Assembly: GCA_944350315.1 (NCBI GenBank)
Contig: CALVON010000013.1
Coordinates: forward strand, 1 to 58,897
Length of the DNA stretch: 58,897 nucleotides
From: an uncultured Bacilli bacterium
GTDB lineage: Bacteria; Bacillota_I; Bacilli_A; RF39; UBA660
Direction of reading: 5' to 3'
This document shows, piece after piece, positions 1-58,897 of the stretch (position 1 is its first letter; every line of letters begins with the position of its first letter). The notes beneath the pieces are model-generated. The model worked only from the letters and a program-made list of their open reading frames with translations. It did no database searches and was not told where the DNA came from. The position numbers and the translations under genes were made by a program.

Positions 1-1
1 T

Positions 2-1246
2 ATAATTGCTTGTAATGATTATTATAGTAAACAAAATTCTATTAAAATTAGAAATGTTTTAAATGAAAAAAGAAAAAGTGGTAAATTTGTAGGAAGTCTT
101 CCATGCTATGGATATATGAGAGATCCAGAAGATAAAGGACATCTAATTCCTAATCCAGAAACTGCTCCAATTGTTAAAAAAATATTTAAGTGGCGAGCAG
201 ATGGTATTGGACCTACTGAAATAGCAAATAGACTCAATAAAGCACATGTAGCTACGCCTAGTCGCTATAAAAAGACTAATGATTCAGCTAGATTAATCGA
301 TAGAGATAATTGGAATATTTCCACAGTAAAAAAGATTTTAATTAATAGAATTTATACAGGAGATTTAGTTCAACACACTCAAACTAAAGTAAGTTATAAA
401 TCCAAAAAGAAAATAACATTGGATGAAAAATTATGGATAGTGGTAGAAAATACTCATGAACCTTTAGTCGATAAAGACACTTTTGATTATGTTAATAATT
501 TAAGGAAAAGAAATACTAGAAACTATGAAATAAAAACAGATAGAGAAAAAAGGTTACTAGAAGGTAAATTATTTTGTAAGGAATGTGGAAATAGGCTTAC
601 TGTACTTTATAGAAAAAAACAAGATTACTGGTCAGTTAATTGTAATAGATATTCAAGAGATCCAGTTAGAGGCAGATGTTATTCACATTTTTATCCATAT
701 AACTATCTAGAAGAACAAGTGTTAGAACAAATAAATAAATCTGTTTCTAAGTTAATGAAAGAATTAGATTTAAAACAATTAAATGATGAAGTTGTCAAAA
801 ATGTCCATAAGGAAACTAATAACATAGACAATGTTATCAAAAATTTGGAAATAGAAAAAGAAAAAATAACTAAGAGAATTACAACTTTATATAATGATAG
901 ATGTGATGGAGTAATATCTACTGAAACTTATAAAGAACTGGCTAAGGAGTCCGAAACTAAATTAAAAGAAATAAATGATTTAATTGACAATGAAAATATA
1001 AAAAAATATAAAATAAAAAATAAGGTCAATGTTTTACCAGACTACACTAAAAAGATAAAGAAACTATTGGATTTAAATAAACCTAAAAAAGAATTAATAG
1101 ATACATTAATAGATAAAATAGTTATTGATAAAGATAGAAACATTACTATATATTTTAAATATGATTTTATATCTCGAATGAAATTTAAATATATGGAAAA
1201 AAATAAAGTAAGAAATCCGTATGGAAGAAAAGGAAAAAGTAAGTAA
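2..1246 (+). CDS. Large serine recombinase, 5' end cut by window edge
   Basis: The frame is open from base 2, so the N-terminal catalytic resolvase domain is only partly present, lost to the window edge and not to a mutation. What remains is the 'Recombinase' domain (from about GSLPCYGYM, with EIANRLNK and the INRIYTGD stretch), a Cys zinc ribbon (FCKECGNRL plus a downstream Cys) and a C-terminal coiled coil typical of large serine recombinases such as TnpX/TndX. It would integrate and excise element A. It is architecturally like the recombinase at 51352-52965. An ATG at 116 is internal to the domain and is not the real start. Confidence 0.9.
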   Translation: MIACNDYYSKQNSIKIRNVLNEKRKSGKFVGSLPCYGYMRDPEDKGHLIPNPETAPIVKKIFKWRADGIGPTEIANRLNKAHVATPSRYKKTNDSARLIDRDNWNISTVKKILINRIYTGDLVQHTQTKVSYKSKKKITLDEKLWIVVENTHEPLVDKDTFDYVNNLRKRNTRNYEIKTDREKRLLEGKLFCKECGNRLTVLYRKKQDYWSVNCNRYSRDPVRGRCYSHFYPYNYLEEQVLEQINKSVSKLMKELDLKQLNDEVVKNVHKETNNIDNVIKNLEIEKEKITKRITTLYNDRCDGVISTETYKELAKESETKLKEINDLIDNENIKKYKIKNKVNVLPDYTKKIKKLLDLNKPKKELIDTLIDKIVIDKDRNITIYFKYDFISRMKFKYMEKNKVRNPYGRKGKSK

Positions 1247-1290
1247 AATCACTTCTTTTCTGATATAATATATTTGAAAGGAGGTGAAAG

Positions 1291-2448
1291 GTGTCAACTG
1301 TGTATGAAGCACTAGAACCTATTGTTAGTAGTATTGATTTTAATTCTGAAATAGAAAAGGATATATTTCAAAATAGAGCTATTAAATTTTTAAGAAATGA
1401 TTTAAACTGTAATAATCAAAAAGAACTTATAAAAATTATTTCTAAAATAAACTGGTTTAATACAAAACAGATAAATGATTTTATAATAAGAAATATAAAA
1501 AAAATATTAAACAACAATATAATCATTTTTCAATTCAAAGACAAAGTTACAAGCAGTTCTAATACTATGATATCTTTCATCTCTAATGAGGGTATGTGCG
1601 AAGATAATCAAGTTTTATCAAAAGAAGATATACTTAATAATGATTTAAGTATGTTTGATGGTCTTTTAATGTTAGATGATTATTTAGGTAGTGGGGATAC
1701 AATAATTGATAATTTAATTCAAATTGTTGAAAAAGTAGAAACCAAAAAAATTTATATTGTTGTCTATGCTGCACAGAATTTGGCAATAGAAAGATTAGAA
1801 ATTTTCCGGAAGGAAAATGATTTAGATTTAGAAATAATATATAAAGAAAGACTAGATACTTATATTGAATATTTAGAACATAAAACGCAAGATTATGTAA
1901 ATACTATTTGCAGTTTATGTTCTGAACCTGATTTTAAATTAGGTTGGAAAAATACTGGAGCTTTAGTTGCAATTAATATGTGTTCCCCTAATAATAATAT
2001 ATCGATGATATGGAACAGTCATATTAATTATAATGGTAATAGATGGATACCATTATTAAGTAGAGAATTGAATCTTGAGGCATGGAACAAAAAAAATAAA
2101 TATATTATAAAGAAAAATACAATGCTTTTAAAAGAATGTTATAAAAAAAATTATAAAACAAATTTTGAAAGATACAATATTTCTTATCCAGAATTTGAGT
2201 TTTTAGTTTATTCATATGGATGTTATTTTCCACCACAAGAATTAATTAAAAATGACTACTTTCAAACCATTGATGAATTTCAAAATTTTATTGAAAATTT
2301 ATTAAATAATAAATTAATAGAATTAAAGAATAATTATATTATAATTTCAAATCAAAACTTATATAATTTAATTGGTAAAGTAATAAAGGAAGTATATAAT
2401 AAAAATAATAGTTTTAAAAAAGAAACAAGTCTAACAATAGATAAATAA
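1291..2448 (+). CDS. Retron-associated phosphoribosyltransferase-like effector
   Basis: A 385-residue protein with a GTG start, chosen because a strong GGAGGTGA lies just upstream. Residues about 124-138 (LLMLDDYLGSGDTI) match the PRPP-binding loop of type I phosphoribosyltransferases, preceded by a hydrophobic strand and followed by another (KKIYIVVYAA). A CSLCSEPDF stretch lies near residue 208. The last ~100 residues look like a winged-helix module. It ends exactly where the retron ncRNA begins and the reverse transcriptase follows, so it is the likely toxin/effector of the system. PRTase-like plus HTH proteins are known retron partners (class III in published retron surveys, from memory). 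The substrate cannot be told from sequence. Similar PRTase-like proteins also occur in other conflict systems. Confidence 0.75.
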   Translation: MSTVYEALEPIVSSIDFNSEIEKDIFQNRAIKFLRNDLNCNNQKELIKIISKINWFNTKQINDFIIRNIKKILNNNIIIFQFKDKVTSSSNTMISFISNEGMCEDNQVLSKEDILNNDLSMFDGLLMLDDYLGSGDTIIDNLIQIVEKVETKKIYIVVYAAQNLAIERLEIFRKENDLDLEIIYKERLDTYIEYLEHKTQDYVNTICSLCSEPDFKLGWKNTGALVAINMCSPNNNISMIWNSHINYNGNRWIPLLSRELNLEAWNKKNKYIIKKNTMLLKECYKKNYKTNFERYNISYPEFEFLVYSYGCYFPPQELIKNDYFQTIDEFQNFIENLLNNKLIELKNNYIIISNQNLYNLIGKVIKEVYNKNNSFKKETSLTIDK

Positions 2449-2652
2449 ATTTTAGGAATAGCAAACGAGTCGTTTGCAATATAATTAGGTTTCTAGAATA
2501 TGATGTTATAAACAATAAATTTCGCTTAGACTCAATTTATGTTCATAACATCATAATATAAAATAATATAAAATATTCGCAAAGCAAATGCTTTTGCGTT
2601 GTGATTATTTTATATTATGATGAGTAGTTTCAAGTTGATAGCTAAAATTTAT
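2445..2652 (+). ncRNA. Retron msr-msd non-coding RNA
   Basis: An 11-bp a1/a2 pair closes the RNA: 2445-2455 (ATAAATTTTAG) pairs perfectly with 2642-2652. Just inside a1 is ATAGC (2458-2462), resembling the conserved branching-G context, so G2461 is the candidate 2'-5' branch point. A first stem-loop follows (2461-2477, GCAAACG/CGTTTGC). A long imperfect hairpin spans 2500-2554 and a second spans 2549-2622, with 16-19 perfectly paired bases (2552-2567 with 2604-2619) and an inner stem 2578-2586/2589-2598. The latter is the likely msd. The two long hairpins share 2549-2554, so they compete or one is only partly formed. a1 begins in the effector stop codon region and a2 covers the RT start codon. 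Confidence 0.8.
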
Positions 2653-3688
2653 GAGTAAAAAAAGTATTTATGAACATTATAAAACAAAAATTTTAAATAA
2701 TGATAACTATACAGATGAGAAGAAGAAACAATATTTAGAACAAATAAAGATATTGGAAACAAAAAATAGTGAAATTATATTAAATACATATCATTTTTCA
2801 AATTTAGTTGGTATAAAATGGAAAACTTTAAAAAAAATAATAGATGATACAGATAAATTTTATTATAATTTTCAAATATCTAAAAAAACTGGTGGTAAAA
2901 GAACTATAAATGTTCCTAATAGATCCTTAGAAATTTGTCAGAAATATATAAAGGAAAAAATACTTGATAATGTGGTATTGCATTCATCTGCACATGGATT
3001 TGCGAATAATAAATCAATTATTACTAATGCCAAAGAGCATATTAATAATGAGATGATATTGAATATTGATTTAAAAGATTTTTTTCCAAGTATTTCAAGA
3101 AAAAAAGTTTTTTATGTATTTAATAAAATATGTGGTTATGATAATTCGTTATCTCATTGTTTAACCAATTTAGTAATGTATAAAAACGGACTACCACAAG
3201 GTGCTTGTACTAGTCCAATAATCTCTAATATAGTAACATTTAAACTAGATTTAAGATTAAAAAAGTTATCAGATAAGTTAGGCATTAATTACTCAAGATA
3301 TGCCGATGACATAACTTTTTCCGGTGATAAAAATACAATAAATTCAAAATTTTTATTTTTTGTAAAATCAATTATTAATGAATGTGGTTATCAGATTAAT
3401 GATAAAAAAACGAGATTTGAATCAAAATATGGAAGACAAGAAGTTACAGGATTAATAGTTAATAATGGTAAAGTTTCAATTCCAAAGCGGTACTTACAAA
3501 ATCTTAGAAAAGATTTATACTATATAAAAAAATACGGTATAGAAGAACATAAAAAAAGAAATAATATATATAATGCTTTTTATCAAGAACATATTAAAGG
3601 GCAAATAATGTTTGTATATTCTGTTGACAAAAATAAAGGTATAAAATTATTAAAAGAATATAATTTGATTTTTGAAAATAATAACTAA
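2651..3688 (+). CDS. Retron reverse transcriptase
   Basis: A 345-residue RT without any group II intron maturase domain. Visible motifs: NVPNRSLE (about 87-94); the retron 'X region' NAxxH as NAKEH (126-130); LKDFFPSI (141-148); LPQGACTSP (181-189); the catalytic YADD (217-220); and the 'Y region' VTG (265-267). The NAxxH/VTG pair together with YADD is diagnostic of retron RTs. It recognises the ncRNA immediately upstream and would synthesise branched msDNA from G2461. The start ATG overlaps the a2 strand of the ncRNA. The stop lies about 10 bp from the element A attachment junction. Confidence 0.93.
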   Translation: MSKKSIYEHYKTKILNNDNYTDEKKKQYLEQIKILETKNSEIILNTYHFSNLVGIKWKTLKKIIDDTDKFYYNFQISKKTGGKRTINVPNRSLEICQKYIKEKILDNVVLHSSAHGFANNKSIITNAKEHINNEMILNIDLKDFFPSISRKKVFYVFNKICGYDNSLSHCLTNLVMYKNGLPQGACTSPIISNIVTFKLDLRLKKLSDKLGINYSRYADDITFSGDKNTINSKFLFFVKSIINECGYQINDKKTRFESKYGRQEVTGLIVNNGKVSIPKRYLQNLRKDLYYIKKYGIEEHKKRNNIYNAFYQEHIKGQIMFVYSVDKNKGIKLLKEYNLIFENNN

Positions 3689-3694
3689 TGGTAA

Positions 3695-4636
3695 CTAAAC
3701 TCACCAGGTGGCGAAGGAGCAGAAGTAATTTATGCACTTCGAAATAGTTCAAATTTGGCAAATTCTATTCTTAAAAATATAGGGAATACTGGTCAAAAAA
3801 CTAGAAGAGTATATCAAAAAAGATTACCAAGCGATTCATCTAAAGATTATTATTATATGCTTAGAGATACGGGAAATACAGAATCTTTAATAGTTGAATA
3901 TGGATTTATAGATAATAGTAATGATTTGAGTTTTTTGAAAGATAATTATAAAGACTTGGCAGAAAGTGTTATAAAAGCTATTTTGGAATATAAAAAAATT
4001 CCTTACTATCCACCGGAAACAGTTGTTACGGACACTTATAAAGTACAATCTGGTGATACATTATATTCAATTGCTAAAAAACTAGATACAACGGTAAACG
4101 AATTAAAAGAAATTAATAATTTGTCTTCTAATCTGCTTTCAATTGGGCAAATATTAAAGATTCCAACTAAAAATGTTGATGTTGGAGAAACAGATGTTTA
4201 TCAAGTAAAAAAAGGAGATACATTGTATTCGATTGCCAAAAAATATAATATAAGTGTTGATGAATTAAAAACTATTAATAAATTAACCAGTAATTCATTA
4301 TCAATAGGTCAATTATTAAATGTTCCGAGTGGATTATCATCTGTTAATTCATATATTGTTTCTAATGGTGATACATTATATTCAATTGCAAAAAAATTTG
4401 ATACAACAATAGGCGAGTTAAAGGAAATTAATAATTTATCATCAAATATGATAACTGTAGGTCAAAAATTAATTATTCCGTTAGGAGAAGAAACAATCTA
4501 TGTGGTGCAATCAGGGGATACTCTTTATGGTATTGCAAAAAAATTTAATACTACTATTGAAGATTTGAAAAAGTTAAATGGGTTAAATAATGATATTTTA
4601 TCTGTAGGTAAAATATTAATAGTTAAAGCAGTTTAA
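3695..4636 (+). pseudogene. 3' part of N-acetylmuramoyl-L-alanine amidase with four LysM repeats
   Basis: The open frame begins right after a TAA (3692-3694) and starts mid-domain: NSPGGEGAEVIYALRN, an Amidase_3 core strand. It continues through the VEYGFIDN motif that carries a catalytic Glu in this family. Four LysM repeats follow (each with GDTLYSIAKK or GDTLYGIAKK and an IGQ or VGK end), at roughly 4036-4170, 4195-4330, 4350-4482 and 4498-4630. The missing N-terminal half with the Zn ligands should lie left of element A. This is an intact cell-wall amidase split by the element, not a decayed gene. A downstream ATG/TTG start would give only a LysM-rich fragment. The gene could be restored by excision. 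Confidence 0.85.
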
Positions 4637-4651
4637 GTTAAAATATTATTG

Positions 4652-4694
4652 AAAAATCAAGGACTTTATAAGAAAGTTTAGTCCTTGATTTTTT
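4652..4694. terminator. Bidirectional intrinsic terminator
   Basis: AAAAATCAAGGACT (4652-4665) pairs with AGTCCTTGATTTTT (4680-4693), with an A-run upstream and T-run downstream. It serves both the amidase (+) and the collagen-like gene (-). Confidence 0.85.
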
Positions 4695-4705
4695 ATAATT
4701 ATATA

Positions 4706-5431
4706 CTAATTAATCTTAGTAATTGATACACACGCAGAATATAAATCATTAGGTACTAAGTCAAAATCTATTCCTGATGCATTTATGAATCTATAGCTAG
4801 CTCCAGGTAGTGCATCAAAAATTGCATTACCATTTATAGTTCCCGTATCACAACAAGTTAATTTATTATGAGTTGATGAATGAGCTATTAATACATCGTT
4901 TGGCCAAAATTGATGGAATTCAATGCTTAATGGTCTTGGTTCACAATCGGAATATTTAGTATTTTTATTTTTTACATTTGCCCACCAATGTATAATATAA
5001 GTTCCTTTTTCTGGAATATAAAAATCTCCGGTAGCAGAATTGTATGTTATTTTTTTTGAAAGATTAGTGGTTTGGAAAAGAAGAGGATTGTTATTTGGAA
5101 CAGTAGAGTTTGTTTCATCATGTACCATAGCAAAACTGTCGAGAACTGATGAATCACCAGCAGGTCCGGTAGGTCCAGTAGCACCGGTAGCACCTTGAGG
5201 TCCGGTAGGTCCTGCAATTCCAGTAGCACCATTTTCTCCAGTTTTGCCTTGAGGTCCGGTTGCTCCTTGAGGTCCAGTGCAACCAGTACAACCGCATGGT
5301 CCTTGGGGCCCAGTAGGACCAGTAGGGCCTGTAGGTCCAGTACAATTATTTGATAAACATTTTATGACTTTACATAAACAAGTATCTTGTTCTTCATCAA
5401 TGGTAGTTTCTATATTTATATTATCGTCCAT
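4706..5431 (-). CDS. Collagen-like (GXY repeat) exosporium/spore-surface-type protein
   Basis: A 241-residue protein. After about 30 N-terminal residues a run of Gly-X-Y triplets ([27 protein letters not shown]) spans roughly residues 32-92, then a globular C-terminal domain of about 145 residues. This is the layout of BclA-like exosporium filaments and other collagen-like surface proteins of spore formers. The N-terminus has no signal peptide, as expected for a spore-coat protein made in the mother cell. Unusual: the collagen block contains CGCTGCTGP, so Cys residues sit inside the triplets and might allow disulfide cross-linking. A good SD (GAAAGGAG) precedes ATG. Thr in the Y position suggests O-glycosylation by analogy with BclA. 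Confidence 0.8.
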
Positions 5432-5552
5432 TTATATTACTCCTTTCAATATATAATATGTGGTTATTATTTTTTTGAATGAGCTCATATATTATAATTT
5501 GCATAATAAAAATATAGTATTGTTAATTTACTATATTTTAATATTAATTAAT

Positions 5553-6047
5553 TTATTTTTTGTTTTGAAGAAATTCAATTATTTTTTTTTGATTTTTTTC
5601 AATATTAATAATTCTATCGTGTAGCTCTTCAAGTATTAATTCACTTTTTAAGTCTGTTTTGTAATCATTTTTCCCACGTATACTGTCTTTTTTGGTTTGT
5701 CTATTTTGACTCATCATAATTATTGGAGCTTGAAGTGATGCGATGCATGATAGTAATAGATTCAATAAAATAAATGGATATGGGTCAACGTTTTTTAAAA
5801 TATAAATATTTAATATAATCCATAAAATTAAAAATAGTGTAAATATAATTATGAATGTCCAACTTCCCGCAATAGCTGTTACTTTGTCAGCAACTTTTTC
5901 ACCTATTGTTAATTTATCATTACTTTCTTTATTAGTGTCGACAGTAATGGGCTCATTAACTAATATTTCTATTAATTCATCATAGCTTTCTGTTTCTAGT
6001 TCTTTATTATTTAGTAGCATTTTTACTAATTCTTTTTTATTTTTCAC
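5553..6047 (-). CDS. DUF1003-family membrane protein
   Basis: A 164-residue protein with a GTG start placed by a GAAAGGAA seven bases upstream. The centre matches DUF1003: a polar KLTIGEKVADKV lead-in, two transmembrane helices (about 60-80 and 88-110) separated by DPYPFILLN, then SLQAPIIMMSQNRQ, and a charged, probably coiled-coil C-terminus (HDRIINIEKNQ). The function of the family is not established. It is transcribed leftward in the same direction as the following small membrane protein gene, with only short gaps. Confidence 0.8.
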   Translation of the reverse strand: MKNKKELVKMLLNNKELETESYDELIEILVNEPITVDTNKESNDKLTIGEKVADKVTAIAGSWTFIIIFTLFLILWIILNIYILKNVDPYPFILLNLLLSCIASLQAPIIMMSQNRQTKKDSIRGKNDYKTDLKSELILEELHDRIINIEKNQKKIIEFLQNKK

Positions 6048-6103
6048 AATAATTTCCTTTCATTAAAATAATAAAAAATAGTTATTTTTATAACCATTTT
6101 TTA

Positions 6104-6505
6104 TTATTTCATTTTTTTATTTATTTCTGTAGTATTTTTCCATATCATTATTATCATTAGCGAACTTTCATATATTATTCTTAAGAAAACGTTTCCTAGA
6201 ACAAGATATAGTAAGAATCCGACAAAACTTGTGCTAATTACATTGAACGATGTTAAAGTAATAAAAATAGCAAATATTGCATATGTAATTTTTAAAATAA
6301 CTTCTAATAATAACTTTTTAAAATTTAAAAAATCTTTTAGCCAAATTAAAAATTTATTATTTAATTTTTCTTTTTTATTTGTAAAAAGAAAATATACTAA
6401 AAAACCTCCAATAATTGCTAATAAAACAGAAACAATCGTCCAAACTACAGAACCGGCATACCCTGTTGTGACAGTTGGGGTGTAATAAGAATTTAAACCA
6501 TACAT
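6104..6505 (-). CDS. Small hypothetical membrane protein
   Basis: I do not recognise a family. The start is set at ATG-TAT-GGT because GAAAGGAG stands at the right distance; an upstream in-frame ATG lacks this. The 133-residue product has a Gly/Tyr/Thr-rich N-terminus (MYGLNSYYTPTVTTGYAGS) and four predicted membrane helices with a lysine-rich cytoplasmic loop (TNKKEKLNNK) after the first. It lies head-to-tail upstream of the DUF1003 gene on the same strand, so the two may be co-transcribed. Confidence 0.6.
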   Translation of the reverse strand: MYGLNSYYTPTVTTGYAGSVVWTIVSVLLAIIGGFLVYFLFTNKKEKLNNKFLIWLKDFLNFKKLLLEVILKITYAIFAIFITLTSFNVISTSFVGFLLYLVLGNVFLRIIYESSLMIIMIWKNTTEINKKMK

Positions 6506-6623
6506 ATAAAATACTCCTTTCATTAATAATAATATCATATTTGTTTGAAAAATTGAATAAAAAATTATATTTTTTTGAAAAATATAATTGTAATTTTATA
6601 TATATAAACTTTTAGTTGATAAC

Positions 6624-7115
6624 TTAATAAAATTTATATTTTTTCAAAGATTTATGGTCTAAGATTGTTACTTTGTTCATATATTTTGTTAATTTACTTA
6701 ATTTACTGTTTGTCTTTTCTTTATCTACCCATTTAAACATTTGTATTAACATTTTTAAATTTGTTTTATATGGAGCTTTTTCTATCTTTAAATTTTGTTT
6801 TATCCATCTTTTTAACACTCTATAATATAATATTCTTTTTTTAAAATTTAGATAAATTATTTTGTCAGCATATTCAAGTCCCTTATCAAATATATTTTTA
6901 CCAACATTTTCAATTATCCAGTTTTCTTGTTTTATAATTTCATTAAAAATTGTTGTTATTTCTTTTTTTGCTCTTTTACTATCTGGGCCTTTATCGTTCT
7001 TTTTCCAAATAATGTTATCTAATTCATAGTATGGGATATTCAATTCATAAGAAATTTTTTTAGCAAGCGTGCTTTTTCCGCTTCCTACGGCACCTAGTAT
7101 ATAAATTTTTGTCAT
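6624..7115 (-). CDS. P-loop nucleotide kinase-like protein (FlaR / adenylate-kinase-like)
   Basis: A 163-residue protein starting with a Walker A, GAVGSGKST (residues 8-16), in an adenylate/shikimate-kinase-like fold. A DNIIW segment follows near residue 38, as in the 'DNA topology modulation protein FlaR' family, and a YADKIIYLNF strand near residue 83. Members are small cytosolic nucleotide-binding proteins, generally annotated as AAA-type or adenylate kinase-like; the physiological substrate is not established. It is a single gene with its own SD (AAGGAGAATTT). Divergent from the serine hydrolase gene at 7279. Confidence 0.75.
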   Translation of the reverse strand: MTKIYILGAVGSGKSTLAKKISYELNIPYYELDNIIWKKNDKGPDSKRAKKEITTIFNEIIKQENWIIENVGKNIFDKGLEYADKIIYLNFKKRILYYRVLKRWIKQNLKIEKAPYKTNLKMLIQMFKWVDKEKTNSKLSKLTKYMNKVTILDHKSLKKYKFY

Positions 7116-7278
7116 AAATTCTCCTTAAATGAATTTGTTATTTTTATATTTTTAGCTATTAAAAAACAAAAAATTTGTTATATTTTAACTATATTATATT
7201 ATATCATATTTTGTGTTATACAAATATTTAATTTTGTATAAAGCAGAAATTATAGTATAATATGTATGGGGTGAAGAA

Positions 7279-8085
7279 ATGCAATATAGTATTTCAAGTA
7301 TTAATAATATAAAAGGTAAAAGTAAAAAAATTAAAAATAAGATATATTATTTAAATAAATTATTGTTAAAACAGAACGAAAAAGTTTCATATGCTTATAA
7401 GAATTTAGTTACAGGTGATATGTTTTCATTTAATATAGATGTTTGTTTTTATAGTGCTAGTTCTATAAAATTTTTGGTATGTTTATATATTTATGAACAG
7501 GCAGAAAATAATGTGAGTTTACTAGATACAAAAATAAAATTATTACCTGAAGATTTTAAGAGTGGAAGTGGTATATTAAAAGATAATTTAGATATAGTTG
7601 AGTATACGGTAAGAGATTTAATTTATTATACTTTAAAAGAAAGTGATAATACTGCTTATATAAAACTTGTTAAATTTGTAACTAAAGAAAAACTGCGTGA
7701 ATATGGGTTGTCATTAGGAGCTATTCATACTATGGAAGGAAAGGATGAATTTGGAATAATAAATGCTAGTGATATGTTAGTATATTTATCGCATATAGCT
7801 GATTATTTTAGTAAAAATACTATTCTTAGTAATGAGTTAAAAAACAATATGTTAGATCCTTCTTATCAAATTATTAAAAGTAAGAATGTTGGAAATAATA
7901 AATTTGTAAGAAAATATGGTTCTTTTGGTATTGCTTTTCATGAAGTGGGCATAGTATATGATAAAAATCCTTATATTTTAGTTATATTGACGCAAAAAAA
8001 TGAGCTTTCTGATAAAAGAAAAATAAAATATGTTAATAAAGTTGCTAAAAAAATAAATAAAATACATGAATTATTAAGAAGGTAG
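7279..8085 (+). CDS. Class A beta-lactamase-like serine hydrolase
   Basis: A 268-residue protein with an SxxK motif as SSIK (about residues 62-65), an SDN-type motif as ESDNTAY (about 125-131), and a late KYG where the usual KTG/KSG triad stands. These fit the Beta-lactamase2 / penicillin-binding-protein fold. Two features argue against a true antibiotic-resistance enzyme: there is no clear signal peptide or lipobox, and the third motif is altered. It is more likely a housekeeping peptidoglycan-related or peptide hydrolase. SD is GGGGTGAAG just before ATG. The next gene starts 8 bp downstream, so the two form an operon. Confidence 0.7.
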   Translation: MQYSISSINNIKGKSKKIKNKIYYLNKLLLKQNEKVSYAYKNLVTGDMFSFNIDVCFYSASSIKFLVCLYIYEQAENNVSLLDTKIKLLPEDFKSGSGILKDNLDIVEYTVRDLIYYTLKESDNTAYIKLVKFVTKEKLREYGLSLGAIHTMEGKDEFGIINASDMLVYLSHIADYFSKNTILSNELKNNMLDPSYQIIKSKNVGNNKFVRKYGSFGIAFHEVGIVYDKNPYILVILTQKNELSDKRKIKYVNKVAKKINKIHELLRR

Positions 8086-8093
8086 GAGATATT

Positions 8094-8828
8094 ATGATAA
8101 AAATAGGTTTAGTTTCTACGACTAAGATATATGATGAAAATAATCCGTTTTCTGACGTAGAAGCTTTTTATAATGTTTATGTAAGAAAAATTTATGAGGT
8201 TGGTGCTATTCCAGTAGGAATTTTATTAAATAATAGAAAGCTAAATGTTGAAAGTTTAGAAATGTGTGATGCTTTTATAATTGGTGGAGGTAATAAAATA
8301 GAACCATGCTTTTTGGAATTAATAAATTATGCAACTGTAAATAATATTCCATTGCTTGGGATATGTTTAGGGATGCAAGCGATAGCAATTTATTCTTATT
8401 TAGAAACATTACTGATTGAAAAAAAGAAAGAGCTAACTATTGGTAATTTTGATGAAGAATTTGAAATAGCTAAGAAAAATAATACAATATTTTTATATCC
8501 AATTGATAATCATTATAAAGAAAAGGTTACGAAATATAATTATAATGTTAATAAACACTTAGTTAAGGTTGATGTAAGTTCTAAATTGTATTCAATTTTT
8601 GAGAAAAATAGTTTAGATGTAATTAGTATGCATCATTATGCTGTAAAAAAATATGGAAAGAGTGTAATGATTAATTGTAAATGTGATGATGTAATTGAAG
8701 GATTGGAGTATAAAAATAAAGACTTATTTATTTTAGGAGTACAGTGGCATCCAGAATTAGAAATTGAAAATAATGCTATATTTAAAAGATTAGTTGAAGA
8801 AGCTGAAAAAAGAAAATTAAATTTATAA
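8094..8828 (+). CDS. Gamma-glutamyl hydrolase family (peptidase C26, PuuD-like)
   Basis: A 244-residue class I glutamine amidotransferase-like protein. The nucleophile elbow GICLGMQAIA contains the catalytic Cys (about residue 87), and QWHPELE near the C-terminus supplies the catalytic His/Glu. Family members hydrolyse gamma-glutamyl bonds, for example gamma-glutamyl-GABA, in the cytosol. It follows the serine hydrolase gene in the same operon (GGAGATATT SD), which suggests a shared role in peptide or cell-wall metabolite turnover, but the actual substrate cannot be read from sequence. Confidence 0.82.
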   Translation: MIKIGLVSTTKIYDENNPFSDVEAFYNVYVRKIYEVGAIPVGILLNNRKLNVESLEMCDAFIIGGGNKIEPCFLELINYATVNNIPLLGICLGMQAIAIYSYLETLLIEKKKELTIGNFDEEFEIAKKNNTIFLYPIDNHYKEKVTKYNYNVNKHLVKVDVSSKLYSIFEKNSLDVISMHHYAVKKYGKSVMINCKCDDVIEGLEYKNKDLFILGVQWHPELEIENNAIFKRLVEEAEKRKLNL

Positions 8829-8975
8829 TAAAAAGTTTTAATATTTTAATTTTAGATTACATTTCATTTTATCTTTAGTAGTTTATTAATTATACTTAGT
8901 TAATAATTTTTATTATTTAAGAGTATAGTTTCATATATTACATATTAAAATGTAAAATTAATTGGGGGAATAATT

Positions 8976-9443
8976 ATGGAAAAATATGTACTTAGTAAGA
9001 TGTCTGATAAAAATTTTTCAAAAGCTGTAATGGCTATATATATGCAGACGGCATATAATCATAGTCAATATCCGGGATATTTAAATTGGTTTTATACAGT
9101 AAATTTGCCTAGAATACTAGCTAAAAAAGGAGAAATTATTTTTTATCTTGACGGGCTAGAAGTAGTTAGTTTAGCAACATTGAAAAAGACTGATGAGAAA
9201 AAGATATGTACTTTGCTTGTAAATGAAGATTATCAAAAGAGAGGATATAGTAAGCAAATATTAGAAGATTCTTTTGATTATTTAGATACTGATAAACCAT
9301 TAATAACAATTCCTACTAGTCGATTAGATGAATTTAGGGGAATAATATCTGCATATGATTGGCAAGAAACTTCTAGAACAAATGAGTATTATAGCGAAGA
9401 AGTTATATTTAATTCCCCAAAATCATTAAAAAAAATAAAATAA
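8976..9443 (+). CDS. GNAT-like acetyltransferase
   Basis: A 155-residue protein with the GNAT pattern: a central strand TLLVNEDYQKRGYSKQILE, where YQKRGYSK corresponds to the acetyl-CoA-binding R/Q-x-x-G-x-G/A loop, preceded by LDGLEVVSLATL. The substrate is unknown. It is a single gene with a strong GGGGGAA SD. About 150 bp of AT-rich sequence separates it from the upstream operon, with no gene seen there. Confidence 0.65.
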   Translation: MEKYVLSKMSDKNFSKAVMAIYMQTAYNHSQYPGYLNWFYTVNLPRILAKKGEIIFYLDGLEVVSLATLKKTDEKKICTLLVNEDYQKRGYSKQILEDSFDYLDTDKPLITIPTSRLDEFRGIISAYDWQETSRTNEYYSEEVIFNSPKSLKKIK

Positions 9444-9555
9444 TAAGATAATCTGTGATTTGTCAATATAGAAATTATTTTAGAAAGAAAAAATATTTAT
9501 TAATTAAATGAAAGAAGGTTAGAAAGTATTATTAGGTAAATAAATATTTTGTAAT

Positions 9556-9598
9556 AAAAAAACGATTTTTCTCTTATAAAACAAAGGAAAAATCGAAA
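9556..9598 (-). terminator. Intrinsic terminator of the tRNA-Trp transcript
   Basis: On the minus strand, shortly after the tRNA 3' end, CGATTTTTCC pairs with GAAAAATCG and is followed by a run of T (bases 9556-9562 read on the complement). Confidence 0.8.
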
Positions 9599-9605
9599 TT
9601 TTTTC

Positions 9606-9679
9606 TGGCAGGGGATGAGAGAATCGAACTCCCAACAGTGGTTTTGGAGACCATTATTATACCATTTAACTAATCCCCT
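9606..9679 (-). tRNA. tRNA-Trp (CCA anticodon)
   Basis: On the minus strand the acceptor AGGGGAT (from 9679) pairs with ATCCCCT. The D-arm is TTAGTTAAATGGTATAA-like, the anticodon stem-loop reads GGTCTCCAAAACC with anticodon CCA, and the T-loop is GTTCGATTC. A G discriminator and an encoded CCA end follow at 9609-9606. A CCA-only Trp tRNA fits the use of TGG for Trp and TGA as a stop throughout the window. Confidence 0.95.
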
Positions 9680-9776
9680 ATTTTTGCTTGCATATATAAT
9701 TTAACATAAAATAAAAAAAATGGCAATATTTTATCAATAAAATATTATAAAATCATATAATAAAGTAGGTGAATGT

Positions 9777-10202
9777 ATGATAGTAAAATATACTGATAAA
9801 GAAATGGAACTTTTAGCAAGACTTATGAGAGCGGAAGCTTTAGGAGAGGGAAATTTAGGAATGTTGATGGTAGGAAATGTGGGAGTTAATAGGGTTATTG
9901 CTAATTGTTTAACTTTTAAAGATATAACATCAGTTTATAAAATGATATATCAAAATCCTGGCGGTTTTTCGGGAACAAATAGTTCTTTATTTTATGGTAA
10001 CCCTACGGAAAAAGAAAAACTCCTTGCGAAAAAAGTTTTGCGAGGAGAATATTTTTATCCAGCGACGAATGCTCTTTGGTTTTATGCTCCAACTGCCGGT
10101 ACTTCATGTTCAAAGACATGGTGGGATCAAAGTTTTGCAGGTCAATATAAAAATCATTGTTTTTATAATCCTGATCCTGGAGTTTGTAGAGAGTTACATT
10201 AA
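9777..10202 (+). CDS. cwlJ: Spore cortex-lytic cell wall hydrolase CwlJ
   Basis: A 141-residue Hydrolase_2 (SleB/CwlJ) protein, essentially the length of B. subtilis CwlJ (142). It lacks a signal peptide, as CwlJ does and SleB does not. Recognisable blocks: LLARLMRAEALGEG with the catalytic Glu in RAEA, GMLMVGNVGVNRV, IYQNPGGF, and a C-terminal Cys-rich KNHCFYNPDPGVC. It degrades muramic-lactam cortex peptidoglycan during germination and sits at the coat/cortex boundary. The germinant-receptor operon lies 0.8 kb away. It converges with and overlaps the alpha/beta hydrolase gene by 4 bp. Confidence 0.9.
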   Translation: MIVKYTDKEMELLARLMRAEALGEGNLGMLMVGNVGVNRVIANCLTFKDITSVYKMIYQNPGGFSGTNSSLFYGNPTEKEKLLAKKVLRGEYFYPATNALWFYAPTAGTSCSKTWWDQSFAGQYKNHCFYNPDPGVCRELH

Positions 10203-10939
10203 ATATTTAATGTTTCTTTTTTGTTTTTTGGGTGTCTTTTTAAAAAATCAGTAATTATTTTTTTTATTTCTTCTTTTCTTTTACCTCTAAAACAGTCATG
10301 TGTAACTTCATCAATATTAACTAAGGTTGTTGACTTTAAAGTGATATTATTATAGACATAATCTGTTCCTTCTTGAGGTACTACTGTGTCATCTGTACCA
10401 TGAATTATTAAGGTTGGACAGGTAATTTTTGCTATATATTCTTCACAATAATTTATCAATTTGGTAAATTCTAACATCGTTGATATTGGCGTTTTACTTA
10501 TTCTCTCAATTACTATTTCTGTACCCATTTTTCTAAATAGTTCTGGCATATTTTTAATAGTTTGACTTATATTTTTTATATTTATTTTACCATCTTTAAA
10601 GTAAAAATATCTAAAAGCAGGGGCTACTAAAACTAATTTTTTAACTTCTTTATATTTTGAAGCTAGATATGTGGCAATTACTCCGCCCATACTGTGACCT
10701 ATTACGTATATGCATTTATATTTATTTTCTATAAGAAATAAAATTTGTTTTTCAGCTTCTTCTAGCCACTGAGTATATTTAACATTTTTGACAATTAATT
10801 TATCATGTCCAGGAAGAGTAAAAGTAAAAACGTCAAAGTTTTTGTTAATTTGTAATTCATTTGGGAAATTGTTATAATCATAAGTTCCGCCAACAAAACC
10901 ATGAATAAAGAGAATTGCTTTTTTTCTTTTAAATAACAT
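10199..10939 (-). CDS. Alpha/beta hydrolase (carboxylesterase/lipase-like)
   Basis: A 246-residue protein with FIHGFVGG as the oxyanion-hole HG motif (about residues 12-19), a GHSMGG nucleophile elbow (Ser about 83), LIIHGTDDTVVP carrying the likely acid Asp, and a late THDCFRG with the catalytic His. The layout matches small monoglyceride-lipase/carboxylesterase Est30-like enzymes. It is cytosolic, with no signal peptide. It is transcribed toward cwlJ and downstream of the ger operon, with a short gap (10940-10983) that would allow read-through. The substrate is unknown. Confidence 0.85.
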   Translation of the reverse strand: MLFKRKKAILFIHGFVGGTYDYNNFPNELQINKNFDVFTFTLPGHDKLIVKNVKYTQWLEEAEKQILFLIENKYKCIYVIGHSMGGVIATYLASKYKEVKKLVLVAPAFRYFYFKDGKINIKNISQTIKNMPELFRKMGTEIVIERISKTPISTMLEFTKLINYCEEYIAKITCPTLIIHGTDDTVVPQEGTDYVYNNITLKSTTLVNIDEVTHDCFRGKRKEEIKKIITDFLKRHPKNKKETLNI

Positions 10940-10983
10940 ATAATCACCAACTTAATTATATCATTTATATAATGTTATGTAAA

Positions 10984-12063
10984 TTAATGTTTTATTTTTT
11001 GATCAATATAAATTTTTATGGAAATTATTACATAAAAAATTATAAGAACCATTGTTATATATGGAAAAATAGTTTGAACATAATTATAGTAAATAGTATT
11101 ATTTTTAAATATAACGTTAGTTATTGTTATTATTAAAATACCTATTATAATATTGAAAATATTTTTTTGGGTATTATTTTTTGATTTAAAGTTTGTACTC
11201 AGATAGTAAATTATTAGTGTTAAATATATATAATTACCAATTATCCATTGATTAGCAACAATATTTTCAATTCTTTGTAAAAATCCCCATAGGGTTACTT
11301 TTTTTAATACCATATATTCTGGATATTCAAAAATTTTAACTAATTCTATTCCTAAAACACTATATGTAGTAAATATTACGAGGAATGATACTATAAAAGC
11401 CAGAATATAAGTTTTAATAATATCTTTGTTATATGTATTTTCACTTGATACTAATGATTTTGGAATTGACAGAGTGATTATTATAGGAAATATATTAATA
11501 CTTGAAAGTTTTAAGGCAGAAAGAAAAATATTGTCTGTATTTTCTTTTAGTACTGGTAGTAAATTACTAATATTAATATTGCTTGATAGTGAAAAAAAGC
11601 TTAATAGAAATAGAGTAAAATTTATAATTAATAGTAAAAAACTAACTTTTGTAATGGAGTTTATACCTTTACTATTATGGTATATTGCTAAGGTTAATAA
11701 AATTATTCCAATCATTATTTGAGAAGTTCTATATAATAGTTGTGAGGTAATAAAATTATTAGAATTATAAAGTAGGAAAATTCCAATGACAAGAGCAATT
11801 ATTGATATTAAAAAGTTAATAATTTTACCAGCTTTTTTAAATAATATATTTATTTTTTCGTTTAGTGGGTGAGTAGTACTAAAATTAGATATATACATAT
11901 ATAATGAAAGTGGAATAATGCCAATAATAAATGAAAGAATTATTACTATCCAACCATTTACACCAGTACTATTTTTTATAATGTTGATGTTTATTCCTAA
12001 ATCCATTGTCACCATCTGAATAAAAATTAAAGAGGCTAATTCTAAATTGTTAATTTTTTTCAT
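10984..12063 (-). CDS. gerAB: GerAB-type spore germination permease
   Basis: A 359-residue, ten-helix integral membrane protein of the Spore_permease family (APC superfamily), with an NNLELASLIFIQMVTMDLG N-terminus. It is the B subunit of a GerA-type germinant receptor in the spore inner membrane, thought to bind the small-molecule germinant. Its start overlaps the end of the C-subunit gene by 14 bp, so translation is coupled. The family is assigned with confidence, but the exact paralogue (GerA, GerB or GerK) cannot be told; the symbol denotes the subunit type. Confidence 0.85.
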   Translation of the reverse strand: MKKINNLELASLIFIQMVTMDLGININIIKNSTGVNGWIVIILSFIIGIIPLSLYMYISNFSTTHPLNEKINILFKKAGKIINFLISIIALVIGIFLLYNSNNFITSQLLYRTSQIMIGIILLTLAIYHNSKGINSITKVSFLLLIINFTLFLLSFFSLSSNINISNLLPVLKENTDNIFLSALKLSSINIFPIIITLSIPKSLVSSENTYNKDIIKTYILAFIVSFLVIFTTYSVLGIELVKIFEYPEYMVLKKVTLWGFLQRIENIVANQWIIGNYIYLTLIIYYLSTNFKSKNNTQKNIFNIIIGILIITITNVIFKNNTIYYNYVQTIFPYITMVLIIFYVIISIKIYIDQKIKH

Positions 12064-13210
12064 CTATTACCTCCAATATATTTCCTTTTGTTATTATAGA
12101 TATATTGGTATTAATATTTACTTTGATTTTTTTGTATGTTTCTTCATACCAATTATTTTTTATATTTTGATAGGTGTTATAGTCATATTTATAGATTGTA
12201 TCTAAAAAATTAAAAATGTCCGAATTATAATTATTTCTAATATTGTTAATATCTTTTTGAATGGATTCTTCTAGTTTATTTTCAAACAATTTTTCAATTT
12301 TTTTGATATTATCTTTTTCTTTTATATCAATATTGCAGTGTGATTCGTTAATATTTCCAGACATATTTATATCAATAGTTATTTCTTTATTTGTTATTTT
12401 AGTGGATGCAGAACTTTTAATAATTTCAATAGTTATATATTTTTTATCTTCACATTCATAAGTTAAAATAGTATTTTGTATATTATTTTTTAATATGTTA
12501 TAGGTTATACTTTCATCTTTAGTTAAATATCCTTGTAGTTTATTGTCTTTAAATATTGCAATATTTCCTAGTTTGTATTTACTTTTTACTTGACTTTCTT
12601 CTGTATTTTCTAATTTTTCACCTTCTTCATCATGGTTAATAATTTCAATAGATGGTAAGGCAATTTCTAAATTTTTATTTAAATACATATTTACAAATTC
12701 ATCAAATGTGACGGTGGCTGATGATCCCAAATATTTTTTATTGTTTTCCAAAGTTTCTTTGATACTTGATGAAGAAAGACTTTCTATTGGAGTTATAATA
12801 TCTAAAATATTTTCATTTTTGCCAATTAAAACATAAAAATCGGTTCTTATTGCAGGATTACGAATATAAAAGTCTATTACTTCACTAATATTTTCTTTAG
12901 CAATTTTTTCATTAATTATTAATATTTGCATATGATTTGAATAAAGAAATTTTGGCGATTCAGTTGTTGTATTTCTGTATGCTTCCTGAATTGTTTTTCC
13001 TGTTCCAGTATATATAATAAATGGTGACTGTGTAATTGTTGTTTTGTCTGGTGCTTGTGGATTTACAACTTGTGATTTAACAACGTATTGATCATCTACT
13101 TTTTCTATTTCTGTTGCCGTTAGGATTGCTATTTCATTTAGTTCTTTATTGTCATAGCATCCTGTTAAGAGAAAAATAAAAAACAAAATTAAAATGATTT
13201 TTTTATTCAT
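12050..13210 (-). CDS. gerAC: GerAC-type germinant receptor lipoprotein
   Basis: A 386-residue lipoprotein. The signal peptide MNKKIILILFFIFLLTGC ends in a lipobox (LTGC), and CYDNKELNEIAI is the classic start of mature GerAC. The remainder shows the three-domain GerAC layout (an N-terminal domain with QAPDKTTIT, and a C-terminal Ger(x)C domain). It is the C subunit of the receptor on the outer face of the spore inner membrane. The gene lies between A and B, overlapping the A gene by 8 bp and the B gene by 14 bp. The order is A-C-B, not the classical A-B-C. Confidence 0.9.
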   Translation of the reverse strand: MNKKIILILFFIFLLTGCYDNKELNEIAILTATEIEKVDDQYVVKSQVVNPQAPDKTTITQSPFIIYTGTGKTIQEAYRNTTTESPKFLYSNHMQILIINEKIAKENISEVIDFYIRNPAIRTDFYVLIGKNENILDIITPIESLSSSSIKETLENNKKYLGSSATVTFDEFVNMYLNKNLEIALPSIEIINHDEEGEKLENTEESQVKSKYKLGNIAIFKDNKLQGYLTKDESITYNILKNNIQNTILTYECEDKKYITIEIIKSSASTKITNKEITIDINMSGNINESHCNIDIKEKDNIKKIEKLFENKLEESIQKDINNIRNNYNSDIFNFLDTIYKYDYNTYQNIKNNWYEETYKKIKVNINTNISIITKGNILEVIDEKN

Positions 13211-14630
13211 AATAATCCTCCGTTTTATTTTTTGTAATATTATCCGTTAAAATCGGATTTCTTTTTGTTATACTTTTTGTGGGAAATTTTATGATACTAT
13301 CTTTTAGTCTGTTAAAATCTGGTGGAGCAAATGGGCTTAAGTAAGGCATCCCTAAAAAGTCATAACTAGATAGATTTATCAAAAATAAAATGAATACAAT
13401 TAAGACACCATATAAACCTAAAATGGCTGCACCAATCATGAAAGCAATTCGATATATTCTTAGAGCGTTTGTAAATTCTGGTTCTGAAAAAATTAAAGAT
13501 GAAATGGCGGTAATGGCTACAATAATAATCATAATTGGCGATACTATTCCTGCATTGACGGCAGCTTCTCCTAAAATTAATGCACCTACAATTGATATTG
13601 CTGAACTTGCAAAACTAGGTAATTTTAAATCGCTTTCTCTTAAAATTTCAAAAGCAAATATCATCAAGAGACACTCAGCAAATGTAGAGAAGGGGACATT
13701 TTTTCTTTGCGCAGCAATACTAATCAATAATTCTGTGGGAATAATTTCTTGGTTATATGTAATTAATGCAATATATATACCAGGTGTTAGTAAGGTAATA
13801 GCAAAGGTAATATATCTAATTATTCTAGTAATTGATACATTTATACTTTTGTTATAATCATCTTCTTCAGAAATAAAATTATCATTTAATGTTGCTGGAA
13901 GAACTAAGGCAAAAGGGTCATTGTCTACTAAAATAATTGCGTTTCCTAGTAGTAAATATCTTGCTGCTGTATATGGCTTTTCTGCACTGATGGTGTTTGG
14001 GAAAGGATTTTTATTTTCTTTTTCTATTAAGTTTCTTAAAATTCCAGATGCTATTATCCCATCTATATTAATTTTTTTTAACAATTTATCAATTTTATTT
14101 ATTAATTCTTCTTTAGCAATAGTATTAATGTATAAAACGGCAACTTGTGTATCGGTATATTTTCCAAGACAATATTTTTTTATCCATAAATTATTGCTTT
14201 TAATTCTTCTTTTTATAAGACCAATATTTATCTCTATATTTTCAGTAAATGCATCTAGTGCGCCACGTGGAGTATTTTCAGTTGTTGGTGTAGTTATACT
14301 TCGTGAAAGATTTTTTCTAGTTTCTAGAGCAATATATTTATTTTTAGATATTAAAATGATTGTAAAACCACTATTTAAGTAGTAGCATATATCTTTATAA
14401 TTGGTAATTTCTTTATATTTAAAATTTGATATTTTATTTATTATATTTTGATATGTTGGAATTTTTATTTTGTTTAAACTTCTAATAACAAAGTCGCTAA
14501 CTGAGTCAGATGATATAATGGTTTCATTAAAAATTATGTATATATTTTTATATAATATTTTTTTTCTTCTATATATTATACCGTCTTGATTATTAGTTTC
14601 TTTTTTTAATTTATTAATTATATTTTGCAT
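13203..14630 (-). CDS. gerAA: GerAA-type germinant receptor subunit A
   Basis: About 475 residues. The start is chosen at ATG-CAA-AAT (MQNIINKLKK), six bases after GGTGA; another in-frame ATG lies four codons upstream without a better SD. It has an N-terminal cytoplasmic domain (SSDSVSDFVIRSLN and the ENTPRGALDAFTENIEINI motif typical of GerA proteins), then membrane helices with PFALVLPATLNDNF, ISPIMIIIVAIT and a Pro-rich tail (MPYLSPFAPPDF). It is first in a tight gerA-C-B operon. In known spore formers such operons are transcribed in the forespore. Confidence 0.9.
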   Translation of the reverse strand: MQNIINKLKKETNNQDGIIYRRKKILYKNIYIIFNETIISSDSVSDFVIRSLNKIKIPTYQNIINKISNFKYKEITNYKDICYYLNSGFTIILISKNKYIALETRKNLSRSITTPTTENTPRGALDAFTENIEINIGLIKRRIKSNNLWIKKYCLGKYTDTQVAVLYINTIAKEELINKIDKLLKKINIDGIIASGILRNLIEKENKNPFPNTISAEKPYTAARYLLLGNAIILVDNDPFALVLPATLNDNFISEEDDYNKSINVSITRIIRYITFAITLLTPGIYIALITYNQEIIPTELLISIAAQRKNVPFSTFAECLLMIFAFEILRESDLKLPSFASSAISIVGALILGEAAVNAGIVSPIMIIIVAITAISSLIFSEPEFTNALRIYRIAFMIGAAILGLYGVLIVFILFLINLSSYDFLGMPYLSPFAPPDFNRLKDSIIKFPTKSITKRNPILTDNITKNKTEDYYE

Positions 14631-14846
14631 AGAATTCACCATTTTTATTATGTGGTTTATTATAATTATTATGTAAAATTAAGGAACATTTTTAAGATTT
14701 TATTGAATAATATTTTTTAATGTGCTAAAATTTTTTAAAAGAGCATAATAATATTAAGTGATAATTTAAAATTTTATGTTTAACTAACTATAGAGAAAGG
14801 AATTAATTAAATATATGATTTTTTATTTAGTTAATTATATGAATAT

Positions 14847-16175
14847 ATGAGAAAAAATAAAAATATACACGATACAAAAAAATTAATAAGCGAAGAAAAA
14901 AGAAAAATCAAGATATTAAAAAAAGATTTGCGTAAGCAAAGAATCAATAAGTTTAAAGCAACTAAAGTTGGGAAGCTTCTATTTATTTTTAGTAATGAAA
15001 GAGAGGCTTATTCTTTTTCTGATTTATTTGTTGTAACACTTGTATCTTTAGTGGTTGGTGCTTTTGCTTGCTTTTCTATTTTTACTATTTTTACTGGTGG
15101 TAGAAATTATTTTAAACTTTCTCGTGATCTTGGAAAATTTTTTGATGTATATGATACTTTAACTGAAAATTATTATGGTGATGTATCTGTTGATGAACTT
15201 GTCGAAAGTGCTATTTCGGGAATGGTTTCTAGTGTTGGCGATGTTTATACTAGTTATGCTGATTCTGAATATACGGAATCTTTCAACGAATTAATTGATG
15301 GAAAATATGAAGGAATTGGTTGTACAATTCAGCAAATAGAGAAGGAAATTAAGGTGATTTCTATTTACGATGGAGGTCCAGCTGATAAGGCTGGGTTGAA
15401 GGTTAATGATATTATAAAATCTGTTGATGAATATGATGCAAATGAAATGGGGGCTACCGCATTATCCGAATATATTAAAAATGAAGCTACTAATGATATT
15501 AATATAGTGGTTTATAGAGATGGGGAAGAAATTTCTTTTAATTTGATTAGAGATGAAGTAGAAATACCAGTAGTTGAATCTAAGGTAATTAATGATAATG
15601 ATGCCAAAATTGGATATTTAAAAATTTCTATATTTTCATCTGTTTCTTCTAATCAATTTGAAAAACGATTAGAGGAATTGGAAAAAGAAAATATTGATTC
15701 TTTGATAATAGATGTGAGGGATAATAGTGGTGGCTATTTGTCTTCAGTGACTGATATTGTAAGTTATTTAATGCCTAAAGGCGATGTAATATATAAAATA
15801 CAAAAGAATGATAATATTGAAAGTGTTAAAGATAAAACTACTACAAAAAGAGAATATCCAATAGCAGTATTAGTTAATGGTAATAGTGCTTCAGCGTCAG
15901 AAATTTTAGCTGGTGCTATAAAAGATAGTTATGGAGGATTTGTAGTTGGAAATACGACATATGGTAAAGGAACTGTTCAGCAAGTTAAGAAGTTATCTGA
16001 TGGTAGTATGATAAAATATACTGTTGAAAATTGGTTAACACCAAATGGTACTTGGATAGATGGAGAAGGAATTGTACCAACTCACTTAGTAGATTTAGAT
16101 CAAGAATATTATGAAAATCCAATAGATGAAAACGATAAACAACTAAAAAAAGCAATTGAACTTGTTAGTAATTAA
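14847..16175 (+). CDS. S41-family C-terminal processing protease (CtpA/CtpB-like)
   Basis: A 442-residue protein. A lysine-rich cytoplasmic N-terminus is followed by one membrane anchor (about 62-84), a PDZ domain (about 150-240, with GDVYTSYAD and GIGCTIQQIE), and the S41 protease core: VRDNSGGYL, the catalytic Ser in NGNSASASEILAGA, and Lys in TYGKGTVQ. In Bacillus, CtpB cleaves SpoIVFA during sporulation, so a spore role is plausible beside the ger genes, but a general extracytoplasmic protease is equally possible. No SD directly precedes the ATG. An 11-codon ORF (14815-14850, MIFYLVNYMNI) begins after AGAAAGG and its TGA overlaps this ATG, suggesting translational coupling. Confidence 0.87.
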   Translation: MRKNKNIHDTKKLISEEKRKIKILKKDLRKQRINKFKATKVGKLLFIFSNEREAYSFSDLFVVTLVSLVVGAFACFSIFTIFTGGRNYFKLSRDLGKFFDVYDTLTENYYGDVSVDELVESAISGMVSSVGDVYTSYADSEYTESFNELIDGKYEGIGCTIQQIEKEIKVISIYDGGPADKAGLKVNDIIKSVDEYDANEMGATALSEYIKNEATNDINIVVYRDGEEISFNLIRDEVEIPVVESKVINDNDAKIGYLKISIFSSVSSNQFEKRLEELEKENIDSLIIDVRDNSGGYLSSVTDIVSYLMPKGDVIYKIQKNDNIESVKDKTTTKREYPIAVLVNGNSASASEILAGAIKDSYGGFVVGNTTYGKGTVQQVKKLSDGSMIKYTVENWLTPNGTWIDGEGIVPTHLVDLDQEYYENPIDENDKQLKKAIELVSN

Positions 16176-16274
16176 CACACATTGTGCTTTTTTTTTACTT
16201 TTTTGGTAATTATTGCAACAAAATAAAAAAATTCTTTTTAACAATAGTATAATTAGTTTTTAGGAGGAATAGAG

Positions 16275-16997
16275 ATGTTAAACGTAATTATATATGAAGA
16301 TAATGCTGTTTTTATGCAGAAGAATATTAATAGTGTCAATAAGGCTTTAGCTAATTGTGATATTGATTATAGGATATTAAAATTTAATCAATATTCTTCA
16401 AAATTAGAAGATGCAATTTATCAAAAAGGTGTTAAGAAAATTTATATTATTGATGTAGAAATGGGCGATGTCTCTGGTCTTGAAATTGCTTCTAAAATAC
16501 GTGAAGATGATTTTGAAAGCATAATTATTTTTGCTACTGCATTTGACAAATATCATAATGATGTTTTTTATTCAAGATTAATGGTACTTGATTTCATTTG
16601 TAAGTATCAAGGATATGAAGAACGACTTAAGGATGATATAATAGCAGCACTTAAAGTTTTATATAAAAAGAAAACTTTTATATTTATGTATAATCATGTA
16701 ATATATCGTGTTCCATATAGTCATATTTGTTATATTGAAAAAGAACCATTAATTAAAAGATGTATTATACATACTTTAAATAATCGCTTTCACATAGTTA
16801 AACCAATTAACTGGTTAGAACAAGTTCTTGGTGCAAATTTTGTCAAAACTCATCAATCTTGTATTGTTAATATGGATAATGTAAAGAATATCGATTTTAG
16901 TACAAATGTTATAACTTTTAAAAATGGTGCTTCTACTAGCTTGTTAACAAATGATAAAAAGAAGGTGATACGAGAGTATGTTAAAGATAGTGAGTGA
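16275..16997 (+). CDS. agrA: AgrA-like LytTR response regulator
   Basis: A 240-residue protein with a receiver domain: YEDN acidic pocket near the start, phospho-acceptor Asp at residue 60 in IIDVEMGD, FATA switch region. A C-terminal LytTR DNA-binding domain follows (YIEKEPLIKRCIIHT, FVKTHQSCIVNMDNV). This is the AgrA/ComE layout. It would bind direct repeats upstream of agrBD and targets once phosphorylated by the neighbouring AgrC. The kinase gene starts within its last 20 bases. A strong AGGAGGAAT SD precedes ATG. The agrBD genes lie convergently downstream. Confidence 0.88.
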   Translation: MLNVIIYEDNAVFMQKNINSVNKALANCDIDYRILKFNQYSSKLEDAIYQKGVKKIYIIDVEMGDVSGLEIASKIREDDFESIIIFATAFDKYHNDVFYSRLMVLDFICKYQGYEERLKDDIIAALKVLYKKKTFIFMYNHVIYRVPYSHICYIEKEPLIKRCIIHTLNNRFHIVKPINWLEQVLGANFVKTHQSCIVNMDNVKNIDFSTNVITFKNGASTSLLTNDKKKVIREYVKDSE

Positions 16998-18249
16998 TTT
17001 TTTAGGAACATTTTTGAATGTTTTAACTTGTATTGTTTTTTCGAAAATAGTTTTAAAAGATAAAATTGTTATAAAAAAATTACAAATTTTACTATTAATA
17101 TTTTTGTTTTCTATTTTTTTACAAATTTTATGTTATTGCAATTTAATGTTTTTAAAAACTTCTATTTGTTTTTTTATGTATGCTAGCTTATTTAAAATCA
17201 GTTATTCGCTAGATAATATTAAGGTAATGATTTTGGATTTTTTTTACTTTGTTATATTAATTTTTTCTGATATATTATCAATAAAATTTTATTCTGTATT
17301 ATTAGGGGAAGATGTTTTTTATAATATTATTGCTGGAAGTATTCTAGGGAATGTCGCTGTTTTATTTCCTGTAATTATTTTATCTTTTGGATTTAGAAAC
17401 GTTATAAATAAGTTCTTAAATACTAAAGTTAAATATAAAATGATATTTGCATTATTGATTTCTTTCTGTTGTATTATTTCTTTATTTTATGAAACTTTTA
17501 AAATTGGGACTAGTTCAATAGATAAATTATTATTTATTTTTTATATAATAGTTGTTATTTTAATTTTATGTTATTGTTTTATTCAATTTTATGAGAATGA
17601 AAAACTAATAAATCAGTATGATAATTTACTTTCCTTTATAAAAAAATATGAAATTGAAATTGACAATCAAAGAATTCTAAGACATGAAAGTAAAAATCAA
17701 TTGCTAACAATTAAATCTAAAATTATAGACAAAGAAAAAGAAGATGCAATTTTAAATTATATTGATGTAATTATTAATGACAGTAGAAAGGTAAATCATT
17801 CTGAATATGCAAAATTACAATATTTGCCTTCAAACGGAATTAAAGGCTTATTTTATTTTAAAATATCTTTGGCACAAGATAAAGGCATAACAGTTGATGT
17901 CAATATTTCTAAAAACATAGAAAATAGTCTTTTGAAAAAATTAAATAGTATAGAATTTAATCAAATTGGTAAGGTTTTAGGAGTTTATTTGGACAATGCT
18001 ATTGAAGCGGCTGAAAAGGCAAATAAAAAAATGATTGGAATAGAGATATTTAAAAATAAAAATGAAATTATTTTTATAATATCAAATACATATAATTTAA
18101 ACACGAGAAAATTTGGAAGAAGTTCTAAAGGAGAAGATCGAGGTTATGGATTATTACTCGTTAACAGCATATTAAATAGTAACGTTAGATTAAGTTCAAT
18201 TACGGAAATTACTGAAGAACTATATACAAAAAAATTTATAATAAAATAA
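16978..18249 (+). CDS. agrC: AgrC-like sensor histidine kinase
   Basis: A 423-residue protein with about six N-terminal membrane helices (residues 1-200), a coiled segment, the phospho-acceptor His in LRHESKNQLLTIKSK (about residue 236), and a GHKL ATPase domain with the N-box LDNAIEAAEK and G-box GEDRGYGLLLV. This matches AgrC-type receptors (HPK10 family) that sense a cyclic peptide through the membrane domain. It overlaps agrA by 20 bp, so translation is coupled. Its ligand should be the peptide encoded at 18299-18415. Confidence 0.88.
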   Translation: MLKIVSDFLGTFLNVLTCIVFSKIVLKDKIVIKKLQILLLIFLFSIFLQILCYCNLMFLKTSICFFMYASLFKISYSLDNIKVMILDFFYFVILIFSDILSIKFYSVLLGEDVFYNIIAGSILGNVAVLFPVIILSFGFRNVINKFLNTKVKYKMIFALLISFCCIISLFYETFKIGTSSIDKLLFIFYIIVVILILCYCFIQFYENEKLINQYDNLLSFIKKYEIEIDNQRILRHESKNQLLTIKSKIIDKEKEDAILNYIDVIINDSRKVNHSEYAKLQYLPSNGIKGLFYFKISLAQDKGITVDVNISKNIENSLLKKLNSIEFNQIGKVLGVYLDNAIEAAEKANKKMIGIEIFKNKNEIIFIISNTYNLNTRKFGRSSKGEDRGYGLLLVNSILNSNVRLSSITEITEELYTKKFIIK

Positions 18250-18275
18250 AAAGCAGTATATTTTTTAAATATACA
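18246..18275 (-). terminator. Hairpin terminator of the agrBD transcript
   Basis: GTATATTT pairs with AAATATAC across a three-base loop. On the minus strand it is followed by a T-rich tract (TGCTTTTTATTTTAT). It lies in the 49 bp between the convergent agrC and agrD ends. Confidence 0.65.
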
Positions 18276-18298
18276 ACTTTATTAGTTATTAATATTGC

Positions 18299-18415
18299 TT
18301 ATTTATTTACTAACGATTTTGGCATTTTTGCTTCATCACATATTAAAGTTGAGCATCCTTGTGTGCCAATTGTAGCAGCTAGAGAACCTAGTAATGCTAG
18401 TAAATTTGCTAACAT
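18299..18415 (-). CDS. agrD: AgrD-like cyclic autoinducer peptide precursor
   Basis: A 38-residue precursor preceded by a perfect GAAAGGAGGTTGAATT SD. It has the three AgrD parts: an amphipathic N-terminus (MLANLLALLGSLAATIG), a signal core (TQGCSTLIC), and an acidic tail DEAKMPKSLVNK that aligns with the S. aureus tail DEVEVPKEL. It lies 33 bp downstream of agrB on the same strand. By analogy AgrB would cut before Asp27-Glu28, giving a peptide ending in Cys26 with Cys21 as ring nucleophile. A six-residue ring with a C-terminal Cys is unusual; cutting after Ile25 would give the common five-residue ring. It is too short for standard gene calling. Confidence 0.85.
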   Translation of the reverse strand: MLANLLALLGSLAATIGTQGCSTLICDEAKMPKSLVNK

Positions 18416-18448
18416 AATTCAACCTCCTTTCATTCTTTTTTTCGTTGT

Positions 18449-19051
18449 CTATATATAATTGTAATTCTTATAGTTATTGTATGGTAATTTATATAATTTA
18501 TATGTTATTGGAAGAATCATTATTGTTGCTTCAATTAATCCTATTACCATAAAATTTGTTAAAACATTGTTGTTTAAATATGTAATTAAACAGATTATTA
18601 TAATGGTAGTTAAAATACTTAAAATTTTAAATTTTTTTCTTTTCTTTTTATTTATCAATGGCCTTTTTTCGGTATCTGCTGGGGCATATATTATTATTAG
18701 AATTAAACATAATATTGATAGTATTTCTTTAATTATTAAACTAATATTTAAATATATGGCTAAATATGTACCTCCAATAAATAACATTAGTGATGTTATT
18801 AGACAGGCAGTACTATTTTTAGCATGTAGTCCAAATACGAATAGTCTTATAATGTTATAAAATACAATCATTAATATAGTCTCTTTAAAAATATTTAAAA
18901 TTTTTGCTAATAATAAGATAATAATAATTTTTGTGATAGTTAAGTATATTGATTCTAATCCATATTCAATTATTTCTAGTTGTTCACTATTTAAATGCTT
19001 TTTTTTATTTTTTATATAGTTCATGGAATTTGTTAATATTTTCTTTTTCAA
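18449..19051 (-). CDS. agrB: AgrB peptidase/transporter
   Basis: A 200-residue membrane protein of the AgrB family. The catalytic residues are visible as His76 in GLHAKNS and Cys83 in TACL, almost the same positions as His77/Cys84 of S. aureus AgrB. YAPADTEKRPL matches the family's YAPxDTxxxP signature. Five or six membrane helices. The start is TTG, set by GGTGG a few bases upstream. It processes AgrD and forms the thiolactone. It is the first gene of a leftward agrBD operon whose promoter lies in the 19052-19190 gap shared with asnB. Confidence 0.92.
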   Translation of the reverse strand: MKKKILTNSMNYIKNKKKHLNSEQLEIIEYGLESIYLTITKIIIILLLAKILNIFKETILMIVFYNIIRLFVFGLHAKNSTACLITSLMLFIGGTYLAIYLNISLIIKEILSILCLILIIIYAPADTEKRPLINKKKRKKFKILSILTTIIIICLITYLNNNVLTNFMVIGLIEATIMILPITYKLYKLPYNNYKNYNYI

Positions 19052-19191
19052 TTTTAACCACCGTGTTATATTTTAATATAAAAAAAATTGTTCTTTTATG
19101 TTGCCGAAAATAACTCTTGTTTTATGTTTTATTTTGCATATTGTTAACCTTTGGTTAAAATATCTTATTTTGTCAAACAAAAATATTTAAT

Positions 19192-19220
19192 TTGTAATTG
19201 ATTGTTATATTTGGTATAAT
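19192..19220 (+). promoter_or_regulatory. SigA-type promoter of asnB
   Basis: TTGTAA (19192-19197), a 17-bp spacer, and TATAAT (19215-19220), about 20 bp before the asnB ATG. Confidence 0.65.
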
Positions 19221-19239
19221 TGTTTCGAGGTAGATAGTT

Positions 19240-21057
19240 ATGTGCGGATTTGTAGGATTTATAGATAAAGAAAAAAATAAGAAAAAAGTTATTAAAGATA
19301 TGGCAGATATAATTATTCACAGAGGACCAGATAGTGATGGATATTATGTTGACGATAATTGTGCACTTGGTTTTAGAAGATTATCGATAATTGATTTGGA
19401 TGGTGGAACACAACCAATATATAATGAAGATAAATCTAAAGTTATAATATTTAATGGTGAAATTTATAATTATAAAGAAATTAAGAAAGATTTAATTAAA
19501 AAAGGGCATAAGTTTAGTACTGAATCAGATACAGAGGTAATTTTACATGGGTATGAGGAATATAACGAAGATATTTTAAGCAAGTTAAGAGGGATGTTTG
19601 CTTTTGTTATATATGATACTGCTAATAAATCATTATTTGGAGCACGCGATTTTTATGGAATTAAACCATTTTACTATTATAAAAATTCTGATGAATTTAT
19701 CTTTGGTTCTGAGATAAAAAGCTTTTTAGGACATCCTAATTTTAAAAAAGAACTTAATAGAGATATGTTGAAACAGTATTTAACTTTTCAATATAGTGTT
19801 TTAGAAGATACTTTTTTTAAAAATGTTTATAAATTAATGCCTGGCCATTATTTTGTGTATAAAGACGGTAATTTAGATGTAAAAAAATATTATGAGATTA
19901 AATTTGAAAAAGATGATAGTAAAAATCTACAAGAATGGGAAGATATTATTAGAAAAGAACTTAATGAGTCTATTAAATATCATAAAATTAGTGATGTAGA
20001 AGTTGGAAGTTTTTTGTCTTCTGGTGTTGATTCTTCTATTATTGCAACGTTGAGTGATGTTGATAAAACTTTTACTGTTGGGTATGAAAATAAAAAATAT
20101 AGTGAAATTGATTATGCAAAAGATTTAAGTAAAAAAATCAATGTAAAAAATGTTAGTAAGAAAATAAGTAAGGAAGAATACTTTAATAAATTTCCATTGA
20201 TTCAATATTATATGGATGAGCCCCTTGCGGATCCTTCTGCAGTTGCTTTATATTTTGTGGCTAATATAGCTAGTAAACATGTAAAAGTGGCATTATCAGG
20301 GGAAGGCGCGGATGAAATATTTGGAGGATATAATATTTATCATGAACCTTATTCAGTTAGTTGGTATAATAAAATTCCTTACCCTATGAGAAAGTTGATT
20401 GGGTTTTTGGCATATCCTTTAAGAAATCATACTGGGTTTAACTTTTTGATTAGAAGAAGTAAAAAATTAGAAGATAGATATGTAGGTAATGCTTTTATAT
20501 TTGATCCTAGAGAATCTAATAAAATTTTAAATTATAACGATAAGAATAATTTTAAAAAATTGACAAGACCTTATTATGATAAAATTAGGGATTATGATGA
20601 TGTGTCTAAAATGCAATATATTGATTTTAATTTTTGGTTAATTGGTGATATTTTATTGAAGGCAGATAAGATGAGTATGGCTAATTCATTGGAAGTAAGA
20701 GTTCCGTTTTTAGATAGATGTTTGATTTCAAACGTAATTAATATTCCTAGTAAATATAAAATAGTTGGTAATGAAACGAAGTATGCATTTAGACAAGTAT
20801 GTAAAGATGCATTAGAAGATAAGTGGGCTAATAAGAAAAAATTGGGATTTCCAGTACCAATAAGAGAATGGATCAAAGAAAAAGATGTTTATGATATGAT
20901 ATATGATGCTTTTAATAATTCTTTTGGTTTTTTCAAGACTAAAGAAATTCTTAAGCTATTAAGTGATCATAAAAAGGGAAAAAGGGATAATAGCAGAAAA
21001 ATATGGACTATTTATACTTTCTTAATATGGTATCAAGAATATTTTGTGAAAAGGTGA
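19240..21057 (+). CDS. asnB: Asparagine synthetase (glutamine-hydrolysing)
   Basis: A 605-residue protein, normal length. The N-terminal Ntn glutaminase starts MCGFVGF with catalytic Cys2, then IIHRGPDSDG and the FNGEIYNY motif. The C-terminal synthetase domain has the PP-loop SFLSSGVDSS (about residues 253-262) and SGEGADEIFGGY. It converts Asp + Gln + ATP to Asn + Glu + AMP + PPi in the cytosol. It is a single gene with its own promoter and a terminator at 21246. No T-box or riboswitch structure is seen in the short leader. Confidence 0.95.
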   Translation: MCGFVGFIDKEKNKKKVIKDMADIIIHRGPDSDGYYVDDNCALGFRRLSIIDLDGGTQPIYNEDKSKVIIFNGEIYNYKEIKKDLIKKGHKFSTESDTEVILHGYEEYNEDILSKLRGMFAFVIYDTANKSLFGARDFYGIKPFYYYKNSDEFIFGSEIKSFLGHPNFKKELNRDMLKQYLTFQYSVLEDTFFKNVYKLMPGHYFVYKDGNLDVKKYYEIKFEKDDSKNLQEWEDIIRKELNESIKYHKISDVEVGSFLSSGVDSSIIATLSDVDKTFTVGYENKKYSEIDYAKDLSKKINVKNVSKKISKEEYFNKFPLIQYYMDEPLADPSAVALYFVANIASKHVKVALSGEGADEIFGGYNIYHEPYSVSWYNKIPYPMRKLIGFLAYPLRNHTGFNFLIRRSKKLEDRYVGNAFIFDPRESNKILNYNDKNNFKKLTRPYYDKIRDYDDVSKMQYIDFNFWLIGDILLKADKMSMANSLEVRVPFLDRCLISNVINIPSKYKIVGNETKYAFRQVCKDALEDKWANKKKLGFPVPIREWIKEKDVYDMIYDAFNNSFGFFKTKEILKLLSDHKKGKRDNSRKIWTIYTFLIWYQEYFVKR

Positions 21058-21064
21058 GAGATGT

Positions 21065-21157
21065 ATGGATAGTATAAATATTAATGAGTTAATAATTAAA
21101 ATTGAAATTTTTTTCAAATCTTTAATAAATTTTAAATTAGAAAAACTATATTCGTAA
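21065..21157 (+). CDS. Possible 30-residue small protein downstream of asnB
   Basis: ATG-GAT-AGT begins seven bases after AGGTGAG, which overlaps the asnB stop. The product (MDSININ, ELIIKIEIFF, ending EKLYS) is amphipathic with no recognised family. It lies within the asnB transcript before the terminator. The good SD is the only support, and it could be chance in AT-rich DNA. Confidence 0.3.
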   Translation: MDSININELIIKIEIFFKSLINFKLEKLYS

Positions 21158-21245
21158 TAAAACTTTAAAAAAATAACTTGTAGCAATGTAAAGTTCTAAA
21201 AACAAATAATAATTTTCATTAACGTTGTTTTGTAAATGTTTTGAT

Positions 21246-21270
21246 AAAGACAGTGCAATCTGTCTTTTTT
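21246..21270 (+). terminator. Intrinsic terminator downstream of asnB
   Basis: AAAGACAG (21246-21253) pairs with CTGTCTTT (21260-21267), followed by T6. Confidence 0.85.
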
Positions 21271-21321
21271 CTTTACAAAAAATGAGGAGAATGCTATAAT
21301 CTTATTATAAGTGAGGTAGTG

Positions 21322-23523
21322 ATGATGGCTAAAAAAAAGCAAAAGAAGGAAAAACAAAAATTTGAATATAGTAATGAAATAACAGGGGTAATTTTAATAT
21401 TATTTTCTTTAATAGGGATTCTTGGCTATGGAAGGGCTGGTAATTTTATTCGTAGCTTTTCAGTTTTTTTAGTTGGTATTGCTTATTTTTTCTTGCTTTT
21501 AGTTTTTTTATTACTAGGTTGTTATTTAATTGTTAAGAGAAAGAGTCCAAAAATGGTGTCAAGGACTTCTTTGGGAATATATTTAATTGTGGTTGCTTTA
21601 TTAACTTTTTTTCATAAAGAATATCTTGATAAACTTGATGGGACAGAAGTAATTACGGAAACTTTTAAATCAGTTATGTTGTCATTTAAATCAGTTGATG
21701 TCATTAAAAATTGTGGCGGCGGTATGGTTGGTGCTGTTTTATCTTATGTTTTTGATTGGGCTTTTGATGATGGAATTATCATTGTAATTATTACTTTGAT
21801 AATTTTGGGATTGATTTTGGCATTGAATAAATCATTATTTGATATGATTTCTAAGATAAAAATACCAAAATTAAAGAAATCTAGAGATACTGATAAAGTT
21901 GATAATGATGAACCTGAAATAGAAGATAAGAGAATTGTTATTTCTTCAATTGAGGAATTAACAAATAAGAAGGAAGAAGTAAAAGATGCAGATATACCAA
22001 TAAAAAAGGTTAATGATGTTTCTTCTGATAAGGAAGATAGTATAGTAGAGGAAAAAGCAGTGATAAAAAATACAGATTATAAATTACCATCAATTAATAT
22101 TCTTAAGACTGTCAAAAATATCAATAGTAAAGAAAATGAAGTAAATGCTAAGGCTAGTATTCAGAAATTAGAAGAAATTCTTAAGGTTTTTGAAATATCT
22201 GGGAAAATAGTTCAAGTAAATATAGGACCTACGGTTACACAATATGAGCTTGATTTAAAAGCAGGTACTAAAGTTAATAAATTGTTAGGAATTCAGCGTG
22301 AAATAGCTTTAGCTATGGCGGCCAAAGATGTAAGGATACAAGCACCAATACCTGGGAAGAACACAATTGGTATTGAATTACCTAATAAAGTTAATGCAAG
22401 TGTTTCTTTTAAGGAAGTTTTATTATCTATGCCTGAGGTTAATGAAAAGACTTTACTGGCTGTGGGGCTTGGAAAAGACATTATGGGAAAAGTTAAATGG
22501 TGTGAAATTAATGCTACTCCCCATTTATTAGTTGCTGGATCTACTGGTAGTGGTAAATCTGTTTGTATTAATTGTATTATTGCATCAATATTAATGCGTT
22601 GTAAGCCAGATCAAGTAAAACTTGTTTTAGTAGATCCTAAAAAAGTTGAATTTTCTATGTATAATGGAATTCCCCATTTACTTAGTCCTGTAGTAACGGA
22701 TGCGAAGAAAGCTTCTATTGCTCTTAAAAATATAGTTGGTGAAATGGAAAGAAGATATGAATTATTAGAACATACTAAAAATAAAAATATTAATTCTTAT
22801 AATAAATTTTGCGAAGCACATACTGAATATCAAAAATTACCATATATTGTGGTTATTATTGATGAGTTGGCAGATTTAATGTTAGTAGCCGCAAAGGAAG
22901 TAGAAGATTCAATAATGAGAATTACGCAAATGGCAAGAGCGGCCGGTATACATTTAATTGTAGCTACACAAAGGCCTTCAACAGATATAATTACGGGTGT
23001 TGTTAAAGCAAATATTCCTTCTAGGATAAGTTTTTCAGTTTCTTCACAGATTGATTCTAGAACTATTTTGGATATGGGCGGAGCAGAAAAACTATTAGGT
23101 AAAGGTGATATGCTGTTTTTACCAATGGGTGAGAGTGTTCCAATGAGAATACAAGGAGCATTTGTTTCAGAAGAAGAAATTCAAAAATTAGTAGATTATA
23201 CGATTGGTCAACAAAAAGCTATTTATGATGAAACTTTAACTATTGATAAAAGTGGTAATAGTAATGATGAAAAAGTTTCTGATAGTGATGGCTATTCTTC
23301 TTCAGACGAATATGATGATCCAATTTACAATGAAGTTGTTGACTTTGCTGTAAGTGCTGGTAAAATAAGTGCTTCATTAATTCAAAGAAAGTTTAGACTT
23401 GGTTACAATAGGGCTGCAAGAATTATTGATTTACTTGAGGAAAGAGGAATAATTGGTCCACAAAATGGTTCTAAACCGAGAGAAGTTTTGGTGAAATTAG
23501 AAAAAAACAGCGATGATGAGTAA
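21322..23523 (+). CDS. FtsK/SpoIIIE DNA translocase
   Basis: About 733 residues. Four N-terminal membrane helices (residues 15-170), a charged linker, then the motor: Walker A in AGSTGSGKSVC near residue 407, Walker B in VVIIDELADLM, and the FtsK signature ATQRPSTDIITGVVKANIPSRI. The C-terminal gamma winged helix follows (QRKFRLGYNRAARIID). It pumps chromosomal DNA through the division or sporulation septum. SpoIIIE and SftA/FtsK cannot be told apart from sequence alone. Start: a GAGGT SD fits ATG at 21322 or 21325; a GTG at 21319 is too close. Single gene with its own terminator. Confidence 0.93.
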   Translation: MMAKKKQKKEKQKFEYSNEITGVILILFSLIGILGYGRAGNFIRSFSVFLVGIAYFFLLLVFLLLGCYLIVKRKSPKMVSRTSLGIYLIVVALLTFFHKEYLDKLDGTEVITETFKSVMLSFKSVDVIKNCGGGMVGAVLSYVFDWAFDDGIIIVIITLIILGLILALNKSLFDMISKIKIPKLKKSRDTDKVDNDEPEIEDKRIVISSIEELTNKKEEVKDADIPIKKVNDVSSDKEDSIVEEKAVIKNTDYKLPSINILKTVKNINSKENEVNAKASIQKLEEILKVFEISGKIVQVNIGPTVTQYELDLKAGTKVNKLLGIQREIALAMAAKDVRIQAPIPGKNTIGIELPNKVNASVSFKEVLLSMPEVNEKTLLAVGLGKDIMGKVKWCEINATPHLLVAGSTGSGKSVCINCIIASILMRCKPDQVKLVLVDPKKVEFSMYNGIPHLLSPVVTDAKKASIALKNIVGEMERRYELLEHTKNKNINSYNKFCEAHTEYQKLPYIVVIIDELADLMLVAAKEVEDSIMRITQMARAAGIHLIVATQRPSTDIITGVVKANIPSRISFSVSSQIDSRTILDMGGAEKLLGKGDMLFLPMGESVPMRIQGAFVSEEEIQKLVDYTIGQQKAIYDETLTIDKSGNSNDEKVSDSDGYSSSDEYDDPIYNEVVDFAVSAGKISASLIQRKFRLGYNRAARIIDLLEERGIIGPQNGSKPREVLVKLEKNSDDE

Positions 23524-23550
23524 AACTATCAATTTTGTTTGATAGTTTTT
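23522..23550 (+). terminator. Intrinsic terminator of the ftsK/spoIIIE gene
   Basis: AAACTATCAA (23523-23532) pairs with TTGATAGTTT (23539-23548), followed by T residues. The hairpin overlaps the stop codon. Confidence 0.85.
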
Positions 23551-23707
23551 ATTACGAGATAAAGTATAAATAAATTTAAAATAATGGTAGGGAAAACAGT
23601 GTTAATAAAATTGTCGTTTCAGGTAATGAAAAATTATTTTATTTTTATTAAAGATGATATAGATTTTTTTTAATAAATTTGATACAATTCATATGGGTGA
23701 ATAAATA

Positions 23708-24788
23708 ATGAATCAACAAGAATTGTTTAATAAATATAATAATTTATCTAATATTGTAAGTGATATATGGAGGTCTCTTTGAATTAGATAATAAGATAAA
23801 GAGACTTAGTGAACTTAACAAGATCATAAATAGTGATAATTTTTGGCAAAATAGTGATAATGATAAAATTTTAAAAGAGTATAATTCTTTAAAAAATTTA
23901 GTAGATAATTTGACTAGAATTAAAAATAAAATTGATTCTAATACTGCTATACTACAAGATAGTGTTGATGATGAGATGCTTCAAGTTATTTATGATGAGT
24001 ATGAAGAGATTTTTAGTGATGTTGAGAAATTTAGAATTAATACTTATTTATCGGGAAAATATGATAAGAATAATTGTATACTTGAAATTCATAGTGGTGC
24101 TGGCGGTACAGAGTCTTGTGATTGGGTAGAAATGCTTTATAGAATGTATACGAGATTTTTGACAAAAAGTGATTATAATTATATTGAAATTGATAAACAA
24201 TATGGTGAAGAAGTTGGCCTTAAAAGTGTGATGATCAAAATATTGGGTGAGAATGCATATGGTTACTTTAAAGGAGAAAATGGGATTCATAGGTTAGTAA
24301 GAATAAGTCCATTTGATGCAAATAAGAGAAGACATACTACTTTTGCTTCAGTTGAAGTAATTCCTGAATTTGATAATAATGTTAATGTAGAAATAGATGA
24401 AAAAGATTTAAAAATTGACATTTTTAGAAGCAGTGGTCCTGGCGGACAGGGAGTAAATACGACTGATTCTGCAATTAGAATTACACATATACCTACTTCG
24501 ATTGTGGTTTGTTGCCAAAATGAAAGAAGTCAGATTAGAAACAAGCAAATAGCAATGGAAGTTCTTAAAAATAAGTTGTATAAATTGGAATTAGAAAAGA
24601 AAAATTTAGAATTAAATGAAATTGTTGGAAATAAAAAAAGCATTGGTTTTGGGAATGCTAAAAGAAGTTATGTGATGTGTCCATATACTTTGGTTAAAGA
24701 TAATGAATCAGGATATGAAAGTAGCAATATTAATAAAATTTTAGATGGGGAAATATTAGAGATGTTAGAAAAGAATATAAGGAGGTAG
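23708..24788 (+). CDS. prfB: Peptide chain release factor 2 (programmed +1 frameshift)
   Basis: Two frames joined: 23708-23779 (25 codons up to an in-frame TGA at 23780) and 23781-24788. The first frame starts MNQQELFNK and ends WRSL; skipping T23780 continues with ELDNKIKRL. The main frame has the release-factor core, with the GGQ motif in SSGPGGQGVNTTDSAIRITH and HRLVRISPFD. RF2 terminates at UGA and UAA. Low RF2 slows termination at the internal UGA and promotes frameshifting, so the gene autoregulates. The total length (about 359 residues) is normal. The next gene's ATG follows after TAG-TG, so it is co-transcribed with the YitT pair. Confidence 0.95.
23769..23782 (+). promoter_or_regulatory. 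RF2 programmed frameshift site
   Basis: An internal Shine-Dalgarno GGAGGT (23769-23774) stands three bases before CTT-TGA-A (23777-23783). This is the canonical prfB slippery site, where tRNA-Leu on CTT slips +1 onto TTT when UGA is read slowly. Confidence 0.95.
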
Positions 24789-24790
24789 TG

Positions 24791-25693
24791 ATGTTTTTTA
24801 AGCGTATTAGAGAAAGAAGAATTAATAAAATAATTGAAGCTGTAAATAAAAAAAATATTTTTAAAAGATATTTTATGTTGTTGTTTGGTTGTTTAATTGT
24901 GGCTTTTACTTTTAATTTGTTTTTTCTTAGATATAATATCGTTTGTTTTGGGGTTAGTGGGATATCAATAGTATTAGCAAAGTTTGGTGTGAATCCATCA
25001 ATGTTTATATTAATTGCTAATATTGTTTTAATTGTTATTAGTTATTTCTTTTTAGGAATTAATGATGTAAAAAATCAGTTGGTTGGTGCTCTTATATATC
25101 CAATATTTGTGGAATTAACTTTAAAGATAACGGATTTAATTGATTTGAATGACTTGGAATTTATTATTATAGCAGTTATGGGTGGCATTTTAGCCGGTAT
25201 TGGATATGGCTTGATATATAAGAGTGGTTATTCAACTGGTGGTACTGATGTAATTGGCAGTTTGATTTGTAAATATTCTAAAATATCTATGGGTAGTGCT
25301 ATGATGTTTGTTAATGTTTCAATAATTGTTTTTGGAAAAATAGTATTCCCTTGGAAAATAGTGATGTACGCTATTGTTGTTGCTTATTTAATTTCTGTAG
25401 CAACAGATAAAATATTGCTTGGAATTTCTAATAGTAAGGCTTTTTATATAGTTGTTGATAAAGATAAAGACGATATAGTAAATGATTTTTTACTTTCTTT
25501 ACCTGGGGTAGGAAGTACAATAATTGATGCTTCTGGTGGTTATTCTAACGACAAGCAAACACTAATTATGGCAGTTGCTCCCACAAAGATGTATTTTATT
25601 ATTAAAGAGGGACTTAGAGAAATTGATAAAAATATATTTTATTTAGTGTGTGACTCTTATGAAGTTAGTAATAGGGATGAAGTTTATGAATAA
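24791..25693 (+). CDS. YitT-family membrane protein (first copy)
   Basis: A 300-residue YitT (DUF161 plus C-terminal DUF2179) protein. Five to six membrane helices with NLFFLRYNIVCFGVSGISIVL and the GYSTGGTDVIGS motif are followed by a soluble domain with SGGYSNDKQTLIMAVAP. The physiological role of the family is not established. The start is ATG at 24791, after GGAGGTAGTG; the SD lies in the end of prfB. It is followed immediately by a second YitT gene, overlapping by 8 bp, so the two may form a heteromer or be a duplication. Confidence 0.85.
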   Translation: MFFKRIRERRINKIIEAVNKKNIFKRYFMLLFGCLIVAFTFNLFFLRYNIVCFGVSGISIVLAKFGVNPSMFILIANIVLIVISYFFLGINDVKNQLVGALIYPIFVELTLKITDLIDLNDLEFIIIAVMGGILAGIGYGLIYKSGYSTGGTDVIGSLICKYSKISMGSAMMFVNVSIIVFGKIVFPWKIVMYAIVVAYLISVATDKILLGISNSKAFYIVVDKDKDDIVNDFLLSLPGVGSTIIDASGGYSNDKQTLIMAVAPTKMYFIIKEGLREIDKNIFYLVCDSYEVSNRDEVYE

Positions 25694-26573
25694 TTTTGAT
25701 ATAGCACATTTTATAAATAATTTATATAAGAAAAATTTTGGAAAAAGATTTTTTATGTTTGTTATGGGAATGCTCGTTTCAGCTTTAGCATTTAATTTAT
25801 TTTATGAAAAATATAATGTTGTTCCGACAGGTAGCACGGGATTATCTTTATTAATTAGTGAATTTATTCCTTTTAATACTTCATTGATAGTACTTTTAGT
25901 AGGATTATTGTTTTTAATTTTAGGATTGGTTTTCTTTGGTTATAATTATGCATTTAAAATGTTGTTGGCAACGTTTGTTTATCCTTTTTTTATATCAGTA
26001 ACGTTTCTATTTACTAGAGAAATAGATTTAGAAGATACATCTTTATTTTTAATTATGATTTTTGGTGGTGGATTGCTTGGATTTAGTTCAGGGTTGATTA
26101 GGAAAAGTCAATTTAATCAAGGAGGGTTTAATGTATTATTTGATTTGATGAATAAATATTTTCATATAAGCATAGGATTATCTAATTTGATAGTTAATGT
26201 AATATTGATTTTTGCTAGTGTTTTTGTTTATGGAATTGAGAGTGCTTTATATGCAATAGTTTCTTTAATAGTATCTTCTTATATTGTTGATAGGGTAATT
26301 ATTGGTATTTCTGATAATAAGGTTTTTTATATTGTAACAAAGAGGCCATTAGAAGTTAGAGATTATGTTTTGGATAAGCTTCATTATTCGGTGACAGTGC
26401 TAAAAATAAGAGGAGGATACTCTAATAAAAAGAAGAAAATGCTTATGTGTGTTGTGCCAACTATTGAGTATGTTAAATTAAAAGAAATTATTAAAGAGAT
26501 AGATAAAGATGCCTTTTTCTTGATTGTAGATACTTATGAATCTAGTATTAAAAAAAATTGTAAAAATATGTAA
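25686..26573 (+). CDS. YitT-family membrane protein (second copy)
   Basis: A 295-residue paralogue of the preceding protein, with the same order of elements: FNLFYEKYNVVPTGSTGLSLL, the FNQGGFNVLFDL counterpart of the GYSTGGTDVIG motif, and a C-terminal domain with RGGYSNKKKKMLMCVVP. The start is ATG at 25686, inside the end of the upstream gene, with GGGATGAAG as SD. An in-frame ATG further upstream is ignored because it lies well inside the first gene with no SD. Sequence divergence between the copies is large, so the duplication is old. Confidence 0.83.
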   Translation: MNNFDIAHFINNLYKKNFGKRFFMFVMGMLVSALAFNLFYEKYNVVPTGSTGLSLLISEFIPFNTSLIVLLVGLLFLILGLVFFGYNYAFKMLLATFVYPFFISVTFLFTREIDLEDTSLFLIMIFGGGLLGFSSGLIRKSQFNQGGFNVLFDLMNKYFHISIGLSNLIVNVILIFASVFVYGIESALYAIVSLIVSSYIVDRVIIGISDNKVFYIVTKRPLEVRDYVLDKLHYSVTVLKIRGGYSNKKKKMLMCVVPTIEYVKLKEIIKEIDKDAFFLIVDTYESSIKKNCKNM

Positions 26574-26644
26574 ATTATAATAAAATTATTTAATATTATT
26601 TCTATATTTGTTATAATGTATGTTTGTAGAGGTAGGTGTTATTT

Positions 26645-27337
26645 GTGGATTTGATAAGGATTACCGATGTTCAAAAAACTTATAAAACAGGGACTGTTGC
26701 CCTTTATGATGTTGATTTAACTATTTCAAAGGGGGAATTTGTTTTTATAATTGGGGCTTCTGGTAGTGGAAAATCAACTTTAATTAAAATGCTATATCGA
26801 GAGGAAAAACCAGATAAAGGCTCTATAATGATAGGTGGTATTAATGTAGCAAAATTGAAAGATAGGAAGGTATATATTCTTAGAAGAAAGTTGGGAGTAG
26901 TTTTTCAAGATTTTAAGTTGTTGCCTAGATTAACAGTATATGAAAATGTTGCCTTTGCGATGGAAGTTTTTGGGTATGATAAAAAGAAGATTCACCATAG
27001 AGTGATGGAAGTTTTGGAATTAGTCGGGCTTAAAGGAAAAGTAAGACAATATCCTAATCAATTATCAGGCGGTGAACAGCAAAGGGTTGTAATTGCAAGA
27101 GCCATTGTAAATAATCCTAAACTTCTTATTTGTGATGAGCCAACTGGAAATTTAGATCCTGATACAAGTATGGGAATAATGAAAGTTTTAGATGATATTA
27201 ATAAAATGGGAACAACAATAGTTATGACTACCCATAATAGAGATATTGTTAATACAATGAAAAAAAGAGTAGTTGTTCTTAATGAAGGTAAAATTATTCA
27301 GGATTATGAAAGAGGTAAGTATTATGAAGTTCTTTAG
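26645..27337 (+). CDS. ftsE: Cell division ABC ATPase FtsE
   Basis: About 230 residues. Walker A GASGSGKST, Q-loop VFQDFKLLPRLTVYENVA, signature LSGGEQQRVVIARAI, Walker B LLICDEPTGNLD, and switch His in MTTHNR. VFQDFKLLPRLT is characteristic of FtsE. With FtsX it activates peptidoglycan hydrolases at the septum or cell wall, and in Bacillus it also affects sporulation entry. The start is GTG at 26645, after AGAGGTAGGTG; an upstream alternative start gives extra residues without an SD. It overlaps ftsX by 14 bp. Confidence 0.92.
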   Translation: MDLIRITDVQKTYKTGTVALYDVDLTISKGEFVFIIGASGSGKSTLIKMLYREEKPDKGSIMIGGINVAKLKDRKVYILRRKLGVVFQDFKLLPRLTVYENVAFAMEVFGYDKKKIHHRVMEVLELVGLKGKVRQYPNQLSGGEQQRVVIARAIVNNPKLLICDEPTGNLDPDTSMGIMKVLDDINKMGTTIVMTTHNRDIVNTMKKRVVVLNEGKIIQDYERGKYYEVL

Positions 27338-28226
27338 AGTTATTAAAAGATATTTTCGCGATGCTGGGAAAAGTGTTATCAGAAATTTTGCACTATCTCT
27401 TGCTTCAATATCATGTATAACTATTACCTTAATTGCAGTAGCTTCATCAATTGTTTTATCTTACAATGTAGAACAGATGACAAAGCATGTTAGTAGTAAT
27501 ATATCAATTGTTGTTTTTGTTGATAGTGAGGTGGATGAAGTTCAATTAGAGCAAATTAAAAATAATATTCAAAGATTAGATAATATTGATTCAATAACTT
27601 TTAAATCAAAGAAAGAATATGCGGAGGAAACTAAAGATTTAGATGATCGTTTTTCTTTGATAGTTGATAGTTGGACGGATGAAACTAATCCACTACTTGA
27701 CAGTTATGAAGTAAAAGTTAAGGATATTAATTTGATAAAGGATACAGCAGATAAAATTAAAAAAATTGATAATGTTAAATCGGTTAACTTTGGAGAAGAG
27801 TATATTGAATCATTAATTACAATTCTTGGAATAATTGAAAAGATATGTATCGGAAGTGTTATAGCTTTAATTTTGGTTACAGCATTTTTAATAGCCAATA
27901 CGATAAAATTAGCTATATTCTCTAGAAAAAATGAAATTGAGATAATGAGGTTGGTTGGTGCTTCTAATATGTCAATTAAGGTTCCATTTTTAATTGAAGG
28001 ATCTTTTATTGGTTTTTTAGGTTCCATTATTCCAATAATCGTAATGGTTTATGGCTATAATTCTTTTTATAATTTCTTAGGTGGTAAATTATTTTCTTCT
28101 TCTTTAGGTAAATTAATTGAACCATATCCATTCTTGTTATGGAGTTCTGGACTACTTTTATTGATTGGATTATTAGTAGGAATGTTTGGTAGTTATAGAG
28201 CGGTAAAAAAATATTTAAAGATATAG
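27324..28226 (+). CDS. ftsX: Cell division protein FtsX
   Basis: A 300-residue protein with four membrane helices in the FtsX topology. N-terminal helix (RNFALSLASISCITITLIAV), a large extracytoplasmic loop (about residues 45-165) that in the family contacts a peptidoglycan hydrolase, then three C-terminal helices with IEIMRLVGASNMSIKVPFLIEG. The start is ATG at 27324 with AAAGAGGTAAG upstream, overlapping ftsE. pyrH follows after 8 bp. Confidence 0.92.
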   Translation: MKFFRVIKRYFRDAGKSVIRNFALSLASISCITITLIAVASSIVLSYNVEQMTKHVSSNISIVVFVDSEVDEVQLEQIKNNIQRLDNIDSITFKSKKEYAEETKDLDDRFSLIVDSWTDETNPLLDSYEVKVKDINLIKDTADKIKKIDNVKSVNFGEEYIESLITILGIIEKICIGSVIALILVTAFLIANTIKLAIFSRKNEIEIMRLVGASNMSIKVPFLIEGSFIGFLGSIIPIIVMVYGYNSFYNFLGGKLFSSSLGKLIEPYPFLLWSSGLLLLIGLLVGMFGSYRAVKKYLKI

Positions 28227-28234
28227 GTGAATTT

Positions 28235-28942
28235 ATGGTAAAAACTATTTTAATAAAATTGTCTGGTGAATCTTTGGCAGGAAATAAAAAATATGGATTG
28301 GATTTTGATTATATAAAAGAGATATGTTTAAGAATTAAAAATATTCATGATATGGGTGTTAGAGTAGCAATCGTTTGTGGTGGCGGTAATTTTCTTCGTG
28401 GAAGAGATGCTAAAGCAATGGATAGAGAACGGGCTGATTATGTAGGAATGTTAGCTACTGTTATGAATAGCTTGGTATTAAGAGATATGTTTATTCAAAT
28501 TGGGTGTGAAGTTTATAACCAAAGTGGACTTGAGATCTCAATTATTGATAATATTGATAAAAAATTATCATTAAAGGCTTTAGATGAAAATAAAATAGTA
28601 ATATTTGGTGGAGGGACTGGCAAGCCATTTTTCTCTACTGATACGGGAGCATCACTTCGGGCAGTTGATATAGGTGCGGATATTATAGTCAAATTAACAA
28701 ATGTTGATGGTGTTTATGATAAAGACCCAAACAAATATAGTGATGCTGTGATGTATGATGAAATTACTTTTGATGATGTTTTAAAAAATAAATTAGGAAT
28801 TATGGATATGGAAGCAATTGAGATGTGTCGTGATAATAATATTGAGATAGCAGTTATTAATATTAATATTTCAGATGGTTTAAATTATATAGTTGAAAAT
28901 AAAAAAATTGGTACACGTGTAGTTTGTAAAAAAAAGCTATAA
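28235..28942 (+). CDS. pyrH: UMP kinase
   Basis: A 235-residue protein, the full family length. KLSGESLAG at the N-terminus is the phosphate-binding loop. CGGGNFLRGRDAK and FGGGTGKPFFSTDTGA are hallmark PyrH motifs, and KLTNVDGVYDKDP is the amino-acid-kinase signature. It phosphorylates UMP to UDP in the cytosol and is usually a homohexamer regulated by UTP/GTP. It is co-oriented with ftsEX (8-bp gap) and ends in an intrinsic terminator overlapping the stop. Confidence 0.96.
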   Translation: MVKTILIKLSGESLAGNKKYGLDFDYIKEICLRIKNIHDMGVRVAIVCGGGNFLRGRDAKAMDRERADYVGMLATVMNSLVLRDMFIQIGCEVYNQSGLEISIIDNIDKKLSLKALDENKIVIFGGGTGKPFFSTDTGASLRAVDIGADIIVKLTNVDGVYDKDPNKYSDAVMYDEITFDDVLKNKLGIMDMEAIEMCRDNNIEIAVININISDGLNYIVENKKIGTRVVCKKKL

Positions 28943-28963
28943 GGCAGAAACTTATAGCTTTTT
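28929..28963 (+). terminator. Intrinsic terminator after pyrH
   Basis: AAAAAGCTATAAG (28931-28943) pairs with CTTATAGCTTTTT (28951-28963). A strong stem with a T-run. Confidence 0.88.
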
Positions 28964-29005
28964 ATAAATATTTTTCATTTTTATGAACAAAATAATAAAA
29001 AAGTA

Positions 29006-29034
29006 TTGATAATTATTATTTTTTGTTATATAAT
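29006..29034 (+). promoter_or_regulatory. Promoter of tRNA-Asn
   Basis: TTGATA (29006-29011), a 17-bp spacer, and TATAAT (29029-29034), 11 bp before the tRNA 5' end. Confidence 0.8.
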
Positions 29035-29045
29035 TAACTAGCAAT

Positions 29046-29121
29046 GCCTGATTAGCTCAGTCGGTAGAGCACTCGGCTGTTAACCGATAGGTCGTAGGTT
29101 CGAGTCCTACATCAGGCGCCA
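29046..29121 (+). tRNA. tRNA-Asn (GTT anticodon)
   Basis: 76 bases. The acceptor GCCTGAT pairs with ATCAGGC, the D-arm is AGCTCAGTCGGTAGAGC, the anticodon stem-loop CGGCTGTTAACCG has anticodon GTT, and the T-loop is GTTCGAGTC. A G discriminator and encoded CCA complete it. It lies between its own promoter and terminator. Confidence 0.97.
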
Positions 29122-29134
29122 TTTGTGTTTATAT

Positions 29135-29160
29135 AACGAACTTTAGTAGTTCGTTTTTTC
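29135..29160 (+). terminator. Intrinsic terminator after tRNA-Asn
   Basis: AACGAACT pairs with AGTTCGTT across a five-base loop, followed by T6. Confidence 0.88.
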
Positions 29161-29215
29161 TTTACTATAAAATTATTGTGTGCTAAAATATTATTGTATG
29201 GTAGGAGAAAAGAAT

Positions 29216-30964
29216 ATGATTGGGAAAATTTCAAGTATTAAGGATTCAAGAATATATGTTAATTTATCAATAAATGTTTATAATTCAACCAATTTATTAG
29301 GAAAAAATGTAATTTTTGATAATCGATTTGTTGGTGAAATAATAAATATGTCTAGTAGTATTGTTGAAATTAAATTAATTGGTGAATTTGTCAATAATGT
29401 ATTTTTTTCTGGAAATATTATAATGCCTTCTTTTAATAGTGACTGTCGTTTAGCTACTGATAATGAAGTAAATATTATATATGGTGTTAGTGGTGATAAC
29501 TGTATTAAACTAGGTAAGTCACTTGTATATAGTAATTATAATGTTTATGTAAATGTTAATTCTTTATTTTCCGGTCATTTTGCAATTTTTGGAAATACTG
29601 GTAGTGGTAAAAGTTATTTTTTAACAAGGTTATTACAAGGAATTTTTTATGATGCTAAAAAGTTACCCCTTAATCCTAATATATTTTTATTTGATGCATA
29701 TGGAGAGTATCAACAAGCATTTAGTAATATTGGAAAAGTAAATAGTAATTTAAATTATCGCGTTATTACTACTAATTTAAGGGATAATAATTATGAAAAA
29801 TTATTTATTCCGTTTTGGTTTTTAGGTGTTGATGATATTTGCTTGTTACTTAATGTTGATGATTTAAGACAAATTCCGATTGTCGAGAAGGCACTTAAAT
29901 TAGTTTCTTATTTTTCCCGAGATGAATCTGTTGTAATTAATCAGAAAAATGATATTATTGCAAGATGCATTTTAGATATTATTTTTTCTTTAACTAATAG
30001 TAACGAAATACGTAATAAGGTTACTACAATTTTGACTAAGTTTAATACGAGCAATATAAATTTGGATATAAATCTTACTAAGGGAGGCTGGACAAGAACT
30101 ATTAGGCAATGTCTATTTGTGGATAGTTCTGGAAAATTTGCTGATATTGAATCAGTAATAGAATATTTAGAGCAATTTTGTGTTGATGATTTTGAATTAT
30201 CACTACCTGATGGTAGTTATATGTATTCGATAAAAGACTTTTATAATTCTTTAGAGTTTGCTTTAGTAAGTGAAGGGATTTATAGTAGTAGTAGTGTATT
30301 TGATTATGCTAATGTATTAAAGATTAGATTAAATTCGCTAATTAACAGTGATTATGTTAATTATTTTGAATGTAATAGGTATATGAGAAAGGCTGATTAT
30401 ATTAAATATTTATTGTATGATAGGAATAATAGAAAATATCAAATAGTCAATTTTAATATTAATTCAGTTGATGATAGATTTGCCAAAGTAATTGTAAAAA
30501 TATATTCAAAAATGTTGTTTGATTTTATAACTAGTTTGCCTAATAGAGCTTCTATGCCATTTCATATTATACTAGAAGAAGCACATAGGTATGTTCAAAA
30601 TGATGATGATGTTAAAATTATTGGATATAATATATTTGATAGGATAGCTAAAGAAGGCAGAAAATATGGAATTCTTTTGGGTATTATCAGTCAAAGACCG
30701 TCTGAGATAAGTGACACTATGATAAGTCAGTGTTCTAATTTTGCTATTTTTAAGATGTTTTATCAGATAGATATACAGTTTATATTAAATAGTATTCCAT
30801 ATGCAGATGTTTCTTTACTTGAGAAGATAAAAATGCTGCCTCCTGGGGTGTGTATGTTATTTGGTTCAGCATTTAAGTTGCCAATTTTAACAACAATTGA
30901 TTTACCAAATCCACCACCACATAGTGATAATTGTGATATTAATAAAACATGGTATATTAATTAA
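29216..30964 (+). CDS. HerA-like DNA translocase ATPase
   Basis: A 582-residue protein. The N-terminal HAS-barrel-like beta domain (GKISSIKDSRIYVNLS) is followed by Walker A in FGNTGSGKSYFL (about residue 124), LFDAYGEYQQAF, a helical middle, Walker B in IILEEAHRY (about 450), and an arginine-finger region IAKEGRKYGILLGIISQRPSEIS. This is the HerA/FtsK-superfamily 'ATP-binding DUF87' type. In archaea and some bacteria HerA works with the nuclease NurA, but no nuclease gene is adjacent here, so the role (DNA end processing or defence) is open. ATG at 29216 is chosen from GGTAGGAGAAAAG. Flanked by terminators, so a single gene. Confidence 0.85.
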   Translation: MIGKISSIKDSRIYVNLSINVYNSTNLLGKNVIFDNRFVGEIINMSSSIVEIKLIGEFVNNVFFSGNIIMPSFNSDCRLATDNEVNIIYGVSGDNCIKLGKSLVYSNYNVYVNVNSLFSGHFAIFGNTGSGKSYFLTRLLQGIFYDAKKLPLNPNIFLFDAYGEYQQAFSNIGKVNSNLNYRVITTNLRDNNYEKLFIPFWFLGVDDICLLLNVDDLRQIPIVEKALKLVSYFSRDESVVINQKNDIIARCILDIIFSLTNSNEIRNKVTTILTKFNTSNINLDINLTKGGWTRTIRQCLFVDSSGKFADIESVIEYLEQFCVDDFELSLPDGSYMYSIKDFYNSLEFALVSEGIYSSSSVFDYANVLKIRLNSLINSDYVNYFECNRYMRKADYIKYLLYDRNNRKYQIVNFNINSVDDRFAKVIVKIYSKMLFDFITSLPNRASMPFHIILEEAHRYVQNDDDVKIIGYNIFDRIAKEGRKYGILLGIISQRPSEISDTMISQCSNFAIFKMFYQIDIQFILNSIPYADVSLLEKIKMLPPGVCMLFGSAFKLPILTTIDLPNPPPHSDNCDINKTWYIN

Positions 30965-30972
30965 AAGTATTA

Positions 30973-31011
30973 AGAAAGATATTTCATATTGTTTGAATTA
31001 TCTTTCTTTTT
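30973..31011 (+). terminator. Intrinsic terminator after the HerA-like gene
   Basis: AGAAAGATA (30973-30981) pairs with TATCTTTCT (30999-31007), followed by T residues. Confidence 0.75.
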
Positions 31012-31038
31012 GATATATAATATATCTAGGTGATTTAA

Positions 31039-31797
31039 ATGTTATCAATAAAAAAATTAAATGTTTCTGTAGATGAAAAAGAAGTGTTAAATGATTTTAA
31101 TTTGGATATTAAAGATGGTAGTATTCATGTAATAATGGGACCAAATGGTGTTGGTAAATCTACATTGTCTAGAGTTATTATGGGGGATAATAGATATAAG
31201 GTTACAAATGGTGAGATTATTTTTGCCGATGTTAATATTAATGAACTAACTCCTGATGTTAGAAGTAAAATGGGAATATTTTTAGCTATGCAAAATCCTC
31301 TTGAAATTGATGGTGTTAGTAATCAAGATTTTTTGAGGACGGCAATGTCTAGTCATGCTGGAAAAAATATTGGTCTTTATGATTTTATATTGAAGTGTGA
31401 AAAGGCTTCAGAAGAATTAAAAATGGATAAGTCTTTAATACACCGAACAGTTAATGTTGGGTTTTCTGGTGGAGAGAAAAAGAAGAACGAGGTTTTACAG
31501 ATTAAATTATTAAATCCTAAATTTATTATTTTGGACGAATTGGATTCTGGATTGGATGTTGATAGTTTAAAAATTGTTGCTAAAAATATTTTAAGTTATA
31601 AAGAAGAAAAAAAAGATACATCTATATTAATTATTACTCATCTTTCTAAAATTTTAGAATATATAAAACCAGATTATGTACATGTGTTGATAGATGGAAA
31701 ATTAGTTGCTACTGGTGATTATGATTTAGCTTTAGACATTGAAAAAAATGGATATAATAAGTATATTGATATGTCAAATGTTATTGTTAAGGAATGA
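31039..31797 (+). CDS. sufC: Fe-S cluster assembly ATPase SufC
   Basis: A 252-residue ABC-type ATPase. Walker A GPNGVGKST (34-42), MQNPLEIDGVSNQDFLR typical of SufC, signature FSGGEKKKNEVLQI with the SufC-specific EKKKNE, Walker B FIILDELDSGLDVD, and switch His in ITHLSK. It energises the SUF scaffold. First gene of a tight sufC-D-S-U cluster. SufD starts 4 bp after its stop. Confidence 0.95.
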   Translation: MLSIKKLNVSVDEKEVLNDFNLDIKDGSIHVIMGPNGVGKSTLSRVIMGDNRYKVTNGEIIFADVNINELTPDVRSKMGIFLAMQNPLEIDGVSNQDFLRTAMSSHAGKNIGLYDFILKCEKASEELKMDKSLIHRTVNVGFSGGEKKKNEVLQIKLLNPKFIILDELDSGLDVDSLKIVAKNILSYKEEKKDTSILIITHLSKILEYIKPDYVHVLIDGKLVATGDYDLALDIEKNGYNKYIDMSNVIVKE

Positions 31798-31801
31798 CTT
31801 T

Positions 31802-32557
31802 ATGAATAAAATAAGAGTAAGTAAAAATAAAATTAGTAATTTTGATAATGATAAAGTGATTGTAGAAGGTAATACAATTAATTTTAATTATTCTGGTGAA
31901 TATGAGATCGAATATGTAGATTGTAATGATATTTTTTTAATATTCAACATTAATGGATGCAATATAAAATTATGTGAGAGCAGTTTTGATAATAATATCT
32001 GTATTAAAAATACTTATAATATTAAAAAAGGGTATTTAGTAATTAATAAATTTTATAATAATAAAAGTGTTTCTGAAGAGTTGAATTTCAATTTGTATGA
32101 GTGTGAAGATAGAATTGATTATACGTTTTCTGATATATGTTTAGGTGAAGAAAAATATTTAATAAATATTAATCATAAAAATAAAAAGACTATTAGTAAT
32201 ATTAATAATCGTGCAATTTCATTAAAAAATAGTAAAATTAATTTTATTATTAATAGTAATGTTATAAAAGAGGGAATTGATTCTGTTTTAAATCAGAATA
32301 CACGGATAGTTACATTAGATAATAGTGATGCTAAAATATGTCCTAATATGTTTATTGATTTAGATGATGTTTCGGCAAAACATGGTTCAGTTATTGGTAC
32401 TTTTAATAATGAACAGATATTTTATTTGATGAGTAAAGGAATTAGTTATTATGATTCTTTAAAATTACTCATAAAAGGATGTTTATTATCTGATTTAGTT
32501 GTTGTAGCAGATAAAAAAATGAAGATTTTAGAAATAATTGACAGATATTGGAGGTGA
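31802..32557 (+). CDS. sufD: SufD-like scaffold protein, short
   Basis: A 251-residue member of the SufB/SufD family, much shorter than typical SufB (about 465) or SufD (about 430). It keeps only part of the beta-helix and the C-terminal helices. The C-terminal signature SAKHGSVIGTFNNEQIFYLMSKGIS matches SufD's conserved His region rather than SufB's. The start is ATG at 31802 after AAGGAATGAC; upstream in-frame ATGs are inside sufC. No sufB is found in the cluster, so this protein may work as a homodimer scaffold with SufC, or sufB lies elsewhere. Confidence 0.75.
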   Translation: MNKIRVSKNKISNFDNDKVIVEGNTINFNYSGEYEIEYVDCNDIFLIFNINGCNIKLCESSFDNNICIKNTYNIKKGYLVINKFYNNKSVSEELNFNLYECEDRIDYTFSDICLGEEKYLININHKNKKTISNINNRAISLKNSKINFIINSNVIKEGIDSVLNQNTRIVTLDNSDAKICPNMFIDLDDVSAKHGSVIGTFNNEQIFYLMSKGISYYDSLKLLIKGCLLSDLVVVADKKMKILEIIDRYWR

Positions 32558-33760
32558 ATGATGAATAGAGAAGATTTTACAATACTTAATAATGGTAAAT
32601 TAATTTACTTTGATAATGGTGCTACTACTTTGAAACCTGATTGTGTAAGAGATACTATTAATGATTATTACAATATATATACATCTAACATACATAGAGG
32701 AGATTATTCTAGTAGTTTAAAAGTAAGTGAATTATATGATAATTGTCGCGAAGAAGTTAGAGATTATATTAATGCTAAATATTGTTGTGAAATTATATTT
32801 ACTTCAGGAGCAACGGAGTCATTAAATGATATTGTCTTTGGTTTTTTTAGGCATAATTTAAAAAAAGGTGATGAAGTATTAATTACGGAATCAGAGCATG
32901 CTTCAAATGTATTACCTTGGTTTATTTTACAGAAAGAAATGGGAATAGTTGTTAAATATATTTCTTTAAATGAAAATTATGAAGTAACAATTGATAATTT
33001 GCAAAAAGCAATTACTAATAAAACAAAAGTGGTTTCTTTAGCACATGTTACTAATGTTATTGGTGACGTTAGAGATATTAAGAATATTGCTAAAATATGT
33101 CATGAAAAGGATATTTTTGTTGTTGTAGATGCAGCTCAAAGTGCAGCTCATGAGAAAATTGATGTAGTAGATATGGATATAGATTTCTTGGCTTTTTCAG
33201 CACATAAAATGTACGGACCTACTGGAGTTGGTGTTTTATATGGTAAGTTTAATTTACTTAAAAAAATGATTCCTTGTAGATATGGTGGTGGAATGAATGC
33301 TATATTTAATAATGATGGATATGTTGAACTTAAAGATTTACCAGATAGATTAGAGGCGGGAACTCCTAATATTGAAGGCGTTTTAGGACTTTGTGAGTGT
33401 ATAAAGTATATAAAGAAGATAGGACTTGAAAAAATTAACAAGTATGAACATGATTTAAGAAAATATTTAATTGATAGATTGAGTGAGTTAGATTTTATAA
33501 CAGTATATAATAAAAATAATAATGGAATAATTGTATCTTTTAACATTAATGGGGTTTTTAGTCAAGATACAGCTATATATTTAGATAAATATAATATTTG
33601 TGTTAGAGCAGGAAATCATTGCGCTAAAATGGTAAAAAATGTTTTTAATGTAGCTAATACAGTTAGAGTTAGTTTGAGTTTTTATAACACAAAAGAAGAA
33701 GTTGATTTACTGATTAATGTTTTAAAAAATAGTAAAAATATTTGGGAGGAAATACTTTAG
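32558..33760 (+). CDS. sufS: Cysteine desulfurase SufS
   Basis: A 400-residue PLP enzyme. YFDNGATTLKP N-terminus, NIHRGDYSSS, TSGATESLN, TESEHASNVLPW, VDAAQSAAHEKIDV, the PLP Lys in SAHKMYGPTGVG, RLEAGTPNIEG, and the persulfide Cys in RAGNHCAKM. These are group II (SufS/CsdA) motifs. It takes sulfur from cysteine and passes it to SufU. SD GGAGGTGA serves the ATG-ATG pair at 32558/32561. It overlaps the start of sufU at the last base. Confidence 0.95.
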   Translation: MMNREDFTILNNGKLIYFDNGATTLKPDCVRDTINDYYNIYTSNIHRGDYSSSLKVSELYDNCREEVRDYINAKYCCEIIFTSGATESLNDIVFGFFRHNLKKGDEVLITESEHASNVLPWFILQKEMGIVVKYISLNENYEVTIDNLQKAITNKTKVVSLAHVTNVIGDVRDIKNIAKICHEKDIFVVVDAAQSAAHEKIDVVDMDIDFLAFSAHKMYGPTGVGVLYGKFNLLKKMIPCRYGGGMNAIFNNDGYVELKDLPDRLEAGTPNIEGVLGLCECIKYIKKIGLEKINKYEHDLRKYLIDRLSELDFITVYNKNNNGIIVSFNINGVFSQDTAIYLDKYNICVRAGNHCAKMVKNVFNVANTVRVSLSFYNTKEEVDLLINVLKNSKNIWEEIL

Positions 33761-34188
33761 TGGATAATGATATTAAAAGAAGTATTATTTTAGATAATTA
33801 TCAAGATAATAGTAATAGAATAATTCCTGATAATGTGAGTGAATATATTAAAATTAATAGTAATAATGATAGTTGTATTGATAATATTGATATATATGTA
33901 AAAATAAATGGTAATTTAATTGAAGATATAAAATATTATGGAGAAGCATGTGTTATTGCTATTTCAAGTACAAATATACTTAGAAACTTGTTAGTAGGAA
34001 AGACTTTTGATGAAGCAAAAAATATTTTAAGAAATTATTTTAACATGATAGAAGAAAAAGAATATGATAATCATTTATTAAAAGAGGCATGTGTTTATAG
34101 TGATATTTCTAAACAACCTTCTAGAAAAACATGTGCAACGTTATTTGCCAGAGGGATAAGTAAAATACTAAGTCAAAATGATAAATAG
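33760..34188 (+). CDS. sufU: Sulfur-transfer/scaffold protein SufU
   Basis: A 142-residue protein. The start is GTG at 33760, placed by GGGAGGAAA, sharing a base with the sufS stop. Family motifs: SCIDNIDIYVKIN (first Cys and Asp; canonical CGD is CID here), YYGEACVIAISSTNIL with the second Cys, KEACVYSD, and RKTCATLFARG with the last Cys. SufU accepts sulfur from SufS via its Zn-bound Cys cluster. Last gene of the cluster before a terminator, so sufB is not in this operon. Confidence 0.9.
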   Translation: MDNDIKRSIILDNYQDNSNRIIPDNVSEYIKINSNNDSCIDNIDIYVKINGNLIEDIKYYGEACVIAISSTNILRNLLVGKTFDEAKNILRNYFNMIEEKEYDNHLLKEACVYSDISKQPSRKTCATLFARGISKILSQNDK

Positions 34189-34218
34189 TTATAATACTGT
34201 TATTCATTTTGACTTTTT
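34170..34218 (+). terminator. Intrinsic terminator of the suf operon
   Basis: AAGTCAAAATGA (in the 3' end of sufU) pairs with TCATTTTGACTT, followed by a T-run at 34213-34218. The loop is long, about 20 bases. Confidence 0.75.
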
Positions 34219-34248
34219 ATGATATAATATTTTGTGGATGTGGTATAT

Positions 34249-35526
34249 ATGGATATGTATGTTGAATTAAGAGATAGGTATGATGAATTAGGAAAAGTAT
34301 TAAAAAAGATTTATGATGTTAAGGGTAATAATAAAAAAAATTTATCTTTAGATCAGATGAATGAATGGCTTAAAGAGGTTGTTTTGTTTTATGAAAAATG
34401 TGGTATAAAATTGTCTTATGATAATTTTAAAGATTCTTTTAATGAAAATAATTCAATTTATAAAAAGAGAAATAATCGTGTTAATAAATATATGAAAGCT
34501 TTTTTTGATAATATAGATAATTTAGATAGTTATGATTTTTCTTTGGTTTTACTTTCATATGATGATGTTACAATAAAAGATGGTGATAATCCAATATTAG
34601 ATGAAATTGTGGCAATGATTATTAATTTTAATAATAAGCATAAAAGGATATTTAATTTATTATTAGAGGAATTAAAAAGAAAATATAATGATTTGGAAAT
34701 TGATAGTAGTTTTTTTACATATGATAAAATAGAAGATTTGTTGACGCTTATTACTCAGAGAATTGTTATTTTGTCAGAAAAGATAAATAAATTAAAAGAA
34801 GAAAGAAAAAAGAATGAGGATAAAGAGAAAGAAAAAAATAAATGTATTGAAAAGATTTATGAATTGTGTATGTCAATAACAGGTAATGATTATAGTGAGC
34901 GAAGTCTCGATGAGAAAAAACAAATGATGAATATGTTACCATATATTTTGGATTTAATTATTAAGATGAGAATTTTTAATGAACTATATGATAAGTACAA
35001 TGAATATAATGTTAGTGTTAATTATGATGAAATAGTAAAAATAGTTAAAAGATTAAGAGATCAAATTGCTTCTTGTAATAAAAAGATTGACGAATTTACT
35101 GAAAAAAAAGATTATTTAGTTGCTAAAAATAGTATTTTTTGGAATAATAAGAAAGAGGTTAATAGATTAAACATTCAGATTAATGAAATAGATAATGAAG
35201 TAAGATTAAAAGAATCTAATATTTTACATATGTTAGGCAATTATTTTCAAGGATTTTATGAAAAATATGATTTAATCAAGTTAGAAGAGGTGTTTGGTGT
35301 ATCTGGACTAGATGATAGATCTAAATTGTTTGGCGTTTTTGATTTTGAGATGTTGCCAGTTACTAGTGATAAAGTAAATCAAATGGAAGAATTAAAAAAG
35401 CTTCAGGTATTTATTCCAGATATGTCCAGTATGGAATTTAGTAGAATTAGTAGATTATGTTTGGAAATTGTGTCTAGTAATATTCCTATTAATGACCTTC
35501 AATCAGCTGTAGTTAAAAAAAGGTAA
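34249..35526 (+). CDS. Hypothetical coiled-coil protein
   Basis: About 425 residues, not recognised. It is highly charged, rich in Asn, Asp, Lys and Glu, with no membrane helix. Two strong coiled-coil stretches are visible: ERKKNEDKEKEKNKCIEK (about residue 190) and a region around residues 265-325 (EIVKIVKRLRDQIASCNKKI, then INEIDNEVRLKE). Start uncertain: a GTG at 34234 is in frame, while ATG at 34249 has a weak GGATGTGG upstream. It stands alone between the suf terminator and the Ca2+-ATPase gene. Confidence 0.65.
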   Translation: MDMYVELRDRYDELGKVLKKIYDVKGNNKKNLSLDQMNEWLKEVVLFYEKCGIKLSYDNFKDSFNENNSIYKKRNNRVNKYMKAFFDNIDNLDSYDFSLVLLSYDDVTIKDGDNPILDEIVAMIINFNNKHKRIFNLLLEELKRKYNDLEIDSSFFTYDKIEDLLTLITQRIVILSEKINKLKEERKKNEDKEKEKNKCIEKIYELCMSITGNDYSERSLDEKKQMMNMLPYILDLIIKMRIFNELYDKYNEYNVSVNYDEIVKIVKRLRDQIASCNKKIDEFTEKKDYLVAKNSIFWNNKKEVNRLNIQINEIDNEVRLKESNILHMLGNYFQGFYEKYDLIKLEEVFGVSGLDDRSKLFGVFDFEMLPVTSDKVNQMEELKKLQVFIPDMSSMEFSRISRLCLEIVSSNIPINDLQSAVVKKR

Positions 35527-35591
35527 GAATAATGTCTTATAGATATTGTTCTTATTTTTATTTATCATAGTATTTTTTATTAGGAGGTAAT

Positions 35592-38171
35592 ATGATAAAT
35601 AATAATGGTCTTAGTAATGAAGAGGTAATAGTTAATAGAGAAAAATATGGGAAAAATGTTTTTACAAGGAAGAAGCAAGATACTTTTTTAAAGTTACTTT
35701 TAGAGACTTTTTCTGATCCAATTATAAAAATATTATTAATTGCATTGGGAATAAAAATAATTTTTTTAATAAGAGATTTTGATTGGTATGAGACAGTAGG
35801 AATTATTTTAGCAATATTAGTAGCATCTTTAATTTCATCAATTAGTGAGTTTGGATCAATGAGAGCTTTTAATAAATTAACAGAGGAATCATCAAAAATA
35901 AGTGTTAAGGTTAGGCGAAATGGAAATTTGATTACCATTCCTATTAGTGATGTTGTTGTAAATGATATAGTTATTTTATCAACAGGAGATAGAATTCCTG
36001 CTGATGGTATTATTATTTCTGGTAAAATATCTGTTGATGAATCAATGATAAATGGTGAATCAAAAGAGGTATATAAAGAAAGTGGTAGTGACAACACGTG
36101 CGTATATAGAGGAACAGTGGTTTATTCTGGTAGTGCTATAATGCTTGTTAGAAGTGTTGGAGATAATACATTTTACGGAAAGATGGCAGTTGAATTACAA
36201 GAAGGTGATGTTGATTCTCCTTTGAGAATTAGGCTTACAGAGTTAGCAAAACAAATAAGTAAAATTGGTTATTTTTGTTCATTGTTAGTAGCAATATCTT
36301 ATCTATTTTACATGATAGTTATTAGTAATAATTTTGATACTTCTTTAATTGTTAATACTTTAAAAAACGGAAGAGTAATGTTTGAATATATTTTAGATGC
36401 ATTAACTTTATGTGTAACAATAATAGTAGTTGCGGTGCCTGAAGGGTTACCTATGATGATTACTTTAGTCCTTAGTTCAAATATGAAAAGAATGCTTAAA
36501 GATAACGTTTTAGTAAGAAAATTAGTTGGAATTGAGACGGCAGGTAACATTAATGTTTTGCTTACTGATAAAACAGGGACACTTACTAAAGGAAAATTAT
36601 CAGTAGTGGGAATTTTGGATGGTAGTGGGAATGATGTTAACTTGATAAATGTAAATAATAAATATAAAGGAATGTTAGAAATATCATTAGTTATTAATAA
36701 TGAATGTACTTATGATAGTGTTAATAAAGAAATTATTAGTGGTAATATTACTGATAGAGCGATATTTAGTTATATTGGGAATATTCAAATGAATCATCAA
36801 ATTATTAAAAAAGAAGTTTTTGATTCAAAGAAAAAATATATGTATACAAAAGTTAAATATAATAATCATACATATAATTTGGTAAAAGGGGCTTATGAAG
36901 TTGTAAAAAAAATGTGCAATAGTTATTATGATAAAGATGGGAATAAGCATGTTATTACTGATATGGATAAACTTAACTTGAAAATAGAAAAAATGTCTTT
37001 AAATATGATGAGAATATTAGCTATTGCAATTAATGAGGATAGAGAGACACCAAATAATATGACGTTACTTGGTTTTGTAATTTTAAAAGATGAAATAAGA
37101 GAAAATGTTAAAGAGGGTATTGAATTAGTAAAGAATGCTTCTATTCAGACAATTATGATAACTGGTGATAATCGAGAAACAGCTTTTTCTGTTGCTAAAG
37201 ATATTGGTCTTATTAATAATGTTGATGATTTAATAATTACGAGTGATCGATTGAATATGATGAGTGACCATGAAGTAGAAAAAGTTTTTTCAAAAATTAA
37301 GGTAATAGCTAGAGCGATGCCACAAGATAAAAGTAGACTAGTAAAGATTGCTAGAAATCTTGGATTAGTAGTAGGTATGACAGGGGATGGAGTAAATGAT
37401 GCTCTTGCTTTAAAAAAAGCTGATGTTGGCTTTTCAATGGGAAGTGGTACAGAGGTGGCAAAGGAAGCTTCAGATATTGTTATTTTGGATGATAATTTTT
37501 ATTCAATAACGAATGCAATATTATATGGGAGAACAATTTTCAAAAGTATTAGAAAATTTATTATTTGTCAATTAACGATAAATCTTTGTAGTTTGCTTGT
37601 TTCAATAATTGGCCCTTTTATAGGAATACCAGTTCCTATTACAGTTATTCAAATGCTTTGGATTAATATGATAATGGATACTTTATCTGGATTTGCTTTT
37701 TCATATGAGCCAGCACTTAGTGAATATATGAAAGAGTTACCAAAAAAGAAAAGCGAGCATATTGTCAATAAATATATGCTAAATCAAATAATTGTTACAG
37801 GTTTATTTTCTGCAATATTATGTATTTTCTTTTTAAAAAGTAAGATTACAAATTATATTTTTGGTGATGATTTATTAACGGCTTTTTTCGGTTTAATAAT
37901 TTTTATTAGTATTTTTAATAGTTTTTCTGCAAGAACACATAGGCTTAATATATTAGCAAATATTATGAAAAACAAGGTATTTGTTGGTGTAATATTATTT
38001 GTATCTTTTATGCAAATATATTTAATTTATTATGGTGGAGAGCTATTTAGGACGAGCGGTTTAACAGTAAGAGAATTTATAGTGATGTTTTTAATTAGTT
38101 TGCTTGTAATTCCTGTTGATTTTATTAGAAAGGTTATTTTAAAAAGGAGTAATATTGAATTGGGAGTTTAA
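35592..38171 (+). CDS. Calcium-type P-type ATPase (P2)
   Basis: An 859-residue protein of SERCA/PMCA type. N-terminal cation ATPase domain (GLSNEEVIVNREKYGKN), actuator loop NGESKEVY, M4 motif VAVPEGLPMMITL (PEGL, 283-286; Ca2+ site), phosphorylation site DKTGTLTKG (326-334), hinge TGDGVNDALALKKADVGFSMG, and C-terminal helices with QMLWINMIMDTLSGFAFSYEPA. Ca2+ export from the cytosol is the likely role. It shares no motif with the two heavy-metal P1B pumps of element C (no CPC, no HMA). SD TAGGAGGTAAT is close to consensus. Confidence 0.92.
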   Translation: MINNNGLSNEEVIVNREKYGKNVFTRKKQDTFLKLLLETFSDPIIKILLIALGIKIIFLIRDFDWYETVGIILAILVASLISSISEFGSMRAFNKLTEESSKISVKVRRNGNLITIPISDVVVNDIVILSTGDRIPADGIIISGKISVDESMINGESKEVYKESGSDNTCVYRGTVVYSGSAIMLVRSVGDNTFYGKMAVELQEGDVDSPLRIRLTELAKQISKIGYFCSLLVAISYLFYMIVISNNFDTSLIVNTLKNGRVMFEYILDALTLCVTIIVVAVPEGLPMMITLVLSSNMKRMLKDNVLVRKLVGIETAGNINVLLTDKTGTLTKGKLSVVGILDGSGNDVNLINVNNKYKGMLEISLVINNECTYDSVNKEIISGNITDRAIFSYIGNIQMNHQIIKKEVFDSKKKYMYTKVKYNNHTYNLVKGAYEVVKKMCNSYYDKDGNKHVITDMDKLNLKIEKMSLNMMRILAIAINEDRETPNNMTLLGFVILKDEIRENVKEGIELVKNASIQTIMITGDNRETAFSVAKDIGLINNVDDLIITSDRLNMMSDHEVEKVFSKIKVIARAMPQDKSRLVKIARNLGLVVGMTGDGVNDALALKKADVGFSMGSGTEVAKEASDIVILDDNFYSITNAILYGRTIFKSIRKFIICQLTINLCSLLVSIIGPFIGIPVPITVIQMLWINMIMDTLSGFAFSYEPALSEYMKELPKKKSEHIVNKYMLNQIIVTGLFSAILCIFFLKSKITNYIFGDDLLTAFFGLIIFISIFNSFSARTHRLNILANIMKNKVFVGVILFVSFMQIYLIYYGGELFRTSGLTVREFIVMFLISLLVIPVDFIRKVILKRSNIELGV

Positions 38172-38251
38172 AATATAATTTTACAGATTTAGTTTGTTTA
38201 TATTGTCAAATTATGTAAAATATGATATATTGAAATTGTAAAGGAGGATTT

Positions 38252-39157
38252 ATGACACTAGCAATTATGGCGGCTGGAATGGGGAGTCGTTTTGGTGGAC
38301 TTAAGCAAATTGAACCCATTGATGAATATGGAAATTTTATTATTGATTACTCTATTTATGATGCTATTAAAGTAGGATTTACTAAAGTAGTTTTCATCAT
38401 AAAAAAAGAAAACTATGATATTTTTAGAGAAACAGTTGGAAAAAGAGTTGAGAAGTATATTGATGTTGAGTATGTATTTCAAGAATTAGATAAGTTACCT
38501 AAAGGTTATAGTGTACCAGAGGGAAGAGTTAAGCCGTGGGGTACAGGACATGCTATTTTGTGCTGTAAGGATGTTATAAAAGAAAATTTTGCAATAATTA
38601 ATTCGGATGATTTTTATGGGCGTGATGCATTTAGAGTTATTGCTGATTTCTTAAAGGAAAATGCAAAAAATAATATAGAGAATGAATATGCTATGGCTGG
38701 ATATAAGGTTGAAAATACACTAACAGAAAATGGCTCAGTTAAAAGGGGTGTCTGTGAAATTGAAAATGGATATTTAACTAAACTAACTGAAAGTAGTATT
38801 GAAAAAGTAGGTGACGAATTTATTGCTAATCCTTTAGAGGGAGGAGATGCTTTTAAAGTTTTATCTTCTGATACTGTTTCAATGAATATGTTTGGATTTA
38901 CGCCAAAAATTTTAAAAGATTTAGAAGAAAAATTTCCAGTATTTTTAGATTCACATAAAGAAAATCTTTTGACTTGTGAATATTTAATTCCATCAATCGT
39001 GTTTGAAGGAATTAAATCTGGAGATATAAAAGTTAAAGTTTTAAAAACTACTGCTGTATGGCAAGGGATAACTTATCGTGAAGATAAGGAAAAAGTAGTT
39101 GATGAGATAAGAAAACTTGTTGATAACGGTGAATATCCTTTAGGAATTTGGAAATAA
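38252..39157 (+). CDS. Nucleotidyltransferase (NTP_transferase superfamily)
   Basis: A 301-residue sugar-phosphate-nucleotidyltransferase-like protein. The N-terminal loop MAAGMGSRFGGLKQ is the NTP-binding G-x-G-x-R signature with catalytic Lys. PWGTGHAILCC and NSDDFYGRDAF (the metal-binding Asp) follow. Length and motifs resemble UTP-glucose-1-phosphate uridylyltransferase or related sugar-1-P enzymes, but no product can be named. Single gene with a GGAGGATTT SD and its own terminator. Confidence 0.82.
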   Translation: MTLAIMAAGMGSRFGGLKQIEPIDEYGNFIIDYSIYDAIKVGFTKVVFIIKKENYDIFRETVGKRVEKYIDVEYVFQELDKLPKGYSVPEGRVKPWGTGHAILCCKDVIKENFAIINSDDFYGRDAFRVIADFLKENAKNNIENEYAMAGYKVENTLTENGSVKRGVCEIENGYLTKLTESSIEKVGDEFIANPLEGGDAFKVLSSDTVSMNMFGFTPKILKDLEEKFPVFLDSHKENLLTCEYLIPSIVFEGIKSGDIKVKVLKTTAVWQGITYREDKEKVVDEIRKLVDNGEYPLGIWK

Positions 39158-39187
39158 GATTATTGTAGTTTTTTAATAATCTTTTTT
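39152..39187 (+). terminator. Intrinsic terminator after the nucleotidyltransferase gene
   Basis: GATTATT pairs with AATAATC over a loop containing TAGTTTTTT, followed by a T6 run. Confidence 0.75.
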
Positions 39188-39241
39188 CTTTACTATAATA
39201 ATATGTTATGATAGAATTATTATAGAAAGGTAGTTTTAGAT

Positions 39242-40282
39242 ATGAAAAAACATTCACTATTTTTAATAATTATTATGGTTGTTTCTTTTACTTTTGCATA
39301 TTTGTTTTTTTATAGTGGCATTAAGACAAAAGTTAAGATTTTTGCTAATTATCAAGAAAATAGTGATGTTAGTTATAACGTTATTTTAAATGATAATAAT
39401 ATATATGATAATAATGTAATTGGTGAAGATGAAAAATACATATCAAAATTAGTTGATAAAATTTTGATAGATTTTAACTATGATGTTTTATATGATAAAT
39501 ATATTAGTGGCTATTATTCTTATTCAGTAGATTCTTATGTTGTTGCTTACGAAGATGATATTAATGATAGTTTGTGGATAAAAGAAAATAAATTACTTGA
39601 TAATAAAGTGACTGTTCTTAATCAAAATAAATTGAATGAAATTGATATAAAAGATAGTGTTGAAATTGATTATCAGTACTATAAAAATTTTATTGATAGT
39701 TTTATTGATGAATATAAAATTAATATATCAGGATATTTAATGGTTAAGGTAAATGTTAATTTAACATTAGATTTTGTTGGTTTTAGTGAGCAAATTGATG
39801 ATGTTAAGGAAATTAAAATTATTATCCCACTTAGTTATGATACTTTTAAAATTAATGTTATTGATAATAATAAAGATATAGATAATTATTACGAATGGTC
39901 TCAGAAAAGTAGTGTTAATTATTTACTTTTAGTTTTTGGAGCATTGTTTTTATCAATAGGGTTATCTTTGTTGGTAGTAATAATTAAGGAAATGGTAATA
40001 ATATCAAAAAGAGAAACAAAATTTTCGAAAAATCTTCGAAAAATACTAGAAGACTATGGAGATATTATTATAAATGTAGATAAGTTTTATCACAAAAAAA
40101 AGTATAATTTAATATATGTAGATAATTTTGATGAATTATTAGATGTTTATAGAAAAGAAGAAAAACCAATTTCTTTTAAGGAAATAAAGAAAAATAGAGA
40201 GGCTATATTTTTAATAATAGATGATGATAATGCTTGGGTCTATAGAATGATAAATAAGGATGAATTACAAGATGAAAAATAA
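39242..40282 (+). CDS. Membrane protein resembling DUF5305
   Basis: A 346-residue protein with an N-terminal membrane anchor (residues 6-27), an extracytoplasmic beta-rich domain of about 200 residues (YNVILNDNNIYDNNVIGE, NLTLDFVGFSEQIDD), a second helix (about 228-252, YLLLVFGALFLSIGLSLLVVI) and a cytoplasmic tail of about 90 residues. This layout and the tail resemble DUF5305 proteins, whose function is unknown. Single gene between two terminators. No partner protease or export gene is seen nearby. Confidence 0.6.
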   Translation: MKKHSLFLIIIMVVSFTFAYLFFYSGIKTKVKIFANYQENSDVSYNVILNDNNIYDNNVIGEDEKYISKLVDKILIDFNYDVLYDKYISGYYSYSVDSYVVAYEDDINDSLWIKENKLLDNKVTVLNQNKLNEIDIKDSVEIDYQYYKNFIDSFIDEYKINISGYLMVKVNVNLTLDFVGFSEQIDDVKEIKIIIPLSYDTFKINVIDNNKDIDNYYEWSQKSSVNYLLLVFGALFLSIGLSLLVVIIKEMVIISKRETKFSKNLRKILEDYGDIIINVDKFYHKKKYNLIYVDNFDELLDVYRKEEKPISFKEIKKNREAIFLIIDDDNAWVYRMINKDELQDEK

Positions 40283-40306
40283 GTATTTTAATGATACTTA
40301 TTTTTT
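40276..40306 (+). terminator. Intrinsic terminator before the ABC importer operon
   Basis: AAATAAGTAT pairs with ATACTTATTT across a short loop, followed by T residues. Confidence 0.8.
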
Positions 40307-40385
40307 AATGATTTATAAAAAATTGGGCGTTAAAACTTTCATTATATATTAGTGTGAATATAATAAAATGAAAGTGGAGGTTATA

Positions 40386-40969
40386 ATGAAAAAAATTATT
40401 GGAATTTTTCTTATTTTAGTTGTTATTGTTTTAGCAGTGATTGCAATAAGGAAAATTAATAAAGAAGAGGATAGTGGACTTAAAAAGGTGACGGTTGCAG
40501 AAGTTGCTCATAGCGTCTTTTATGCTCCTCAATATGTAGCAGATGGTATGGGATTTTTTGAAGAAGAGGGATTAGATGTAGATTTAGTTTTGACAAGTGG
40601 TGCAAATAATGTTATGGCAGCTGTTTTATCAGGGGATGCCGATATTGGATTTTCTGGCACAGAAGCAACAATTTATGTTTATAATGGTGGTGAGAAAGAT
40701 TATGTAATGACTTTTGCTGGACTTACTCAAAAGGATGGTTCATTTTTGGTTTCAAGGGAAAAGTATGATAATTTTGAATTAGCTGATTTAAAAGGAAAAA
40801 TAGTTATTGGCGGAAGAGTAGGTGGCATGCCCGAGATGACATTTGAATGGGCGCTTCGTGAGAATGGAATAGATCCTAAAAAAGATCTAAATATTGATAC
40901 TTCAATTGATTTTGCTGCAATGGAAGGAGCATTTATCGGAGGTACTGGAGACTTTGTTACACTATTTGA
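40386..40969 (+). pseudogene. 5' part of ABC substrate-binding protein gene (split by element B)
   Basis: Start ATG 40386, after GGAGGTTATA. The N-terminus has a membrane/signal segment (GIFLILVVIVLAVIAI) without a lipobox Cys, then an NMT1/SsuA-type binding domain: VAEVAHSVFYAPQYVADG, FFEEEGLDVDLV, SGDADIGFSGTEAT, GGRVGGMPEM. It ends in VTLFEHNV and a stop that come from element sequence. Joining 40386-40969 to 43687-44104 gives an uninterrupted 333-residue protein. Substrate is unknown; nitrate/sulfonate/taurine/thiamine-precursor-type importers share this fold. No TPP riboswitch is seen upstream. Confidence 0.9.
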
Positions 40970-40988
40970 ACATAATGTATAAAGAAAG
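40950..40988. other. attL of element B
   Basis: Host half ACACTATTT to the left of core GA (40968-40969); element half ACATAATGTATAAAGAAAG to the right. The element half is nearly the reverse complement of the element half at attR. Confidence 0.75.
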
Positions 40989-40989
40989 A

Positions 40990-42507
40990 TTAACTACTAT
41001 TAAAAAAAACAAAATATTTTACAGTATATCTTTTTGTTTTGGAAGTGTTGTACCCTCTTTTAAATTGATATTCCTTTTTGATAATTGGTGATTTGTTAAG
41101 GTATTCTTTTGAAAAATTTAAAAAAATATGTAATTTGATTTTGTTTTCATCATCGTTTATTATTGATATGGTAATTTTATTTAAAAGTAAAATTATTAAT
41201 TTTTCTAGAAATTTTTTTTCTTTTATTTTATCGTTTAATATTTTGTTAGTTATATTATTGTATTCAAAAATATTTTTTTCTTTTGATTTTAAATTTTTAT
41301 TATTATTGGTTGCATTTTTTTGATATAGTTTTGTTAAGATATCTATAGATGTTGTCAGTTCAATTTTTAATAAATTAATAAGGTCACTAAATATAGTATA
41401 TATTTCTGATTCTCTAATATTTGCTGAATGGCAACTTTTTTTTCCATTTTTTAGACGATTTGAACATACCCAAGTAATATCATCACTTGTTTTACACTGT
41501 TTTCTTCGGTGAAATAAATAGTTATCATTTTGACAATATATTTTCGAGCTCAATGGGTATTTACATTGGTATGATTTTTTTTCTTTTTGTTTATATTTTC
41601 TTTTTTCTAATCTTATATTTGCTCTTTCCCATAGGTATTTACTAACAATTGGGGGGATTTTTTGATAGTCTTTATATATTATCCAATCATCTTTATTTTT
41701 GTATTCAACTTTTTTGGTTATATAGTCAATGATTTCTGTCTTTTTTCCACAATAAAAACCTTTATATTTTACATTACTTATCATTCTAGATAAGGTGGTT
41801 GCTGACCAGTGTTTATTTTGAGAGGTTTTTATTTCATTATTGTTTAGAGATTTTGCAATTTCATTTAATGACATTTTATTAATTGCATAACTTTCAAATA
41901 TTTTTTTTACAATTTGTGCTTCTTTTTCAATAATTATTAAATTACCTGTTTTTTTATTTTTTTTGTATCCATATAAATGGTTATTTCCTAAAATGTTTCC
42001 ATTTAAAATTGCTCTATTCATTCCAAACTTTACTCTTTCTGATAATCTTCTAATTTCATCTTGTGCCATGGAGGCCATAATAGTTAATCTTAGTTCACTA
42101 TCTGGCAAAGCAGTATTAATGTTATCATTTATAAATAAAACTGCGACACCATACGATAATAATTCTCTAGTATATTTGATACTGTCTAATGTATTTCTAG
42201 AAAATCTAGATATTTCTTTGGTAATTATTAAGTCAAACTTTTCGTTTCTGGCATCTTCAATCATTTTCATAAAGTTATTTCTTTTTAAATCAGTCGTCCC
42301 ACTAATTCCTTCATCAACATATCCAGGTACATATGTCCAATTCTTATTTTGTTTAATCATTTCATCAAAATGTTCTATTTGATTTTTTAAAGACTTTTTT
42401 TGTTCAATGTGATCTGTTGATACCCTTGAATAGTCAGTTACACGTAATTTTATCATACTTATTGGAATTCCTGTATTAAGCTTTTTTCTAATTTCATAAA
42501 GATTCAT
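40990..42507 (-). CDS. Large serine recombinase of element B
   Basis: A 505-residue LSR. The N-terminal resolvase domain has the nucleophile in YSRVSTD (Ser30), QKKSLKNQIEHF, GYVDEGISGT and ITKEISRFSRNTLDS. The Recombinase domain follows (YGYKKNKKTGNLIIIEKEA, IAKSLNNNEIKTS, ISNVKYKGFYCGKK), then a Cys/His zinc ribbon and a C-terminal coiled coil. It integrates and excises element B. The gene ends next to attL. Its ATG is followed at 2 bp upstream by a small ORF likely co-transcribed. It differs clearly from the recombinases of elements A and C in the catalytic domain. Confidence 0.95.
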   Translation of the reverse strand: MNLYEIRKKLNTGIPISMIKLRVTDYSRVSTDHIEQKKSLKNQIEHFDEMIKQNKNWTYVPGYVDEGISGTTDLKRNNFMKMIEDARNEKFDLIITKEISRFSRNTLDSIKYTRELLSYGVAVLFINDNINTALPDSELRLTIMASMAQDEIRRLSERVKFGMNRAILNGNILGNNHLYGYKKNKKTGNLIIIEKEAQIVKKIFESYAINKMSLNEIAKSLNNNEIKTSQNKHWSATTLSRMISNVKYKGFYCGKKTEIIDYITKKVEYKNKDDWIIYKDYQKIPPIVSKYLWERANIRLEKRKYKQKEKKSYQCKYPLSSKIYCQNDNYLFHRRKQCKTSDDITWVCSNRLKNGKKSCHSANIRESEIYTIFSDLINLLKIELTTSIDILTKLYQKNATNNNKNLKSKEKNIFEYNNITNKILNDKIKEKKFLEKLIILLLNKITISIINDDENKIKLHIFLNFSKEYLNKSPIIKKEYQFKRGYNTSKTKRYTVKYFVFFNSS

Positions 42508-42508
42508 T

Positions 42509-42661
42509 TTATTCCTTCTTTTTAATATGTTTATTTAATTTATTTAATAAATTTTCTTCAGTTTTTTTATATGTACTATATGTGATATAGTTTGATTCAT
42601 ACATTTCCTTATTTAAATAAAGAGCAATTTCTAAATAAATTTGATTATGGTTATTAATAAT
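42509..42661 (-). CDS. Small ORF upstream of the LSR (probable ATT start)
   Basis: An open frame of about 50 codons that ends one base before the LSR ATG: NNHNQIYLEIALYLNKEMYE then SNYITYSTYKKTEENLL. It is amphipathic and charged. Short conserved ORFs of this kind often precede LSR genes in Bacillota. There is no ATG near the 5' end. AAAGGTGAT (42674-42666) is followed by ATT-ATT-AAT, so translation seems to start at ATT, or an original ATG has mutated. An internal ATG (codon 19) has a weak AAGGAA before it and would give a shorter product. Confidence 0.55.
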   Translation of the reverse strand: MINNHNQIYLEIALYLNKEMYESNYITYSTYKKTEENLLNKLNKHIKKKE

Positions 42662-42676
42662 TTTATATCACCTTTG

Positions 42677-43606
42677 TTATATCGCATATAGTGTTATTTC
42701 AGTAGGATATATTATTGAACCAGTAAATCTTAAATAAAATTTATAATTTTTGTTTAATTCATATATCATTTTAGGAATTTTCCAAAGATCTTCATTTTTA
42801 TGATATACAGATATTAATAGCTTAGGTTTTTCTTTCATAATGTGATTTTTAGCTCCGATAATTGCTTTTTGTTCATAGCCTTCAATATCAGCTTTGATAG
42901 TGGTTATTGGTTCTAATATATCTATATCTAGTGTTGTTACATCAATGTCACCATTTGAATCATTTATTAATAAATTTGCAGAATTACTAGTTTCATTTAC
43001 TTTTATTTTCATTTTTTCTTCTTTGTCTCCAATTCCTATTAGTCGATATATAATATTGGGAAAGCTTTTTAAATTATTTTTTAAAATGTCCATACTTTCT
43101 TTTGTGATGTCATAACAATAAATTTTTTTATAATTGTCGTTTCCATAATTTTTAAAATAAGATAGTATTGTGTCTCCAGTATATGATCCAAGATCTACAA
43201 AAACTTCATCTTTATTACATTTTACAATGTCTAAATCAAAGTAGTCATCATAAGTTTTTTCTCTGGTTTGATCAGTACTTAAAAAATCATAATTATACCA
43301 ATTATTTAAAATTGCATATAGTGTTTTTTTTGAGCGATAATCTTTTAGAAGTTCATAGACAAATTTAAAATCATCTATGTGATAGTATAATTCTTTGGCT
43401 TTTAACTCTATTTCTTCATATATGTTATTTTTTATATCTAATTTTCCCCAGTATAAAAATTTGTTAAAAAAATCCATGCAGCTTTCTTTAGTTTTGTTTG
43501 GTATTTCATCAAATTTTTTTCTTATATGAAAGTATATTTCATATAATGATTGCTTTTTAATTTCTGCTATTAAATTATTGAAGTTTACATCTATAATATT
43601 AATAAT
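42677..43606 (-). CDS. FkbM-family SAM-dependent methyltransferase
   Basis: The methyltransferase core has motif I VFVDLGSYTGDTI, IYCYDITKESMDIL, and late IKADIEGYEQKAIIGA with KPKLLISVYHK, as in FkbM (Methyltransf_21) proteins. The first ATG (43477) gives 266 residues but has no SD. The frame is open further upstream and encodes a plausible N-terminus (NIIDVNFNNLIAEIKKQ and YEIYFHIRKKFDEI), with AAGGAG at 43617-43612 followed by ATT-ATT-AAT; I therefore place the start at ATT 43606 (309 residues). FkbM enzymes O-methylate sugars or other hydroxyls; here it is the only cargo of a minimal element. The acceptor is unknown. Confidence 0.8.
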   Translation of the reverse strand: MINIIDVNFNNLIAEIKKQSLYEIYFHIRKKFDEIPNKTKESCMDFFNKFLYWGKLDIKNNIYEEIELKAKELYYHIDDFKFVYELLKDYRSKKTLYAILNNWYNYDFLSTDQTREKTYDDYFDLDIVKCNKDEVFVDLGSYTGDTILSYFKNYGNDNYKKIYCYDITKESMDILKNNLKSFPNIIYRLIGIGDKEEKMKIKVNETSNSANLLINDSNGDIDVTTLDIDILEPITTIKADIEGYEQKAIIGAKNHIMKEKPKLLISVYHKNEDLWKIPKMIYELNKNYKFYLRFTGSIIYPTEITLYAI

Positions 43607-43666
43607 ATCATCTCCTTAATTAATTATATTTGTTAACTTTAAAAAAATTAATTTTTTTAGAGAATT

Positions 43667-43705
43667 TTTCTTTATTCATTTAGTGAGCCTAATGCAACAT
43701 CTGTC
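43667..43705. other. attR of element B
   Basis: Element half TTTCTTTATTCATTTAGT to the left of core GA (43685-43686); host half GCCTAATGCAAC to the right. The complement of the element half (ACTAAATGAATAAAGAAA) matches 15 of 18 bases of the attL element half. Confidence 0.75.
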
Positions 43706-44104
43706 GAAAAAAATGGATATGGATATGTTGTTGCTTATATAGGTGATTTGGGTGGACTTGTACCGTATACGGCATATAATGCTAGAAAAAGTTATATAGA
43801 AAATAATACAGATGTTATAGAAAAATTTACTAGGGCAATAAATAAGGGACTTGAATATGTTGAAAATCATAGTGCTGAAGAAATTGCAAGCGTAATTATT
43901 GATTATTTTCCAGATACTAGTTTAGATGATATGGTAACTATTGTAGATAGATACAAAAGTGGGGATGCATGGAAGAAGAATATAACAATAAATGAAGAGG
44001 AGTGGAATCATATACAAGAAATAATAGATGCATCAGGAGAATTAGATGAATGGGTACCATACGATGTATTAATATACGATAAATATTTTAGTGATTATGA
44101 ATAA
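43687..44104 (+). pseudogene. 3' part of ABC substrate-binding protein gene
   Basis: Resumes as PNATSVEKNGYGYVVAYIGD exactly after the attR core. It continues through DVIEKFTRAINKGLEYVENH and KNITINEEEWNHIQEIID to the natural stop. No start codon or SD of its own; the piece is silent unless element B is excised. No frameshift or stop is present, so loss of function is recent or reversible. Its end overlaps the start of the ATPase gene. Confidence 0.9.
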
Positions 44105-44516
44105 AATATTAAAAATCAAAAATTTAAGTAAAAAATATTATAGTAAAAAGGGAGAGTTATTTGCTATTGATGATTTGTCTTTGGATGTAGAAAAGGGAGA
44201 ATATTTAGCAATAGTTGGCCCTTCAGGATGTGGTAAAAGTACACTTTTAAATATTATTGGAGGAATAGATCAAAAAAGTTCTGGTATAATTGAAATTTCT
44301 AAAAACATAAGAATTGGTTATATGCTTCAACAGGATTGTTTATTTCCTTGGTTAACTATTTTAGATAATTGTTTGTTAGGTCTTAAAATTTCTAGAAAGT
44401 TAAATCAGGATAATATAGATTATGTTAAAGAACTTCTTCAAACATATGGTCTTGGTCAATTTATGAATGAATATCCGACTAGTTTATCTGGAGGAATGAG
44501 ACAGAGAGTTGGATGA
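44097..44516 (+). pseudogene. 5' part of ABC importer ATPase gene (split by element C)
   Basis: ATG 44097 lies inside the end of the binding-protein gene. Walker A GPSGCGKST, Q-loop MLQQDCLFPWLTILDN and the ABC signature LSGGMRQRV are present; the Walker B and switch His are on the other side of element C. The last codons (GTT-GGA-TGA) belong to the element. Joining 44097-44509 to 54081-54414 gives a continuous 248-residue SsuB/TauB-type ATPase. CLFPWLTILDN is typical of nitrate/sulfonate/taurine importer ATPases. Confidence 0.92.
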
Positions 44517-44528
44517 ATATGGTAAAGA
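44489..44528. other. attL of element C
   Basis: Host half GGAGGAATGAGACAGA (ABC signature codons) to the left of core GT (44508-44509); element half TGGATGAATATGGTAAAGAC to the right. Confidence 0.7.
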
Positions 44529-44589
44529 CACAAATAATTACTTGGTAAATGTCTTGTACCCCAGTAAAATCAATGAAAAGAGGAAAATT

Positions 44590-44982
44590 ATGCTATTAGA
44601 AAGTAACACGATAAATGTCATAAAATTACTACATCAATTTGATGTGTTGAGTAATATAGATAAAGTAAGATTAGCACTTTATATAACTGAAAACAAAAAC
44701 TTTAACACAAATTTTAATACGATAGATATTATTATTTTATTAAAACAAATACTAACAATATTAAATCATAAAAGTTCTAAAAAAATAATAAACTTTAGTA
44801 TTTATAAACATCTATTACTTTTTTCAGCCAAGTATTTAGAATTATCAGTAATAGAAAAGAAACAATTTTCTATCGAAATATTATTCAATATCTATAACAC
44901 AGATTTTAAAAATAAAAAAATAAATAAAGTGATAAGAAAAAGACTATTAATATTTGATTATGGTTATTGTTTATTAAATTAA
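44590..44982 (+). CDS. Hypothetical protein of element C
   Basis: A 130-residue protein (MLLESNTINVIKLLHQFDVL). The start is ATG 44590, after AAAAGAGGAAAA; earlier in-frame starts cross the att junction. All-helical appearance with alternating hydrophobic residues and many Lys/Asn; no membrane span long enough and no recognised motif. It sits between attL and the metal-resistance operon on the opposite strand, and has its own terminator. Function unknown. Confidence 0.55.
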   Translation: MLLESNTINVIKLLHQFDVLSNIDKVRLALYITENKNFNTNFNTIDIIILLKQILTILNHKSSKKIINFSIYKHLLLFSAKYLELSVIEKKQFSIEILFNIYNTDFKNKKINKVIRKRLLIFDYGYCLLN

Positions 44983-44984
44983 TA

Positions 44985-45027
44985 AAAAGCCTAGTAGACA
45001 TTATATTGTTTACTAGGACTTTTTTAT
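44985..45027 (+). terminator. Intrinsic terminator after the element C hypothetical gene
   Basis: CCTAGTA (44990-44996) pairs with TACTAGG (45011-45017), followed by ACTTTTTT. Confidence 0.8.
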
Positions 45028-45054
45028 TTGCTCATTTTCTCCTTTAAACAAGGT

Positions 45055-45084
45055 ATAAAAAGACCAACTATTTAAGTTGGTCTA
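45055..45084 (-). terminator. Intrinsic terminator of the metal-resistance operon
   Basis: On the minus strand AGACCAACT pairs with AGTTGGTCT across a five-base loop, followed by T5. It lies 35 bp after the copZ stop. Confidence 0.85.
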
Positions 45085-45118
45085 CTTAGTAAATTTACAA
45101 ATATGTTGCATTAGAAAA

Positions 45119-45325
45119 TTATTTAGATATACTAAACCCTAATGCTTCTATCTTTCTTATTACCTCATTCATAATTTTTTCATTTTTTACTGATAATAGC
45201 AATTTTTTATCTTCTATTAAAATATCAAATGAACCAACACCTTTAATAGAGGATAAAACAGTTTTTATTCTATTCACACATCCTTCGCATTTTATTCCTT
45301 TGATATTTAATTCAATCATTTTCAT
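45119..45325 (-). CDS. copZ: CopZ-like copper chaperone (HMA domain)
   Basis: A 68-residue single HMA domain with the metal-binding GIKCEGCVNRI (Cys13 and Cys16, CxxC). The beta-alpha-beta fold is evident: KMIELNI, helix, GSFDILIEDKKLLLSV. Chaperones of this type carry Cu(I) to the CopA pump. The gene overlaps the end of copA by 14 bp, so translation is coupled. EGC between the cysteines differs from the usual MTCxxC form (IKC in place of MTC), but the fold is clear. Confidence 0.85.
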   Translation of the reverse strand: MKMIELNIKGIKCEGCVNRIKTVLSSIKGVGSFDILIEDKKLLLSVKNEKIMNEVIRKIEALGFSISK

Positions 45326-47501
45326 TTTTCACCTTCCCAAACCTTAATGAGTTTAATACCACAGTTAAACTGCTAAAAATCATCGCTATACTGCCAAACA
45401 TAGGTGTCATACTTATACCAATATTACTGAATAACCCCATAGCAATTGGAATCATACAAATATTATAGAAAAACGCCCAGAATAAATTTTGCTTAATAAC
45501 TTTATAAGATTGTTTACTTATTGCGATTAAATCAATAATATTGTTTATGTCATTATTCATCAAAATAACATCTGCAGAATCCATAGCAACATCGGTACCA
45601 TCATTTACACTAATCCCTATGGTTGCATTAACTAATGCAGGAGCGTCGTTAATTCCATCTCCGACCATGATAACTTTTTTACCGTTTTCTGTTAATTGTT
45701 TAATATGTTTTGCTTTATCTTTTGGTAAAACATTTGCAATAACTTTTCTTATTCCAAGCTCATTTGCAATTATTTTGGCAGTAACTTCATTGTCTCCTGT
45801 TAGCATAATAACTTCAATATTATTATTATAAAATTTATGAATAACGTCTTTTATATTTGTTCTTATAATATCCCGAACACCAAGAAGACCAATAACACTT
45901 TTATTTTCAACAATATAAATTATACTACACCCATTTCTAACAAGATAATCATAGTCTTTTATATTATGATTTTTAATTTTCAATTTAGTTAACAACTTAT
46001 CATTCCCTAGATAATATTCATTTTTATTTATCTTTCCATAAATACCAATACCACTTAATGTTTTAAAATTCCTTACTTCCAATTTTTTACCTATCATAAA
46101 TGCAGTGCTAATAGGATGTGATGATTTTTTTTCAATATTTGCAACAATATTTAATAAATTATCATCATTATACTTTGAATAATTATAAAATTGAAATATG
46201 TTTAATTTTCCGAAAGTTAAAGTTCCAGTTTTATCAAAGACAACCGTATCAATATTTCTAGCCTTTTCTAAAGTCTCACTATTTCTTAAAAACAAGCCTT
46301 TTTTCGCACACAATCCATTACTTACAACTACCACTAATGGAACAGCAAGTCCTAGAGCACAAGGACAAGCTACTACAAGAACGGTAACCATGTGGATCAA
46401 TGCTTTTTCAATTGGCAAACCATATATCATTTGGATAACAAATGTTAAAACAGAAATAATAAGAATAATTGGCACAAAATATCCACTAATTTTATCTGCC
46501 AATTTTTGAATTTTACTTTTAGTATTTGTAGCTTCAATAACCATTTTTACTATTTCGGATATAGTGGATTCTTTACCAATTTTTTTAGCTCTATATTCAA
46601 TATATCCATCATAACTAATCGAACCAGCAATAACTTTGCTTCCTTTTTCTTTTAATACTGGAATACTTTCTCCTGTAATAAAGCTTTCATCAACATATGT
46701 TTTTCCACTTTCTACAATACCATCTACAGCAATCTTATCTCCAGGTTTACAAATTAATAGATCTTCTTTTTTTATTTCATCTATTGACACTATCTTTTCC
46801 TTGGATTTCATTTTTATCGTAGCTGTTTTTGGTGTAATTGTTACTAATTTTTTTATAGCATCTTTCGTCTTATTCTTACTTATATCTTCAATAAATCTTC
46901 CTAGTTTAATAAAGTAAATAACCATGCAAGTTGATTCAAAATATAAGTTCCCAAGATAATCTTTTGCCCCAAATATTATATTAATGTATCCATAAAGACT
47001 ATATATAAAGCTAAATAATACACTAAACATTACTAAAGTATCCATGTTAGGCATTTTATGAAGTAAATTTTTTATACCATTTTTTAATATGTCATATCCA
47101 TACCATAAGAAAATAAATGCTGCTAATAACATTATAGATGCTAAAATAACTGGATAGTTATGATTAACAAAAGGAATATCTGGCAAATTTAACATATGTC
47201 CCATAGAAATATACATAACAAATAAAATAAGGATTCCTAAAAAAATTAATTTAACTTTATCTGATTTATTTGTTTCTACATCATCTATTCCCTTAAATTC
47301 GCCTAAGCTTTCAAAGCCAGCTTCTTTTATATAGATTTCTATAGTTTTTTTACTTATATTTTCATATTCAATCGTAGCAATAGATAACACTAAATTTACA
47401 TTTGCATTTTTTACACCTGCTTGTTTATTCAAATATTTTTCCAATCCTGATGAACAAGCACTACAAGTCATACCGCCTATTTTTAAAACTATTTTTTTCA
47501 T
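45312..47501 (-). CDS. copA: Cu(I)-exporting P1B ATPase CopA
   Basis: A 729-residue protein. N-terminal HMA with GGMTCSACSSGL (Cys13/Cys16), eight membrane helices, actuator TGESIPVLKEKG (277-288), the CPC motif VVACPCALGLAVP (379-381), DKTGTLTFG (423-431), the P1B-specific SHPIST and GDGINDAPALVNA. Late NICMIPIAMGLFS and MTPMFGSIAMIFSS resemble the TM7/TM8 Cu-site residues (N, Met, Ser) of P1B-1 pumps, supporting Cu(I). It lies 14 bp downstream of the Cd/Zn pump in one operon. Confidence 0.92.
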   Translation of the reverse strand: MKKIVLKIGGMTCSACSSGLEKYLNKQAGVKNANVNLVLSIATIEYENISKKTIEIYIKEAGFESLGEFKGIDDVETNKSDKVKLIFLGILILFVMYISMGHMLNLPDIPFVNHNYPVILASIMLLAAFIFLWYGYDILKNGIKNLLHKMPNMDTLVMFSVLFSFIYSLYGYINIIFGAKDYLGNLYFESTCMVIYFIKLGRFIEDISKNKTKDAIKKLVTITPKTATIKMKSKEKIVSIDEIKKEDLLICKPGDKIAVDGIVESGKTYVDESFITGESIPVLKEKGSKVIAGSISYDGYIEYRAKKIGKESTISEIVKMVIEATNTKSKIQKLADKISGYFVPIILIISVLTFVIQMIYGLPIEKALIHMVTVLVVACPCALGLAVPLVVVVSNGLCAKKGLFLRNSETLEKARNIDTVVFDKTGTLTFGKLNIFQFYNYSKYNDDNLLNIVANIEKKSSHPISTAFMIGKKLEVRNFKTLSGIGIYGKINKNEYYLGNDKLLTKLKIKNHNIKDYDYLVRNGCSIIYIVENKSVIGLLGVRDIIRTNIKDVIHKFYNNNIEVIMLTGDNEVTAKIIANELGIRKVIANVLPKDKAKHIKQLTENGKKVIMVGDGINDAPALVNATIGISVNDGTDVAMDSADVILMNNDINNIIDLIAISKQSYKVIKQNLFWAFFYNICMIPIAMGLFSNIGISMTPMFGSIAMIFSSLTVVLNSLRFGKVKNEND

Positions 47502-47515
47502 AGAAACGTCACCTA

Positions 47516-49372
47516 TTATTTTGAAAATTTAATTTTTAAAATTCTAAGAGCATTTATTATCGCTAAAACTGATACTCCTACATCAGCAAATACAGCTGCC
47601 CACATGCTAGCAATACCTAGAGCACTTAGTATTAATACGGCTACTTTTACAATAATTGCGAATGCTATATTTTGTTTTACAATTCTCATTGTTTTTTTAG
47701 AAATTAGGATAGAACTAGCAATTTTGGATGGTTCATCCGTCATTATAACAACATCTGCTGCTTCAACTGCCGCATCACTACCTAAAGCTCCCATAGCAAC
47801 GCCAATATCTGACAAAGCTAGAACAGGGGCATCATTAATTCCATCACCTACAAATACTAATTTACCATTTGATGATTTTTGGGTCATCAACTTTTCAGTC
47901 CAAGTAACTTTATCAGTTGGAAGTAATTCCGAATGACACTCATTTAAATTAAGTTTATGTGCAACATTTTCACTAATATTTTTACGATCACCTGTTAGCA
48001 TCACAACTTTTTCAACATTGTTTTCTTTAAATAATTTCACTGCTTTATAAGCATCATCCTTAATCTTATCAGCAATTAAAATTGTTCCAGCAAATTTATC
48101 ATCTATAGCTACATAAACAACCGTTCCAAGTTTTTCACTTTTCTTAAATTCAATATTATATTCTTGCATTAGCTTTTCATTACCAACTAAAACTATTTTT
48201 TCATCAACTTTTGCTTTAACGCCTTTTCCGGATATTTCTTCTGTTTTGGTAATGAGTTTATCATTGATTTCTTTACCATACGCTTGTTTTAAGGATAGCG
48301 ATATTGGATGATTAGAAAAACTTTCAGCATAAGAAGCATATCTTAATAAATCATGATCAGAATATCCAATCGCATTGATTTCTTGTACTTTAAATACTCC
48401 CTCTGTTAATGTTCCTGTTTTATCACAAACAACGATTTCTGTATTTGATAATGCTTCTAAATAATTACTGCCTTTTACCAAGACACCAATTTTAGAAGCA
48501 GCACCAATTCCTCCAAAAAAAGATAATGGAATAGAAATAACTAAAGCACATGGACATGAAACAACCAAAAATGAAAGGGCACGATATAACCAATCATTAA
48601 ATGTAGCATTTTTTATTACAAGTGGAGGAATGAATGCTAATAGAAGTGCTAATATAACAACAATCGGTGTATAATACTTTGCAAATTTACTAATAAAATT
48701 TTCTGATTTTGATTTTCTGCTACTGGCATTTTCAACTAAATCTAAAATCTTACTAACAGTTGACTCTTCAAATTCTTTAGTAACTTTAATTTTAATAATA
48801 CTATCAGCGTTTATACATCCACTTAATACTTCATCGTTTATAGTAACCTTTCTTGGAACAGACTCTCCAGTTAATGCTTGAGTATTTATCATTGATTCTC
48901 CCTCGACTACTATTCCATCTAATGGGATTTTTTCCCCAGGTTTTACCAATATAATTTCTCCAATATTTACTTCATCAGGATTAACTTTTTCTATTTCTTC
49001 ATCAAGATATACGTTGGCGTAGTCAGGTCTTATATCCATAAGAGCAGCTACAGATTTTCTTGATTTATCTACTGCGTAACTTTGAAATAATTCTCCAACC
49101 TGATAGAATAACATTACTGCACAAGCTTCTGGAAATTTACCAATACAAAAAGCACCTATGGTTGCAATGGTCATTAAAAAATTTTCATCAAAAACTTTCC
49201 CTTTAAAAATATTTCTTATTGCTTTTAATACAATATCATATCCTACAATAATATAACTAACTATAAAAAGAATACTATTAAGTTCATTATCAAACTTTAT
49301 AAAAACTGCGGTAATAACTAGTATTAACGAAATAATTATTCTAATTAATTGTTTATTCATTTTTTTGCCCAT
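47516..49372 (-). CDS. cadA: Cd/Zn/Pb-exporting P1B ATPase (CadA/ZntA-like) without N-terminal HMA
   Basis: A 618-residue pump. CPC in VVSCPCALVISIPLSFFGG (273-275), DKTGTLTEG (317-325), SNHPISL, GDGINDAPVLALSDIGVAMG, and C-terminal ADVGVSVLAIINALRIL, whose Asp is the P1B-2 (Zn/Cd/Pb) marker. Most CadA/ZntA proteins carry a CxxC HMA at the N-terminus; this one starts directly at the first helix (MNKQLIRIII), and the HMA is encoded by the gene 5 bp upstream. SD GAGGTTTAG precedes ATG. The 5-bp gap and normal sequence on both sides argue for a natural split and not a frameshift. Confidence 0.9.
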   Translation of the reverse strand: MGKKMNKQLIRIIISLILVITAVFIKFDNELNSILFIVSYIIVGYDIVLKAIRNIFKGKVFDENFLMTIATIGAFCIGKFPEACAVMLFYQVGELFQSYAVDKSRKSVAALMDIRPDYANVYLDEEIEKVNPDEVNIGEIILVKPGEKIPLDGIVVEGESMINTQALTGESVPRKVTINDEVLSGCINADSIIKIKVTKEFEESTVSKILDLVENASSRKSKSENFISKFAKYYTPIVVILALLLAFIPPLVIKNATFNDWLYRALSFLVVSCPCALVISIPLSFFGGIGAASKIGVLVKGSNYLEALSNTEIVVCDKTGTLTEGVFKVQEINAIGYSDHDLLRYASYAESFSNHPISLSLKQAYGKEINDKLITKTEEISGKGVKAKVDEKIVLVGNEKLMQEYNIEFKKSEKLGTVVYVAIDDKFAGTILIADKIKDDAYKAVKLFKENNVEKVVMLTGDRKNISENVAHKLNLNECHSELLPTDKVTWTEKLMTQKSSNGKLVFVGDGINDAPVLALSDIGVAMGALGSDAAVEAADVVIMTDEPSKIASSILISKKTMRIVKQNIAFAIIVKVAVLILSALGIASMWAAVFADVGVSVLAIINALRILKIKFSK

Positions 49373-49377
49373 ATAGA

Positions 49378-49602
49378 CTAAACCTCCTCGATAGTTACAT
49401 CAGGTTCAGTCTTTTTTATAACTTTTTTAATTTTTTCAAGAGCTTGTATTTTATCATTTTCATTACACTCAAAAACTAATTTTTGAGTCATGAAACTAAT
49501 ACTAGCATTTTGTATAATATCAATTTTTTGTAGAACTCTTTCTAATTCATTTGCACAATTGGCACAATCTAAACCTTTAATTTTAAACTTATACTTATTC
49601 AT
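49378..49602 (-). CDS. Separate HMA-domain metal-binding protein
   Basis: A 74-residue HMA domain with KGLDCANCANELERVL (CxxC). It ends in an acidic tail EPDVTIEEV, and the ZntA/CadA pump gene begins 5 bp later. GLDCANC is the form found in the N-terminal domain of CadA/ZntA, unlike the GMTC of CopA, so this is the detached regulatory or delivery domain of the neighbouring pump. SD AAGAAGG. Cytosolic. Confidence 0.85.
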   Translation of the reverse strand: MNKYKFKIKGLDCANCANELERVLQKIDIIQNASISFMTQKLVFECNENDKIQALEKIKKVIKKTEPDVTIEEV

Positions 49603-49625
49603 TTCAATCCTTCTTTCTTGATTAT

Positions 49626-49988
49626 TTAACCTTTATGATTAATATGTTCTAAACCAATCTCAAACAATTTAACAATATGGTCATCATCTAACGTATAATA
49701 CACTTCTTTGCCACTTCGTCTACATTTTACAACACCACTTCTTCTTAAAACAGCTAATTGATGTGAAATTGAAGATTTAGTCATATTAAGTACATTCGCT
49801 AAATCACAAACACACATTTCATTTTGATCTAATGCAAATAAGATTCTGCATCGTGTTGTATCACCTATAAGTTTAAACAAATCTGCCAACTTGTTAAATG
49901 TGTTTTCATTTGGCATTATTTGTAATACTTCATCAACAGCTTCTTGATGAATGACATTACAATCACAAGAAAATTCATTTCTAGACAT
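49626..49988 (-). CDS. cadC: ArsR/SmtB-family metal-responsive repressor (CadC-like)
   Basis: A 120-residue protein. The start is set at ATG-TCT-AGA (MSRNEFSCDC) because GGAGGG lies six to seven bases upstream; a longer frame to 50036 would run into the promoter. Winged helix with recognition helix MTKSSISHQLAVLRRSG and wing YTLDD. Metal ligands match CadC: N-terminal SCDC and CVCDL in the alpha-4 helix (the ELCVCDL motif). It represses the operon and is released by Cd/Pb/Zn. First gene of the operon reading cadC-HMA-cadA-copA-copZ. Confidence 0.92.
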   Translation of the reverse strand: MSRNEFSCDCNVIHQEAVDEVLQIMPNENTFNKLADLFKLIGDTTRCRILFALDQNEMCVCDLANVLNMTKSSISHQLAVLRRSGVVKCRRSGKEVYYTLDDDHIVKLFEIGLEHINHKG

Positions 49989-50018
49989 AAATTCCCTCCA
50001 ATAATAATATATGTATTT

Positions 50019-50074
50019 AGTTGAAAAAACGTTCAACTGTTATAATTATAATTGAATAATTACTCAATTGTCAA
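50019..50074 (-). promoter_or_regulatory. Promoter and operators of the metal-resistance operon
   Basis: Read on the minus strand: -35 TTGACA (50074-50069), an 18-bp spacer, -10 TATAAT (50050-50045). The spacer itself (50051-50068, ATTGAATAATTACTCAAT on the + strand) is an imperfect palindrome of the ArsR/CadC operator type. A second inverted repeat, AGTTGAA/TTCAACT (50019-50025 and 50032-50038), lies downstream of the -10. Repressor bound in the spacer would block RNA polymerase. Confidence 0.8.
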
Positions 50075-50099
50075 GAGAAAACGACCATAAAAACAAAAA

Positions 50100-50903
50100 A
50101 GACCAACTAATTTTGATCTCTTGATAAATTGTATTTTTGATGAGTTTTGGAAACAACGAGGTGGTCAATATTCTTTTGGTAAATTACAAGATGAGTTTAA
50201 TGATTTTATAACAAAACGAGGTTTTAATTTATATCGTGGAGATATTGGAAGTAAAGTAGAAAATCAAACTAAAACTGAGTGGCAAATTAAATAATTAAAC
50301 GCCGAATTAGAGGAATTAAAACAAGAAAAAGAAAATGTATTAAGAGTAATAGAAAACTCTAAAAATGGGCTTGAAACGGCTAATAAATCTAATGATAAAG
50401 ATAATTTGCTAAATCCAACTAAAAGAAAACTTGGAGGATACAAAGAAGATGATGTAAATAAGATTATTGATTATACTAAAGATTTAAAAAAACAGGTTAT
50501 TGTTTTAAATACTGATAATAAAAATAAGGATATTGAAATAAATAAGTTATTAAAAGAAAATGATACTTTTAGAAATAATAAGGAACTCGTAAAAAGAAAT
50601 GAAATTATTAAAGAACAAAAATCAACCATCAAGGAACAAAAACAAGAAATAAATAGATTAAATGGTGTTATTGATATATTAAATAATCAAATAGAAACTT
50701 TACAAGAAAAATTTGATAAATTCAAAGAAAAAATGTATAATTTCTGCAATAAAATTTGCAGAGCTTTAGCTCATAAAATTGGACTTCATTATGATAAAGA
50801 TGATGAAATTGATTATTATGAAATGGAAAGCTATACATATGACATCAATAGAAAATACGATAAAGAAAAAAATAAATCTGATGATTTCGAAATAGAAATG
50901 TAA
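50100..50903 (+). pseudogene. Decayed MobV/Pre relaxase, C-terminal part
   Basis: A frame with MobV-like sequence (FDEFWKQRGGQYSFGKLQDE, GFNLYRGDIGSKVENQTK) is interrupted by TAA at 50292-50294. It continues in the same frame as LNAELEELKQEKENVL and a long coiled coil to 50903. The N-terminal HUH relaxase domain with catalytic Tyr/His residues is absent; sequence left of 50100 is the metal-operon promoter. A TTG at 50406 could start a 165-residue coiled-coil fragment, but that is unlikely to be functional. It marks an origin from a mobilisable plasmid or transposon. Confidence 0.75.
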
Positions 50904-51148
50904 ATAATAAATTCTCTCTCTTAAACTATAAGTAGCAATAACTATATATAAAATATAAAATTATAAATATTATAAATTTTAAAAAAATTGAAAAATGTAC
51001 CAAAATTTTATCCCTAAGTATAAAGAAGTAAAAATGAAAGTGAGGATTGATATTATGAATAAAACAAAGTACAAAAATAATAAACATTACTGCTATATTA
51101 GTTTAAAATCACACTTTAAATAATATATTTAAATTAGAGGTGAGCTTT
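50904..51148. other. AT-rich intergenic region with a tiny ORF
   Basis: About 245 bp with no recognised gene. A 22-codon ORF (51055-51123) follows GTGAGGATTGATATT and encodes MNKTKYKNNKHYCYIS and six more residues; nothing else supports it. The A/T runs look like regulatory or decayed DNA between the mob remnant and the recombinase module. Confidence 0.4.
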
Positions 51149-51280
51149 ATAAATATAGTCTATAATGTTAAAGAAGTAGTAAATAAAACTATAACCGATA
51201 ACGATTTAAAAGAGATTATAAATAAAAAGTTGTTAAAAATTATATTATTTATGGAAACTTGCACAAATGAGTGTAATTAA
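51149..51280 (+). CDS. Small ORF upstream of the LSR (ATA in place of ATG)
   Basis: A 43-codon frame: NIVYNVKEVVNKTITDNDL then KEIINKKLLKIILFMET. A helical, charged product of the kind commonly found just before serine recombinase genes of this type. AGAGGTGAG stands at normal distance from ATA-AAT-ATA, exactly where an ATG is expected, so either ATA is used or a G-to-A change has silenced it. A GTG at 51140 in the same frame is inside the SD. It lies 71 bp before the LSR. Confidence 0.5.
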   Translation: MNIVYNVKEVVNKTITDNDLKEIINKKLLKIILFMETCTNECN

Positions 51281-51351
51281 ATGGTATAATTGTATTGGTT
51301 ATAAGTTTAACTTGATAAGTAATTATTGCCTTAAGTTAGGAGGTAATAGTT

Positions 51352-52965
51352 ATGAATGAAATGGAGAGTGTTAGAGAGAAGAAATACTTGCGAGTTGTTA
51401 TTTATTTAAGATTATCAAATGAAGATAAAGATAAAATTAATAAAGATGATGATAGTGAATCTATTAAAAATCAAAGAAATATGCTATTAGATTATATCGA
51501 GAAAAATCCACAATTTATGTTGGTTGATGAATATTGTGATGAAGATTTATCGGGTGCTGGTACTTATAGACCTGAATTTGAAAGATTAATTAGAGATTGT
51601 GAAAATGGTAAAATTGATGTAGTTTTATGTAAAAGTCAATCTAGATTTTCAAGAGATATGGAAATCGTTGAAAAGTATATCAATAATAAATTCAAAGAAT
51701 GGAATATTAGATTTATCGGTTTATCTGATAATGCAGATACTGATAATAGTGGTAATAAAAAATCAAGACAAATAAATGGATTAGTTAATGAATGGTATTT
51801 AGAAGATGTTTCAGATAATATTAGAAGTGCTTTTAATTCTAAAATGAAGCAAGGAGAATTCATTTCTCCTTTCGCCTCATTTGGTTATGAAGTATCTAAA
51901 GAAGATAACAATAAGTTAGTTGTTGATCCTATTGCTAGTGAAGTTGTTAAAGAAATATATGATTTATATTTAAAAGGTATGGGATTTACAGGAATAGCTC
52001 ATTACTTAAATGATAAAAATATTCCTTGCCCCTCTCTTTATAAATATAGAAAAGGTATTAAATTAAATGTAATTAGTAATAGACCTAGAGAAGAAATTAA
52101 ATGGAATACTAATGCTATTAAAACAATATTAAAAAATGAATTGTATTTAGGTCATTTAATTCAAGGAAAAAGAACTACTGTTAGTTATAAAAATCATAAA
52201 GTAATAAATAAACCTGAAGAAAAATGGATTCGTAGAGAAAATATGCATGAAGCTATAATTGATGAAGAAACATTCGCAAAAGTTCAAATTGCTTTGAAAG
52301 AAAGAACAAAACCTATGAAATCAACAGGAATTGTTCATAACTTCTCTGGCAAAGTATTTTGTAAAGAATGTGGTAGATATATGAGAAAGAAAAATTCTTC
52401 TAAACATGAGTATCTCGTATGTTCTAATAATAGAGATGGTTATAATGATTGTATAAATAAATCAGCGATTAGGTATGATGCTTTAGAGGAATTAGTATTA
52501 AGTCATATTAATAAAAAAGTTAAAAAGTTTTATGATTTAAATATTTTAAAAACAGAATCTTTGAAAAAAGAAAATAATAAGTTCACTAAAAAAATCAATT
52601 TATTAACAAAACAAAAAGAGACAATAGTTAATCAAATGGCAAAGACTAAAAATTATTTAAAAAATCTTTACGAAGATAAAGTTAATGGGATAATTAATGC
52701 AGAACAATTTAAAGAATTAATTACTAATTATAATAATGATGATGAAAAGTTAAAAGACCAACTAAAATCTATTGATAATGAGATTAACTATTATACACTA
52801 AAAGAATCTTCAAACAAAAATACAAAAGAATTATTTAATAAATATCAACAATTAGAAAAATTGAACAGAGTTATAGTAGATGAATTTGTAGATAGAATAT
52901 ATATCGGTAAGATTAATGAAGAAATTAAAACAAGAGATATTGAAATTAAGTGGAATTTTGAATAA
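51352..52965 (+). CDS. Large serine recombinase of element C
   Basis: A 537-residue LSR. Resolvase domain with nucleophile Ser22 in YLRLSNED, SIKNQRNMLLDYI, DEDLSGAGTYRPEFE, KSQSRFSRDMEIVEKYI. Recombinase domain (FASFGYEVSKEDNNK, IAHYLNDKNIPCPSLY, LKNELYLGHLIQGK), a zinc ribbon (CKECGRYM, then LVCSNN and YNDCINK) and a long C-terminal coiled coil. TnpX/TndX-like; similar in plan to the recombinase of element A. Near-consensus GGAGGTAATAGTT SD. It would act on the GT-core sites at 44508 and 54079. Confidence 0.95.
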   Translation: MNEMESVREKKYLRVVIYLRLSNEDKDKINKDDDSESIKNQRNMLLDYIEKNPQFMLVDEYCDEDLSGAGTYRPEFERLIRDCENGKIDVVLCKSQSRFSRDMEIVEKYINNKFKEWNIRFIGLSDNADTDNSGNKKSRQINGLVNEWYLEDVSDNIRSAFNSKMKQGEFISPFASFGYEVSKEDNNKLVVDPIASEVVKEIYDLYLKGMGFTGIAHYLNDKNIPCPSLYKYRKGIKLNVISNRPREEIKWNTNAIKTILKNELYLGHLIQGKRTTVSYKNHKVINKPEEKWIRRENMHEAIIDEETFAKVQIALKERTKPMKSTGIVHNFSGKVFCKECGRYMRKKNSSKHEYLVCSNNRDGYNDCINKSAIRYDALEELVLSHINKKVKKFYDLNILKTESLKKENNKFTKKINLLTKQKETIVNQMAKTKNYLKNLYEDKVNGIINAEQFKELITNYNNDDEKLKDQLKSIDNEINYYTLKESSNKNTKELFNKYQQLEKLNRVIVDEFVDRIYIGKINEEIKTRDIEIKWNFE

Positions 52966-53015
52966 ATTTCAAAATAAAAAAGGAAATTCAAAATTTTTGT
53001 AAAATAATATAAGTG

Positions 53016-53043
53016 AGAGGTTATAAACTTCTATAACCTTTTA
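53016..53043 (+). terminator. Intrinsic terminator after the element C recombinase
   Basis: AGGTTATA (53018-53025) pairs with TATAACCT (53032-53039), followed by T residues. Confidence 0.75.
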
Positions 53044-53085
53044 CTTAATACATATTAAAAACATATAGTAAAGAATGGTGAATAA

Positions 53086-53943
53086 ATGAAACAAGATAAT
53101 ATGCATTTAATTAATAAAATATTTAACAATGAAACAATTAGAACTATTTGGGATAAAGACGAAGAAAAATATTATATAAGCATTGTTGATATTGTTGGTG
53201 TTTTAACAGATAGTAAAGAACCTAGAAAATATTGGAATTGGCTAAAAAATAAGTTATTAAAAGAAGAAGATTTTGAAACGTCTAGTATTACTAGACAGTT
53301 GAAATTGAAAGCTACTGATGGTAAATATCGTATGACTGATGTATGTGATATTGAAGGTATGTTTAGAATAATTGAATCTGTACCTAGTAAAAATGCTGAA
53401 CCTGTAAAACAATGGTTAGCACATTTAGGTAAAGAAAGAGTTGATGAAGTATTTGATCCATCATTAACAATGCAAAGAGCAATAGATACATATCGTGCTA
53501 AAGGTTATGATGAGGCATGGATTTCTAAAAAAATTAAAGGTATTCAAGAAAGAAAAAGATTAACTGATGTTTGGAAGAATGGTGGCGTTGAAAAAACTCG
53601 CGAATATGCAATGCTTACTAATGAAATATATAAAAGTTGGTTTGGTATGAAAGCAAATGAATACAAACAATTTAAAGGCATTAGAAAAGAATCTTTAAGA
53701 GATAATATGACTGATATAGAAGTTCTACTTACTGATTTAGGAGAAATTGCTACTCGTGATATTGCAGAGTCTGAACATCCACAAGGATTTAAAGAAAATA
53801 TGAAAGTAGTTCGTAAAGGTGGACAAGTTGCTAACGATGCTAGAAAATCTTATGAGAAAGCAACTAAAAAATCGGCTATATCAAATCAAAATGCTCTAAA
53901 TTATCAATATATAGATGATAAAAAACAAATAGAAAATAAATAA
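53086..53943 (+). CDS. BRO-N domain protein (phage antirepressor-like)
   Basis: A 285-residue protein. The N-terminal BRO/antirepressor domain (IRTIWDKDEEKYYISIVDIV, GVLTDSKEPRKYWNWLK, DVCDIEGMFRIIESVPS) is followed by a conserved C-terminal region (RAKGYDEAWISKKIKGIQER, LTNEIYKSWFG, HPQGFKENMKVVRKGGQVAN). This two-part protein is widespread on bacterial mobile elements; its role is probably DNA binding or regulation of element genes but is not established. It is the last gene before attR. SD GGTGAATAA. Confidence 0.85.
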   Translation: MKQDNMHLINKIFNNETIRTIWDKDEEKYYISIVDIVGVLTDSKEPRKYWNWLKNKLLKEEDFETSSITRQLKLKATDGKYRMTDVCDIEGMFRIIESVPSKNAEPVKQWLAHLGKERVDEVFDPSLTMQRAIDTYRAKGYDEAWISKKIKGIQERKRLTDVWKNGGVEKTREYAMLTNEIYKSWFGMKANEYKQFKGIRKESLRDNMTDIEVLLTDLGEIATRDIAESEHPQGFKENMKVVRKGGQVANDARKSYEKATKKSAISNQNALNYQYIDDKKQIENK

Positions 53944-54057
53944 CTCTGTCAAAGGCAATTTGTCGGAAAGTAATATAAAATCTTAAAAATACAAGTTAAA
54001 CATGAAAAAAACAAAATTTTAAAAGCCTTATTTTTCAATGCTTTGATAAGGTATTAG

Positions 54058-54098
54058 TGTCTACATTATATTCGTAGAGTAGCTTTGATTAGAACGCT
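54058..54098. other. attR of element C
   Basis: Element half GTCTACATTATATTCGTAGA to the left of core GT (54079-54080); host half AGCTTTGATTAGAACG to the right. ATATTC here and GAATAT at attL are placed symmetrically, 12 bp apart, in the joined attP. Confidence 0.7.
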
Positions 54099-54414
54099 TG
54101 CTTTAAAACCGGATATTTTGTTATTAGATGAGCCATTTTCTGCTCTTGATTATCAAACTAGGTTAGCTGTATCTGATGATGTTTTTAAAATAATAAAGGA
54201 AACGGGAAAAACGGTTATTATGATTACTCATGATATAGCAGAAGCAATTTCAATGGCAGATAGAGTAGTTGTTTTATCTAATAGACCAGCTAAAATTAAG
54301 TCCATATATGATATTGTAATGGATGGAAAGAGTACTCCTATTAACAATCGAAAATGTAGTGAGTTTGCTCTCTATTATGACTTGATTTGGAAAGAGATTG
54401 ATGTTCATGTATAG
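54081..54414 (+). pseudogene. 3' part of ABC importer ATPase gene
   Basis: Resumes at the codon after the ABC signature (VALIRTLALKPDILLLDEPF, with Walker B and the D-loop SALD) and contains the switch His (ITHDIAEAISMAD) and the C-terminal NRPAKIKSIYDIV. Frame intact to the natural stop, which overlaps the permease start. Without the 5' part it has neither Walker A nor signature, so it is inactive while element C is present. Confidence 0.92.
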
Positions 54415-55198
54415 TAGTGAATATAAAATGTATATAAAAAAATTAAAAATTAGGAAGTTATTAGTTATAATTACACAAATTTTAATTTTGGCAATACTTT
54501 TATTTTTATGGGAATATTTATCTATTAATGAAGTAATTAATTCTTTTATTTATTCTTCTCCTTCAAGGGTGTTTACAACAATTATCAATTTGGCTAATGA
54601 TAATAATTTATTTAATCATATTTGGATAACTGTTTATGAAACATTTGTAAGTTTTTCTTTGGCTACTTTATTAGGAACATTAATGGCAATTATTCTTTGG
54701 TACAGTAAATTTTTATATAAAGTATTAGAACCATATTTGACGGTTTTAAATAGTTTGCCTAAAGTTGCACTAGGACCAATTATAATAATTTTGTGTGGTG
54801 CTAATATGAAATCAATAATAATAATGGCTTTATTAATTTCATTAATTATTACAATAACTAGTGTGTATTCTGGATTTGTAAATACAGATAAGAATAAAAT
54901 TAAATTATTAAAAAGTTTTAATGCAAGTAAATGGCAAATGTTAAGATATTTAATAATTCCAAGTAATTATCATGTAATTATTAGTAGTCTTAAGATAAAT
55001 GTTGGTATGAGTTTAGTTGGGGTAATAATGGGAGAGTTTTTAGTTTCTAAAGAGGGAATTGGTTATTTAATAAATTATGGTTCTGAAGTTTTTAATTTAA
55101 ATTTAGTATTTGCAGGTATAATTATTCTTCTTATTGTTTCTTATTTAATGTATTTAATGGTTTTATATATAGAAAAAGTGTTAATAAAAAACAATTAA
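54407..55198 (+). CDS. ABC importer permease (SsuC/TauC/ThiX-like)
   Basis: About 263 residues, BPD_transp_1 family. Six membrane helices with the cytoplasmic EAA loop (LLKSFNASKWQMLRYLIIPS) that docks on the ATPase, and YLTVLNSLPKVALGPIIIILCG typical of nitrate/sulfonate/taurine permeases. The gene is intact, unlike its two partners. Starts at 54401, 54407 and 54428 are possible; 54407 is preferred because it overlaps the ATPase stop. Its transcription from the operon promoter would have to cross 12 kb of inserted DNA. Confidence 0.88.
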   Translation: MYSSEYKMYIKKLKIRKLLVIITQILILAILLFLWEYLSINEVINSFIYSSPSRVFTTIINLANDNNLFNHIWITVYETFVSFSLATLLGTLMAIILWYSKFLYKVLEPYLTVLNSLPKVALGPIIIILCGANMKSIIIMALLISLIITITSVYSGFVNTDKNKIKLLKSFNASKWQMLRYLIIPSNYHVIISSLKINVGMSLVGVIMGEFLVSKEGIGYLINYGSEVFNLNLVFAGIIILLIVSYLMYLMVLYIEKVLIKNN

Positions 55199-55208
55199 CA
55201 CTTTTTTG
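55177..55208 (+). terminator. Intrinsic terminator of the ABC importer operon
   Basis: AGTGTTAAT pairs with ATTAACACT across an eight-base A-rich loop, followed by T6. It overlaps the permease stop. Confidence 0.85.
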
Positions 55209-55226
55209 ATATGTGATTATGGTTTA

Positions 55227-56183
55227 TTAATTTAAAAATAGATATGTATAGTAAATAATAAAAATACTAAGCATTATTAGACCTTCCTTTTTAGTTAATT
55301 TTTTATCATCTTTAGAAAATAGGTATAATGAAAGAGCAGATATCAAAATAACACTCATATCAATAATATTAAAACTTATGGTTGATATGCTTCCGAATAT
55401 TATAATAGGAAGGCATAAAACAAATCCAATATTAAAGATGTTTGTTCCTATAATGTTTCCAATGATAATATCAAATTCTTCTTTTTTGGCAGAGGTAATT
55501 GCCATTACCAATTCGGGGGTACTTGTACCAATAACGATTATTACCATGGTGATAAGTTTTTCACTTATGTTTAAATATCTTGCTATTTGAACACAATTGT
55601 TTACGGCAAAATCACTTCCTATAGATATTGCAATTAGACTTAGGATAGCTATTATAATTGATTTAGATAAATTCCATCTTGGAGGTGCAGATGATGTTTC
55701 TTTAAAGTGAATGCTTTTTTTACAGTACGTATATATATAGTGTATAAAGCTAATAAATATTAAAAATAACAAAATTGCATCGCTTCTTGAAATAGTATTT
55801 ATTGTTTTATTAAAAGTATTATCTAATAAAACAATTGAAAATATCAAGATGATTAATAGATGTAGCGGTAATTGTTTTTTTATGGTTTCACTTTTTATAT
55901 GAATTGGTTTAATTATGGATGCGATGCCGATAACTAACATCGTGTTAACTACGGTGCTTCCAATGACGTTTGCTAAAACAACATCATCATTTCCGTTTAT
56001 TAATCCTTGAAATGATATAAATAATTCAGGGGCACTTGTTCCAAATGCTACGATACTTAAAGATATAATAATCTTAGGAACTTTTAAATTAATCGCAGTT
56101 GATGAAACAGCATCTACGAAAAAATCTGCACCTTTAATTAATAGATAAAAACCAATTATTACATAAATAGTATTTGTTATCAT
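55227..56183 (-). CDS. CaCA-family Na+/Ca2+ exchanger-like antiporter (YrbG-like)
   Basis: A 318-residue protein with two inverted alpha-repeats: AFGTSAPELFISFQGL with ANVIGSTVVNTMLVIG in the first half, and VIGTSTPELVMAI with GNIIGTNIFNIGF in the second. These carry the ion-binding Glu/Ser/Thr residues of calcium:cation antiporters. Ten membrane helices. ATG at 56183 is chosen because AGAGGTGCTT is properly spaced; an upstream start adds two residues. Direction of transport (Ca2+ efflux is usual) is inferred from the family. Confidence 0.88.
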   Translation of the reverse strand: MITNTIYVIIGFYLLIKGADFFVDAVSSTAINLKVPKIIISLSIVAFGTSAPELFISFQGLINGNDDVVLANVIGSTVVNTMLVIGIASIIKPIHIKSETIKKQLPLHLLIILIFSIVLLDNTFNKTINTISRSDAILLFLIFISFIHYIYTYCKKSIHFKETSSAPPRWNLSKSIIIAILSLIAISIGSDFAVNNCVQIARYLNISEKLITMVIIVIGTSTPELVMAITSAKKEEFDIIIGNIIGTNIFNIGFVLCLPIIIFGSISTISFNIIDMSVILISALSLYLFSKDDKKLTKKEGLIMLSIFIIYYTYLFLN

Positions 56184-56277
56184 AAGCACCTCTTTATTAT
56201 TTTATATTATATAGTAGATAATATCAAAAAAATAAAAAATAAGCAATAGTAGTGTTTTATCAAAATGAAAAAAGTAC

Positions 56278-57672
56278 TTAATCGTACTTTTCTAGAATAT
56301 CTCTTGCAGCAATCAATCCAGTAGCGGCTGCTGCAACAATGTTTCCGGCTTTACCTGCTCCGTCTCCAATAAAATATATATTGTCATTTTCTAATTTAAA
56401 CTTATTGTTAGTAGTGATCTCATTACTAAAAAATTTAATTTCAGGTCCATATAGAAGTGTTTCATCATTATTTATTCCAGGCATAATTTTATCTAGGGTT
56501 TCTAAACCTTCAATAATATTTATTAAAATTCTATGTGGAAGCACTAGTGCTAAATCACCTGCAACACAGTCTTTTAAAGTTGGTTCTACGAATCCTTTAT
56601 TTATTCGTTTCCAGTTTGATCTTCGACCGTTTCGTAAATCTTTTAATGTTTGAATAATTGGTTTACCATCTCCTAAAACATTAGCAATTCTTGCAATTGA
56701 TTCTCCATACATGCGAGTGTCTGTTACTGGTTCTGTTAGGTTTACTTTAGATATAAATGCAAAATTACTATTTTTGGATTTAGTATCTTTCAAGGAGTAT
56801 CCGTTGACACAACAATATCCTTCATAACTTTCTTTAGCAACGTATCCTCCGGGGTTGGAGCAAAAAGTTCTTATTTCGTCACCATAGGTATTTGTTTTTA
56901 TAAAAATAGTTGGTTCATATAAAATTTTGCTTATATCTTCCATTATTTCTTTTCTAAATTCAACTCTTACCCCAATTTCGATACTTTGTGAGATGTATGG
57001 GATATTGTATTTATTTGCTAATTGATTAACCCATGCAGCTCCAGTGCGCCCTGGTGCGACAACTACATTTTTGGATTTAAATATATGATTTTTTCCTTTG
57101 TAGTTGCATATTATTTCATGGTTATTTTCATCGATAGTTTTAATATCAGTAACATTGCATAGTTCAATTGTTTCGACGCCATTTTTTTGAAGAAATTCAG
57201 TTAACTTTTCTATACATTCTGGTAAATGATCTGAACCGATATGTTTGTTTTTGATTATTAGTAATTTTCCTCCCATTTTAGCAATTTCTTTTTCTAATTT
57301 TTGAGCTTCTGCTATATTTGTCGGATATGTTTTTGAATCCATTCCAAATTCATTAAATATCTTTTCTGTGTCATCTATTATTTGGTAAGCATCACTTTCT
57401 GACATGTATTTAAAAAGATCAGATTTTCCTAATTTAGGAATAAAATTTAATTTACCATCAGAAAAAGTTCCTGCTCCTCCATAACCAGACAATATTTGAC
57501 ATGGGGTACAATTTATACATTTTCCTTTATTTTTAGCAATTGGGCAAATTCTATTTTTAGCGAATTTTCCTTTATCAAGTAATAATATTTTTAAATTTTT
57601 GTTATTTTTACATAATTCATATGCTGAAAATAGTCCTGCAGGACCGGCTCCAATTATAATTACATCGTACAT
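56278..57672 (-). CDS. FAD-dependent dehydrogenase (COG2509-like)
   Basis: A 464-residue flavoprotein. N-terminal FAD fold GAGPAGLFSAYEL (8-20), a Cys-rich segment ICPIAKNKGKCINCTPCQIL (about 43-62) and GGAGTFSDGKLN characteristic of uncharacterised FAD-dependent dehydrogenases of this family; C-terminal YFIGDGAGKAGNIVAAAATG completes the FAD site. Substrate unknown; the four Cys could bind a metal or Fe-S cluster, which would connect to the suf genes but is only an idea. Single gene, divergent from the hypothetical gene at 57810. Confidence 0.85.
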   Translation of the reverse strand: MYDVIIIGAGPAGLFSAYELCKNNKNLKILLLDKGKFAKNRICPIAKNKGKCINCTPCQILSGYGGAGTFSDGKLNFIPKLGKSDLFKYMSESDAYQIIDDTEKIFNEFGMDSKTYPTNIAEAQKLEKEIAKMGGKLLIIKNKHIGSDHLPECIEKLTEFLQKNGVETIELCNVTDIKTIDENNHEIICNYKGKNHIFKSKNVVVAPGRTGAAWVNQLANKYNIPYISQSIEIGVRVEFRKEIMEDISKILYEPTIFIKTNTYGDEIRTFCSNPGGYVAKESYEGYCCVNGYSLKDTKSKNSNFAFISKVNLTEPVTDTRMYGESIARIANVLGDGKPIIQTLKDLRNGRRSNWKRINKGFVEPTLKDCVAGDLALVLPHRILINIIEGLETLDKIMPGINNDETLLYGPEIKFFSNEITTNNKFKLENDNIYFIGDGAGKAGNIVAAAATGLIAARDILEKYD

Positions 57673-57761
57673 CTTATCACCGAAAATATTTTATCAAATT
57701 TAGTTTGATATGTAAATATTTTTTTATTAAACAGATTTTAAATTAATACAAAATCTTATAT

Positions 57762-57790
57762 TTGACTTTATATTCATCAATTGTTATAAT
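57762..57790 (+). promoter_or_regulatory. SigA-type promoter of the hypothetical gene at 57810
   Basis: TTGACT (57762-57767), a 17-bp spacer, and TATAAT (57785-57790). It rules out the upstream in-frame start at 57762. Confidence 0.8.
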
Positions 57791-57809
57791 AAGTCTGTAT
57801 GGTGATGTT

Positions 57810-58748
57810 ATGGGAAAAAATGATAGTAGTTGGTTAAACAATATTTTGGGAGATTTTGATAATTCGACTAGTGATGAAGAAGTTTATGAAGAAGTGTTAG
57901 AACCTATAGTGATTAATCCAGAGAAAAAAAATAGTTCAGGAAATTTTTCGGTAAACATAGAGGAGAAAGAAAAGCAAAAAGATCAAAGAAATAATTTTAA
58001 TAATGAAGGATATAAAACAGATAAAGCTCGAGAAGAAAAACAACAGCCAACTGATAATTTTGATGATGCAATATATTTTGAAAAATTGAAAACTAAAATG
58101 AGTGATAGTGTAAATAGAGTGAAATCCCTTTTCAAATTAGATGAATACAATATTGATGATTTAGCTTATGATATTACTGAACAGATATGGTCCATGGATA
58201 AAGATGATTTGCTAAACGAGACTGATCGTAATATTGATAGGGTAGTATTTTGCGTACTATCTAATATGATAGGTATTGATTATAGTGACTTTTATTGTAG
58301 AAATTACAAAGGTGTAAAACAGTTAATATTGAATTGTTTAAATACATCAAAATATTATCAGAATGAGTATATTTATAATTCTGCTTATGTTGATTCATTG
58401 ACGAATGAGTATTTATTAAAAATTTTAATTGATGAATCGTTAGTTACAAAGCAAAATATATATTGTAGATTTGATTCGGATGTGATTTTGGTAAAGGAAT
58501 TAATTGCTAATAAAAATAAAAAGACGAATAAATTAAGTGAAATTTTTGATAGTTTAAAATTGCCATTTATATTAATTTCGTTAGCATCAGGATCTGTTCC
58601 TTTGTTGGCTTCTAGTGCATATATTTTTTATTTGGATAGTTGTGACTACGAAACAAAAAAAATAATTCGTGAAGAGGATTTTAATAAAATGAATGATCTT
58701 TATCCGAAACAAGTTTTTTTTGATTTTGATGGTAAACATTCAAGGTAA
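57810..58748 (+). CDS. Hypothetical protein with acidic linker and C-terminal hydrophobic segment
   Basis: 312 residues, not recognised. ATG 57810 follows GGTGATGTT. An acidic, Ser/Asn/Glu-rich, probably disordered N-terminus (to about residue 100, with KEKQKDQRNN and REEKQQPTD) is followed by a folded helical domain (IDDLAYDITEQIWSMDKDDL, DFYCRNYKGVKQLILNC, YIYNSAYVDSLTNEYLLKIL). A hydrophobic stretch near the end (LPFILISLASGSVPLLASSA) could be one membrane anchor or a buried helix. No partner genes; it ends at its own terminator. Confidence 0.6.
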   Translation: MGKNDSSWLNNILGDFDNSTSDEEVYEEVLEPIVINPEKKNSSGNFSVNIEEKEKQKDQRNNFNNEGYKTDKAREEKQQPTDNFDDAIYFEKLKTKMSDSVNRVKSLFKLDEYNIDDLAYDITEQIWSMDKDDLLNETDRNIDRVVFCVLSNMIGIDYSDFYCRNYKGVKQLILNCLNTSKYYQNEYIYNSAYVDSLTNEYLLKILIDESLVTKQNIYCRFDSDVILVKELIANKNKKTNKLSEIFDSLKLPFILISLASGSVPLLASSAYIFYLDSCDYETKKIIREEDFNKMNDLYPKQVFFDFDGKHSR

Positions 58749-58772
58749 AATTACGTTAAGTAATTTTTTTTA
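58746..58772 (+). terminator. Intrinsic terminator after the last gene
   Basis: AATTAC (58749-58754) pairs with GTAATT (58760-58765), followed by T8. Confidence 0.7.
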
Positions 58773-58773
58773 T

Positions 58774-58822
58774 TTTTTGTTCCGAGTTAGGAACAAAAAT
58801 AAAACCACCTGCTATGCAGGTG
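58774..58822. repeat. Two adjacent hairpins, possible left end of an IS200-like element
   Basis: TTTTTGTTCC pairs with GGAACAAAAA (58774-58783 and 58790-58799), then CACCTGC pairs with GCAGGTG across TAT (58806-58812 and 58816-58822). Downstream, TATAAT at 58877-58882 could be a -10 element. Subterminal hairpins before a promoter recall IS200/IS605 left ends, but the transposase would lie beyond the window. Confidence 0.35.
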
Positions 58823-58897
58823 AGAAATCAAAAAGCAAGAGCGGTCAGTAATGAACATATTTATCTCTTCCTATGCTATAATGAAAATGTCAGTCAA

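Follow-up and report, generated by a model that had tools for sequence, protein, structure and literature searches.

A precursor of the AgrD type that carries one cysteine at the start of its predicted ring and another directly before its acidic tail raises the question of what kind of cyclic peptide it encodes. Such a precursor is present in the window, the 58,897-nucleotide stretch of DNA from an uncultured Bacilli bacterium analysed here, whose source genome is a draft of 1.18 Mb in 46 contigs that is 95% complete. The earlier note had proposed a new type of signal, with a ring of six residues from Cys21 to Cys26 or of five that ends at Ile25, or else a disulfide in place of a thiolactone. 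On the evidence of the sequence, we consider the window to hold a complete Agr-type quorum-sensing module, and we are confident, short of certainty, that its predicted product is a six-residue thiolactone, CSTLIC, ending in Cys26 as a specificity residue with a free thiol.

Organization of the agr locus

The open reading frame at 18299-18415 on the minus strand, which translates as MLANLLALLGSLAATIGTQGCSTLICDEAKMPKSLVNK, is a real gene and far exceeds what chance would produce, because it matches the NCBIfam model TIGR04223 (quorum_AgrD) with 26.7 bits in a profile search (cut-off 19), is the sole match to that model genome-wide, even with E<=10 allowed, is preceded by AGGAGG, and begins 33 bases past the end of agrB on the same strand (Table 1). 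The score and the uniqueness of the match rule out a chance open reading frame. As in other members of the AgrD class, which have a Cys or Ser nucleophile at constant spacing ahead of an acidic tail and a gene adjoining agrB, Cys21 lies six residues before DE. The reading frame, the codons (TGC at 18355-18353 for Cys21 and TGT at 18340-18338 for Cys26) and the profile match agree in bearing out the earlier description of an AgrD precursor with these two cysteines, and its alignment of the tail with that of Staphylococcus aureus AgrD was correct.

The product of agrB has the conserved Arg and the catalytic His and Cys of this peptidase family (R60, H67 and C74, numbered from an internal ATG at 19024), which are conserved in 135, 139 and 139, respectively, of 139 relatives. 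It also matches those relatives at each of the 31 columns whose conservation among them is 80% or more. A search by sequence for a solved AgrB structure found none. On the opposite strand, genes for an AgrC sensor kinase and a LytTR regulator, AgrA, overlap by 20 bp and converge on agrD, and the hairpin between the convergent ends is possibly a terminator shared by agrC and agrD. This convergent order of agrBD and agrAC recurs in most of the family relatives read; more remote relatives, Enterococcus and Turicibacter among them, have different gene orders.

A gene for a CtpB-like S41 protease (14847-16175) adjoins agrA in the window, as it does in several relatives (L035, L036, L053 and L057), and its product may take part in peptide processing. 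The genome further encodes two membrane proteases of the Rce1/CPBP type, the Pfam family to which MroQ presumably belongs, so a candidate leader protease is available.

Upstream of agrB, 9-bp direct repeats with a 21-bp period occur in 32 of 133 regions from family loci, compared with 0-8 regions for other periods from 14 to 30. The repeat sequence varies between relatives, and the repeats are likely to be AgrA/LytTR sites. No clear direct repeat with this spacing was found before agrB in the window, where an agrBD promoter autoinduced through AgrA is therefore at most putative.

Table 1. Features of the agr locus, with positions in the window
Feature	Position	Strand	Basis
agrA, response regulator with LytTR domain	16275..16997	+	LytTR 51.4 bits, Response_reg 29.4 bits
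agrC, sensor histidine kinase	16978..18249	+	HATPase_c_5 42.4 bits; weak match to staphylococcal AgrC model
Perfect, AT-rich hairpin of 8 bp where the agrC and agrD ends converge, putative shared terminator	18256..18274	.	direct reading
agrD, 38-aa autoinducing-peptide precursor MLANLLALLGSLAATIGTQG-CSTLIC-DEAKMPKSLVNK	18299..18415	-	TIGR04223 match
Acidic/charged C-terminal recognition tail DEAKMPKSLVNK, predicted part cut off by AgrB	18302..18337	-	aligned with family tails DEP.MPKSL
Predicted macrocycle core C21-S-T-L-I-C26, six residues	18338..18355	-	register common to 148/168 family AgrDs
Shine-Dalgarno AGGAGG of agrD	18423..18428	-	direct reading; perfect; 7 bases 5' of ATG
agrB, membrane peptidase, 200 aa	18449..19051	-	PF04647 128 bits; TTG start at 19051 aligns with relatives' starts

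Ring size in the family

The relatives used for comparison belong to uncultured Bacilli that were sampled mostly from the gut or rumen of animals. AgrD was found in 100 of 291 genomes of the family, and AgrB in two of the seven genomes of the genus, several of which are incomplete. Candidate loci were collected by profile and protein searches, and the precursors were extracted from them with one HMM. Within the same GTDB family, this gave 168 distinct precursors whose acidic tail could be read; one precursor without such a tail was set aside. Class- and phylum-wide profile searches yielded few AgrDs outside the family.

A Cys followed by five residues precedes [DE]E in 148 of the 168 precursors, the spacing is one residue longer in 7 and one shorter in 2, and 11 lack the Cys; because the register is anchored on an acidic-type tail, these counts give the distance from Cys to tail and not a proven cut site. 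Within this register, the six-residue ring is the local norm in the family, as the 148 precursors with Cys and five residues before the Asp-Glu tail indicate. The tail of the window AgrD begins with DEA, while DEP is commoner among its relatives.

Rings of this size have also been described elsewhere. The autoinducing peptide (AIP) of Clostridium acetobutylicum, [CVLVTL], is a six-residue ring (PMC12312760), a synthetic peptide is active, and several clostridia are predicted to be alike (PMC10301443). By its register, Cys and five residues before the cleavage junction, the window precursor is predicted to belong to this C. acetobutylicum type. The proposal that a six-residue ring would be a new type of signal thus does not hold, since the ring is both the family norm and already known in C. 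acetobutylicum, and its uniqueness is ruled out on the same grounds. Cys26 can likewise be rejected as the ring-forming residue, because cleavage would then fall within the conserved tail.

The usual five-residue ring, CSTLI, would result if AgrB cut between Ile25 and Cys26. Most characterized AIPs have rings of five residues (PMC12312760, Table 1), and two relatives (L007 and L008) have their Cys one residue nearer the tail. In both of these, however, the acidic DEP tail still directly follows, so the cut junction seems tied to DE and not to the count from Cys. A cut before Cys26 would move off the D-E junction kept by the relatives, and the residue just before DE, here termed P1, shares the hydrophobic character of the rest of the ring in almost every precursor, which fits a place inside the signal. 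We regard the five-residue ring as unlikely.

Cysteine at the last ring position

At P1, the 168 precursors have Leu (41), Phe (41), Ile (31), Val (16), Ala (12), Trp (11), Met (8), Tyr (3), Ser (2), Cys (2) and Thr (1). The second Cys is found in another genus, in the precursor CVWFLC|DEPKAL of locus L235 (genome G133), and is repeated in L240, a wider locus of L235, where the neighbouring AgrB has the intact Arg, His and Cys. This precursor is the one true case of C-x4-C-DE that the wider AgrD collection gave beyond the window, and the AgrDs read from outside the family added no other P1 Cys. At the DNA level, a search of 385 genomes of the order for this pattern hit just the present site and one chance site (G433/L147), which lies inside a long unrelated open reading frame that reads as aldolase-like.

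In each of the two genera a single congener was read, and its P1 residue is Ala (CVIFIA in L053 and CLWGIA in L239); the Cys of the window and that of L235 apparently arose independently. Given these Ala residues, and two precursors with Ser and one with Thr at the same position, the comparison suggests that the AgrBs of both genera accept a small residue there. Among the 168 precursors, L023 and L111 alone carry an additional Cys elsewhere in the ring, away from P1, so that the extra cysteines are, as far as these precursors indicate, sporadic within a hypervariable, mostly hydrophobic ring. We therefore interpret Cys26 as a small residue that this ring tolerates, with a predicted six-residue Cys21-Cys26 thiolactone and a free thiol. 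A literature search, which was not exhaustive, did not find an AIP with a C-terminal Cys, nor one with Thr in the place of the ring Cys. On this comparison, Cys at the terminal ring position is rare and not a new class of signal; of the novelty first proposed, only the unusual C-terminal ring Cys, present in two of 168 precursors, is left standing, and the six-residue ring is not.

With a spacing of four residues, the two cysteines could in principle pair, in the precursor or in the product, giving a disulfide instead of a thiolactone. Against such pairing, the catalytic residues of AgrB are intact, the position of Cys21 is conserved as the ring nucleophile in the 148 precursors, and the sporadic second cysteines of L023 and L111 indicate that the spacing is not conserved. 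The relatives, moreover, come mostly from gut-type samples, which are presumably anoxic. We hold the disulfide to be extremely unlikely.

The rarity of Cys at P1 and the draft state of the genome could instead point to an assembly or sequencing error, or to a functionless strain-level variant. We give this explanation hardly any credence, as an apparently independent P1 Cys occurs in L235 and is seen again in its wider locus L240, beside an AgrB with intact Arg, His and Cys.

Comparison with the congener L053 bears on the variability of the ring. AgrA is about 70% identical and AgrB 70-74% between the two, and the kinase part of AgrC is 62-76% identical, compared with 28-36% for its sensor part. 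Two of six ring residues are kept between CSTLIC and CVIFIA, along with the leader end GTQG and the MPKSL of the tail. This joint divergence of ring and sensor looks like the signature of co-varying signal specificity. The staphylococcal agr specificity groups show such divergence of ring and sensor. Polymorphism of agr has been described (PMC12312760).

Proposed biosynthesis and sensing

As the genes are intact, we infer from what is known of the Agr pathway how the peptide would be cut, cyclized, exported and sensed, and what role its free thiol may have, as follows. AgrB would cleave AgrD between Cys26 and Asp27 and keep the cut peptide bound to its catalytic Cys through a thioester. The thiol of Cys21 would then attack the Cys26 carbonyl, closing the six-residue thiolactone C-S-T-L-I-C, to which residues of the GTQG region would remain attached as a short N-terminal tail. 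Export of the peptide would follow, another protease would trim its leader, and the product would be sensed by AgrC, which would signal to AgrA. Cys26, at a hypervariable position and with a free thiol, would set signal specificity and not bring in new chemistry.

A further fate may be envisaged for a tail-less peptide, as sulfur-to-nitrogen acyl shifts are known for tail-less AIPs (PMC11297923). Such a shift would place Cys26 directly next to Cys21 in a homodetic ring, where a vicinal disulfide could give a redox-switched signal. We consider this very unlikely; if true, it would add a new variant to AIP chemistry.

Variant precursors and significance

Other variants were seen among the relatives. 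Thr replaces the ring Cys in the AgrDs of some loci (L075, L096, L139, L141, L062 and L242; e.g., THIWFF|YEP and TPWLWF|DEP), and those of L075, L096, L139 and L141 adjoin an AgrB with intact Arg, His and Cys. We predict that these give threonine-lactone signals. Ser is found at the ring position in L020, L039, L044, L051, L070/L082 and L143, for which lactones like the Staphylococcus pseudintermedius signal are predicted. In L089 and L104, two AgrD genes with different rings lie close by in one locus.

With the window AgrD, the predicted signals come to include one whose terminal Cys is unusual, and six-residue rings, noted otherwise in some clostridia, appear to be in use by an entire family of uncultured Bacilli. 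The P1 data help to define the tolerance of AgrB at the cleavage position, including for small nucleophilic side chains.

Comparison with known systems

The Agr system of C. acetobutylicum resembles that of the window in its six-residue ring (Cys and five residues) and in having agrBD and agrC/agrA in separate operons (PMC10301443, PMC12312760). The last ring residue of its AIP is Leu, in contrast to Cys in the window, and its agr cluster is followed by a LanM-like gene, whereas none was noted beside the agr genes of the window. The agrBDCA system of S. aureus (AIP-I, YST[CDFIM]) shares AgrB, AgrD, AgrC and AgrA, an acidic DE followed by a Pro-containing tail, and a hypervariable ring and sensor. 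However, it has a five-residue ring, a single operon and Met, Phe or Leu as the last residue, compared with six residues, convergent operons and Cys in the window.

Closer to the window is the AgrD of L053 (genome G005), CVIFIA|DEPKMPKSL, which has the same leader end, a similar tail, the same gene order and a neighbouring S41 protease; four of its six ring positions differ, with Ala replacing Cys26. The AgrD of G133 (L235/L240) has, like that of the window, Cys, four residues and Cys directly before DE, but it belongs to a different genus, has a different leader and tail, and is accompanied by an AgrB that is 43% identical to the AgrB of the window.
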